Source: Halisarca cf. caerulea
Taxonomy: Eukaryota > Porifera > Demospongiae > Chondrillida > Halisarcidae
Assembly (NCBI GenBank): GCA_963170055.1
Contig: CAUJGJ010000444.1
Coordinates: 2,090,001-2,154,000, forward strand
Length of the DNA stretch: 64,000 nucleotides
Reading direction: 5' to 3'
Positions 1 to 64,000 of the stretch are shown piece by piece. The position numbers and the translations under genes are program-made. Each line of letters begins with the position of its first letter. The first letter of the stretch is position 1. The notes beneath the pieces were generated by a model, which was given only the letters and a program-made list of their open reading frames with translations, was not told where the DNA came from and did no database searches.

Positions 1-579
1 GGAAGACCTCCAACAAATACCTTTCTTGAGAATGTATTCAATGCAAATTTTACTCTTGACAAGATGCGCCCTTCATTTACAACAAAAGAGATAAATTACA
101 AATAAGTTGAATAATGGTGAATTCTCATGAATAACCCACTGCATTTTGTATTTAGTGGAAATTTGGCAGATTAATGAGTGTGACATATCAATAGTTGATT
201 TGGTCAACACACCATAAGGTGAGAATTCACTGCAAAGCTGCAAAGCATTATAGTTTTACATTTATATATTATACTGATCGAAGAAAACCAAGTGTGAAAC
301 AAGGTGACATGTATTAGATACCACTATAGTCCAGGTCCTACCATAGATGCTGGAGTATATGGTCCTACCCTGATGGTTTCATAAAGTTCTTGCCCATTAA
401 TTATAAAACAATACAATCCTGGGTAGTGAATTCCATTAAAACTTTCCATACATTTGACCATAGATACTAGAAGGCACCTACCCATTAAACAGTAGTTCAA
501 ATCAACTTAGTTTAGTTGTACAGCCAGTAAATGAGGAGGGGCGCCTTCTAAAGGGTGATCTGTGGCTTTGCCTACTGGA

Positions 580-650
580 GGGGCTTCCTAGCTCAGAAGG
601 TAGAACATCAGTGTACAAAGCTGAAGGTCACTGGTGCAGCGGAAGTCCAT
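580..650 (+). repeat. tRNA-like sequence, probably the head of a SINE
   Basis: The segment starts GGGGCTT and ends with a near-complementary AAGTCC. Between them is a good A-box-like TAGCTCAGAAGGTAGA, then a five-pair stem (TCAGT/GCTGA, one G-U) closing a seven-base loop with T at position 33. The T arm and B box (around 626-640) are degraded, so it is not a functional tRNA. A tRNA-derived SINE head or tRNA pseudogene fits best. The 3' boundary of any SINE body is not clear. Confidence 0.4.
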
Positions 651-680
651 TTTTCTCATGACTCATGTTTTTCCCCACAG

Positions 681-835
681 TAGGCTAGGCTAGGTTTGGT
701 TGGTTAGGCAACTAGGCTAGGCTAGGTTTGGTTGCTCTAGACTTATTTGACCATTATGTCTGCTGCCGAGAGTGTAAGACCTCGAGCCTTTCCAGAGTAA
801 CTAGACTAGGCTAGGTTGCATGGGTTGTCCTAGAC
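681..835. repeat. Short GGCTAGGCTAGG-type tandem and dispersed repeat
   Basis: A unit of about 30 bp containing GGCTAGGCTAGGTTTGGTTG occurs twice in tandem (about 685-735). A shortened form recurs at about 803-825 (ACTAGGCTAGGTTGCATGG). It looks like a degenerate minisatellite or part of an older repeat. Confidence 0.5.
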
Positions 836-1824
836 TTCTATGATCATTAGGTCTGTTAGGGAGGCACGAGGTGCATGGTTGGATGCCGCCCTTTCCTGGG
901 TAACACTTTCCAAAACAATACAACCTTGCAATAAACATTCTCGTGGATTCTAAGGAGCAGAGAAACTCATTTGTATGAGCGTCTACTCACGTACTTGGGG
1001 CAGGCCAGCATTTAGCTGCGTGGATACAGTTGTTTACTTTCTTACAACGACTATCATCGTCATTTTCCTTATCTTGTAATGGAAACAGATAACCTAAACG
1101 AAGAGAATGAATGTAGTGTATATATGTACGTGAAATTTGTGAAGGTAAGAGACTTAATAGAGTCACATTTGTAATGCCCGTCTTACGTACTTGACTTTGT
1201 CACATGGAACTTTGCCAGTGATTCGTCGACACTAGCTTGGAAAGAAGATAGAGAAGCACTTTGTGGCGGTTCCATGGTCGTCACTTGTTCTTGACTGTTT
1301 TATCTCTAAAATTTGAATGAAGAGTGCCGTTGGTAACATAGCTAACTCTCTCACACACATTCGCTTCAGAGGAAACCAATGAAATAGCTTGAAGAAAAAT
1401 TTCGCGCGCGAGCGGCGAACTGTGAACTGTTCGCGACGCTATGCCGCATGCATGGAAATCCCTCGGGAAATCCAGAAAAAATCCATAAGAAGGCTCAATA
1501 ATATCCACTGTCTACAAGAACGTCACAAAATTAATGCAGTATGATGCAAAGCATAGTATTTTCTTCAAGTCATCAATTGTGTTTGTTGTGTATTTCAGCG
1601 TTCCCATGCATATGCAGTTAACTTGAGACCAGCAGTGGCTGACGGGATATCCCTGTTTGAAGTAATAATTTACTACTACTAGCTGAATCCCTTGAAATGG
1701 AAGGTTATCAGCTACTGCTCCCCATTCCTGAGTCTGAAGGCCTCCCCCACCGGATTCATACATATACATACTCTGGGACGAAGTATCAAGTGATGAGCCA
1801 CAAGACTGGTACCTGTGTCAAGTC

Positions 1825-3645
1825 GTGGAATATTATGCCAATGGCCTCGCTAAGGTAAAACGTCTAAATTCATTTTCCACAGAAATCATCAGTTTGAAGT
1901 CAACACCATGGCACTTCACCCAGAAATTAGCCAAGAAGTTCCTCCCAACCGAAGCAGCACCTCCCAAATTTCCGCTCAAAAGGGTCAGAGAGCAAGCCCT
2001 ACAGCCAAAGTCAATCACATCGTCCAGTCACAAAGTCAAGGCATTTGCAGACGAACTCACAGTCATTTCAAGATCACTATCAAGCCACCAAAAGGTCCTT
2101 GAAGCTACAGTCATCAAATGCAAGGACATGGACCTCCAAGTCCGACCTGACAAATGTGTTTACATCCTATATAATGGTAAGAAAGTGCTAGATGACTCAT
2201 CAGTCCAACTTCCTTCAGGGAGTACCAACAGCATTCGTGCAGCACCAACTGAGTTCCTTGGTGGATATGTTGGCCACACTCACTCAGCAACTAGAAAAGC
2301 TGCCTCAATCCACCTCCTCGAATTCATCACAAAGGCCCTTGATGAAATTGACAAACAACCAATCCGAGGAGAATATATAAGTGCTGGATCCTAAAACACT
2401 ACCTAGCACCATCACTGCACCTATATTCGGTGATTGACAACATCCCAGAAGAAACCATTAAGCAAATACAAGCAAAAGTAAATAAGATTGTCCAAAATGG
2501 CTTAACCTTCCAAGGTCAGCTACATTAGCTCCCTATACCACCCCACTGTGCTGGGCCTTCCATTCTTCCCCCATCTAAGACTGAAGGCTAAAGTTGATTA
2601 CCTCCGTGCTATCACAACTTCCTCAGACCCATTGCTTTAGGAACTGGCTCAAAGATTTTCCACTCAGAATTTGCCCAGCTCGATCCCACCACCCTCTCTT
2701 GACCTACTCAAGTCTGCTAGAGAATCAATTAAAGATCTTCCACCTTCTAAACTTGCATTACAACTGGAGCAAGCAACCAGAAAGGTTACTGAAGCCCATC
2801 AAGTCACCCACTGGGATAAACATCTTGACACCCTCTCGGTCCAATCCCAATTTAAGGACATAGTTATCCTTGAGGGAGACTGCAAAATTTGGTCCAGGAT
2901 TCAATCTGGCTTGTCAGCTGGCCAATTAAGCTTCTTGTTAAAAGCTGGAATTAACTGATTGTTTACCCACACCTCTAAACTTGAGCAGGTGGAGGATACA
3001 AACCGACCCGAAATGCCCCTTATGCTCTTGGCCACAACCAACCACAAAGCACATCATGAACAGATGTCCAACAGCCTTAAACCAAGGCAGATATACCTGG
3101 TGCCATGATTCAGTCCTGCAAACATTTACAAAGGCACTCGTCCCAGCTCTTAGTCTATTTGAGACCCTGTATGCAGACCTCCCAGGCCTCAGAGCCAGCA
3201 ATAACCCACCAGCCACCATCCCAACAAGCCTCTCAACAACATCAGATCGGCCGGACCTTGTGCATGATTGTTTCTGGGGGTGATGTACATATTTTGGAGC
3301 TCACCATCCCGGCCAATACCATTGAAAACTTGAAAGAAGCAAGGCATCGCAAGCAAGCCAAATACCAGCCCCTGATTGGAGACCTCGAATCACATCCACG
3401 CACTAGGGAGGTATCGTACTACACCGTAGAAGTTGAATCACTTGGTCACTATCCGCCATCCGCCAAGCCCTACGTAAAGCCTGCCCATCCCTCTCAAAGA
3501 ATGAGGCCAAGGACATTATGGCCCAAGCAGCCAAAGTGGCTGCAGGCTGCTCTTATTACATCTTTAGAGCCCGCCCGTCCAAAGACTGGGACAGCCACAA
3601 AACTCTATATACTTTGTCGTAGCTATCATTTACCAGTTCATGTAT
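1825..3645 (+). mobile_element. Degenerate non-LTR retrotransposon (RLE-type LINE), copy A
   Basis: Fragments of one polyprotein can be read in three forward frames. Around 2035-2180 is a reverse-transcriptase palm/thumb fragment (FADELTVIS, then LQVRPDKC and, further on, PTEFLGG). Around 2995-3090 is a zinc knuckle of form CPLC-x11-H-x4-C followed by ALNQGRYTW. Around 3285-3460 is a restriction-like endonuclease stretch: VHILELTIP, then an RK-KY pair and EVESLGHY. The order RT, zinc knuckle, endonuclease is that of R2/NeSL/CRE-like elements with a C-terminal endonuclease. Frameshifts and stops make it dead. The 5' part of the RT is missing or unreadable. Confidence 0.7.
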
Positions 3646-4038
3646 TTTCCATTAGAATTAAACTGCTACCTTATATCATTCATTATTACTCACATTGTTA
3701 ATTTTACCATAAAAGGACTAGCTCCAAATGTCTTGCCAAGCCCATGTCACTCATGTTAGCTTGTGTCCGAGGCTGTATTATTAATTATATTATTGTCCTT
3801 GTACTATTATCTTGCAATTAATGCAATGTTTTCTCTTTGACAGAGTGTTGCAATAATTGGTACAAGAGAATTCAGTGGAATGGAGGATGGAAATGGGTTA
3901 AACTGCATGGATGCACAGTTTTGTGCCTAGTCACCATTTGTGAAGATTTGGGGCCAAGCAATTTCGAGTAGAATGACTCAGTAAAAAGTTTTGCAAAATC
4001 TGTGAATTGTTACAGGTTAAAGCTTTGGTTGGACCCTA

Positions 4039-4255
4039 TAGGGTAAGGCGGGGTAACTCGGAACGCATGGGTAACTTGGAACGGCTGAGCAAAGACAGTG
4101 CCAATAGAAGCTACAGGCTCAAGTTTTGGTCAGTAATGTCTCCATGAATAGAGCATTCAGCAGTGGCAAGTATGGCTGGCCAGCTTAATCATAGCAAAAG
4201 ATATAGGCCCTACTCCAAGTTACCCAGGTGTTCCAAGTTACCCCACATTACCCTA
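4039..4255. mobile_element. MITE with TAGGGTAA.GCGGGGTAAC terminal inverted repeats
   Basis: The left end reads TAGGGTAAGGCGGGGTAACT and continues with a second GGGTAACTTGGAAC motif. The right end is its reverse complement with few changes (GTTACCCCACATTACCCTAG). The element is about 217 bp, has no coding capacity, and is flanked by TA-like bases. The terminal repeats themselves contain a repeated GGTAACTTGGAAC submotif. Confidence 0.65.
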
Positions 4256-5041
4256 GCAAGCCGAAGGACTTTTGTCCATCACTCCACATATATACGGAGC
4301 TCCGTCTTCCCACTTGCCCCTACATCTGCCCACCCAAGGAATCCATTTCCTCACTGGTAAGAGTCTACCTCCCCACCTGCTCAGTCTATGTATATATAAT
4401 ATATATATACATGCCTACTGAAGGAGTCCTTTTTTCCACCAGTAGAGTCCATATCATCGTAAACCTGCCAAATCCATTTTAGTTGTTAACTTAGATTACT
4501 GACCCACCCATGCATGAAGAGAAATAATTGGATTTTGGGCATGTCTGATGTTGTAAAGAGCTATATATTCTCTGAGATGAAGGCCAAATAACTGACAGGC
4601 ACATCGCTGCTACTCAAGCTCTTTTGTTGCAGAAGTTTGGTACTGATGGGGGTTTCAGTTTTTGGATCCCTTCTTAGTCAGAATAGTCATGACTTCAAAC
4701 TGGTAAGAAGGCTGTGCAAATCCACCATGATTGGTTATCTCACTGGATTGCATTGAGCAATTTCAATGGATCAAGAGGCTGTTGTATTTTGACATCCAGT
4801 TATACTTGTCTTGTTCACTTCATTTAAGAACAGTTAGCTTCCATATATTATATAATCATAATTTATGCAACATACTAATAATTATAGCTTCTTGCTGTGG
4901 ACAGGTCGATGACCTTCAGATTGTCTTAAGAATACAAAGATACTCTAACAAACATACAGAGCTGGGCTAAAGTATGACATGATCAGCTGTAGATGGAATA
5001 CATGCATGTTAATGTATTTAGTAAGCTTAGTAATAATATAA

Positions 5042-5475
5042 TAGGGCAAAGTACAGTAATTTGAAACACAGGGGTAATTTGGGACAGGGTCTTTACTTTT
5101 GCTATACAGTGGAATCTCCAAATAGAGGACACTTTGGGACACTCTTAAGCTTTTTGTCCTTTGTAAGGAGGTTGTCCTATTTGGGAGGCCCAAAATGTAT
5201 TGGAACTATAGGGAGAAAATATCTTGGGACCTCCAGATGTGTTCATTGTAGAGAGATTGTCCTTACTTCAGTGAGTCCACTATATGATCAGAGATTCCAC
5301 TATAGTTAAGTTGTATGGCCACACGTGCTATACTACTGAACTCCCAATTCACGGAGACAACAACTATGAGAATTAATAATGGTATGTATAGCTTTCAACT
5401 GATGTTGTGCGTTTGACCCACTGTCTTGAATTACTCCACCATTGATCCAAATTATACCCCGCTTTACCTTAACAA
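5042..5475. mobile_element. MITE related to the 4039 element, interrupted by another MITE
   Basis: The left end (AGGGCAAAGTACAGTAATTTG, then GGGGTAATTTGGGA) pairs imperfectly with the right end near 5440-5475 (TCCAAATTATACCCCGCTTTACC). This resembles the termini of the element at 4039-4255. A separate element at 5107-5304 sits inside it, so the nesting gives a relative age: the outer element is older. Confidence 0.45.
5107..5304. mobile_element. MITE of the CAGTnnAACCTC family
   Basis: The ends read ACAGTGGAATCTC and GAGATTCCACTAT, reverse complements, next to TA. The interior repeats words such as GGACA, GTCCT and TTGTCC in both orientations. Members of the same end-type recur at 13811, 17996, 23457, 31257, 48766, 51707, 52864, 62328 and 63706. 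TA target duplication and the CAGT end suit a Tc1/mariner or pogo/Tigger-derived non-autonomous family. Confidence 0.6.
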
Positions 5476-6366
5476 TAGCACCAAAATACAATTATTATAC
5501 CACAATTGCCAATTCAATGGCTAGGAGCAAAGAGATTGATGCAGCTATTGTAAAAGGCAAATATCGAAGTGAGTGGCACTTAATTTTCCTCCTCTCTATA
5601 AAAGTACAGTGGGTACATGACCCTGTTTGGTCCAGGGTATATATATACAGAATGGGAAAATTAATGATTTATGATGAATTAATTTCAAATTTATATATTT
5701 TCTACTGTACGTATTATCTATGCTCAAAGTACTGTAAAATAGCTGCTGAGAGTATGACATGCAGAGATGGATGATGCATATGCATATGGTTCAAACTACG
5801 TATAGTAAGTGGGTCAAGATTCAACATTATGCTGCAATAATTATATCTGCGGCTGTAGCACACGTGCTTATTTGAAAGTGGGTATTAATAAGTATCACAA
5901 GAATAGTGCAAGGTATATTCACTGAAATAATATGTGACAAACAATATAATAACTATAATGCATGATTCTGCTAGACTATGACTGTACATGAAAGACCTTA
6001 CATGTTAGCAAACAATGAGGATAAAATTACATCCTGAATTTCAAAGTAACGTTGAAACCAATACAATAATTAACTAGAGGTGATATTGCAAGGTTGATTT
6101 TATTTTATATTATATTACTGCATGTAGTCTGAGCATGTAATTGAGAATGAATTTGGTACAATATGTGTAGATTTTCCCATTAATTGTACTTGTTATGAGA
6201 TATGGATGGGGTTTCCACAGATATAATGTTAAGTGTTGAAATCAAAAGACTTTAAATTATACTGGGGCTGCTGCAGCTGTGTTTTTGTCTGGTTGTGTAT
6301 TGTATGTCCAATTGAGCAGTGATAAAACTGAGAAAATTATATGTCAATTTTAGATACTTTGGCAAT

Positions 6367-6433
6367 GTGTGTGTTTGTGTGTGTGTATGTGTGTGTGCGC
6401 GCGCGTGTGTGTGTACGTGTGCATGTGCGCACA
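6367..6433. repeat. GT/GC-rich microsatellite
   Basis: An imperfect (GT)n tract with a GCGCGCG core and TATG interruptions. It is a simple repeat with no coding meaning, although antisense frames through it appear open. Confidence 0.9.
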
Positions 6434-6988
6434 TATGTGTGTGGCTTTGCTGATTTATCCTTACCTTTATTAGCATTAAATTAGCCATTATGTAAATATG
6501 TATATTATATATATTATACATCATTCATTGTAATATTATGCATACTAAATGAAACAATAAATCATGCGAAGACATAAAATAAAGATTACATATATACAGC
6601 AATAAACCAAATAGAAATCTGATCAACAAGTAACCAATATATAGCTTCATACATATAGTTTCAAAATCTCATGTAAACCCAGTTATGACACGAAAATACA
6701 TAAGAATTAGCCATTATGCACTGTTAACGTGTATTTGTGTGCACTGTGTATATTTTTTTATTTAAATGTTTTATTTAAATAAATAAATAAGTAATTGTTG
6801 TATGTGTTACAATTGGATATTAACCCATACACATTCATGCATTCATTATGGTTCCATCATACATCTATGATTTCTTAATTCAAGGTTTGCAAGTGCAATT
6901 CTGAATGATTGAATTAAAATGTACTCACAGTATAAAGCTACAAATTCAATCGCTAGCATCATTGTAACAAGTGAAAGTCAAGTGTGAG

Positions 6989-9900
6989 TTAAATAAGAGC
7001 TGTAGGAATATCTGTGATGGTGAGACGGAACTTAAGTGAGTCATTTTCCATGCAACTTCTGTAAATTGTTTCGAATCTATTGGGCATCCAGTAGTCTTCA
7101 TTTTCATCATACAAGCTGAACAGAAGGATTCTTCTGGTATAATTGTGGGCCACACGCTTGCCATCTTCTGGTGTTAAATAACGTAGCGAAGCATGGTAGA
7201 TAGTATCATCGACTCTTAAAAGATCACATTTGGCAGTAGCTGAAAAAGGCCAACTCAAGGAATCGTCAAATTCCCCACAATACATGTATAGAGAAATGTA
7301 ATTGAAGTAGTTTGATCCAAAGTTAATTGCGACGGATATTTTGTAGCCATGATTATGGGTATAGAAGACTTTACTACTCCAGGTAGAACTGCCTTGGTCT
7401 TTCAAGTGCACAGATGGAACCACAAAGTCAAATGTTGCCATTTGCTCTGTTCCTGGAAGAAATACCTGAGACTGCACATCACTGAGGGACGATGAAGATG
7501 ACATTGGTTGCAAACTGTGACCGCTTGAATCAGAAGCTGTACTATTGATAGCATGTACATCACAACTTGTTTTCCTACGGCTAATGTGTTTTAATTTCGT
7601 TCGAACTGATTCCAAAGAAATCTTTTGCTTCTTCTCCAGCAAATCTCCAGACAATGATTCACACTGATATAGTCCTTGGAATTTACAGCGGTGATGGATA
7701 ACATTTTTAAGTGGCATGGAAATGCAGCTACTGCAGCCTTTCCCAGCATTTGGACAAAAAACCTGAATTTCCAATATCTTCCTATCCAGCAATGCATCTG
7801 TAACAAGGTCCACCTTCAAGTTGCAGCTAGGGCAAGTCAGACCATTTTTATAACATTCCTTACAGCAAATCTTCCCGCAACACTTAGCCTTTTGGACACT
7901 GGAAGGGAGATCCTTGCAGAACATACAAAGGTACTGCTGGTTTGCTGATGATGAGGAATTGTAAGGTCTACCCAAGTACCTTAAAATGATGAAACCTGAC
8001 AAAGTACAAGTGAAAACTCATTATACTATAGTATCTAATATCAAAAATATGACACTTTACCACATTCAATGAAACATTATACGTATATATTGGGAAAATT
8101 ATTGTATTTTGAAAAATCTAATGTAAAAGTATATGTAGATGATCAAGTGAAGACTGACAAATGCAGCTGCATGTGAAACATATTTGAAGTATTCAACTAC
8201 ATAATTATATTAAGTTAAACCACTGCTTAAATGGAAGTTAGTAATTACTATACACTTCAATTGTTATGTATAAAACATTGCAATGGACAGAAAGAAAAAA
8301 GGCACACTTTGTGGGCTACAGACAGTTACGGTGAGTTATCATCAATGATTTGGTAAAGTAATTCTCTTTAACATTATGGTTCTATAGAGTCATGAAAAGT
8401 TTGGTCTCGCATGGTATTGATTTGTCTGGTGTGAATATCAAAAACAAACTCCAGGCAACCATTGAGTTGAGGCAATATATGTATGCTAAGTTTGGGTTAG
8501 GGTTGATTGAAAACTACCCAGCTGAACCCAACTTATTGGTGAGACCAGATTTTGTCACAGTCTGGCTCACTAGACCATCCCTCCCCTAACCTGGCAGGTG
8601 GGAGCTTGTTGGGACGGTCTACCAAGCCAGACTAGATTTGTCATGACAGTTCTACAGTAAATAGGGTGCACATGCAAGCATTTGTTTGTATGCGATGTAC
8701 ATTGATACATGTTACTATGTACATTGATACATGTTACTATTACTATGCGATGTACATACATGTTACTATTCTATTCCATTACAAAGCATGGTATTCATAC
8801 CCCTATAAGTGTATAATAATATATGGTGCATGGAGCCAGTGATCCACAAATTGATTACATTTGATATATAACCCACAACAGCAACCCATTAATACACACA
8901 AGTCATAACAATACTATAATATATATATATTTTCATAGTATATTTTCAGTTTAAATTTGTAGACATGTAAGTACACATGTATATACATACGTATTCAGTA
9001 CATGTGTACTGCAAAGGCATACTTTTCGATATTTCCTGTACATGTATCAAACTTTTGCTTACCGCTTTGAAAGTGCGAAATGACAGATGCAACTGTAGTA
9101 TCCAGATTCACCCAGCCCCACAGAAGGCAGTTTGTTGGCACTGTAGTACACTGAGTTTTGAAGTTCACTTTGTTGATGTTTATCACAAACTCTCCCTTCA
9201 TAGTAAACCTGCAACCAACTGTATCACCTGCAGTGATGTGCATCAGCTTCAAAGCATTCTGAAAGTAATGCTCTTCGCCATCAAAACAAATGTTGTTCCA
9301 GCTGACAAACCAGAATTTTTGACTCAAGTACATTTCCTTCATGCTTTTCATTTTGCTCACTTCAGCAGGTGGCAATGATGTGAAACCAAAACTCTGTGAT
9401 CAAGTTAACAAAATAGAAAAAAAAACAGTGCATAGTAAATATAATGCATGTCGATTCTTTCACAGGATTGTATGTAGGGTGACAACAATGTATTTCTCTT
9501 AGTCCAATTTGACTCATAATTAACAGAATACAAGGTATATGTAGTCCAATATATTCCTAGACTGGAAGAGTAAAATTAATTATTTATAATAGTACAGTAC
9601 ATATGTATGTATTTACAGTATATAAATAGGCAGCCAAAATTGAAGCTGGGTGAATTATCCTGAATTTGTATTGAGGAGTAAGTACTAGATACTACATGCC
9701 CGTGAGGGAGTAATGCATTTGCTGCACGAAATACGCTTGAATCGCTTGCAAAGCATTGAAGAGTAAGTGTGCAACTGAACATTCATTGAACATACTTTAT
9801 TATAAAATTATTAACTGGATGATTGTTTTGAAAACAATTGTCATATTTGGACGTTGTTTAGAAAACAATTCCCATCATATTTCTCTATCAGACGACACTC

Positions 9901-11451
9901 TGGGGGAAATCCAAATCAAAACAATATAGGTATAGACAAAGAAATTTTCATCAATAATCTGAATAATCCACATTGTATATGTGATACTGTTTAAAGCCCA
10001 TGAAGTATTGGATTATCATGCATACGTTATGGCCCAGTATTATTATTCATACAATTATTATTCCACGAATGGCTGTCCACCGGCTACACGAACAACAGAC
10101 ACACCCAGTATTATTATTCATACAATTGTTATTCCACAAATCGCTGTCCACTGGCTACACGAACAACAGACACACCCAGTATTATTATTCATACAATTAT
10201 TATTCCACGAATCGCTGTCCACTGGCTACACGAACAACAGACACACCCAGTATTATTATTCATACAATTGTTATTCCACAAATCGCTGTCCACTGGCTAC
10301 ACGAACAACAGACACACACATATGTAAATGTTTGCTATTGTGCAGGATGGGAATTTCAATCCAGAAACTAAATTTTGTTATCCATGCAGAGGAAGGCTAC
10401 ATAATATTTACTATCATCACATTAGGAGAATCAGTATAGTGTAACCTTTAGAAGTGCTAAAAGGCAAATTTGGATAAGTTTTATCTTTGGACAGATATAT
10501 AATGCATGTCACAATTTTTCATCAACAATCATTCAATTGTACAACGTTTCGCCAACTTGGACTTCATTAGGTACACACCGTGGCAACTAAAAACTGAAAA
10601 AAACTGATTGAACAATTTCTAAAAGGCAACGTTATCATCATACATTAGAAGAAATTTCATGAAACCTTAAGAGAAACATGAGTAAGTACATTGACAAATA
10701 AGAATGATGATTTTCTGCTGTATATATGGTATGATAAAAGCACTATCATAACAAAATGGCATTATATGTGACCTTATGTTGGCATCAATATAATCATTAC
10801 TTCAGTATTAGGTCCACTGATATGAAATTATACCCTACAATCATTCTCTCCAAAAACAACATCGTGTGCATGGACGTTACGTATTATGTTAGTACTTTCT
10901 AACAGGAGCTGTCATGCCCTGCATCAGAGCCATGAGTGTAGTAATGACATTATTATATGTGCATTTCCTTGCATATCTACACAATGCAGTCAACTAAAAC
11001 ACAAAGGACAGAACAATAGGTAGGCAAAGTCCAGAGAATAGCAGCCAAACCTCCCTACTATGAACCCAGGATACAATAATCTCCCTAACATGACAAACTT
11101 AAATCTTAGAAGATTTACTGTATTGTATTAAAGTTACGTACTACCACTGGAGGGTGGCCGAGAGAGGTTAGTTTCGACTGTAGGCCTATACTGTCGGTAT
11201 ATCGACCGAGAACAACACACCACAAGCAGACTAACTATGGGTGGACCATAATGCCTCGTCTCCAGAATCTTCACTATGAAATCCGATTCGAGGGCTATCG
11301 GCTGATCAGAAAACACGAATCCATCCATGTCGCTAAATAGTAGGGCATCACTTAAACAAGCAATTAGACCAGATTCGTAAAGGGCAACACCATTTCCTCG
11401 ACACTGGCTGAATTTATCGAACCCTTCCTTCTTTGAGGGTCTAACCGACAT
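6989..11451 (-). CDS. NHR-RING-zinc finger-TRAF (MATH) protein, three exons
   Basis: Probable E3 ubiquitin ligase or signalling adaptor. Exons on the minus strand: 11451-11236, 9393-9063 and 7995-6989. They total 1554 coding bases, 517 residues, with phases 0 and 1 matching at both junctions. The ATG at 11451 starts exon 1. Residues about 14-180 resemble a Neuralized (NHR) domain (GNGVALYES, GFVFSDQPI, GDTVGCRF, LLWGWVNL). Residues 206-240 are a Cys-rich RING (CMFC ... CCGKICCKEC ... CPSC) with Gly/Cys where His is usual. Residues about 253-296 are a TRAF/Siah-like zinc finger (VFCPNAGKGC ... H-x3-C). Residues 371-513 are a MATH domain (THNHGYKISVAI, LSWPFSA, ILLFSLYDE). NHR domains bind glycan or peptide ligands, RINGs recruit E2, and TRAF domains bind receptor tails. 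The first junction uses an ATA|GTTAGT donor and is the least certain part. AATAAA-type signals lie about 215-230 bp past the stop. Confidence 0.72.
10035..10318. repeat. Four tandem copies of a 71-bp unit
   Basis: Units begin at 10035, 10106, 10177 and 10248, each starting CAGTATTATTATTCATAC and ending AACAACAGACACACC. Copies differ at only a few positions, such as ATTATTATT/TTGTTATT and CGAATGG/CAAATCG. Copies 2 and 4 resemble each other more than their neighbours, so amplification may have been by dimers. The array lies in intron 1 of the NHR-RING-TRAF gene. Confidence 0.9.
10475..10620. mobile_element. Solo arm of the palindromic element at 14635-14920
   Basis: The sequence TTATCTTTGGACAGAT, then CACAATTTTTCATCAA and finally ACTGATTGAACAAT matches, in the same order, one arm of the inverted repeat in CCDC13 intron 4. 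Only one arm is present here, inside intron 1 of the NHR-RING-TRAF gene. Confidence 0.6.
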
Positions 11452-11696
11452 TTTGATAACGTTTCGACTGGTGTACAGCCCACAAACCTCGAACTATCCA
11501 AATTTATCAGCCACTGGCACGGAATACTATTACCACAATGTCTAATAAACATGAATTTCACAATTTTCAAGCGAATGACTCAAGTAGGAAAGAAATGTGT
11601 GAATAGCATATCAGGAAAGGCTGGCGTTGTATTGGTACGTTGAAACGTGTATAGGTATAGTGTTACCCCGCGTAATCTCACGTGCAAGTGGGAAAG
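11452..11696. promoter_or_regulatory. Probable shared bidirectional promoter
   Basis: The two initiator ATGs, 11451 on the minus strand and 11697 on the plus strand, are 245 bp apart and point away from each other. This interval must hold both transcription starts and 5' untranslated regions unless further non-coding exons exist. It has several CpGs (for example CGTTTCGACTG, CCCGCGTAATCTCACG) and no TATA box placed convincingly for either gene, as in divergent housekeeping or ciliary pairs. The AAG before the plus-strand ATGG is a good Kozak context. Confidence 0.6.
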
Positions 11697-14600
11697 ATGG
11701 CGTCCCTTTCTGATCATCTTAACCTGCAGGTGGACCCTTCAGAGTGCTTATTATGTGCAGTTTCTTATTGCATTACGTTTGCTGTGTGTTTCAGACATTT
11801 GAAGATTTAAAGGTTGGTACTGACCACTTCGCTGATAAATTAAAGCCAAGAATTTCTCAGGTAGGATATCATTGTGTGCATGTTAGATCATGGATAATAC
11901 AAACGTATGTATTATCTATGGTTAGATCGGGTTGAGTTTAATTAATATACATTGCCTGATGAAACCGTTGTGGTTAAAGCGTTGTATTCGAGGGTGCATT
12001 GACAGCTAAACCACTACAAGCAATACGATTTAACTTTAAGTATGTTTATAGTATCAATGTTGCAATAGCCTGCTGATAGTCTGATGGTTAAGTATGTACT
12101 TGTTAACACGTGCACATTTTTGAAATTGCTATGCATAAGTTGAAGAACATTGTGTTCCAACTCATAGGGCTTGGTAGGTGATCCGGAAAAGGAAAGTTTG
12201 AAAACCAAAGTCACTTCTTTGCAACATGAACTAGAGCAGGCACGGCAGCAAGCAAAACGAGACAAGGAATTGTATGCAGGTTAGATTTTATGACCTTAAT
12301 GTGTAAAGAAGTTCTGTTTTTGTTTGGGAGTGAGCTATAAGTGCATACAGTAGTGGAATGATTGTAAGAAAATGGCAGTAAATGTACAGAACATTCATAG
12401 ATGTTGTTCTTATAAGTTGACTGTCCAAACTCTCCGCTCACACAAAATGAATTTGTCAATACTTAGGGCAGTTGAGTAGGGGTTTCTGACTGCAGTATTC
12501 CAACTGATATTTAGAAATCTGTTTAGATTACAGTTGTAGAACTATCATTTGACCCTTGCTAGGACAATTGGCTGACAAGAATTGTTCAACCATTTCCTCC
12601 GGTATGTAATTTATCATACATGTAATAATGCAATGAAGTTCTGACTATCAAACCTTTTGACCTTGCTATTATGATTCCAGAATGTTGTTGATTGTGCAAA
12701 AATGGTACTTGTTGGTAGTAGTTCATGTCGGAGGCTCAAATCTCAGTGTCACTAGTGCTGATGAGTTTAGGTACTGTGAAGAGTTAGTGTGCCAAATGGC
12801 TGACCCTATTCAGTTTTGGTCAGTGGCGATGACCCGGCAGACTGCTATTTCTAGCCTGGGATTAAGAGTGTTCAGAAATGCAGTCTTGTGAAGGTGTTTC
12901 ATTTGGATCTTTCAATTCTATGGATCATCATCAGCATTTTGATATCCGCCATATTTCCACAATGTGCCTGGAATACAGTGGTGATATGCATACGTACGTA
13001 TGTAGTTTGTATGGTTATCAAAAGATTAACTAAATTTTTCTCATAATTGACTGATCTTTGTGATTGAAAGTAGTCTTCACTTTTCAGATTTACCTTTTTG
13101 TTAGTGTCTTCCTGATATTTTCTATGGTGCATTGATCATTCAACTTTGAGCTCTTCTTATCTGTCACAATTTTTCTTTTGCTCCAACACAGTTGTTGTTG
13201 TTTAGCTATTCATTTCTGTTTTTTGTCGGTATATTTTACCCTCTATTGTTCCAAAGGTTTGCAAAGTGATCCTCACATAGGAAATGGTAACTGTGCATCT
13301 GAACTCTGAAATTTCATTGCCGTATCTTAAACAAACAGTCACCAGGTGATATCTGAAACTAATACATCTTGGTGAATTTTAATCGTCTGATACTGAAGAT
13401 AATTTGTAGAGGCTTTGAGTGGTTTCTTGTCATCCTGTTGCTGTATCAATTTCTATCAAGTAACGAAACTGCTTTCATGGTCGTAGTACAATACTTTAAG
13501 AACCAAGCAACATCACTGCGGAGTGCTTCATTTGTGTGCCATGTTCCTTTTTGTTTTCCTATTTATTGTGGGTAAAGCAGCATATCTCACAGCCTCATGG
13601 AAGTAGACCTCTTCTTGGTGCTGAGATTGGGCTGGATACACAATAATCATATTCATAAGTATTGTCCAACAATAATGGACCACAATAGATGTTAAAACAG
13701 CTAAATTTCAGTTTCTCAAAGCCGCAAAGTGAATCAGAATGATGCAATGTTGTTTTCTAAGGTATTCTGTACAAAACATACCTTCCTGTATAATTATTAT
13801 TTATGCAATACAGTAAAACCTCCATCCAAAATGCAGAAACCTCCTTAAGCAGGACACCATTATTCTGTCCTGTTTGAAGTCCCTCACTTTGACATGTGTA
13901 CAGTTAAATCCTCCAAAATAAGGACACCTCCATAAACAGGACAGCTTACTGTAGTCCCAGTGGTGTCCTTATTACAAGGTTTCACTGTATTTATATTCTG
14001 AAAATTGCTGTGATAAACCTAATGACACTCTAGGTGTACATACGTAGATAGATGCTGTAGCAGATAGAAAGTATGAATTCCTTTTTTTAATGAGAATCCT
14101 ATAATTTTTTGGTCCTCTTCTGTACTACTCATTTCTATTTTGATTGTATTGTAGGACCTTAAAAAGTCAATGTTCTGTGTTTGTGCATTTTATATTGCTT
14201 CCCAAGGGATTCATTCTGATTCTATGTATGTGCTTATGTACGTACGTAGGTATGAGTGTTGGTGGAGACAAAGTGGCTAAGAAAATTGTAGACCTTTCAA
14301 AGCGCAACAGAGAATTGGGAGCAGAATTGATAAGACTGAAGCAGACAATTGGAGACCTCCAAAGCAAGATCACGGTCTATGAAGTACGTACATACGCATG
14401 CAAACATGATTTTTATGCTACGGTATGTATTTTCCTACATACTGTACGTATGTATATGTATGGTACATACAAATGTATGTGCTTGACACACTGTACATAC
14501 GTATATGAGGTCAGGTGCTTAACCTGAAAAATCTCACAAAAAGGTTCAAGTATACGTAGTTGTAGAAATTCTTCAACATGCTAGATCGATTTGAATATGT

Positions 14601-17600
14601 TTTATCATATGTATGTACGTACATATATGGATTTATCTTTGGACAGATAACGGTGTGACAATTTTTCATCAAATTATTACTCAATTCTGCAATGTATTAC
14701 CCACTTGGGCTTCTTCACGTGCATGATAGCTAGAGACTAAAAGCTAAACAGATTGAACAATGTAATTCTACTCACTCACTCACTTACATTGTTCAATCAG
14801 TTTGATTTTTATCTTTTAATTGTGTTTACCTAACCAAGCTCAAGTGAGTGAAACACTGTACAGTTGAATAATTGTTTGATGAAAATTGTGACATGCATGA
14901 TCTGTCCAAAGATAATTGACACATATCTAAAAATAGGCCAGATCTTCATTGTCTGTAAGATGGCTTGGCACTTCAGCTTGAGCTGTCCCATGCAGGTTTT
15001 CTGTTGTCTAGACACTATGAAACTGGGCTTTCTGTGCTGCACTAGTACGTAGGTGTCGGATGTGATGTCAGGCACATTGTATTTTGGTCTCTTTTCACTT
15101 TCTTGTCAAGCTAATCCCTGAATTTGATTGCTGTTTGACTCGGACATTCACATACTTTGTGATTTGGTACTGTTACTCAAGTCCTTATGTACTGGTCTCG
15201 TAGGAAAAGGACAAGGCTTTCGTGGCATCACATAGTGAAGAATCATCCTCCAAGCCACATGAAGTAGTACAAGTGGAACAGGAGTCAAAGGTTTGTGATT
15301 GCACAGAGTTTCTTTGAGGAGGTGGAGCATTTGCCCCATTTGGAAAAGTTTTGCCCTGCCTTGAATATATACGTGTGTATATGTATGTGCATATATTCTA
15401 TACAGTATGTGATGTCATATTTCATGAACAGCAAGGCTGCCTGATGGCTCCCCCCTTGTTTTTTGTCATCTACACTTCCCTCCTGTGATTCTTCTTGTGC
15501 CATGTGGCAATTGATGATAGGTGATTGTCTTTGTGCATAAAATGTGTATCCAGTAAGTGTGATTATGCCAGTAATACTAGGAAGGACTGAGTCCACTGCA
15601 GAGCATTTTAGAGCAATTTAGAGCAGTTTCAAAATTGGAGCCAGAGTGGCTGTCACTTATCGTACAGTTGTAATTTCCATTGGACTTGTGTCCTTTCGTA
15701 TGTACCTTTTTCTGTTTGAGATTGGCAAACCTATACATGTACGCATGCATAACTGCTAGTGTTTCAGATCTTTGATAAGTGCCTGGTGGTTGTTTAATAT
15801 ACGTAGTACTTTTCTGGATTATTGAATATGTTATTCTCTATTTACTCACATCCAATTACTTTCATTGACTGCCTGCTAGTCAGGAATGCTCTATTACTTG
15901 CCTTTTTCTGTCTTTTTGTAGCATTCTAAGCGCATGAATGATGTGTCCTCTTTGAAAGTGAAATTGTCAAGTGCTCGAAATCAGATTGAACTCCTAAAGC
16001 AAGAGCTAGCAGTGTCTCATAAGGTGTATATGTATGTACGTATGCTTTGTGGCTTCTTAACTTCTCAGATGCAAATCATGTCGTTCAAATCATTTGCATT
16101 TGTGGATGTTGGCTTATGTACGTACGTAGGTGCATAGGTGTAGTGGTAAGCGTGAGTACGTATATACAATGAGGATGCTAATGTACAGTACATAGGTAGT
16201 CTATCTATGTACGTATGTACGTATGTACATGCAGGATTGGCTACTCAACACTCTTCATTTTTTTCTGATCTTGTGTACATAATGTTGTACGTACATGTAC
16301 ATATGTATGTATGTAGCACACCAGCAGTTCGATACTCTGTCTGTAGTGTCATATTGTACTAGTAATAGGGTTTAGCTATTCCATGGAAGTATGCTGTATG
16401 TATGTCTTGCAATGCCTCTCTGTGCAATTTTAGCTTACATACGTACATATACAGTAAACGGGACATTGCTCATTTTGTTTCTGGACTGAGTTTTTGGCGA
16501 CTCAATATTTTTTTACTTTCACTGGAAGTGTCCATGTTGTCTGTAGTGACGTCAGGGTTAGGTGCAAAGATAACTACATATTTTCAAGCGATTCCAGTTT
16601 CCAGCGCTGTAGGTGGCCAACTAGTTTTTTAAACCCGAATCGCTTATTTGATTGCTTTGTTTCCTTGCACCATAATTGTGTTTAGCACGCATAGGACACA
16701 TCCTTGATTGGCATGCCTCACTAGACAGTACAGGTGTCTTTCTGTGTGATGGGGGGGCTAGGAGAAGGGGATTCTAAGGGACTCCTTCCTCTGGAAATGT
16801 TTTGCCCCCTTGTACGTATGTAAGTGATGTTAGTATCTCATCATGATAGGACTGCCTTCCCCATCTTACAGCATATTATCTACAGTTTGTCCCTTAGAAT
16901 TTTTCCTGGAAGACGCACTGCAGGGTTTTTTCTTGGGGGGGAAGAGGGGAATCCTGGGTATGGTTCCCCCCTAAGCAGAAGGGTTCCCCCCCCCCCCATC
17001 CCCAAATAAAATTATGCTGCCTTTATTTTTGTGAAGGAACACTGACATAAAAATTGATCATGAATCCATTCATAAAGGGTAGAATTTGCCAAAAAATGCT
17101 TATAAAATCATTACTAGCTTGTATTAATCAATCTTGAGTCCATTGGTAAGTATATTTATTAAGCAATCATATTGAACGCATGTGTCAGAATTTAAGATTC
17201 TAATGTAAATTGCACATTGCACATGCGTAGCTATATGCTCCAAACAGCAGGCATAAGCATTCAAGCTATGATGTATTCACAAACAAGTACTTACGTATAT
17301 TTGCACATGTGCTGGGTTTCTCTTATTGGGAGGGGGGACAAGGTCCCTTGATTTTTTATCCTAGCTATAACACACATGCACAATTGCAACAGACTGATCT
17401 ACGCATGTAGTGTATTCAGAAACAGCTTCAGTGGCATAAAACAGCCTCATTTATCACGTTATGAGGCATAAAAACTATTTTCCTGGGGGAGCATACCCCC
17501 AGACCCCCTAGCTTAGACCACTATCATTCCACACACATACGTATCTGCCCCTCATTACACCACTATACGTACTTTGCCATTGCCCTCTTTTGATCGATCA

Positions 17601-19160
17601 TCATTCTGAAAGAAACCCTGATTTACATGTTGCATGCATGACTGTCATATATATGTATAACTTGTAGAAGGTACTGTACATACTGTATGTAGTTCCTAAT
17701 CTGTATGCTTTATTCATGATTGCTCATAGGTTCTTGCTAAGGAGGTGGGTGAAGGTTTTACTGTCAACGAGCTACTGGCTGGTACATCAGGATGGAGGGG
17801 CAGGGCACAGCAGATAACAGTTCTTCAGAATAAGGTGAACACAATATCTCATTAAGTTACGTACGTACATTTCATGAATGGAGATTAGTTTTCATAAATT
17901 CTGTTTCACGACAATGGATAATTTTGCCCATCTTTTGCATCAAAGTATATTTGTGTCAACTTCCCTAGGGAGTACATACGTATGTATGTACATACACTAG
18001 AACCTCACAAATAAGACCACCCTCGGGACTGGTACAACTGGTCTTAATTGTGAGGTGGTCTTATTTCTGAAAGTGCTAGACAACCTCTCTCAAATGGCAT
18101 CACTTTTCAGCAAGTCCCTCCGTGGAGTCAGGATGCACATGAAAGGCAATCAAATTGTAGAGAAACTGCATCAATCTCCCTCCTTCACCACGACATAGTT
18201 GCTTAACTATTAGGATCATGAATATGTGACTACATGTTCAATATCTCCAATTGTTGGAGTCCTTTTGGAGCCTGAAAAAATCCAAAAACATTGGTAGACT
18301 AATGCAAAAGTGGTCTTAATTGTGAGGTTCTGATATCAAAAGGAAGAATTGTGGTCTTTATTCTGAAACTGTATTCTGTGTAAGAGTATAGGAAAAATTC
18401 TGCACCGCAACAACGTGGTCTTAATTCTGAGGTGGTTCAAATTCCGAGGTGGTCATATTGTGGGGTTCTACTGTATGTACGCATGTAGTTATTACTATTT
18501 TATAACAACATATTATAGTATAATATATGAATGTATGGAAGACTTAGCCTTCATTGTTCCACCTGTTGCTTGAGGGGGTGGGGGGAGGGAATGTGGTGGA
18601 CCAAGCAGGTCTTACTTGACACTTCTGTTAATATGTAGATTTACATTTGCTATGATAATTTGAATTAGAAGATACTCTTAATAGACTGATGTACGTATAT
18701 ACCTACACAAGGTAGAATGGCTGAGATTTGCATAGTGTCGGTATGGAGGGAAAAGCCCTATTGAATTGACGCAGCTACCTTGAAGTGCCACTAGTTTAGT
18801 GAATGTTTTTCATGTTAGTCCAGTATTCTCCCCTGAAGTACAAGGCATATTATGTTCCACATTACCACCTTTATGGCAATGTGCATTTGTACGTGCACAG
18901 TAAGGCAGTGTACTACTTACTTTGACAATACTTCAAGGTAACCAACAGCATCAATTGTACAAGGACTTTAATTGGCCAATAACATATGTACAACATGTGT
19001 TTTGAGTACATTACATACCAATAATGCAAAAGGTGGGTATTTTGGGTCTACATACCTCAAGATGCATACAATGTATTTTACAAGCTGTTTGCTGAGTGGA
19101 ACCAGGAGGGATTGATTTCAAAGAGATCACCTATCCATTTGGTCATACACACATGCACAT

Positions 19161-19228
<68 letters not shown>

Positions 19229-22200
19229 CACACACTACATATTTCAATGAAGTGGAAGGATCTACATGCAGTACATATGTATGTACATTCAAATGTAGTG
19301 TGCATTGGATTTTTTTGTAAATCTGCTACAGGTTTCTGAACTCAAGAAGCAGTTGAAGGGTGTAGATGGGTCATCTCATGAACCTTTGTCCACTGGACTT
19401 GCTGTAAAGGAGAAAGTCAGAATCAAAGAATTAGAACAAAAGAGAAGAAATGAGTTAGAAGTTAGTGGATTTTGATTGACAGTACAATCTTCTGTCACAG
19501 ACTTTTGAAAGACTGAACTGTACAAACTGTCATTGTATCAACACATGTATTGTAATGAGTATAGCAGTTTGTTGTGTTTACTGGTGTTACTGCTATTACT
19601 AAGTACTTATAGTAGGGATGATTAAGGGTATTTGTAGTGGTTGAGAAGATGAGAGTAATTTGATCTGTGTTTGTATCTTATTTACTGGTCTGCTTCTGTG
19701 GATTTGTGTGATAGCTGAGTGGTTTACCTGAACTGGGCTGTGGTGATGATAGAAAGAGAGTGGTCAGATAATGCCTATGTAGCAAGTTGCTAAGTTTTGT
19801 GTGGAACCTTACTCTTTGTAGAAGGTGCATGTGTGCATTTATTATGTACGTACGTACTGTACACACGTACATCCACAGTTTTGTTTGTTCCTTAATCAGA
19901 CATTTGGGGTTGTCTGAAGCTGAAGAGTTTTAAGAAAAGAATTCTATTGAACAAAATTCTGATTGCTGAGTTCTTCATTGTGTAGGAGAAGAGTGCTGAG
20001 TTGGATGCTTTGAGGATAAAACATACTGAGGTGCTCAAGCAGATAGCAGCCCTTAAAGCCAGGAATCGCACTTTGTCCTCCCAAGTGAAATCTAGTACAA
20101 AATCTGTCTCCGCGACTGACAGTCACCCACCTAGTCGAGAGGTCCGACCTTGTCTCAATTGTGCTTCTGCGAAGGCTGTGTATGAGAGGGAAATGACTAG
20201 AAAAGATAAAGAAGTTCATGCTCTCAAGCAAGAGTTGAAGTAATATCTGTATTGTCATAATTGTACAATAGTCTATCAATGCTGTGTGTATATACCTACA
20301 TATGTACGTACGTATTGTTTTGATTGATGGTTTAGAGTTTACAAAACGAAGGCAAAGTCTCAGCCTGAAGAGTTCAGAATCCATTCAGCACCAGGTCTGA
20401 CATTCCTAAACACAGTCACAGGATTAACCTCCAAACATGCTGCTCATGGCTTACCTGTTACTAAGCATAGGTAAGTACGTGCATACATACTTTATGTACG
20501 TATGTACATACGCATGTGCCTTGTCCTAATGTGTTGTGTTTATTCTATATACATACCTACATACATATGTATATTGTCTGTACATATGTTTACTGGTTTA
20601 ACCTCATGTCCTGTACGTGGCTGTTGTTGGTTACTGAATTGCAGTTTAGAGGTGTATGTACGTATGTGTGTAGTTGTAAATTTATGCCTATGATGACTAG
20701 AGATTGTTTTGTTATGTTTTGCTAGAAGTTGGTGAATATTCTTAAGTACATAGTGGAGACTACCTTTCTGTGTAGATGTAGCATTGCCACTCCCTCATTG
20801 CCATACCACATGCTTCGATGTATGTGGTGCATACATACTGTACATGCCTGCACATTTAGTGCAGTATACTGTGGGAGGGGGGGGGGTGGTATTTTTGTAG
20901 TTACTACTGAGATATCTCTGCTTTTCTGTTCTGGACTAACAACTTGACTGTGATTTTGTATGTATGTAAGTACGTACGCATGCATTTAGGGTAAAGCGAT
21001 TGTCTTCTTATCTACGTATAGTTGAGATATTATTTGTACATAGAGGATGGCAAAACTTGGGCAACAGCATATTCACGTACATGCATGTACAGCACTTTAG
21101 TTATTCCATCTGCTTTCTGTAGTGTGTCAGACTCAGTGGATGTGGCTGAGTGGTCTACTAGAGCTCGAGTTTCTGAAGTGGAGAAGGACAAACTTTTGGA
21201 AATGGTTTCTTTGCTCCAGCAAAGGTACTCCAATGTGTACCAGTGCTGTACTGAAAGAGGGTTGTGCTCAGACATGTATGTATTTGCAGTGTACATACTA
21301 ATCTAACTCATACTGATACAAATCTACCTCTGCATGTATGTATATACATGCAGGGGTGGATCCCAAGCAGATATTATTATTGGGTACTACTACTTATTAT
21401 AATGAAACATGCATACATTTTCACTTACAACTTAGCTGTTGGCCTTCCTTGACAATCTGTCACATATTTGGTCATTTTAAGTAAGATTTAACTGGCTAGA
21501 ATGAACTGAATGATCTTTTTTGCACCATGACTGCCATTCTCTTTCGTTATTGCTCAATGACTGAAAACTTCTAGAGTATTCAAAAGTTTTAGTCTATGGC
21601 AGTCAGTTGTACTTTATCTTTCTTGTGTTGTGTGAACTTGCTTTACTTATGTTTATGTACATATGTACATATTATGTTCATAAACATACATGTACACAGT
21701 AGATGAAATTAACTTATCTCATTCACTTTGGAGATGTAAATGTTGGCTTACTGCATATATTCCTGCAGTCTGTAGGGGGAGAGGGTTTTACTGTATAAAC
21801 ATGCGTAAACTAAGATATCATACCCTCTCCCCCATCTGATCTACCTTGGTCCACCACAGACAAGAACATAAGTGCAGCAGTGTGGCTAGTACTTTGTGCT
21901 CTTGGTTAGTTGGTCTTCCATTCGTAGATTGGATAGACTGTTGAGTGTTGTTCCTGTTTTTTTTTACTCAAAATAGTTATGTTTTGTGTTGTACATGTGT
22001 TATTTGAATAGTGCAACGTATCTAGGCATTACACCTATCCTATTTGTAACTACATAGTACATACATATGTGTAAGGCATGTACATACGTATGTATGCTAA
22101 GTAATGGCTATTGGTGAATTGGGCTTTGCTTGTAACATGGTTTTTCTAATGGGCGATAGATGATGAAAGTAAGAGTATTTATGGTATTTTGTAGTGTGTA

Positions 22201-24554
22201 CTGTATCACGCTATTTTCTGTTTCTATTCATGTTTACATGGTTACCTAGTTCGCATTTTTACAACTGAAAACTAATTGGACATACCAGAGATGGTGTGTG
22301 TTAACAGAACTGAGAGTAATTACAATCATGTTTTACTTTCCTTGGATCTCTCCGTATAGATGTTTTGTTTTGAGATCTATTCTCCTGTCTCTTGTACTGT
22401 ACTGTTAACTTTATAAAAAAGGTTAAAGTGAGTATTTTCAATATCTTCTGTTCGTCTTCTCAATCTTAATACAGTAGCTGACATAATGTGTATCAATGGG
22501 GTCCAATGTTGCATGCCATCTACAAGTAACTTGATAGTGTGCTCCACTACTTTAAATGTGGCATACTCACATGTTACAGTGCATGAAGTGAGTTGAGTTT
22601 TATCGCAAATAAATGCATGTACCATTGTATGCATAGTATAGTGAGAATAGGATGGAGTGGAGGGAAGTGTTCCAGCAGAGTGTACTGCAAAGACAAAGTG
22701 TTGTTAGTATAATTGCACTTCACAGCTAAAACTCAGTGAACAAATACTGTCCCTATTGTGAATGGTTTTACTGACCATACTATACCATAGTGAGTCATTT
22801 TTATACGTACTTTATTAGTATAGCTGTGATACAAACTTTTCACACTGGTGCATGAATTGTGGTACATATGTACTTCTGGGTCTGTTTATAACTATGCACA
22901 TCATGACATGTATTGGATACTGTACATACTTTCTAAGCCTAACTCTCTATAATCTGAATATCTCCTTAAACTGGATTCAGTTCAAAGTTCCGTTTATTAC
23001 ATTTGCTTTGTGTACATATGGCTGAAAGAGATCACTAATCTGCTCACCCTGTGAATGGACTGGTTTAGACATGTTTCACTTCATAGTTTGTGCATATGAT
23101 TTGTTTGTGTTCAGATTGGATGAGGCTGTTTCTAGACTTTCAGAACTCTCTGTAGCAAGACCAAAAGTATCTGGAAATACTAAAATGTCTGGTCTTAAGA
23201 TGGATGGTGATGCAGAATTGGTGGAAAGGTGAGTACTTCGTGGCCTGCTACCATGCTAAGATTAACAATTGCTGAGCTCTTAATGAGTATCTATTTCTAT
23301 TGGTACTGAATGAAGCTAATTATTAATGTTCTTTGTTTTGAATTGAATGGTAGGAAAATGTTCTGATATTCCTGAAGTCCTTGGAAGAATTTAATCATAG
23401 GAAAGCTGCTATTTTACAGTGTGCATTTCTGAATGTTTTGCCTTAAATGCTAGTTACAGTAAAACCTCTCTAATCTACCCCCCTGTAATCAGCCAAACCC
23501 ACTAATCCGCCAACCCTACTAATCCGCCCTAGTCTCCAAAAAAGAATTATATGCCTGTACTGTGTTCAAACCTTGTTAATCCGCCAACCTCACTAATCCA
23601 CCGCAAGATTGGTATTCCCAATTGTGGTGGATTAGAGAGGTTTCACTGTACTCACCTACAGTAGGTGTAGGCCTGGGGTCATAGGAATGTACAGGTACCC
23701 TCAATGTACCCCGATGTACATGGGATTGTGCTTACCTACGTAGCTGTGCTTTGAAAGTATATTGAAAATGTTTGTGTTTTGTGTTTATATACTCTGCTAC
23801 CAGGGTATCCATGAAATTGTACTCCATAAACAGCGCTTAAGTGAGAGGCTGCTTGGTCTCTTAGAACAGCTACGTACTGTATATTGCAGATGTTACTATT
23901 TCAAGTAGTCTATTTTAGTAGAGGATCCATTGTCATCCTGATTATGCTGCTTTCTTCATTTTGTGTCTTATGTGCCCAGCGTAATCAGACAGTATTGACA
24001 AAGGACGCCTGGCATTATCTGACAATATTGACAAAGGATGCTTAGTGTAATCGACAGTATTGACAAAGGATGCTTAGTGTAATCAGACAATGTTGATCGA
24101 CAAAGGATACTTGTGTAAAACCATTTCGAATGGTAAAATGATTTAGGATTAACACAGGACAATGCAAAAAGGTTTTATCAAGGAAACATCCTCCAAACCA
24201 TCCCTAACCCTTTGCTTGCCTAGCCTGTGCCTGTTAGTAATTTACTCTTGTTCCAAGTATTCTTGGAGGATGCTTTTTGCACAGTCCTGTGTCAATCTGA
24301 CAATCTGACATCCTTTTACCATTTTTAAATATTTTTTAATCTAATTTAATTTAGTAATTTATAACTTATTTTGGAGCAACTTCCTTTTTAGGCTTCATAT
24401 TCAAATGGATGAAAATCAAGCTCTTAAGGAAACTTTATCTCAGTACCAGTCATCCAAAGCACAAGATATAAAATTGTTAACTGAATTGTTTAAGCAATCA
24501 AGACTTCAGTTTTCTCAAACCATTAAAGAACTTAAATCTAAGTTAGTTGAATAG
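11697..24554 (+). CDS. CCDC13: Coiled-coil protein homologous to CCDC13, 13 exons
   Basis: Exons: 11697-11729, 11795-11860, 12168-12279, 14250-14383, 15204-15290, 15922-16023, 17730-17834, 19332-19460, 19986-20239, 20336-20470, 21123-21224, 23115-23228 and 24392-24554. All have GT-AG borders and compatible phases. They give 1536 bases, 511 residues. The protein is almost wholly heptad-like coiled coil, rich in K, E, Q and L. Diagnostic stretches are KIVDLSKRNRELGAELIRLK (exon 4), LKVKLSSARNQIELLKQEL (exon 6) and VLAKEVGE ... WRGRAQQITVLQ (exon 7). From memory these match vertebrate CCDC13, a centriolar-satellite protein needed for ciliogenesis and for centrosome and genome stability. Vertebrate CCDC13 is longer, about 700 residues. 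Exon 9 contains a CLNC pair and uses a GAA|GTAATA donor. If that donor is skipped, a stop follows at once and gives a truncated isoform. Confidence 0.85.
13811..13987. mobile_element. CAGTAAAACCTC MITE in CCDC13 intron 3
   Basis: TA-CAGTAAAACCTCCATCC opens the element and AAGGTTTCACTG-TA closes it. The ends are inverted repeats with a TA target duplication and the length is 177 bp. Inside, GGACACC words in both orientations (CAGGACACC, AAGGACACC) give a second, internal inverted repeat. Confidence 0.7.
14635..14920. mobile_element. Palindromic (foldback) element in CCDC13 intron 4
   Basis: The left arm, about 14635-14765, starts TTATCTTTGGACAGAT and ends GATTGAACAATG. The right arm, about 14790-14918, is its reverse complement (CATTGTTCAATCAG ... 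CTGTCCAAAGATAA), with a short ACTCACTCACTCACTTA spacer. Arms are about 125 bp with scattered differences. A single arm occurs at 10475-10620, so this is a dispersed family. Confidence 0.7.
17996..18475. mobile_element. TAGAACCTCAC MITE with internal GAGGTGGTC repeats, CCDC13 intron 7
   Basis: The ends read CTAGAACCTCACAAATAAGACC and GGTCATATTGTGGGGTTCTACTG, inverted repeats. Internally the motif GGTCTTAATT.TGAGG recurs at about 18041, 18310 and 18417, in tandem-like fashion. Length is about 480 bp, non-coding, same end-type as the CAGT..ACCTC family. Confidence 0.65.
19162..19240. repeat. (CA)n microsatellite in CCDC13 intron 7
   Basis: A long near-perfect CA dinucleotide tract, about 90 bp upstream of exon 8 (19332). 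Tract length near the 3' splice site could vary among individuals. Confidence 0.97.
23457..23648. mobile_element. CAGTAAAACCTCTCTAATC MITE in CCDC13 intron 12
   Basis: TA-CAGTAAAACCTCTCTAATC at the left and GGATTAGAGAGGTTTCACTG-TA at the right are near-perfect inverted repeats with TA duplication. Repeated AATCCGCCAACC words inside suggest internal tandem growth. Length is 192 bp. Confidence 0.75.
23985..24118. repeat. Minisatellite, about four copies of a 33-bp unit
   Basis: The unit is TCAGACAGTATTGACAAAGG followed by ATGCTTAGTGTAA, repeated about four times with small indels (one unit begins TCGACAG, the last contains an extra ATCG). It lies in CCDC13 intron 12, about 270 bp upstream of the last exon. 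Just downstream (about 24150-24297) are inverted TTGACACAGGAC/GTCCTGTGTCAA ends of another small element. Confidence 0.75.
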
Positions 24555-24681
24555 CCTTGTTTTTATATTTGTTTATAGCATTTATTGCATACAAATGCAC
24601 GAATCTGTGCACGTGTATCTCCATCTGTGGTCATTTGATCCATACAAGTGAGATCCTGGGCTGGGAAGGGGGATACAGTGG

Positions 24682-24797
24682 CAGGCCTGTACCCCTGTAG
24701 CTTACTGAGGATAGAATGTTAAAGTACTCTGCCCCTATACTAGGTTTTTGGACAGAATTTTTGCTGTTCCTAGCTGATCTGAAACAATAATGTCCTC
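24682..24797. repeat. Dispersed repeat, copy 1 (second copy at 25562-25680)
   Basis: About 115 bp starting near GTACCCCTGTAGCTTACTGAGG and ending CTGAAACAATAATGT is repeated in the same orientation at 25562-25680 with scattered changes and one insertion (GTACATGTAAGC). It contains the shared core GGACAGAATTTTTGCTGTTC. Neither copy has visible terminal repeats. Confidence 0.75.
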
Positions 24798-25408
24798 CTA
24801 AACCACAATTAACCTTGATGTGCATGACTTGATTATATTGATTTGCAGTTAAGTCTATATATTTTGATAACCATTCATTTAGCCAACACCAATTTTCGAA
24901 GTGAATATAAAGCTACAGTATATATATATATACGTACATATAGGCCTATTCATTATTTATACTTCAGAATCTATAGATTTCGAATAAGTGTTTTATGATA
25001 TACTTATGGACAGGCTGTAAAGTTATGAAATTCAATTAACGAACAACTGATAATTTAATTATATTCAGTACAACTATATATACTTATATCGTACTATTAC
25101 TATTATTACAGCTAAATATAATAATATAAATGTAAACTCTTAGACTAACAGTTGCTCTCAAACTTGATGTGCATGTTCAGCTAGTTATCCTTGCCACTGG
25201 TCAGTTCAGGTAGCTTGACACTCAGTAGAGCATAGCATCTGCTACATCCTGCATGTTGAGGACAAGAGTATACAACAGGCATGGCGTTAGAACAACCATA
25301 AAATTATAATATATAGTATAGATTAAGTGTATCAAAGAAGTAATTTGAGTTAAATATTTGTATGGAGACTGTCACCTATGTATGCATTCAAATTACTTAA
25401 TTAGTTTC

Positions 25409-25439
<31 letters not shown>

Positions 25440-25561
25440 AGATATTTGAAAAATAGAAGCACAAGATAACACTGATCCATCTGAGCTTTAAGTAGGCATT
25501 GTTTTACAACCTATAACTATAGTTTATCATTTAATTGAAAACATGTACAATTGTTATAGAG

Positions 25562-25680
25562 GGGCCAGTACCCTGTAGCTTACTGAGGATGGAATGTTCA
25601 GGTACTCTGCCCCTGTACATGTAAGCTAGGTTTGGACAGAATTTTTGCTGTTCCTAGCTGTTCTGAAACAATCAATAATG
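25562..25680. repeat. Dispersed repeat, copy 2
   Basis: Direct-orientation copy of 24682-24797, sharing GTAGCTTACTGAGGATGGAATG and GGACAGAATTTTTGCTGTTC. It ends about 75 bp before the left target duplication of the nested element at 25756. Confidence 0.75.
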
Positions 25681-25755
25681 TACTGTTCTTGTTCAATAAT
25701 TATAATTATTCGCATGCACTTAGACTTCTGGAAGTGTACACTAATCATTATCAAC

Positions 25756-26499
25756 ATATTATAGGTAATAGATAGAAATGTACTAACCACGAAAATCTGA
25801 GACGAAACATCGCTGTTTTGCCAATGTGCTATAAGGCCTTTTCTGGGAATTCCACCCTTCATCAGTAGCACTGGGCAGAGCAGTAACGGATGTTCCTTGG
25901 AAACCTCCCATCACGGGATTGGTCAAGGAAAATCCGAAACCGCTAGATGGTATTAAACAGACACCCTCACCAAATGCCCAGATTAACGCCAAGTACCGGT
26001 TTGTTAGCAGGTCCAAAGTATCAGCAAAGGGTGTAGTTGTGCTTTGACCATATTATAAAAAGCACCATCACGGTGGCAAAAAAATTCTCACAGTAAGAAG
26101 AGAGGACTTCAACGCGTAAAGACGCGACTATTCTAAAATTCTGTTCTTAACTTCTGAAAAAGCTTTCCTTGACCAATCCTGTGATGGGAGGTTTCCAAGG
26201 AACATCCGTTACTGCTCTGCCCAGTGCTACTGATGAAGGGTGGAATTCCCAGAAAAGGCCTTATAGCACATTGGCAAAACAGCGATGTTTCGTCTCAGAT
26301 TTTCGTGGTTAGTACATTTCTATCTACCCTAGTTTTAGTTGGAGCTTTTTCAGAAGTTAAGAACAGAATTTTAGAATAGTCGCGTCTACGCGTTGAAGTC
26401 CTCTCTTCTTACTGTGAGAATTTTTTTTGCCACCGTGATGGTGCTTTTTATAGTATGGTCAAAGCACAACTACACCCTTTGCTGATATTATAGGTAATA
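25756..26499. mobile_element. Self-nested DNA element, arms A-B-A'-B', with 15-bp target duplication
   Basis: The same 15 bases, ATATTATAGGTAATA, flank it at 25756-25770 and 26485-26499. Inside, arm A (about 25771-25940) is inverted at about 26166-26328 (A'), and arm B (about 26020-26163) is inverted at about 26346-26484 (B'). The order A, B, A', B' cannot fold as one hairpin. It is explained if an inverted copy (B then A', joined directly) inserted into the middle of an element A...B'. About 85 bp at 25940-26020 and about 16 bp at 26330-26346 belong to the outer copy only. No coding sequence is seen. Confidence 0.75.
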
Positions 26500-27716
26500 T
26501 TGCATGGTTTGAACATTCTTGTTTTAACCCCGGCCCCATATAACAGTATATAACGTTACATATGGCCAGATTCGATTAGCTCAGAATTGATAGACATATA
26601 TTATGTATAAAAGAATTTGATGAATTTAAAGGAGAATGTGCTATAACTATATACTTACTATACTTACTATATAGTCCCTTTACGTAACTGCTGTCGGATC
26701 TTGTAAGCATGCTGGTACTTGTTCAAATGTACTTGGTTCACTTTAGAGCATTTCTTTCAAGAGATATAGGTTTGCCACATTTTGTACCGGCAGCTGTATT
26801 ATTTATAGTAGTTATTATTTTTTTCTACTGGTAAGTAGAAAGTTTTCAACTCGACTAGATTTCATTTACTTGCAATTTAAGGCATATTTATACCTACACA
26901 GGCTACTGTGTATGATGTGTATGCAAATAGTGATTGGCATTTGAGTTGAAATGTGGTCTATTTAATTTATATATTGGTTAGAACCTGAAAGTTTTTACCA
27001 AAAATAAATGATCAGGGCCAACAGAACACCCCATGTCATAAAGAAAGTAATCAATGTTATCTATGGGAATATTATGTATGCATGCATGGGCAATGTTATT
27101 GACAAAGTCCTGTCCTAAACTATGCTAAAAACAGATTTCATATAATGGATGACTGAGGTGAGCTCCCGCATGATAATAGAACAATGAACCTGGCCTCCAA
27201 TAAAAGGAAAGTATGTCTACATTACTTATTTCTTTGCCTAAGAAGGCTCTGAGCCCTCTCTGAGCCACAAACCACTGTGACAATGAGTGCTCTTTATTAC
27301 CAATCATTTTTTGCTCAGCCTACATATTCTCGGAGAAGCATTCGTTAATAGACATGTACGTCAAAAATGTCATAATTATTTAGAGCACTAGCCATGCACT
27401 TGTATTCATCTGCGCATTTGCAAGTAATCTGCATTGTTTCCCCACAGAAATGAATCTGATATGGGACTGATTTGAAGCACATTTTACTAGAAAAGCAATC
27501 AGTGCATGTGCAACTTTGACTTGCCTCCCCTCTGTGACGGAATTAGTAAATTTTGCTAATTTAAAGCTGTTCAGTAAAATTATACATTCAGTGTGAAACC
27601 CCTCTATTCTGGACCCTCCGAGATCAAACCAATGCATCCTGATTGACAAGATTCATGTCCTTAATTCAAAGGTCCATATTCAATCAGTACAACTATTTCT
27701 TCACAAGCATGCACAG

Positions 27717-28193
27717 TAATGTTGTGCGATTAAATCGATTATTAGATTGATCGATCTGTGACAAGTTGTAGTCGTCGCAATCGATTGCCATGAGAAATCG
27801 ACAATTGCTTGAACAAATTTTAAAAATAGCATAGGTCATGAATAAAAATATAGAACAACTGACGCTGAGCATGTGCAGTTAGATAGTGCTGAGATTGAGT
27901 GTAGAAAATGGCTAAAGAACCTGAGGACCTGCTAGCAATAGCTAATTTAAAGCCTATCAAGAACAACACTAGTGACATTATCACTGCTAAGAGAACACTT
28001 CTAGACACTGAAAATGCATCCATCTTCTTCAACATATCTTAATTTGATACTGTGTTTTTAGGCTTTTAGCTAATATCTTTTTAGTTTGATCACCTACAGC
28101 TTTTAGGCTGATTAATCGAAGCATTGTGATTACTTTCAATGTTGATTAGTAGTAATCAGCAATGCTGATTTTTTCATTAATCGCACAACACTA
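27717..28193. mobile_element. Non-autonomous hAT-like element with 8-bp target duplication
   Basis: ATGCACAG flanks the element at 27709-27716 and 28194-28201. The termini TAATGTTGTGCGATTAA and (reverse complement of the right end) TAGTGTTGTGCGATTAA are inverted repeats. An 8-bp duplication with short imperfect terminal repeats is typical of hAT transposons. The 477-bp interior lacks a transposase. An ATCGATTATTAGATTGATCGAT segment near the left end is itself palindromic. Confidence 0.8.
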
Positions 28194-28199
28194 ATGCAC

Positions 28200-28975
28200 A
28201 GATACCTGGTCTGGCAAAGAAACATGGCCATTATGACATCATGTAATTCTTTGGACAGCTGTATCGTTATTACTCACAAGAAATGATGCTTTATTTGCTA
28301 CAGTAAAAAGGGGTGGAGACAAGAAGTCACAATTAAATAAGGGCATACAAACATATTCTACATACGTAGGCAAAGCTTCAAAGAAAATCACCTTCTCCTT
28401 TTTAAAATTTTATGGACCGAGGTGTTGTATAATTTGATTATTTCCGCATGCCTTCAGACCACTACTTGCTACCTTCAACTTGCAAGTGATCATTTCAAGG
28501 TGTACCATATTTCCAGGTAGGATTGGATGTTTTGGAAATATTTGCTTCAGGTGGACAGAAATTTTCACAATTTGAGTATTAAATTTTGTTGATTGCATGG
28601 TCGCTGTTAAAAAGTCACCATTTTGATAATTGTAACAGTACAATTCCTACAACTGAAGTTGTATATATTCTTTGTGCATACCAAAAAGACTTCTGATGTA
28701 ACCTGCATGGCTGTTCTTGTACTGCAAATGGAGATAACTGTACTTGCTCTAGTCTAAGAAAAATGCTGATAATCGATCACGATATACTGAGTATTCGATA
28801 TATTGACTATTTACAATTATTGTAATTATCATATTGTTGGTTTTGGATTGATATTAATATTGACTACTAATATTGTCCAGGGCTACATCAATTTGTGTGA
28901 GTAATAACGACATACAGCTGTCCAAAGAATTACTGCATGATGTCACAATGGCCATGCTTCTTTACTAGACTAATT
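28200..28975. mobile_element. Element with about 75-bp terminal inverted repeats
   Basis: The left arm (about 28212-28285, AAACATGGCCATTATGACATC ... GTTATTACTCACA) is the reverse complement of the right arm (about 28898-28972, TGTGAGTAATAACG ... GGCCATGCTTCTT), with small indels. The interior of about 600 bp is non-coding and includes ATCGATCACGATATACTGAG. It abuts the 3' flank of the hAT-like element, so the two insertions are nested or adjacent. Confidence 0.65.
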
Positions 28976-30504
28976 GCAAGGCTTACTACACTGCTACACT
29001 CTTATATATAGGTAACAGTCTAATTAGACAAACTCACATGTTCTTCTTGTTCCTTCTTCCAGTGGTTTTTGGTTCTGCATGTTTCCAGCTCAGCATTGAG
29101 GAGTGCAGTGGTCTCATCCATCGATTTAGTAGTGTGGTGTGGGTTGGCCTTCCTCAGTCTAGCCAAACGGCAACCTAACATGATGACAAAATACCAAATG
29201 ACATGGTTATTGTGAAAGGCAATGAAAATGGCACCAATTGTACTGTTAGTAAGATTATAGTGTGTACATAGTAGTAGCAGTTTCAATATATTATATTATA
29301 TATTGAACAGGTAGTACACTGTGATGAGTTACAAGTATTCATAGTTTCTAGTGATACATTGTATGTTGTGTTAGTAGGCCTCTGATGGTACCACTAACAG
29401 ATAAGGTATCATGGGATGTAGCCTCTGTAATGAAAAGTCCAAAACCAAATTATTAATATCATCTATCATCATTTATTAATCAATTAATAAACCATATGAC
29501 TATAAATGTTAACATACCCAATACCCTAATCTTTCTCATCCAAAGATAATTCTGGCTCACCTACGATGATTCCAATCGCAATCAAAATCAGCAAGACCAC
29601 TACAACAGGAACAACTACAGCAAATGACTGTAGGGAGGCAAAATGGAGAAGAATCAAGGATGCATGTCACATTAGGAATGAATGGTCATACAAAATTATA
29701 AACACCAAATAACCAACAACCTAGTTAATGGAGTGAAAGAATAATCTTACCACCAAAACTTTTTCTTCGAATTTGTCTGTAGGAGGAGGAAAGAGAGAAA
29801 CATGCTAATTATGTACATATAATAACACTGGAAAAGTATCACACATGTGTAAGAAATCTTATTGCATGGCATAATGAATAAAGATGACAGATGGGATTAG
29901 AATGGAAACTACTCCTAAAATGTAAACAAACTTAAAAATACCACCAGTAATACCATAACACTGTGCATTTCAACTGGTCATACTGTCCACATGGTTTGCA
30001 CCAAAGTAGTACGTAATGATTCTCACCTGGACATGGCAGGTAGGTCTCCTGGTAATCCGAACTATTGGTTTGGTCGAATACAACCTCCAGACAACGTCCC
30101 AGTAGGTGGCAGTAGACTGGAGTGGGCTGGCTCTTCAAGTAGGCCAGACTCAGCACACAGTCTCTGGTGTGGATGACCAGATGCTGGTACTCCTCTCCTT
30201 TAAACCAGTCCTTCAGCAGCACTGTTGGAAAGAGGGTGTCATAAGCCTCACAGAACCCAGCAGAGGGATATGGGTCTGTGGAACTGGACAGGACAAAGGC
30301 AACAGGGGAAAATTTTAAGGTAACATTAAAATTTTAAAGAGCTCACTTTATTTCAATTATTTAAAAATTTAATAACAATCATTGTTAAAATGCTGCTGAC
30401 CTTCAGTAAGTAGAATTTTAATACTGTATTACATTGTATTCTATTATGATTTATAATTTGATTTCCTGTAGGTCTGACATGAAGTACGTATACGTAGCAG
30501 TAGT

Positions 30505-31085
30505 CAAAGTTAATGGACATACATGAGGCAACATTTGGGCAACATTTCATATATATGGAACATGTTGCTGGTTAAATATAGCTAGCAAGTTTTTGCTACA
30601 ACATTGATCATACACTATGCAACATTTTGTGGCAACCAAGTGGGGTGGACACCCTGGGACAGTTGATAATGCATAGAATGGCTCTAAAAAATGTTTGCTG
30701 CTTTTATTGTTGATGAGAAAACAGCGTAGGGAATGGAGAAATTGAAGGTTATGGGTTAGGGTTTGAAGTTCAGTGGCTATTATTCTCTTATCTCTGTTGT
30801 GATATTCTTCACGTTTGATATCATAGAGAAAAGGATATCTCTCAAAGGAAGAAATCAAATGCTTTATAAGTTCTGCTGTCCAGTTTGTAGCCATTTTTCA
30901 GAGATCATGTGGTCACGATCCCCTAGGTAACTTTGATGTGGGCAACATGTTGCCAGAGAATTCCTGGGCAACATGTTGTCCAGTGCTGGCAACAAGCAAC
31001 ATTTCAACATACACTAGGCAACATTGCATTGGCAACATGTTGCCAATGCAATGTTGCCTGAAATCTTGCCTCATGTATGTTACTA
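30505..31085 (-). mobile_element. Harbinger-like element with a MADF-type protein remnant, in intron 1 of the RTX-like pseudogene
   Basis: Inverted ends: ACATACATGAGGCAACATTT near 30517 and TTGCCTCATGTATGT near 31065-31081. Inside, the minus strand from 30894 to 30547 is open and starts MATNWTAELIKHLISSFE, with the W...L...PFLYD...Y.NR..R pattern of MADF/Myb-like DNA-binding proteins carried by PIF/Harbinger transposons. The 115-residue frame is truncated relative to such proteins, and no DDE transposase is present. GGCAACATGTTGCC palindromes are dense near the right end. Confidence 0.6.
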
Positions 31086-31256
31086 GCCCATTTATAATAA
31101 GTACTTAAAAGGAACATTTGATACAGTATGATTGGCACTTTTGCAGCTCACACAGACTTTAAAGACAAACAGAAATTGCATGCAATACGTAACTTAAAAT
31201 CGAGGAATGGGCACGGACACCAAAATATAATTCTAGGATAGCAGTATACATACCTA

Positions 31257-31480
31257 CAGTCGAACCTCACTATAATGAACCCTGGATACAACTAACTCCC
31301 TGATATACGTAACAAACATAGACGAAGAAATCAAATGCTCTATAAGTTCTGCTGTCCAGTTTGTAGCCATTTTTGTGTACACCTATTTACTCTATGTAAA
31401 TGAACCTTGATATAGCAAACACCCTGATATAGTGAACCTATTCAGTGGTCCCAAGGGGATCGTTTTACTGAGGTTGACTG
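31257..31480. mobile_element. CAGTCGAACCTCAC MITE carrying a piece of the neighbouring Harbinger element
   Basis: TA-CAGTCGAACCTCACTATAATG and TACTGAGGTTGACTG-TA form the inverted ends. Bases 31324-31374 (GAAATCAAATGCTCTATAAG onward) repeat the start region of the MADF frame at 30845-30897. The rest (TGTACACCTATTTACTCTATG ... TCAGTGGTCC) is shared with the element at 48766. Confidence 0.7.
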
Positions 31481-34400
31481 TATAGTACAATAGAGACAGA
31501 AAAATTACTGACTGCAGTCCAAATGTTGTTGCAGTTTATACTGTACCTGTTCACTGAATTTCCTTCAGCATCAGTGGGGTAAATATCCAGCGGAGACTGA
31601 CTGCCTCCACCAGGGACTAAGGTTGAAGAGTTGGAGGATGACGAATTGAAAGCTGAATCATGTGTAGAATTCCTGGAAGCATTACACACATTCTTTGATA
31701 GCAATGGAGATCTGTACTGGTCAGAGACTTTGCGAATGATGAGGTCATCTCCACTGATCTGATATCTCAAATCACCACTGTCAACAAAGCTCATGTACAC
31801 TGAGTCCAGTTGAAGATCACGGGCAAAGTTAACAATAACTTTTGTCCCTTGAGCATAGGTAAGGTTGTACTTGTCCTGTCCCTCCCCTCCAATGAGAATG
31901 TTGTAGGCAGAGTATGCTATCAAATGATCATCACCACCTCTTCCAGAGAGAACATTGTCATCTAAACTAGAAGAGATCATGATATCAGCAAAAGGTGTTC
32001 CGTACACATTTTCTACTCCTTCCAGAGAATCCACTCCAGTGGGGTGGTGACCCAGACCATTGTACAAGTCCACAGTGACTCCAGTGTTGTTGAAAGGGTC
32101 TCCATTGTACAAGACGGTGTCCACACCATCTCCCCCAATGACAGTGTTGCTGCCAGGTCCCGGAACTAAGATGTCATTGCCTGGTCCACCATCTAGAGTG
32201 TCATCCCCACCCCCACCAACAAGAGTGTCTTGTCCCTCTCCACCTGTAATTCTGTCTGCTCCCTTCCCACCTTTGATGACATCGTCACCTTCCCCTCCAT
32301 CAATGCAGTCATCCACATCACCTCCAACCAGAGTGTTATTGAAAGAGCTACCATAGATGTGATTCCTGTAGCGCTGGGCTCCATAAACAGTTACCACAGA
32401 AGACAAGGAGTCATGAGTAAGGTTAATGAACTGCCCCGTGTTGTCTTTATACCTGTTCATGACAATTGGTAGAGGCTGGAAGTTGTTGGAGGGTGGAAGG
32501 ACAAAGGTGAAGCCATCACTGGTAGTCACTGTGAGGTGACGAGAGTTGTTGGATGAAATATAGTCGAACAGAGTCACAGAAGCACCATTCCTGACATCTA
32601 CTGTAGCAAGAACCAGAGAGGGCCCACTCCTGCTAACTGTTATGGAATGAAGTGGAAAAAGAAAAAGTAGGGAATCTGTCAGACCATCCTCAGCTTCGTT
32701 GTACACTGTGACCTGCCCATACCCGGGCTTGACAACATAGGTGTCACTGCCATTGTTGCCTCTGAGTTCAGCAATGTCTCCCAGTGAAGGGTCTATGTAG
32801 TTAGATAGATGATTACCAGCAATGCAGTCATCTGCCTGAGAACCAATCACTCTCTGAACAGTAGATAACTCACCTCTGTTTAAGTCTAGCACTTGTGACT
32901 GGTTTGAGCTAGACCTATCGATCACAATGGGTGTTTTCATTGTAGTCTTGTTAGTGGGTAGAGTGAATTCAACACCATCCACAGATCGGACAGTCAAATG
33001 CTGGTATGTACTCAGAGTGAACCAGTTCAAGATGGTCACTGACATGTTCTGGCTCGAGACCAATTCCTCAGGTGGTCTCCGTCAAAGTTTGGCAGTATCT
33101 CTGCATCATTGTAGGTAGTGTTAAACAAAAGAAGATCTTGTTGCTGATCTGCAGCTAAATTGTTGATCTGGTCATGTCCTTGGTTGGGATGAATGACATA
33201 CACATCGCTACCCTCCCCACCTTTGATGAAATCATCACCACTGCCTCCCATGAGGTAGTTGTTCTTGCTATTTGCTGTGATGTTATCATCTCCATCAGAT
33301 CCCATTACAGTCGGCACTCTTTGTAGAACAGAACTGGTGGTTAGGTCCACACTGGAGGGCTTAGTTAACTCTAGAATAATTGGAATGGTGCTAAGGTCTG
33401 TTGAGTTGACCTGAAACACGATGAAGTCTTCACTTACAAACTCACAGTGCTGGTATTCTTCGCCCACAAACCAGTTTTGAAGGACTACATGTAGAGTAGC
33501 AGCTGAGAGCACAAGGTCTTGGCCTGTTCTGCTGGCACTGATGTCAGCAAACTGAACATGGATTAGCATACTGTCCTGCTGCTTGTCTTCAGCATAGTTG
33601 TTGATAGTGTCACTTCCGCTGTCCTCCTCCATGTTGTAGGTGTCCTGACCAGACCCTCCAGTCAGCACATCATTGCCCGCTCCTCCGATAAGAGTGTGTG
33701 GGACCAGAGTTGCCCACAAGTGTATCATCATGATCAGAACCAACAAGATAATGAACTGTTTTGAAGGCAGTCACACTGGCATTGAGTGTTCTACCCAATG
33801 GACTTCCCGCAGCAGTGAGGGTGAAGGGCAGAGGATGGGCCTGGCCTAGCTCGTTGATAGAAATTCTGAACAGCACACCATCCTCTGTCCTTATGGTTAA
33901 GTGTTGATAGGCTGAACTGTGGTACCAGTTTTGAAGAGTAACCTGCTTAGGAGCTACTGATGAATCTGCTCCATCAATAGTGATGACAACATCAGCTCCG
34001 GATCTTATTAGATTCAATTCATTGTAGTTATGCTGAATGATGACATAGTCATTCTTCTGGTCAAGGGCGTGGTTGTTGAGAGTGGCCCATGTGGTGGTGA
34101 AGTTGACAAAATACACATCTTCTCCCAGCCCTCCCTCTACAAGAGCATGCTGGGGTCCCAGGTAAAACATGTCATCCCCATCCCCTCCTATGAGGTGGTA
34201 GAAGTAATCCTCCAAACTGTACTTTAGACCAGAGTCTGGAGGAAGTTCTTGAACAGAAAAGAAGTTGTTGGCTCTGCTGTTACCAGTGTAGGAACCTTGT
34301 AGTGTAGAACTATCATCGTTGAGACCAGAAATTATGCGCTTTTTATCCACTGGTATGAACACAAAAACTTTCACTCTTTCTGTTCTGAAGTTAACTGTGT

Positions 34401-37400
34401 GGGATTCCCCTATGCCCATGATGATGTCATTGGCATTTGGACCAAATGAGATAGCTTCTTCATATCTGATCTCTTGACCACCTGTGTTGGTTGTTGTCAT
34501 GGTTAGGTCTCCTGTTCCGTCATCCTTGAGCACAAACACAATGTCCCCTCCATTCCAAGACTCTTTTCCACCAGCAAAATTGATGGCAGTTGATCCATTT
34601 CCACTCTCTTTGGAAACAGTGAAGTAGTTATTGTAGTCTGATAATTGTCGTAAGAAGTCCTGATCCTTATCATACTGCTCATTAAGTTTGTGAGACTTGT
34701 CAGCGAATGTAAATATCCCACCAGTGATGGCGTCAGCTATGTCCCCTAAGGCATCCAAAATACCTTTTAGTACTGCTAGTATCTTCTCACCAGCTGAAGC
34801 ACCTGGTGGAAGGGAGTCAATTTCTCGCTTTATATCATAGTAAAAGGATCCAATGGTCATTCGAATCACTGTGAGGACGATGACAACTGGTTCTGCTTCA
34901 GGGCCAAGTACACCTAGAACAGTGATTAGTGTGTCCAGACCAGCATCCACATAACCAATAGGTGTGCCTTGTTTCAAATCCTCATATATGTTGTAAATAC
35001 CAAATGCAGTGCCTACAACTGGAATATCCTCTGCTAGCTCTCCTACTCTAGTTCCGGCAGACAATAGTTCATCTCCTCCTGACAATACAGCACTAGCAGC
35101 ATCCTCACCAACTATGGTTTCAGCAACTGATGCTATACGTTTGACACTTCCTCTTATTACCACACCAAGAACCCTCCCTGCAGCCCTGTAGACAAGACGG
35201 TTGATACCAGACAATTCACCTATCCCATGCAGTGTCATGGCAAGGTCTATGGCACCATCAGTGTTGTCTCCTTCTTCAAAACTATTCAGTGTAGCTTGAA
35301 GACCAAAAATTGTACCATATATTCCAAGTAATCTACCAACAGAGTGGGAGACTCCACCTTCATGCTCCTTAGAAATGCCCATAACTTTTGTCTCTGTTTC
35401 GTCAAGAATCTGTTTAGTGGCCAACTTGGACTCATCAAATTCACCTTCAATGGATTCAGTCTCTGTGGGATCCTCCACATCAATTAGGTCAAATGTCAGC
35501 TTGCCATTCTTTACATGAATTGAATCCTGGTCCACTTGGTAAGTCTTACCTGTAGCTTCTTCTCTCTCCCTAACGGTCTGTGCAATATCCTTGCTGATGG
35601 TGATTAGGTCTGTGAGCAGGGCCGTAGATATTCGTAGAGACAAGCTATGCTCTTCACTTTCAGTGAAGGTATCAAATTGGGTTTGAGCAGTGTCTATTTC
35701 GGGAGATTCCACTGGCCTAGCATCCCAAGGGGGCTCAGACAAATCATCAGAAATGGCACATTCCCCTGCAGCACGTTTCAGACAACCATCAGGTGGTAAA
35801 GGGGGTTGATACAAAGAAGACCTTTCATCAGGACTTGTATCAAGTAACTGTCGTGTGGATTTTATGAAAATGTCGAACTGCTCTTCATCTGATGCAATAG
35901 AGCCATCATTATCTACCAACATTCCTCTGATATTGTTATCAACAAATCTGCTAAAATAGGCATGCATGCTCTGAACAAACAGTGACTTGACCACGTCAAA
36001 ACCTTTTGGAGGACTTCCATCCCAAATGTCCTCCCTGAAGCCACTGTACTTAGCTGGTCCTGTTCCTCCTCTGCCCATAGGATGGGTTTCAAAGAACTCA
36101 TATCTGTTTAGAGTAGCATGTTGGTAAAGGTCCAGGGCCATTCGATTGGTGATAAAAGTACGCCAGTCACGAATAGGCTCAACAATAAACATGGCAGCCC
36201 CAACCTCTGCATTGTAAGCACTAGCAAGACTGTCTCTGGGAATAGGTGTTTGTACTCCGGTGTAAAAGTCAATCACATTATGAAAGAAGAGATCATCAGT
36301 TTTAGGTTGTATGTGTCAGTATGCATGGCTTCTAATGTCAGGAACATCAACATCTTCATTCTTGATATTGAAGGACTACTGGGAACTTCAGCAATTATTA
36401 CACCTTCCAGGTTGATATAAAAAGGGCTTATCCTCCATGGATGGCTAGTAGAAGATTCCACCTTCATCCTTAAAACCCAATCACCATATCTTAGATATAC
36501 ATACTTGTCTGTGAAAGGTTCACCATCAGGATTCATAGTGTCATCTTTAGTAGGATAACCAAATCCTCTCTCTCCCCAGTACCTGATTTCGGTAAGTAGC
36601 TCGATTTGGCTCTTGAATTCTCGCAACTTAACAGTCTTAATGGTGCCATCCTTGAATTTAACAGATCTAGATATTCCTCGGCTGCCCCAATCTGCAGGCA
36701 CTTCTACAGGACCAAAAACTTTTTCAGTGACTTCAGTGACTGCTCCAAATAAACCATTCTTGTCATAATAACGTATAATGTTTGTGGATGAATCTCCAAA
36801 ACCCAAAATAGAACGTGATGCTTCATCACCCAGAGGATACTTTTTAACTCCTAATGGTCTGACATATGCCTCTCCACTAGAAATCCTGTTGGTCTCAGTA
36901 GTGATTCCCCCACTAGGTCCGTTTTTTGCAACATATTCTAAAGCTCTACCTTCTGGCAAGCCCCACTGAATGGGTCTATCAGCTACCATTTTTCCATAAA
37001 CCGCTCTTCCTGTGGAGTCTGTTGTCTTGATGACATCTTGTCCACTCACTTCAGATTGCAAGCCATTCTCTCGCAAAGCTGTCAATACTTCCTTCACATA
37101 GTCCTGGGTAACTCCAGGAGCACGGATAGACAAGCGTCCCAAAGAGTCACCATCAACTGGCCAGTTACGAATCATACTGGCAACTTCACCAGGTGGAATT
37201 ATATTTACCATTATCAATTGCACTTCACTGTTTGGTCCTTGGAACAATGGCACCCTACCTTCCACAGGTTCAAAAGCCCTCTTACTAGGATCCCAGGTTG
37301 TTTTCTGCAGTGCAGATGTTTGATTGTCCCAGCAAAGCACATTGGGAATTCTGCCTTCTTGGTTCCAAATGATATGACCTGCTTGTTGAGCAGCCCGCGA

Positions 37401-37508
37401 ACCAGCCACAACAATGGAACGTACAGAATCTCCATCGCTCACCAGCAAGGACAGTGTGAGCATCCACAGAATAAGTTGAGTGGTACCCACCATACTGCAT
37501 ATGTACAT

Positions 37509-38473
37509 GGGGAGGAAACAAATATATAATAGTTGACTGTAATATCAAAGCTACAATCAAATAGACTCACAGTTTAGATAAATTAGGAACATACTATGGG
37601 ATGCCATTCACAAAATAATTGGTATACATAATGTACCTCTTTAATGGCAGATATACATTAAATATCACAGATAAACAGTGTTTCCCTGACAAAAATAAAA
37701 TGGGGGTATGAACCAGATCAAATCACTTTTCTCGGCTGAAAACCTTTTTTTCACAACTAGAGGTAGGTATTTGCTGGAGTGAACAACTGTATTGAACATA
37801 ACATATTGCATGGTTATTATCAGTAACAATAATATGTATATTATTAGAAGTGAGTTGTTTCTGGCTTTTAGTCAAGCTTTTAGTGTACCACATTAAAGTT
37901 GAAAGTTTTGCTATCCAAGATTATAGATTAAGGGAGCACAGCGCCACCCCCCTCCCCCCCCCACCCTCACCCCTCTTTTGGGGAAAAACTGGATAAATCA
38001 TGGATATCTACTAAATATCATGGATATTAATTTTACTTAAATTAATATAACTGATATTTAATGTAACTAATATTTAGTTAAAAATAGATATTTATATATT
38101 GATATTACTTTTAGATAATTGAAAATGAATAGATCATGCATGCGATCACACTTTTACACAAACAGTTTATGATGTATGAGATGAAGCAAGTGATCAATGA
38201 CTGTGAAGGAGCACATGGTAAGCTTATAATTACAGGGTTCTCCCCATGAAGGCAGAAGCATCTAGCAGTACTAGTAGTCCTTCAGGAGGAACAGAGAGAG
38301 AGGGAAGCCTCCTGATTGAAGTAAATTTGAATGATGTCAAATACTTGCCGTCATATTGGTCATATTTAGATCAAAGTTTAAATATATTGGGAGTCACTAG
38401 ACAAACTCTACATAACAAATATAACTCTGTATAGTAATCCAGAACAGGAGCAGCACCATGCAGCTCCCAAAAT

Positions 38474-38504
<31 letters not shown>

Positions 38505-39260
38505 GCTCTACAGTAACAATGAACAGATATGCATTGGTTATAAAATTGGTTACATCTTTTCAATTCTTCGACCAAATGGACAACAAAGCTGACTGCAGTT
38601 TAAATATTTTAGCAAAATTGTGTGCTAAAATGGCGGCATGAAAATTTAGTAAACAGGCAATAGCATTGCAAGTAGTAACATTTTTAAAAATAATGCTAAG
38701 TCAAAAATTTTGCTGAATATGCAACTTCACTTCTTACTGTAAGTTAGAGGTTGAAATTTGGGGGTACCCAGGCCCTTATCTCCAAAGAGGCCGCCTCTGC
38801 ATAAGCCTTTGAAATATTCTCTGATATATAACTGACCAGGTGATTAGAACAATAAGGGGAGTCACCCTAATGATGGTGAAGTGATGCTTGCTGGTCACCT
38901 TCTATCACAAGGAATACATATATTATGTATACCCTTTACCAACAGATCTCTGGCTACTGGGACCTGCTATACCATTGGATACTACTCAAGCATCACTGAT
39001 AGCGACAGCAGAGGGAATAATGTCTCTCATGTTCTTCATTTTTCAGTACCATACAGTCATTTTCAAACAATAGTTCAAATTCAACAATTAGTTATAAATC
39101 AAATTCTATTTATCTAATCAAATTCAAATTCTACTCAACTCTGTTCTCTGACTGCTGGACATTGACACTTTACAGAATGTCACACAGGAAATGGTGAATG
39201 TCATGTGACATCACATACTACAATCAAAATATCTAAATGTCTGTTGTATTCTCTAAATAT
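37509..39260. other. Spacer upstream of the minus-strand RTX-like copy
   Basis: This should hold the promoter and non-coding first exon of the minus-strand RTX-like copy, but I cannot place them. C-rich (37950-37965) and G-rich (38488-38506) tracts are present. A 62-residue open frame at 38246-38434 begins with an ATG after a CAGGGTTCTCCCC run. It has no domain I recognise and may be transposon debris. Confidence 0.4.
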
Positions 39261-39269
39261 CCGAGATAT

Positions 39270-40780
39270 TTATTAATACCCTCTTCTGAAGGAATTCACA
39301 AGGGGACCCTCTTGGTCCTCTACTGTTCTACCTGCCTCTTCGCAGACTGCTTTCAAAGCTCAAATCTGAAGTCTGCATTGGATACCTGGATGACATCACC
39401 CTGGGAGGCAACCTCTATGACATACAGGATGATTGGGGCACCATGACAGAAGAGGCAACGTCTCTAGGCCTGAAGCTCAACCATCATAAGACTGAGGCAA
39501 TTTGTGATGATTCAAACACCAGGTTATCCCTCAGGTCCTTGTTCCCTGATTGGCCCATGTTCGATTCGTCCTGTGCTATGCTGTTGGGTGCACCCATAGG
39601 TGATCTGGATTCAATTTACACATCATTAAGGGGGGCTCTCCAGAAGTTAGAGTTGATGGGAGGGAGGCTGTCCAACCTCCTCACCCATGATGCAATGCTA
39701 CTGCTGCGTCACTCCCTAGCCATCCCCAAGCACATTGTACACCCTGAAAACTGCACCTTGCTTTCTATCCCCACTGCTGAAGGAGTGTGACTCCCTCCTA
39801 AAGTCCATTGTGAGCGACATTACTAATGTACATTTTGACTTGGATGATCCATCGTGGACTCAGGCAACCCTCCCAGTCAAGTTTGATGGACTTGGTATCC
39901 GGAGTGCTGAGCAGCTTGCACCTTCTGCCTATTTAGCTTCTGTTGCTGCTGCCTCCGATCTTTCCAAGTTAATCATCCCTGTACATGTCATTGACTCAGT
40001 ATCCACCCCTTTTGTACAAGACACTTTGAGATTGTGGTCAAAGAATCACAACTCTTCACTACCAGAAGGGAGGGACAGCAAGGTTCAGAGAAATTGGGAC
40101 CATATTGTTGCCAGTGCAGTAGCCGGCACCCTTTTGGAGCAAGCACCTGATGCTACATCCCGAGCCCGTTTGTTCGTTAGCACCATCAAAGGATCTGAGG
40201 CTTGGCTCAATGCCCTTCCCAAATCCGCACTGGGGCTTCGAATGGACAACAACATCATCAGAATTGTTATGGGCCTCCGCCTTGGGTCACCTCTCTGTAG
40301 AACACACATCTGTAAGCACTGTGAAACCACCGTAGACCAATTTACTACACATGGTCTCAGCTGTCAGTATAGTAAGGGGAGACATTTTGGCCATGCAATC
40401 AACGACACCATTCACAGAACCTTGTCCTCTGCACACATACCATCTTGCTTAGAGCCCACTGCCCTTTTCCATTCTGATGACAAGCATGTGGATGGGGTCA
40501 CTCAGGTCCCTTGAATCTTGAATCTTTTTACTTCTTCATGCACACCAGTTACCATAGAAACCTCGAGAGTTTTGGCCCTCTGACAAGAGCCTTCCTAGGA
40601 GACCTGGGTCACCGCATGTGCCTTTCTACCGGGGACAATAATTCTCTCCAATTTTTAATTCAGGGACTATCTGTTATTATGCAGAGAGGCAATGCAGCTT
40701 CTGTATGGGTTCATTGCCCTCCCTTATTCCACTTGTCAATGATTACTAAGTTTCTGTGCACTTACCTAGCTGCATGAATT
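39270..40780 (+). mobile_element. Degenerate RLE-type LINE, copy B
   Basis: Reading across frames gives GDPLGPLLFYLPLRR, then YLDDITLGGN (the YxDD catalytic motif, about 39380-39410), KLNHHKTE, a thumb region, then a zinc-knuckle region (HICKHCETTVDQFTTHGLSC, about 40305-40365) with GRHFGHAINDTI. The stretch VDGVTQVP at about 40493 occupies the place of the endonuclease PD motif, but proline is replaced and the following segment is missing. The 3' part resumes with FLIQGLSVIMQRGNAASVW near 40660-40710, a conserved C-terminus of this family. The RT 5' half is absent and there are several frameshifts, so it is dead. Confidence 0.7.
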
Positions 40781-43179
40781 AGTTCAATTTTCTGTATAGT
40801 TGTAATTAATTTCATTTATTATTAATTATTACATTAATTATAGTATACAGTATACTGCTACGTTGTTCATTTTAATTTCTGTTCAAATTTTCATTAATTA
40901 TAATAGCAAAAATAATAATAGCTAGGTTTAAATTTAGGTAATTTATTACTTTTATTTTTATTATTGTATTGTTATAATAATAATAATAATGATATAAATA
41001 ATAATAGTAATAATATCATGCAGAGGCTTGCGGTTGCTGTTCAAGTGGGGAACGCAATTTCGGTGCTGGGCACCCTTGGCTCTTGCGATGCTGAGGTCTA
41101 ACTAGCTAGTTTTAATGATTATTAGTTATTATTATTACTATTTTACTTGACGCTTGTATGTAATGTTTAAGTAGTATGTTTACCGCATTTTCTGTATGTC
41201 ATTGTAGTCATCTTTGATCAATTGCTTTTTTTATTGGCCTCACACAACATACACTTTTAATTTCCATGTATATTTTAATCATTGTACATAATAATAATAA
41301 TTTTTTTTTTATACTACTACTACGTACTACTACTACTACTACTACTACTAATAGACACGCCTTGGGTCTCTTATCGACCATAAAATATTAGGTGTTAAAA
41401 CATAGATTATATTTGAATATCTAAAGTTAAAGTATAGATAATATCTAAGGTTAAAATCTAGATACTAGTATCTATGGTTAAAAGTACAAACTGAAGTTGC
41501 TAGACCCTATTTTTTCCGGCAGGCGGGAGCACTACGGGGCTAGAGGCTAGACTGCATAGGCTGAAACCAAGCTGTACGTACGTACATTATATAGTAAATC
41601 CTGTGACCGAGGCTTCTTGTATCACATCATTATATAATTATCATGACCTGAGTTGTAACCTTATGTATACTTATATTAGTGAAATAATGATGTGGCTGCT
41701 TCCGAATCTACGATTTAATCCGTTAATCGAGTGACACAACCTTAGAACGTCGATCTTTAAGAGGTACGTACGGTATATATACTACAACTGCTGGTCCAGG
41801 ATCGATACCGAACAACCTCAAATCAAACAAAACTCACCTGGCTATACCCTTCCAGCAGACAATACGGCTAGTTTACGATTGCCCAGCGGTAATTAGGATT
41901 TTGTGAGAAAGCTTGACCAGGTGCACTGAGTTACGATAATAATATTATTATAGTCTGACACGTGATATTCGCAAATACCATACAGTGTATAATATTATAC
42001 TGTAGTCTGGCTTGCTACGATCGTCCCACGTACGTGGGACGTGGGCAGTGTTGCATGCCAGGTCAAATTGTCAAAAAAATCTGAATACCATGGGCAAGCC
42101 AATGCATGCAGGATAGAAGCCACTCGAGCTCATCATAAATCATATCACAGCAAATAGTAGAACAGCATTTTAGCACATTATAAATTTATACGTTGTCACA
42201 GGGTCACGTGTCCCCCCCTAATATTTGTCCCCCTGGACACACGTGTTTCTATATAGGATAGGATGTTCCCCGGACACAATGTCCTAGGACTGTGCGTCCC
42301 CCTAGGACGCATAACTGAGATTCAATCCCTAACTACAATTGTAATTGCATGCATAGGTATACAGCAGACAAGAAACTGTTACAAATAGATGCCTCAGTAC
42401 CATAGCAACTAAAGTGATACTACTCCTTACACTGGTTGAACCAGTGGGCCAAGTTTGGAGTGACCTTTCCACCAGCAGCATGGAAAAAGGTATCGCAGGG
42501 TCCAGCGCAAAAAGCTTCTAAGTTCATTTTTCACCCATTCCTGTTTTTTTCTTTTCAAATTTTATATTAAATGCACAATGTAATTTGTTAGTAACAACTC
42601 TGTTTTAGCCAATGAAGCTTGTTTTCATACATAACACCCAAACTTAAGGACAAAGTACATGTGTGTCTAACATAAATTAGGAAATAGGAAGGGTTGAAAA
42701 ATGGAGTTAGCAGCTTTTTGCACTGGACCAATTGGTTGTTCTCAACATTAACATTATGTTAATGCAACCATCTCAGCTAGCAATTTTACATAAAGCTATA
42801 GCTTTGATTTAGTAACACTCAATAAACAAACCACGTGCACTAATGGGGGGAACCACATCTTTATTGGGCAATGTGTTGTACATGTTGTAAGTCCAAAATA
42901 GTATGATACTAAACTAGTACTTTGGACTTGGGGTGAGTGTCACTTCACACAAAATGTACTTTTGAGGATGAGGGGTGACCTGGCAAGGCAGAAAACGCAT
43001 GATGTAACCTAACTACAAAGCAAGACAACAAACAAGGTACATGTAGTACATGACATACACCTACAGTAGTGAATGTACATACGTATGTGAAGGAAGAAAA
43101 GAATTATAGCTAAAGCTGCACAAATACTGATAGACATAAGATATCACAATTCAATACAAGACTGCAGCCAAATAACACA
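40781..43179. other. Intergenic, AT-rich, simple repeats only
   Basis: Contains (TAA)n at about 40975-41010, a T-run plus (CTA)n at about 41307-41350, TAAAATCTAGATA-type words at 41380-41480, and a GTACGTACGTAC run at 41576. Around 42205-42300 several TGTCCCCC/GGACAC words alternate in both orientations, probably old transposon ends. No protein frame or RNA gene is supported. Confidence 0.55.
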
Positions 43180-43182
43180 TAG

Positions 43183-43620
43183 TTATGGGGTGGTGCACTG
43201 CCATGTTGGAGAGTTGTGAGCAGCGAAGATATAATTGCTCCCATCAATTGCACCATTGGCAACTTCCATCAGGGTTGACCTGAGCTGTCTAGGGGAGCTA
43301 GGGGGGCGATGGTCTTCAGGGTGGCAAAAGCATAACTGGTGAAATGTCTTAGGCATCCAATCTAGATTGTGAGGATCTTGGGCATGGCCTTGGGTGTCTA
43401 AATCGGAGGCTAATAGTGGTACAATGGTTTGTTCTGCTTCCTGAGGTGAGCACCGGCCCAGCAAACTGGCAGCAGAGTTCCATGGCACAGTTGGCTCCAG
43501 GAGGGTGACTGATTTGCTGTCAAGCAGCACAATGTCTGGTCTGGCTGTTGTTATGACTACCTCAGTAGGAACAGTGGTTGGTGGGGATACTGTGATTGGG
43601 GCTAGTCTATCCAGTCCTTA
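43183..43620 (-). mobile_element. LINE endonuclease fragment, copy D
   Basis: On the minus strand, just upstream of and into the frame starting at 43530, the translation reads TTARPDIVLLDSKSVTLLEP followed by TVPWNS. This is the PD-(x)n-E-type restriction-like endonuclease signature of RLE LINEs, in which the usual ELTVP appears as EPTVP. Only this C-terminal piece is recognisable. Confidence 0.5.
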
Positions 43621-44320
43621 TCAAACGGTCAACCTATATACCAAGGTGATTGCTGTGGCAGGATTGCATGAGAACGGCGCTTAATTCTTTTTCATTTCAC
43701 CACAGTTATCTGTTAGGTCTTCCTTCCTGGAGGACACCAGCACTGGTATAGAACAGGATGCTGATGCCAGCTTTGATCTTAAATTTCGCCAGAGACCCTA
43801 ACCCTAACCCTAGACACCTAGGATAGTAGCCATTGGCTAAAGGCTCTCCCAGACAAAATTAGCTTACCTAACCTAACCATACATCTTGTTACAATACAAT
43901 GTGTTCTATGGGGACACGACAATTTATGGTCTATATATGTACAGTATGTTTTATACTAAATACATGCAATATCACATAATGATAGTGAATAACACACAAA
44001 CTCAGTAAATAAATGTTAACAATATAAATTCTAAGTAAATTAAAGAGCCAATGGTTGAACTGGCCCTCTGCCATGGCCAGTTCGATGCATGTTGTAACTG
44101 TGTCCCATTGGTGAGGCAGAACGATTTTCTCTGATACACATTGTTGCCAAATTGATCAACTCAAAGCTAATTTTGCATCTCAACCAGGTCATATAGTGGC
44201 AGAGTAGGAGGTCCCCCGCTTCTCTAAATAGAGGTTTGCCAAATGCTTGTAGAAGATTGTTGTCTCCTTGCTCATTCCACCGAATGTGGACATCACAATT
44301 GGAGTGAATGATCTATTCTC
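43621..44320. other. Intergenic gap between two LINE fragments
   Basis: No gene is seen. It includes three CCCTAA-like units at 43796-43814, too few to be a telomeric array, and AT-rich sequence around 43900-44040. Confidence 0.5.
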
Positions 44321-45935
44321 AATTTTGCACACCTGGGGTCCACAAGATCTTTTCTTCTCGTTTTCATGACGTCTGTACAGGGACTCAATTCTGGAGGCTT
44401 AGTAGGAGTGTGTATTGGGATAAAATATCCTTACATCTAAAAAGGCACTTTGTCCTCTTCTCCAGAAACCTAAAGCCCGGATGTCAGGGTGACCATCATC
44501 TTTCCTGTTTGCCGCTGTAGGTAGAGGTTTGCAATCTACTACTTGCAGCATTGGTTCTGATTGAACGTCATTGCATACCTCTTCCAGTAGCGAGCAGGTT
44601 AGATCTCTGATGTTGTTGTGTTGCTGAATGGTAAGGCCCCCATACCTGCAAATCATTGAATGATCAATAGAGAATGGGTTACCACAGGCACATATAGTCT
44701 GGGGATGTTTTTCAGTGGCCAGTCATATCGTACAGAGAGGGCATCTCTAAACTTGCCTTTTGTTAGATGGAAGCCATGGTCATTCAGTGGCAATGCGTTG
44801 AGCCAGGATGAAGCACCTGGCTCACGATTCAGATCCATCAGACGTTGATGTTTGGATGGAAGTGGCTCTGCTTTTTAAATTGTAGAGTGTTGTGTTTCTT
44901 GATGAATCACTTGGCTGGTAGGTGTTTCTCACCCAACCTCAGCTGTCTGTTGGATAATTTCATCTTTGAGTAGTTGGCAGACATATTTGCTAGATGAGTA
45001 TTGGCTGTTAGTCAACTGCACTGGATTCTTGATTCCGAGGCCACCCAGGTGAGCTGGTAGGCTCAGCAAATTGTGGAGGACTCCACTTGGTGCTAATTGG
45101 GCAGTCAGGGCAGGGATGAATTTCAGGGTGATAGCATCTTCCAGAGGTTGAAACAGATCTTCATTACCCTTTATAATTCTCATCAAGAACTGATGAATCC
45201 ATGTGTGTAGGCAGATAAAGCGGCTTGCGGATATGATACAGCAATCTCTGAGAGACTGCTCCCCAAGTAGCGACTTTATTGGTCACATAGTTGGTGATGA
45301 AATCTGATAATCGGATTGCAGCTCCTAAATGCCTTTCTCATTGTGTGGTGATGGTGACACCAGTACTTGAGAACAACATTTCGGCTTCTTTTGCATGTGT
45401 AGGTTTCACTACAATCTTTGTTTTGCCTGCATTCAGGTAGTAACCATATTTTGGACCCGCTTCAACTAAGTTGTCCCACCATTGCATGTCTCATGTTTCT
45501 CAGCTTGCCGGCAGCGGTTGCATTGTCTGCATACCATACCTGTTTGCAGTTTGTGTGATCATGGTGTGCAATTGATTCAAACGCGGGACCAGAGCAAGGG
45601 TGTACATTGCCATTCCGAGGGGATCCCCTTGAATGGTTCCTTCTTTGGAGTGGATTTCACAACCTACAGCTACAAAGAGACAAATGGAGGATCGGTAGGT
45701 GTTGTTCAGGATGGTTGATATGGATGGACATACAACTCGGATGTTGTGTAGAGCAACCTGATGGTTGAGTGTGTTGAATGCGTTGCCGGTGTCCACCAGT
45801 AAAGTTCCCTCACTCTTGCATTCGTCAAAAAACTCCTTGATTGCATGAATTGCTGCTTCATAACCAGCTGAGTATCCCATGCATACCTGCAGGGGTCCAC
45901 AAGCTACCTGGATCTGTGTTCTATTGGCCAATTAT
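44320..45935 (-). mobile_element. Degenerate RLE-type LINE, copy C
   Basis: Minus-strand fragments, 5' to 3': LLVDTGNAFNTLN (RT motif A, about 45800), IQGDPLGMAMYTLA (motif B, about 45640), WYADNATAAGKL near 45520, where the second catalytic Asp of YADD reads Asn, then a thumb region with HLGGLGIKNP (about 45030), SSWLNALPL (about 44800) and the endonuclease HPDIRALGFWRRGQSAFLDV (about 44480). The order matches copy A. Frameshifts separate the pieces and no intact ORF remains. Confidence 0.75.
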
Positions 45936-47263
45936 TCATGTAGCTTCACCCTAATTATTTACAGTGATGCCTGCTAGGTGGGGCTTCAGTAGATACATGT
46001 GAGCATGTGGGTGGACTGGATAATGTGGTAAATGCTTTCTGAGAGCATTTCCACCATTTCTGCCATTTCTGCCATTTCTGCCGTTTCTCCTTACCTCCTT
46101 TTGTATACTGGCTGCCTCACAATTTGAGTGTATATGGACCTTAATTCAACCAATAACATATTTTATCTCTATCACCCTCAGTGTATTATTTTGAAAGTTG
46201 ACTTGGTTGTAAAGCATTTTTGAATTGAATTGAATTGAATGGCTATGATAATATTTTTTATCTATGTATATAATAGGCTTCAAAACCACTACAGTCTGGG
46301 AAGTCTGGATATATTAATGCATGCGTGTACATGTGCATGATGTTTCAGTACAATAAGCACCTTGTCCAATAATACATGTCACACATCATGTCACTTTAGT
46401 GATAATTATTATGCAATATAATACTATAATACTATGCACTATTGAAAAATTCTGTAAAATGTTAAATGTGCTAAAATATCTTCTCCTTCTCTCATTTCTG
46501 TTTGATTGAACTGAGAGATACAATGGCAGGCTCCAACTTAATTTAAAGATTGTGGGCCAGGCCTTGTCATTTTATTCATAGACTCACAAATGCCAGCCTC
46601 CATGCAACAATGAGAGGTGTAGAGGCTTTGGATCTGGAAGAGAGTAGGGGCCATCCGGCCATTTATTCTATAACAATACAGAGTTGGACTGCAGTAACTG
46701 TATATTTAGTTACATTCCATTCTGTATTGCTGAGCGAGATTATATGGCATGTATGGAGTTTCCCACTACAGTATTATTGCATTTACAGGTGTAGCAAGAA
46801 TACATATATTTTGGTTTCTTCACAATATACAATTATTGGTTTATGCTAAACATGCATAATAGCTGGTACAATTAATGCTGATTTCTGTTTCCACACGTGC
46901 AGGTCAAGCATGTCATTGCATGTGTGCACGTGAGCATTAGGTTTATGATCAGGGTACATATATCAACCACTCTATACAGAAATAATAGTACTATAGGACT
47001 GGTTTAATTTACATATAGCACCTGTCCATAAAATTATTAGTCTGTATGCAACGAAGACTCCGGGATAGGGTCATGAACTCACACTCAAAGGGGGAATTAC
47101 CTGTATGGAGATGACAAATTTATAGCAATGGAACCCTAAAAACAATAATATAGTGAAACAATTCAAATTAAACTTTTAATCTCATCTAATATATGTATAA
47201 AAATCTAATTGTATGAAAAATCACATGTACTGATTCAGAATTTGAAAAATATTATGCAGAATG
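45936..47263. other. Intergenic spacer with a 9-bp minisatellite
   Basis: A 9-bp repeat (TTTCTGCCA)n lies at 46050-46090 and (TTGAA)n at about 46218-46240. A 99-residue open frame at 46550-46849 shows no domain and I do not regard it as a gene. Nothing else is recognised. Confidence 0.5.
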
Positions 47264-48588
47264 TCATATCCATGCATTCCATTTGCCAGTTGGTGCTGTA
47301 GGTGTAAGGTATTGCACAGTCAGTGGAGAAAAATGCCTGGACTCCATGCAATAGGGAGGTATAGGGATCTTGAAGGGTGAATCAGGGGAGCTAAGATAAT
47401 GCGCTTCCATGACTCCATGCTTCATAAGGCTGCTGTACTCTCTGACTGATGAAGATGTAGTGTGTTCATAGGATTTGCCTGGATGTAGGATGACAGGAGA
47501 TTCAAAATTCCATTCCTGCTCTACCTCTTCGATCACAATGTTCCCATCAAATGTGTGGAACTCCAAGTCCCAGTGTACAGAATGGCAGTGGAGCAAGCAG
47601 CTTTCAGGTGCCTCGGGGGATAATGATATGACGGTACGTTGAAAGTACCTTCCTGAAAATAATATAGCAGACCCATACTCTAAATATCCAAAGCTCAAGT
47701 CAAACACTCCATAAACACACACAGTGAAATACCCATTCACCAACATTGAAGATGGCTGGAGGGTGAATCGCGTCAAGTCACAGTCTATTGGTGTGACAAA
47801 ATAGCGCGAACACCGGTCTGCCTCTTGCTGCAACCACTCAGCAAATGTGAAGGTTTCATTGGAAACCAGCAATGTTTGATCTCGACCTTGGCTCCGCGTG
47901 TAAACTGTGACAACACACCCTGTGTCCTCCTCACTGGCACTGCTCAAGACTACCAGGAGTTCAGAGAAAGGCTCTAGAGCTGACAGCTCCATGTTACAAA
48001 GTGCGTACTTGGCCAGGACCAGCATAGATTCCTTCCGCACCATCACCTGTTTCCTATAGACATTAAGTTTGATTTCAAAATCAACAGTGAACAAGTCTTT
48101 GAGACCAAGCAGAACATATCTGGTGCGACTACAAGCGGGGTAATCCAGATCACCCAGGGAGAGGAGTTGGTCATGAATTCTAAGAGAACATCTGTAGTCA
48201 TTGGGAAGATCTACCTTCAGTTTCTTCACACACGACGCAATGTCCTCCTCGGTGGCTCCTTTCGAAGAAACGAGCTGACTGTAAACGGACGGGCATCTTC
48301 TGGCGAGAATTAACTCGATTTCGTTCCAGGCGCCTTTTACGGCTGCGTAGCAGTGTCTGTACGGCCACCAATCAGACCTAGCCATGCTGAGCCATTGGTG
48401 GTACCGATTTCGTGCGCTCAATCCTTCAAGTAACCAGACGCTCTTGCACCATTTCTTCCAAAACGAATCATATTCCAAGATAAAATCTCGTAGTAATCGA
48501 CAAGTACCAGCCAGGTGGCCAACATCTTCAACGTCAAGAAGTGATATGATGATCTCCAATACTTCAACCGGGAGACTTCCTATATAAG
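47264..48588 (-). CDS. FBXO3: F-box protein of the FBXO3 type (F-box, SUKH-like, ApaG)
   Basis: Substrate receptor of an SCF ubiquitin ligase by family. The frame opens with SLPVEVLEIIISLLD, a good F-box start, and continues with the second F-box helix (GHLAGTCRLLRDF ... FWKKWC). About residues 80-235 (counted from position 48559) fit a SMI1/KNR4 (SUKH)-like region beginning IELILARRCPSVYSQL. About 255-405 fit an ApaG domain (LEFHTFDGNIVIEEVEQEW, then VILHPGKSYEHTTSS and FKIPIPPY). This order is that of FBXO3, and the length of about 440 residues is near the vertebrate one (about 470). The coding 5' end is unresolved: an in-frame stop lies just upstream, next to a possible AG acceptor near 48588. 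A strong-context ATG at 48668 could start exon 1, but I could not find a phase-compatible donor. Stop TGA at 47264. The ApaG glycine motif is weak. No introns are seen within. Confidence 0.75.
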
Positions 48589-48765
48589 ATCATGTTATCC
48601 ACTGCTTTCTTAACGGGTACAAAATTATCGCTATGAGCGTCACAGTGCACTGACATTTTGTCAGCCATTTTAGAACACCCAATTTGTGCTTAGTCTCGCT
48701 TAGCCAACCCAGTTCGGTTTACAGTCAAAGGGGTAAAATGTCATTATTAAAGATCAAAGTACATA

Positions 48766-48894
48766 CAGTCGAACATAGACCTTAGAATGTACACCTATTT
48801 ACTCTATGTAAAGAAACCCTGATATAGTGAACATCCTGATATAGTGAACCTTTTCAGTGGTCCTAAGGGGGTTTGTTATACTGAGGTTTGACTG
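48766..48894. mobile_element. CAGTCGAAC MITE, short relative of the 31257 element
   Basis: TA-CAGTCGAACATAG at the left and CTGAGGTTTGACTG-TA at the right. The interior TGTACACCTATTTACTCTATG ... TTCAGTGGTCC matches 31377-31452. It lies just upstream of the FBXO3-like gene. Confidence 0.7.
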
Positions 48895-51066
48895 TACCAA
48901 ATAAGTAAAGTTCTCGAACACAGGGTGATGAAGTACAATTTCCAGTGGAAAAGATCAAACTTCAAATCCTGGCAAGAAGGTGTGATGTTCTATGATAATA
49001 GGAAGTAGATTAAGCAGACTGAGTTAATGTATAGAATAAACAAACACACGCACATAAAAGTCTTAAACAATAGTAATAGTAAGTGTACTGAATTGAAGAA
49101 TCTCCTCTGAGAATGAGAAGAAGATTGTACCATCTTGTGTTGCTCTGCCATGGAGCTAAAAAGATAGCTTGTGAACAGTTTATTGCAAACTTGCCCACAA
49201 CAGTGAGTATTAAATTATCCTCCCAGTCAAGGGAACAAATCCACGGGACGATGTGCTTTAGGGTGGCTGGGGCAGTTGGATTGTAGTGACCTTGGGTACC
49301 TATTTCAATGGTCCCATATTTGGCATTCCAACCTGGGCGATTCAGGTCAGAGACTATTCCCAGATATTCAGATTTGTTGGCCTTCCTGGTTTGTGCAGCA
49401 GAGATATATACGTAGCTTCAGGGGTGTTGTCACAGGCTGTTAACTCCAGCATGCTGAGAGTTCTAGTTTGGTGCATGGTTAGTGATTACTATGTCGAGTC
49501 TGGATGGTGTAATCAGTACATCAAGCCGGGAATAGTGGACTTTGGAGCATCACTGAGAGGCTCTGAGGTCTGGAAGATCGGTAAAGATAATGGTGGAATG
49601 ACTCGTGCTGTTACTTTGGAAGATAGAGTGTAAAACAGAGTGGTGTCACCATGTGTATTGCCCATCTTTATATCCGCATACATGGGTTCGTGATGAAACT
49701 GCACATGAAGTGGGGGAACTGGATAAATAAGAGAGTTATAGTATAGTGTACATTAGGATTATTGCAGATTTGTTGAAATGATAACTACTGCGAAAGGCAA
49801 GAGAACTGCTGCTGGGATAGAGGGTGAAGATAAGTGAGGGCTGACTCAGACTGTAGTCTATACCCAGTTTAGGTATGCTGGGCCAGAGGAGTTGCTAGTG
49901 CAGCAGGGCAATGGTCATACTGCTTTTCTTACTAAATCTCAATAATACGTACTACTTGCCATGGTCAATTTGAGCTTGTCTGAGTAATATCACAAATTGT
50001 AGGATATTGTAATCATAGGCCCTAAGCTGAGTTGCATACCCATCACTTTTGTATAGCTTCTTCCGGGCCTGATACGTATACACGTAGATGGGAGGATCTG
50101 CAGTATGAACAAGTGCGCAGTGGAATTCGATCTTTGATTTGCATGCAGCTGAGGTTACCATTCGTACATGTATTCGTTATCTCAAGTGTGCAGAATGTTA
50201 TACCTGATTAAACTGCATGCTCACTTCCAACTTCCACCATTGGCCCCAAAATTCCAACTGTAGTGCAAAATATTATATATAGAGAATGCCCTACCTGAGT
50301 GTTGAAATCAACCTTGACATATGTGTACCATGTACCAGGCATTCTCTATAATAATAGGGCTAGTGTGAGTTATGACATTCAGCCATAAATTAACTTGCCC
50401 TAGCTCTATAGTGGATGACTGGTACACATACATATATACGTACCTGTTTCTTATGATTTATGGTGCAATTGCTTATTCATATCAATTATTAATGATGAAT
50501 GAATCCAACAAATCGACTGTAAAGTGTACATCAAGTCTGCACTGAATTATTTGAATGTCCTGCTTGCCTTTGCTCCTCCCACCCTAATGTGACCTAGTTG
50601 CCCTCCCTCGAAATGTCATCCTGAAAAACACATGCACAATCATGTAACTGCAGCAGTGATTCATCAACATGACAATCATGTATTCATGAACCATGCAGCT
50701 AGAATGGTCTAAAATGGCTCTAGATACCATCTTAAATAGGCTAAAAACTCAATTTTTCTATGGGGGAGCATACCCCAGACCGCCCTACTTATACCCCTAT
50801 GATACTGCATACAGATCTGCACCTCCTTAATTCACTGCGCATGCATTGCATGTGTTATAGAGATGTCTACTCTCTTCCACTACTATACTTTATTATCCTC
50901 CCCTGCATGTAATCCTAGATATGTCAAACCCTGCATACATGGTTGTGCATGTGCCTGAAGTTGTCTTTTGTTAATTGTGAAAGTATACTCTGCAATATTA
51001 GTATCAGGTTTACAAAGGGTTTTGTCCTTCAGCTTTGTAATTTTTGCCGTCGTTGCAATTTTGAAG
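48895..51066. other. Intergenic, no gene recognised
   Basis: Open frames such as 49286-49633 (+) have no recognisable domain, splice context or compositional support. A short inverted-repeat unit lies at 50278-50354. Around 50755-50810 is a GGGGGAGCATACCCC-type word also found at about 17485-17510, so a shared old repeat is likely. Confidence 0.45.
50278..50354. repeat. Short element with perfect 13-bp inverted ends
   Basis: TATAGAGAATGCC at the left and GGCATTCTCTATA at the right enclose about 50 bp. A very small MITE or foldback unit fits. No other copy was noticed in the window. Confidence 0.55.
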
Positions 51067-51157
51067 AAAATTTGCTGCATTTTGGCAGTTTCAGCCACAG
51101 TCTTATCCAGAAGGATAAAACCGTGGCTGAAACTGTGCCAAAATGCAGTGAATTTTT
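51067..51157. repeat. Near-perfect long hairpin
   Basis: The left arm AAAATTTGCTGCATTTTGGC continues through AGTTTCAGCCACAG to TTATCC. A loop of about four bases (AGAA) is followed by the complementary arm GGATAA ... TGGCTGAAACT ... CCAAAATGCAG. The stem is about 40 bp with few mismatches. It may be a foldback MITE remnant or a small-RNA precursor. No expression evidence is available here. Confidence 0.65.
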
Positions 51158-51706
51158 ATTTCTATACTATTTAAGAAAGTATGATTTGCAGATTACCTAA
51201 TGTGTCCAAAGATTTGACACTTTTTAAATAAGAGAACATCAATTTGGACAAAGCTCAATGATTTTCAAAATTCAAGAGCCTTAGGATAATTACTCGCATT
51301 TACATTGACCTCTAGCAAATTGTCTACACCAAATTTGCATGATCATTCCATGTGTCCGGTTTGAAGTCACTTTATACTTGAGAATTTGACTTTCTGAGCA
51401 TTCCGTATTAATTTTGTGGGAATTGTGCTTTCATGTGTTCTATAGTGGCGTTTGCATGCATGAAAAACTCTAGAGCAGATAGATTGGGTAGAACTCTACA
51501 CTAGTATTAGAAGCAATTTTGAAGGTGTATGGAGAACACTGATCCATTACTGAGACTAGAGAAGAGTTTACTAGTCAAGAAAGTTAACTTGCAGAAGATA
51601 TTCAAGGGAATATATCAACTATAGGTATAACAATACTGAAAATTGGATACCCTCATCCTTGGAGAAAATTGATCTCACAGGGATCTGCTTGCTAGGTTAG
51701 TAAATA

Positions 51707-52118
51707 CAGTCGAACCTCATTAGTGAGTACACCTGGGGATCCTCCAGTATTGCTACTCACTATCAGTAGTACTTGCTAACCATATAGATTAGTATTATGG
51801 GTTATAAGCTGGGGTATCATATCCTTGTACTTCCTAACCAGGTAATACTCATCAGGGTTCTATCTAGGAATAAATTTTTGGGGGGAAGCTTGAGTATTAC
51901 AGTGAATGACTGCGCGCAAGATATGCATATAGATTTGATGCATGTATTGTATGTATATAGTAGGGTGATGAGGGGGGAGGGGGGGGGGGGTACTTACAAA
52001 GTATAGTAGGGGGGCAGGTACATGTATGTATATGTGGTATCGTAGACATCTATAAAACACATGCAGTGCTGTGATAATAGAGGTGCATGCAGATATGTAT
52101 ATATATATGGAGTGCAGG

Positions 52119-52155
<37 letters not shown>

Positions 52156-52392
52156 GTATGAAACTAGGGGGATCTGGGACATGCCCCCCAGGGAAAATTC
52201 GAGTTTTTAGGTGAGATAATGTTGCATTTGAGGCCTTTTTAGACCATTCAAGGCTGATTTTCACACTCAAATAGGGCCTTCTCTATAGTAATACAATAAG
52301 TGCCTGTGTGTATACGTACATGTGCACACATATGTGTGTACGTGTGTGCGTGCATGCATGCGTGTGTGCGCACGCGTGCGTGTGTGTGTGTA

Positions 52393-52429
<37 letters not shown>

Positions 52430-52719
52430 ACGACCGGATATATTATGGAGTGCAGGAGTATAAGTACTTAACTAGAGGGGTCTTGGGGCATGCCCCCTAA
52501 GGAAAATTTGAGTTTTTTGGTTATACAAGGTTGTATTTGAGGCCATTTTAGATCATTCAAAGTAAATTTTGACACTCAAGTAGGGCCTATTCCATAGTAT
52601 TTTGGATTGCAGTTGGAATTTTTTTGGGTTGGAAGCTGGGGAGTTTGGGGTGGAAGCTTCCCCCCCCACTGGATAGAACCCTGCTCATTAACAGTGTTCT
52701 TACTAAGGAGGTTCTACTG
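51707..52719. mobile_element. CAGTCGAACCTCATT MITE split by a nested insertion
   Basis: The left part, TA-CAGTCGAACCTCATTAGTGAG onward (51707-51847), and the right part (52689-52719), CTTACTAAGGAGGTTCTACTG, are the two ends of one element of the CAGT..ACCTC family. The element at 51853-52683 separates them. Confidence 0.65.
51853..52683. mobile_element. Nested element, CAGGGTTCTA ends, 5-bp duplication CTCAT
   Basis: CAGGGTTCTATCTAGGAA at the left and CTGGATAGAACCCTG at the right are inverted repeats, flanked by CTCAT at 51848-51852 and 52684-52688. Two diverged internal copies (about 52160-52280 and 52455-52592) share GGGCATGCCCCC, AGGGAAAATT.GAGTTTTT and CACTCAA.TAGGGCCT. Simple repeats occur in it: G-run 51978-51990, (TA)n 52117-52155 and (GT)n 52380-52428. 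No transposase. Confidence 0.75.
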
Positions 52720-52863
52720 CATTTACCATTGATATACAATAACTTGACCATACCTTCAAGTGAAGCAAATTCCTGAATGTTCCTGTGAGCAATTTTCAGA
52801 CCATGCATTGATTGGCCTACAATCACTGTTACAGGTACTTTAGCAAGAAAAGTATATATTTCA

Positions 52864-53056
52864 ATGAAGCCTCTCTAATCCGACACTCAATGGGACTGGA
52901 AAAAATTAACTGGCAGATTAGGAGGTTGTCTGATTACAGAGATACTATTGGCATACTTTAATATGGTGACTGCACCTCATAAAAATTATCTTGGCTGGAT
53001 TGGATGGTTGGAGAGAGTCAGATTCTAGAGGTGTTTGGTTACAGAAGTTTTACTGC
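52864..53056. mobile_element. MITE with GCCTCTCTAATCCGACA end
   Basis: The left end TGAAGCCTCTCTAATCCGACAC and the right end CTAGAGGTGTTTGGTTACAG then TTTTACTGCA are diverged inverted repeats of the CAGT..ACCTC type, with GATTAGG/CTGATTACAG words inside. An old copy. Confidence 0.5.
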
Positions 53057-56017
53057 AATCTACCAACTTAATCAAGGAGGCCTGTCCAATATTGCTACTA
53101 CATGTAATGCACCTAGACTGTAGTCACTCAGTGTCAATGGGCAACCCCACAAATGTGTACAATACAACCATATAATAGAAAGATAAGACCAAGTTCTCTA
53201 GATTATTATGTCAAATAGCCCAATAGCATCAAAACATGCTGCAATCCAGAACACCAGTCATCCATTTCTTCAAATTCTCACATTGTCATACTGTGAGGTG
53301 TATAATCAAATCACCCATTACATGTTCAGAGAAGTACTAACAAGATGGAAGCACAAGGCATAGTGTGCATGTGGCAAATCAGTTTCACCAATTGAATCCT
53401 TAACTACTAAACATTCAAAGCAGACCATTCAATTTTGTATGTCCATAAATGGTAGTTATTTCTAGTAATGCATAGTTCACATAATTATACAAGCACAGCC
53501 ATATGTTCAACTAGCAAACCAGCAATAGTGTCACTTGTCTTGCCTCAGGCATAGAACCCTAATACCTGAATTACTTCAAATCATTTGATTGTCTACACTT
53601 TGTGGGAACTGAAAGCTATCCAAGTATGCACTTGTAGGGATTCTGATGTTGTTGTGAATCTGCTTCAATGACGGTATTTAGGTTTCCTATTTAATCTCTC
53701 TCCTACATTATGCTACACACAAAAGGTAGATCAAAGAATTCTATAATTGCAAAGTGGTAACTATAACTGATGGATGGGCCAATGCCTTCAAAACCAAGAA
53801 CAATGATGTAAAAGATAACAACTGTAAACTTAACTACCTTCTGCGATGGGAAAGCAAGAAGGACAAGGGGAAGGGACCAAGCAATGCAAAGCATTTGGTC
53901 TTATATAGAAGAGATACACAAGATAGTGCAACATATGTGATGAAATTTTCACGCATGCCGTGTACCATAGTGTACATTTTATAGGTGCAGGGAACCTAGG
54001 ATGCAACCATTGGTCACAATGGACATTGCATAAAAATAGAATCGTGCACTGACATTGTACCTTCCCCGGAAATTCTGAACTAAATATGTACATAATTCAT
54101 CATATGAAAGACAGCTTGATGCATACCTGTGCACATACAGATTGCTATGCTTACGATAATAATACCTTCTGATTTGTATATATATCCTATAATGCGATTA
54201 TCCAATGAATGTGTATAATATGCATGGGCTTCCTCTTGAAAGAAGCCTTCTTTATGAATTTCATTACCTCACTGTTGATAAATAGCCATGCATGAAGGAA
54301 ACTCATCAAACAGTTCAGTTGTGCCAACTCTTTGTCCTGTGTCCTGGCTAGTGCAGCCTGCCTCACTGGTCAAGCTCCTTTTCCTACCAGAATTGCATAA
54401 CGTGCTACGTACCGGTGTAGACTAGCAAAACCTTACTGGTGACCCTTGAAGAATACACACTGCTGCTATCCATCCAGGTGAGCCTTTTATCTCCTTGGGA
54501 ATCTCAAGTACATAAATACACACTGTCTTTAATGTACGTATATTATGGTTGGCAATTTTAGGGGATTTATATTTACCATGGCCAAACCTTGCATTATCTT
54601 CACAACTTGTATTTCCTGCACATGCAATAGTGGAATGTTATTATTTGATCAGTCCATAGTACCGTAAAACAGGCACAAGTCTCACCCATTAATTGGCAAA
54701 TTCAATGCAAAGAGGCACACCAGCTAGGGTACGTAGCTTATCCCCTAATTTTTAGGGTGTTTTAAGTGTTGGCTGGTAAATAGAGCGAAATTGTCCTATG
54801 GGCCCACTGACACCAGCAACATACAGAAGACTATACAGCGGAAACTGTCACACTTACCTAATATACAAAGAATACCTGCTATTAACCTTATAATATACTG
54901 TTGTTGTGGTATGAAGCGTAGTATTATGATTGTAATTTGCGATTGTATTTTGAATTGCTCATTATGCCTAAAAAGAATATCTGCTATCCCAACCACAGAC
55001 CTTTGCTGGATTACTGTACGCTTCATAAAAAAATGATGAAAATAGTATTTTTCAGTTTGAATTTGACACATTTCATCATGTTTAGCATTTGGTGAGTTTC
55101 TATTAGCGGTATGTAGACATGACAAGCGCTGATATAAGTGCCAAGTGCAAAGCATAAACACATTTCAATTTACGTTTGATCATGCATGGTTTGAACATAG
55201 TTTATGGTTTGAACATAGATTTTTCGTTATGAAGTAGCAGTTGGTCAGACTCTATAGATATGATGGCAAGATGTATCTTTTGGGTATATTCGAAGCTTCA
55301 AAGATATGATGGTGTGTTGGTGATGGTGTGTTAGAAACTTTTGCGAAGGACGAGCAGTTGTTGTGAAGACAAAGTTGCACATATGAAAATTCGCTGCTTC
55401 GCAACATAGGTGACAACCATCCTTTGAATTTCTTTGGAATTGATAGAAGTATTCATTCATGTTGCAGCATTGCTGCTGCAGTATTTACTAGTCCTGTGTA
55501 GGCCCTTTTTCTGTTCTCTATACACTGAGTGGAAGTGTAGAGAAGAGGAAAAAGGGGTTGGCTAGAACTGATGCTGGGCCTTCGGTTAGCATCACGATTT
55601 TCATGATATGTACTGTAGTCTAGCTGCTCAACACAACCTAAATGAAATTAACAAAGTTTGGGTCTGGCAGCTGGACTATTGCTACAAATCAGAATTATGT
55701 CAGATTGAAAGATTTATACACTTTTGCTCCACTATTTTCTGACGTATAGTCACAAAGTCTTGCGAAGTCCAAAAATGACTTCATTAGATGATATAGCAAA
55801 CATTGTCCACAGAATTTGACTAAGTCAGTGCTTTGCATTGGCATGTACAATGATAACACCATCTACTTGAATTGCATTAGTTTGTATATATATATTATGT
55901 GTATATAGAAAGGTATTGGACCATATGCGGGTGCATGCTCTTTAATATACTTTCCTATGAATAAATGGCCAAGAAATATCTGTTAACAGACCTTTTATAA
56001 TATATATTATATTATAT
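53057..56017. other. Spacer upstream of the plus-strand RTX-like gene, no gene recognised
   Basis: AT-rich sequence without a supported ORF. It should contain the promoter and non-coding first exon of the gene at 56237, which I cannot locate. Small open frames at 53754-55460 lack domains. Confidence 0.45.
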
Positions 56018-56203
<186 letters not shown>

Positions 56204-56236
56204 ATATTATTTTTGTTCCCTCCCTGTGTATGCAGT

Positions 56237-59200
56237 ATGGTGGGTACCACTCAACTTATTCTGTGGATGCTCACACTGTCCTTGCTGGTGAGCGATGGGG
56301 ATTCTGTACGTTCCATTGTTGTGGCTGGTTGGCGGGCTGCTCAACAAGCAGGTCATATCATTTGGAACCAAGAAAGCAGAATTCCCAATGTACTTCGCTG
56401 GAATAGTCTAACATCTGAATTGCATAAAACAAAGTGGGATCGTATTAAGAAGGCTTTTGAAACTGTGGCAGGCAGGCCTTCATTCCAAGGACCACACAGT
56501 GCAGTACAATTAGTAATGGAAGACAGAATTCCACCTAGTAAAGTTGCTGATATAGTTCATAACTGGGCAGTTGATGGTAACTCTTTGAGGAGCTTGTCTA
56601 TCCTTGCACCTAGACTTACCCTGGATTATGTGAAGGAAGTATTGAGAGCTTCGCAAGAGCATGCTTTGTTATCTGAAGTGAGTGGACAAGATGTCATCAA
56701 GGCAAGGGGTTCAACAGGACATGCTGTTTATGGAAGAATGGAACCTGGTGGATCCATTCAGTGGGGCTTGCCAGAAGGTAGTAGAGGTGTTCAATATGTT
56801 GCAAAACGTGGGCCTGATGGGAGTGTCACTACAGAGACCAACAGGGTTTCTAGTGGTGAGGCATACGTCAGACCACTAGGAGTTACAGACTATCCTCTTG
56901 GTGACAAAGGATCACAATCTATTTTGGGTTTTATAGATTTGTCCACTAACATTATACGTTATTACAACAGTGATGTTGTTTTTAGAGCACTCACCAAAGG
57001 CACTCAAAGCATTTTTGATCTTGTAGATGTACCTGCAGATTGGGGCAGTCGAGGAACACATAGAATTGTCAGATTCAAAGATGGCAATACTAAGACTGTT
57101 GAGGTGCGAGAATTCAGCAACCCAAATGATTTGCTTACAGAAATCAAGTACTGGGGAGAGAGAGGATTTAGGTATCCTCGTACAAAAGATAGCATTGTGA
57201 ATCCTGATGGTGAACCATTCACAGACAAACATGTATATCTAAGATACGGTGATTGGGTGTTAAGCATGAAGGTGGAATCTTCTACTAGCCATCCTTGGAG
57301 GATTAGCCCTTTTTATATTAACCTGGAAGGTGTAATAATCACTGAAGATCCCAGTAGTCCTTTCAATATCAAGAATGAACATGTTAAAGTTCCTGACATT
57401 AGAAGACATGCTTACAGAGACATACAACCTAAAACTGATGATCTCTTCTTTCGTAATGTGATTGACTTTTACACCGGAGTACAAACACCTATTCCCAGAG
57501 ACAGTCTTGCTAGTGCTTACAATGCAGAGGTTGGGGCTGCCATGTTTATTGTTGAGCCTATTCGTGACTGGCGTACTTTTATCACCAATCGAATGGCCCT
57601 GGACCTTTACCAACATGCTACTCTAAACAGATATGAGTTCTTTGAAACCCATCCTATGGGCAGAGGAGGAACAGGACCAGCTAAGTACAGTGGCTTCAGG
57701 GAGGACATTTGGGATGGAAGTCCTCCAAAAGGTTTTGACGTGGTCAAGTCACTGTTTGTTCAGAGCATGCATGCCTATTTTAGCAGATTTGTTGATAACA
57801 ATATCAGAGGAATGTTGGTAGATAATGATGGCTCTATTGCATCAGATGAAGAGCAGTTCGACATTTTCATAAAATCCACACGACAGTTACTTGATACAAG
57901 TCCTGATGAAAGGTCTTCTTTGTATCAACCCCCTTTACCACCTGATGGTTGTCTGAAACGTGCTGCAGGGGAATGTGCCATTTCTGATGATTTGTCTGAG
58001 CCCCCTTGGGATGCTAGGCCAGTGGAATCTCCCGAAATAGACACAACTCAAACCCAATTCGATACCTTCACTGAAAGTGAAGAGCATAGCTTGTCTCTAC
58101 GGACATCTATGGCCCTGCTCACAGACCAGATCACCATCAGCAAGGATATTGCACAGAATGTTAGGGAGAGAGAAGAAGCTACTGGTAAGACTTACCGAGT
58201 GGACCATGATTCAATTCGTGTGGAGAATGGTAAGCTGATGTTTGACCTCATTAAAGTGGAGAATCCCACAGAGACTGAATCCGTTGAAGATGAATTTGAT
58301 GAGTCCAACCTGGCCACAAAACAGATTCTTGATGAAACAGAAACCAAAGTTATGGGCATTTTGGATGAGCATGGAGAAGGCATCTTGAGATCTGCTGGAA
58401 AAGCACTTGGAATATATGGAACACTTCTCGGTCTCCAGGGCACAGTCAAAAGTTTTGAAGAAGGAGACAACACTGATGGTGCCATAGACCTTGCCATGAC
58501 GTTGCATGGGATAGGTGAATTGTCTGGTGTCAATCGTCTTGTCTACAGGGCTGCAGGGAGGGTTCTTGGTGCGGTAGTGAGAGGAAGTGTCAATCGTATA
58601 GCATCAGCCACTGAAAGCATAGTTGGTGAGGATGCTGCTAGTGCTGTATTGTCAGGAGGAGATGAACTGTTGTCTGCCGGAACTAGAGTAGGAGAGCTAG
58701 CAGAGGATATTCCAGTTGTAGGCACCGCATTTGGTATTTACAACATATATGAGGATTTGAAACAAGGCACACCTATTGGCTATGTGGACGCTGGTCTGGA
58801 CTCACTAATCACTGTTTTAGGTTTACTTGGTCCTGAAGCAGAACCAGTTGTCATCGTCCTCACAGTGATTAGAATGACCATTGACACCTTCTACTATGAT
58901 ATAAAGCGAGAAATTGACTCTCTCCCACCGGGTGCTTCAACTGGTGAGAAGATACTAGCAGTACTAAAAGGTATTTTGGATGCCTTAGGGGACATAGCTG
59001 ACACCATCACTGGTGGGATATTTACGTTTGCTGACAAATCAGACAAACTTGATGAGCAGTATGATAAGGATCAGGACTTCTTACAACAATTATCAGACTA
59101 CAATAACTACTTCACTGTTTCCAAAGAGAGTGGAAATGGATCAACTGCCATCAATTTTGCTGGTGGAAAAGAGTCTTGGAATGGAGGGGACATTGTGTTT

Positions 59201-62200
59201 GTGCTCAAGGATGACGGGACAGGAGACCTAACCATGACAACAACCAACACAGATGGTCAAGAGGTCAGATATGAAGAAGCTATCTCATTTGGTCCAAATG
59301 CCAATGACATCATCATGGGCATAGGGGAATCCCACACAGTTAATTTCAGAACGGAAAGTGTTAAAATCTTCTGGTTTATACCAGTGGACACAAAGCGTTT
59401 GATCTCTGGTCTTAATGATGACAGATCAACACTACACGGTTCCTACACTGGCAACAGCAGAGCCAACAGCTTCTTTTCTGTTCAAGAACTTCCTCCAGAC
59501 TCTGGTCTAAAGTACAACTTGGGGGATTACTTCTACCACCTCATAGGAGGTGATGGGGATGACATGTTCTACCTGGGACCCCAGCATGCTCTTGTAGAGG
59601 GAGGGCAGGGAGAAGATGTGTATTTTGCAAACTTCACCACCACATGGGCCACTCTCAACAACCACGCCCTTGACCAGAAGAATGACTATGTCATCATTCA
59701 GCATAACTACAATGAATTGAATCTAAGAAGATCTGGGGCTGATGTTGTCATCACTATTGATGGAACAGATTCATCAGTAGCTCCTAAACAGATTACTCTT
59801 CAAAACTGGTACCACAGTTCAGCCTATCAACACCTTACCATAAGGACTGAGGATGGTGTGCTGTTCAGAGTGACCACTGATGACCAAGGTCAGGCCCATC
59901 CTCTGCCCTTCACCCTCACTGCGGCAGGAAGTCCATTAGGCAGAACACTCAATGCCAGTGTGACTGCCTTCAAAACAGTTCATTATCTTGTTGGTTCTGA
60001 TCATGATGATACACTTGTGGGCAACTCTGGTCCCAACACTCTCATTGGAGGAGCGGGTAATGATGTGCTGACTGGAGGGCCTGGTAAGGACACCTACAAC
60101 ATTAAAGAAGACACTGGTGGTGACACTATCAACAACTACTCTGAAGACAAGCAGCAGGACAGTATGCTAATCCATGTCCAGTTTGCTGACATCACTGCCA
60201 GTAGAACAGGTCAAGACCTTGTGTTCTTAACTGCAACACTTCAAGTAGTCCTTCAAAACTGGTTCAAGGGAGAAGAATATCAGCACTGTGAGTTTATAAG
60301 TGAGGACTTCATTGTGTTTGAGGTCAACTCAACAGACCTTAGCACCATACCAATCATTTGGGAGTTGACTAGGCCTTCAAATGTGAACCCAAGCAGCAGT
60401 TCTGTTCTACAAAGAGTGCCGACTGTAATGGGATCTGATGGAGATGATAACATCACAGCAAATAGCAAGAACAACTACCTCATGGGAGGCAGTGGTGATG
60501 ATTTCATCAAAGGTGGGGAGGGTAGTGATGTGTATGTCATTCATCCCAACCAAGGACATGACCAGATTAACAATTTGGCTGCAGATCAGCAACAAGATCT
60601 TCTCTTATTTGGTACCACCTATAATGATGCAGAGATACTGCCAAACTTTGATGGAGAACACCTGAGGTTGGTCTCAAGCCAGAACATGTCAGTGACCATC
60701 TTAAACTGGTTCACTCTGAGTACATACCAGCATTTGACTGTTCGATCTGTGGATGGTGTAGAGTTTGCTCTTCCCAAGAACAAGACTACATTAAAAACAC
60801 CCATTGTGATAGATAAGTCTAGCTCAAAGCGATCACTTGTAGTGGACTTGAACAGAAGTGAGTTGTCTACTGTTCAGAGAGTGATTGGTTCTCAGACAAC
60901 TGACAGGATCATTGGAAACAGTCTCTCTAACTACATGGACCCTTCAGTGGGAGAGGCTGCTGAACTCATAGGCAAAGACGGTAGTGACACGTATGTTATC
61001 AAGTCGGGTTACGGACAGGTGGCAGTGTACAATGAAGCTGAGGATGGTCTTACAGATTCTGTCCTTTTTCTTGTTCCGTTTCATTCCATAACAGTTAGGA
61101 AAAGTGGTCCTTCTCTAGTTCTGGCCACATTGAATCCCACAAATGAAACTTCTATAACTCTGTTTGACTATATCTCATCCAACACCTCTCGTCACCTCAC
61201 AGTGACTACCAGTGATGGCTTCACCTTTGTCCTTCCACCCTCCAACAACTTCCAGCCTCTACCAATTGTCATGAACAGGTATAAAGACAACACAGGGCAG
61301 TTCATTAACCTTACTCATGATTCCTTGTCTTCTGTCATAACTGTCTATGGAGCCCAGCGCTACAGGAATCACATCTATGGTAACTCCTTCAACAACACTC
61401 TGGTAGGAGGTGATGTGGATGACTGCATTGATGGAGGGGAGGGTGATGATGTCATCAAAGGTGGAAAGGGGGCAGACAGGATAACTGGTGGAGAGGGACA
61501 CGACACTCTTGTTGGTGAGGGAGGGTACGACACTCTAGATGGTGGACCAGGCAATGACATCTTAGTTCCGGGACCTGGCAGCAACACTGTCATTGGGGGA
61601 GATGGTGTGGACACAGTCTTGTACGATGGTGACCCTTTCAATAGCACTGGAGTCACTGTGGACTTGTACAATGGTCTGGGTCACCACCCCACTGGACTGG
61701 ATACTCTGGAAGGGGTAGAAAATGTGTACGGAACACCTTTTGCTGATATCATGATCTCTTCTAGTTTAGATGACAATGTTCTCTCTGGAAGAGGTGGTGA
61801 TGATCATTTGATAGCATACTCTGCTTACAACATTCTCATTGGAGGGGAGGGACAGGACAAGTACAACCTTACCTATGCTCAAGGGACCAAAGTTATTGTT
61901 AACTTTGCCCATGATCTTCAACTGGATTTAGTGTACATGAGCTTTGTGGACAGTGGTGACTTGAGGTATCAGATCAGTGGAGATGACCTCATCATTCGCA
62001 AAGTCTCTGACCAGTACAGATCCCCACTGCTGCCAAAGAATATATGCAATGCTTCCGGGAACTCTTTCAATTCTACTCATATTTCCTCGATTGTTACTAG
62101 CAACACTTCCAATTCCTCAAGCTCTTCAAGATTTATCCCAGATAGAAGCTATCCACTGGAAATCTACCCCACTGATGCTGGAGGAAACCCAATGAATAGG

Positions 62201-63211
62201 TATGAACACAATTAAGCATGCAAAGGCAGTTTTAGGTCAGATCACAATTTGTTTACTCTGTGTTTGTAAGAGTTCATCATGCATGCACATGTATGTGCAA
62301 CATGCTCTTATCCTGAAACTAATTGTACAGTGAAACATCTGTAATCCAACACATCTATAATCCAACATTCTCTGCAATCTGACACAATTTTATTGCCCAC
62401 TAAGTGTCAGATTATAGAGGTTCCACTGTATATTGATAAGTATGATAATTTGTAGTCTCGTTTTCCATTTACAAATTATTGTTTGTCGTTTTAATCTTGT
62501 TGCTTTTTGCATAAATTGTATTTTATTTTTCTTATTTAGCTCCACAGAGCCTTATCCTTCTGCTGGGTTCTGTGAGGCTTACGACACCCTCTTCCCAACA
62601 GTGCTGCTGAAGGACTGGTTTAAAGGAGAGGAGTACCAGCATCTGGTCATCCACACTAGAGACTGTGTGCTGAGTCTGGACTACCTGAAGAGACAGCCCA
62701 CTCCTGTCTACTGTCACCTACTGGGACATTGTCTGGAGGTTGTATTCGACCAAACCAATAGTTCGGATTACAAGGAAACTTACTGGCCATGTTCAAGTGA
62801 GAATTTTTTATACTGTTTGATGCAAACAATGCAGAAAATTTGGATTGCACATGGTACAATAATGTATGTACATAGTTATAAATCTAATACAGTATGTTAC
62901 CATCTACCTTTAAATTAATTAGTTGTGTTGAATTATACTGATAGTCCCATGCTTTGGCTTTCTTGTATATTCATTATGAATGTGGAGTTAGTGCTGTACA
63001 TAATGTATATCCCCTTTTTGCAGACCCAAAATCTACAGAAAAATTGTTGTTGGTAAGATTCGCATGGATGCTTTTTGTGTTATTGACTATTTGATGTCAA
63101 GCTTCCTACGATCCTTGATTCTTCTCTATTTCTTCTCCCAACAGGCTGTTTCTGTAGCTGTTCCTGTGGTCCTGTTTCTGCTGGCTTTGATAGTGGTCAT
63201 GATAGTCATGG
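56237..63211 (+). CDS. RTX / large-toxin-like secreted, membrane-anchored protein (intact copy, 3' end beyond window)
   Basis: Exons: 56237-62199, 62540-62796, 63024-63052 and 63145-63211, with the next exon outside the window. All junctions are GT-AG and in phase, giving about 2105 residues so far. Order: signal peptide 1-25 (MVGTTQLILWMLTLSLLVSD); a C80-like region about 27-150, with VQLVMED (90-96) and SILAP (121-125) where the family has its His and Cys; a middle region; a hydrophobic, Gly/Ala-rich pore-like region about 715-931; and RTX blocks near 1103, 1254-1288, 1398-1435, 1551-1590, 1713-1798 and 1831-1878. The blocks alternate with QNWY/NWF-x6-YQH units like RTX-associated domains. 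Exon 1 ends in a Ser/Asn-rich linker. Exon 2 supplies the last DWF..EYQHL unit and several Cys. Exon 4 encodes the transmembrane helix (VAVPVVLFLLALIVVMIVM). RTX repeats bind calcium in secreted bacterial proteins. Host defence, adhesion or venom-like use is conjecture. If the last donor is skipped, a stop follows after three codons. Acceptor TGCAG lies just before the ATG. Confidence 0.82.
62328..62428. mobile_element. 101-bp CAGTGAAAC MITE in intron 1 of the intact RTX-like gene
   Basis: TA-CAGTGAAACATCTGTAATCC and GATTATAGAGGTTCCACTG-TA are inverted ends with TA duplication. Repeated TAATCCAACA words lie inside. The corresponding intron of the minus-strand copy carries different insertions, so this one arrived after the duplication or was lost from the other copy. 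Confidence 0.75.
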
Positions 63212-64000
63212 GTGAGGACTAACTCTTTGCGTATGTTTGTGGTTTTATGCCTACAATCACATCACAACATATGTATATATATATACTCTAACCCAGGGCA
63301 ATTCAATAATCCAACATTCTCCGGCTCTAATCCTATACCATGGTCTGATAGGCAATCACCATACAAGTCTATTCTAAATAGTGCTCCATAATCAAACACT
63401 TTGTTAGTTGTCCATACAGTGTTCATCATATTATTTCTATTGTTTCCATTGTAATCGATTCCTAATTGGATGGTTAATTTGTCTTGAATCCAAAGAAAGG
63501 CTTGCAATGGCAATAGAAACAGTGGGGATTACCTGATAAATCATAGATATTTGCCTGCATGCCCCAAATACTTTTAGGCTTTGTTTTATAAAATAAATAT
63601 AAAACATTAATTTTTACAGTGATATTATAATCCAGGCACTATTTAATTAAAATCTGTAGCTCTGTTTCTGTCAGATCAATGCAGAGTAGAGAATAATATT
63701 ATGTTCAGTAAAAGCTCGATAATTCAAATCAGTATATATTTCAAATATGTGTGTTATTCAAACCATTACACAGAGTACCATTTGTATTCACTGAGTATTA
63801 AAGATGTCTTCGTAATTCAAATGTGTGGATAAGTCAAACAAATTGGCAGGCTCTGAGCTGGTTTGAATTATCGAGATTTTACTATTGTGTTTAATGAAAA
63901 ATGGAGGACCAAGTTGGGAAGTTGGGAAAATTGCTACTCTACATGCACTCTGGTCTCAGCAGCTCCATACTCGGGGATAGTAATTTGCTGAGTTCTTTGA
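63212..64000. other. Intron 4 of the RTX-like gene, running off the window
   Basis: Starts with donor GTGAGG at 63212. No sequence resembling the cytoplasmic-tail exon of the minus-strand copy (RLARLRK...) is visible before 64000, so that exon should lie beyond the window. The stretch contains the MITE at 63706-63883 and otherwise AT-rich DNA. Confidence 0.6.
63706..63883. mobile_element. MITE with AGTAAAAGCTCGATAATTCAAA ends
   Basis: CAGTAAAAGCTCGATAATTC at the left and GAATTATCGAGATTTTACT at the right are near-perfect inverted repeats of about 22 bp. ATTCAAA words recur inside in both orientations. Length is about 178 bp, non-coding. Confidence 0.75.

Follow-up and report, generated by a model that had tools for sequence, protein, structure and literature searches.

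A spliced gene of the sponge Halisarca cf. caerulea encodes a member of a toxin-like animal protein family; in this member both active-site residues of a peptidase C80 domain are lost, a membrane exon is present in two copies, purifying selection acts on the coding sequence and the N-terminal half (N-half) is purged of N-x-S/T sequons. There is hardly any doubt that the gene is genuine, eukaryotic and under selection, and its sequence makes it likely that the window copy is surface-anchored and protease-dead. The gene is located on an 8.7 Mb contig (C412) of the 194 Mb genome, of which a stretch of 64,000 nucleotides, here called the window, was analyzed.

Gene structure and genomic surroundings

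The first-pass annotation had described one intron-free exon followed by three short ones. The long exon was confirmed as an open reading frame, and the three further exons have GT/AG borders and keep the frame (Table 1). Exon 3 differs by 3 bases between the main copy of the gene (copy A) and a second copy in the same window (copy B), again with the frame preserved. The predicted transmembrane helix was supported as well, as hydropathy over 19 residues peaks (Kyte-Doolittle 3.3) in the exon 4 helix together with the edge of exon 5, higher than anywhere else in the protein. Exon 4 terminates in a splice donor, and a comparison of the regions downstream of copies A and B identified a fifth exon encoding a basic tail, GCCVIRLRRTKP and GCRLARLRKANP in the two copies; the gene end formerly placed at 63211 is therefore wrong. 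Past exon 5, no convincing common exon was found between copies A and B. At the 5' end, copies A, B and C have an acceptor-like site immediately in front of the start codon. Of 12 other paralogues inspected by eye, 11 have such a site a short distance ahead of theirs (for L028 there was too little upstream DNA), which implies an upstream non-coding exon. Overall, the gene probably has an additional exon upstream and more downstream. A long (ATAG)n microsatellite lies just 5' of coding exon 1 (window 56042-56204), within the inferred 5' intron.

The extra NWF/YQH-type unit noted earlier (DWF...YQH) is present and encoded by exon 2. It is, however, no addition: single-exon paralogues end in a sequence homologous to exon 2 (best E 2e-16), and because these contain the block within their one exon, exon 2 is old. 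As far as seen, only the anchor and tail exons appear special to the window's clade. In P0005, a protein encoded on a 5,722-base contig of JGI source, exon 2 follows exon 1 without the intron, as in a spliced transcript, and the sequence past exon 2 lacks the membrane helix. The leader, the single membrane helix and the basic tail may be those of a type I membrane protein, based on hydropathy and on presence in two copies. The sequence supports the spliced eukaryotic gene with leader and membrane helix that had been proposed.

Table 1 Features of the gene and its second copy (window coordinates).
Feature	Position	Strand	Basis or remark
Splice-acceptor-like sequence (pyrimidine tract + CAG) directly 5' of ATG	56220..56236	+	by eye
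Coding exon 1, residues 1-1987 (1,987 codons plus two bases)	56237..62199	+	open frame, 5,963 bases
Signal-peptide-like hydrophobic leader, about residues 1-20	56237..56296	+	hydropathy peak at residues 1-19
Peptidase C80 domain, degenerate and lacking the catalytic His and Cys; residues 22-206	56300..56854	+	
Folded middle domain, residues 240-555	56954..57901	+	pLDDT mostly 80-95
Hydrophobic region of helices plus a beta domain, a possible toxin-type delivery region; residues 602-1130	58040..59626	+	predicted structure
RTX blocks alternating with W[FY]...[QH]H units	59546..61876	+	12 GGxGxD; PF00353 in 7 stretches
Exon 2, FCEAYD...DWFKGEEYQH C-terminal block	62540..62796	+	92% identical in copy B (DNA)
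Exon 3, short charged stretch preceding the membrane helix	63024..63052	+	splice borders shared with copy B
Exon 4, transmembrane helix, about residues 2081-2106; 3' end is a splice donor	63145..63211	+	hydropathy; helix also encoded in copy B
Exon 5, basic juxtamembrane tail (GCCVIRLRRTKP...)	65786-65883, beyond the window (C412:2155786-2155883)		acceptor and donor in copies A and B
Copy B, same five-exon plan, frame broken	29038..37493	-	exons 37493-31547, 30283-30027, 29776-29751, 29627-29561, tail about 29174-29038

Elsewhere in the window, minus-strand frames carry a TRAF/meprin MATH domain (6989-8002) and F-box-like and SMI1/KNR4 matches, both below cut-offs (47264-48559); these frames fit eukaryotic surroundings. 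Near the gene, reverse-transcriptase-like frames were found at window 1825-2394 (RVT_1 match below cut-off) and at L013:7964-9751 (recognized by eye).

Domain architecture and loss of the C80 active site

Pfam matches above cut-off were PF00353 (RTX) with 100.3 bits (cut-off 23) and PF06594 (HCBP_related) with 27.4 bits (cut-off 21.4). GGxGxD motifs had been given as at least six, which was an undercount: the 12 in the protein fall within residues 1104-1874, compared with a mean of 0.14 and a maximum of 2 in 1000 shuffles. The whole-protein curated model of an RTX haemolysin (NF033943) gave 178.8 bits, below 1000. Of the Pfam families named by the first-pass annotation, RTX and HCBP_related were thus recovered above cut-off, whereas C80 and the TcdA/TcdB pore had no match in the window copy; for PF11713 (C80) this applies to residues 1-240 as well as to the entire exon. 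The middle domain (residues 240-555) likewise has no Pfam match, and the predicted structure shows low pLDDT across much of residues 711-929. Cysteines are scarce in the N-half, and in the window's lineage the RTX half is equally poor in them.

Descent of the N-terminus from C80 is nevertheless well supported. PF11713 is matched by 12/12 of the other family members compared (set A6), and profile comparison aligned the N-terminus of the window's clade to members whose C80 is intact (probability 99.0%, E 3.3e-18), with a control region reaching 0.1%. The C80 fold is present in the predicted structure of the window protein, judged by fold matching. For P0041, a sequence search with the C80 region hit MARTX proteases of solved structure (best E 4e-5). 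At the aligned His/Cys positions, which we take to be the catalytic pair of C80, the window copy has E and P. Among 51 aligned rows (five of them short of the site, and P0045 not alignable there), 38 have both His and Cys and four, all of the window's clade, have neither; in addition, P0008 and P0042 have Tyr for His, and P0040 has Ser and Tyr. Three loci of the same genome (L002, L003 and L005) lack both residues. Hence, the earlier C80 assignment stands for ancestry only, since both catalytic residues are gone from this copy while paralogues retain them. On these alignments, the N-terminal 200 residues are a C80 domain that lost His and Cys throughout the window's clade.

Copies, paralogues and selection

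Copy B is about 90% identical to copy A in exon 1. Its coding frame is split into four listed ORFs and broken in several places, and its splice borders, membrane exon and basic tail exon are all retained. Between the two copies, the membrane exon is 64% identical in DNA and so falls below intron 3, whose aligned part reaches 80% in a gapped alignment; the copies share a hydrophobic helix between identical borders rather than the DNA sequence itself. A third copy (L002, copy C) lies about 18 kb downstream at C412:2170103-2174998, is 80% identical and open where readable; its 3' part is masked.

Comparison of copies A and C over the 1621 codons readable in copy C gave dN 0.109 and dS 0.321 (dN/dS 0.34), and dN below dS indicates purifying selection. 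By region, the ratio was 0.20 in the helical part, 0.28 in the RTX part and 0.55-0.68 in the N-terminal parts. In five further paralogue pairs, for which the region limits are approximate, the N-terminal parts had the higher ratios in 3/5; L006/L007 did not follow this pattern, and silent sites of L001/L003 are saturated. The pair L011 and L012 showed 0.80 in C80 and 0.58 in the middle domain, where diversifying pressure is possible.

At least 28 stretches of the 194 Mb genome match the protein, a lower bound since 24 of 115 candidates were scored. A search for peptidase C80 gave 30 genomic matches, all above cut-off and three with internal stop codons; none falls at the window gene, and 14 control genomes had none. 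The matches are clustered, with 10/30 on contig C352, 5 on C40 and 4 on C4 of this assembly (G000). Giant frames of up to 17,045 aa were rejected as genes, as masked stretches read as N in the fetched loci. In the protease-intact paralogues, a stop codon follows right after the exon-2-like block in 10/10 loci examined. Downstream of this stop, a hydrophobic segment is absent from 6/10 loci within the DNA examined, and the remaining 4/10 have some hydrophobic segment, partly simple repeats. In some paralogues a weak donor-like GTAAC precedes the stop, and for several the flanking DNA is short, so that splicing to an anchor is conceivable. The protease-intact members examined in this genome seem to end without an anchor.

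Relatives in vertebrates and resemblance to bacterial toxins

The first-pass annotation had suggested a single bacterial gene kept as one exon. Instead, the gene belongs to a large family that also occurs in sharks, reedfish and frogs. Proteins of the same plan were found in Heterodontus, Stegostoma, Chiloscyllium (partial), Erpetoichthys, Dendrobates, Bufo, Anomaloglossus (marked low quality) and Ranitomeya. Each of three protein searches scored only about 8,000 candidates. In the last search, with 120 matches, PF11713 occurred in 16, all of them family members; the other 104 had PF00353 without PF11713. The trees, rooted on the vertebrate rows by choice, placed these rows in one group and the protease-dead rows of the window in another among the remaining rows; the second tree (30 rows, protease columns left out) gave 100/100. 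Uncharacterized vertebrate proteins, among them the si:dkey-211g8.8-named protein of Heterodontus francisci, LOC122547764 of Chiloscyllium plagiosum and LOC120979991 of Bufo bufo, are homologous over the C80, middle, helical and RTX regions. In contrast to the window copy, all seven vertebrate rows reaching the site keep the C80 His and Cys (P0043 is truncated), and P0044, P0047 and P0049 show no anchor at their printed ends, as judged by eye.

A plasma protein of the nurse shark (Seq34341), detected by plasma mass spectrometry, has peptidase C80, Ca2+-binding and RTX-related (COG2931) domains (PMC9207270); its kinship to the present family is inferred from this domain list, and the available text describes it only as uncharacterised. 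In the open-access literature, to which the survey was confined, PMC9207270 was the one paper retrieved on peptidase C80 in animals, and the available text of PMC3482391 describes no animal C80 protein.

Among bacterial proteins, the predicted N-half resembles large clostridial toxins, MARTX proteases and lymphostatin, firmly in the protease part and weakly in the helical part. Accordingly, of the toxin-like domains claimed at first, the C80 protease holds by fold, and the delivery or pore region, with its weak fold match, is less sure. The best fold matches are the large clostridial toxins TcdA, TcdB, TcsH and TcsL. These toxins are ordered as protease, delivery region and repeats, an order that the window protein may share. 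They carry a glycosyltransferase upstream of the protease, whereas the window protein has none, the leader being followed by the protease-like domain from residue 22 on; it further differs by RTX instead of CROP repeats, by the leader and anchor, and by the lost protease sites. The lymphostatin match amounts to 14% identity in a non-rigid alignment, over the matched part only. MARTX toxins and the window family share a C80 protease with C-terminal RTX repeats, and the solved C80 sequences matched by a family member were MARTX in 3/3 cases. Unlike in MARTX, C80 is at the N-terminus of the window protein, and a eukaryotic leader takes the place of type I export. MARTX toxins also are larger (3,212-5,206 residues according to the available text of PMC3034196) than the window protein with about 2,100, and their InsP6-triggered C80 cutting is described there as occurring in the target cytosol (PMC3034196).

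A bacterial donor was not recovered: genome_contigs, which covers 84,980 species of bacteria and archaea, was scanned with short patterns from the alignments of the helical and the pre-RTX region. These two scans found no relatives of the middle region, with 183 and 79 pattern matches, none confirmed. A viral scan gave 9 pattern matches, none confirmed. Such scans rest on few short patterns and can miss distant relatives, and a bacterial origin of the family is plausible.

Depletion of sequons in the N-half

In the window protein, the first N-x-S/T occurs at residue 967, and 21 are found from there onward. Across residues 22-966 of 44 full-length members, we counted 29 sequons compared with 263 expected from composition; the reversed motif occurred 227 times. 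This set comprises 27 members grouped with the window's lineage, 10 others and 7 vertebrate proteins. It omits ten members of P0001-P0054 that are partial or could not be aligned, and P0001 (99.9% identical) stands in for the window protein. Residues 250-450 contain zero sequons in all 44 proteins, with 68 expected. Permuting the order of alignment columns, which preserves relatedness, gave a mean of 198 for the N-half against 33 observed, and 0/200 permutations were as low; the count differs from the 29 above because only reference columns were used. The depletion was found in the vertebrates alone (1 observed, 31.5 expected), including the three named uncharacterized proteins, and in the window's clade alone (2 and 19.4). 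In the RTX half, the same test placed sequons at or above expectation. Counted by columns, the N-half has 22 sequon and 121 reversed-motif columns and the RTX half 120 and 125 (Fisher p 1.3e-11). In residues 800-966 the reversed motif is also low (3 of 23), so the sequon count of that bin says little. Two distant members with altered C80 sites, P0040 and P0042, have 5 and 6 N-half sequons, unlike most members; loss of the protease may be linked with a relaxed purge in these two, though not in the window's clade.

The purge indicates that glycosylation can reach the N-half and that glycans do harm in this part of the protein. The simplest reading of its cause is that the N-half inserts into or crosses a membrane, and together with the fold data we consider the chances about even that it does so. 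Glycans could instead hinder packing of the N-half during folding or ER exit with no membrane crossing involved, and the test indeed reveals exposure to glycosylation and a cost of glycans, not the cause. As the purge covers structurally different domains and stops near the start of the RTX half, we regard this as a minor possibility.

Proposed mode of action and alternatives

As the best explanation of the whole, we propose a tethered, protease-dead, contact-acting and membrane-inserting toxin-like animal protein, and we hold this to be as probable as its negation. The family plan would comprise a leader, a C80 protease, a folded middle domain, a possible helical membrane-delivery region and a glycan-tolerant RTX half. 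Most members seen retain the protease; the window's clade has lost the protease residues, and both copies that can be read in this clade encode a putative type I membrane anchor followed by a basic tail, which would be cytoplasmic. On the cell surface, the RTX half, folded by calcium, would serve as stalk and recognition part, and the protein would present its glycan-free N-half to a neighbouring or invading cell, the target in a putative defence role. The helical region might then insert into or cross the membrane of that cell. In soluble protease-intact members, cytosolic inositol hexakisphosphate would trigger self-cutting and release; a tethered member without the protease residues cannot cut itself, and therefore would act by contact and stay attached. 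The calcium dependence, pore formation and allorecognition put forward in the first-pass annotation may apply to such a protein.

Among the alternatives, a decoy or regulator seems unlikely: the tethered dead copy would bind soluble intact paralogues or microbial RTX toxins and so spare the own cells. Pseudo-enzymes often act as regulators, and protease loss and, where readable, the anchor coincide in one clade among intact paralogues. A mere binding decoy, however, needs neither the sequon purge still seen in the N-half of this clade nor the constraint on its helical region. Rather unlikely, too, is a calcium-dependent surface adhesin or matrix protein with an RTX stalk and an inert N-terminal head, in which the toxin likeness would reflect ancestry only. 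Much of the C-terminal half consists of RTX and HCBP-type repeats, bacterial RTX adhesins exist and a large adhesion protein is among the PDB matches, but an extracellular head would not be expected to show either a sequon purge spanning some 950 residues or constraint on a hydrophobic helical region. A decaying gene without function is very improbable; copy B is broken in several places and catalytic residues are lost, yet the frame of copy A is intact through exon 1, with dN/dS 0.34 against copy C. Bacterial contamination or a chimeric contig, suggested by the otherwise bacterial domain content, is practically dismissed, as it is contradicted by the 8.7 Mb contig, paralogues on other contigs, splicing, acceptor-like sites, vertebrate relatives, and the MATH and F-box-like frames within the same window.

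The proposal of a tethered contact-acting protein extends, more tentatively and at clearly below even chances, to the whole family: an inherited animal family of self-delivering toxin-like proteins, whose N-half would have become glycan-poor through selection in the window's lineage and in vertebrates because it crosses target membranes, with the window branch as a protease-dead, tethered contact weapon or recognition molecule. Bacteria are known to use autoprocessing toxins as weapons against animals, and a spliced, selected, multi-copy animal family of similar plan would mean that animals use such machinery themselves. A likely family member circulates in shark plasma. The sequon purge provides a cheap, testable sign of which half meets the membrane, and the protease-intact members and the tethered, protease-dead clade offer a natural comparison.
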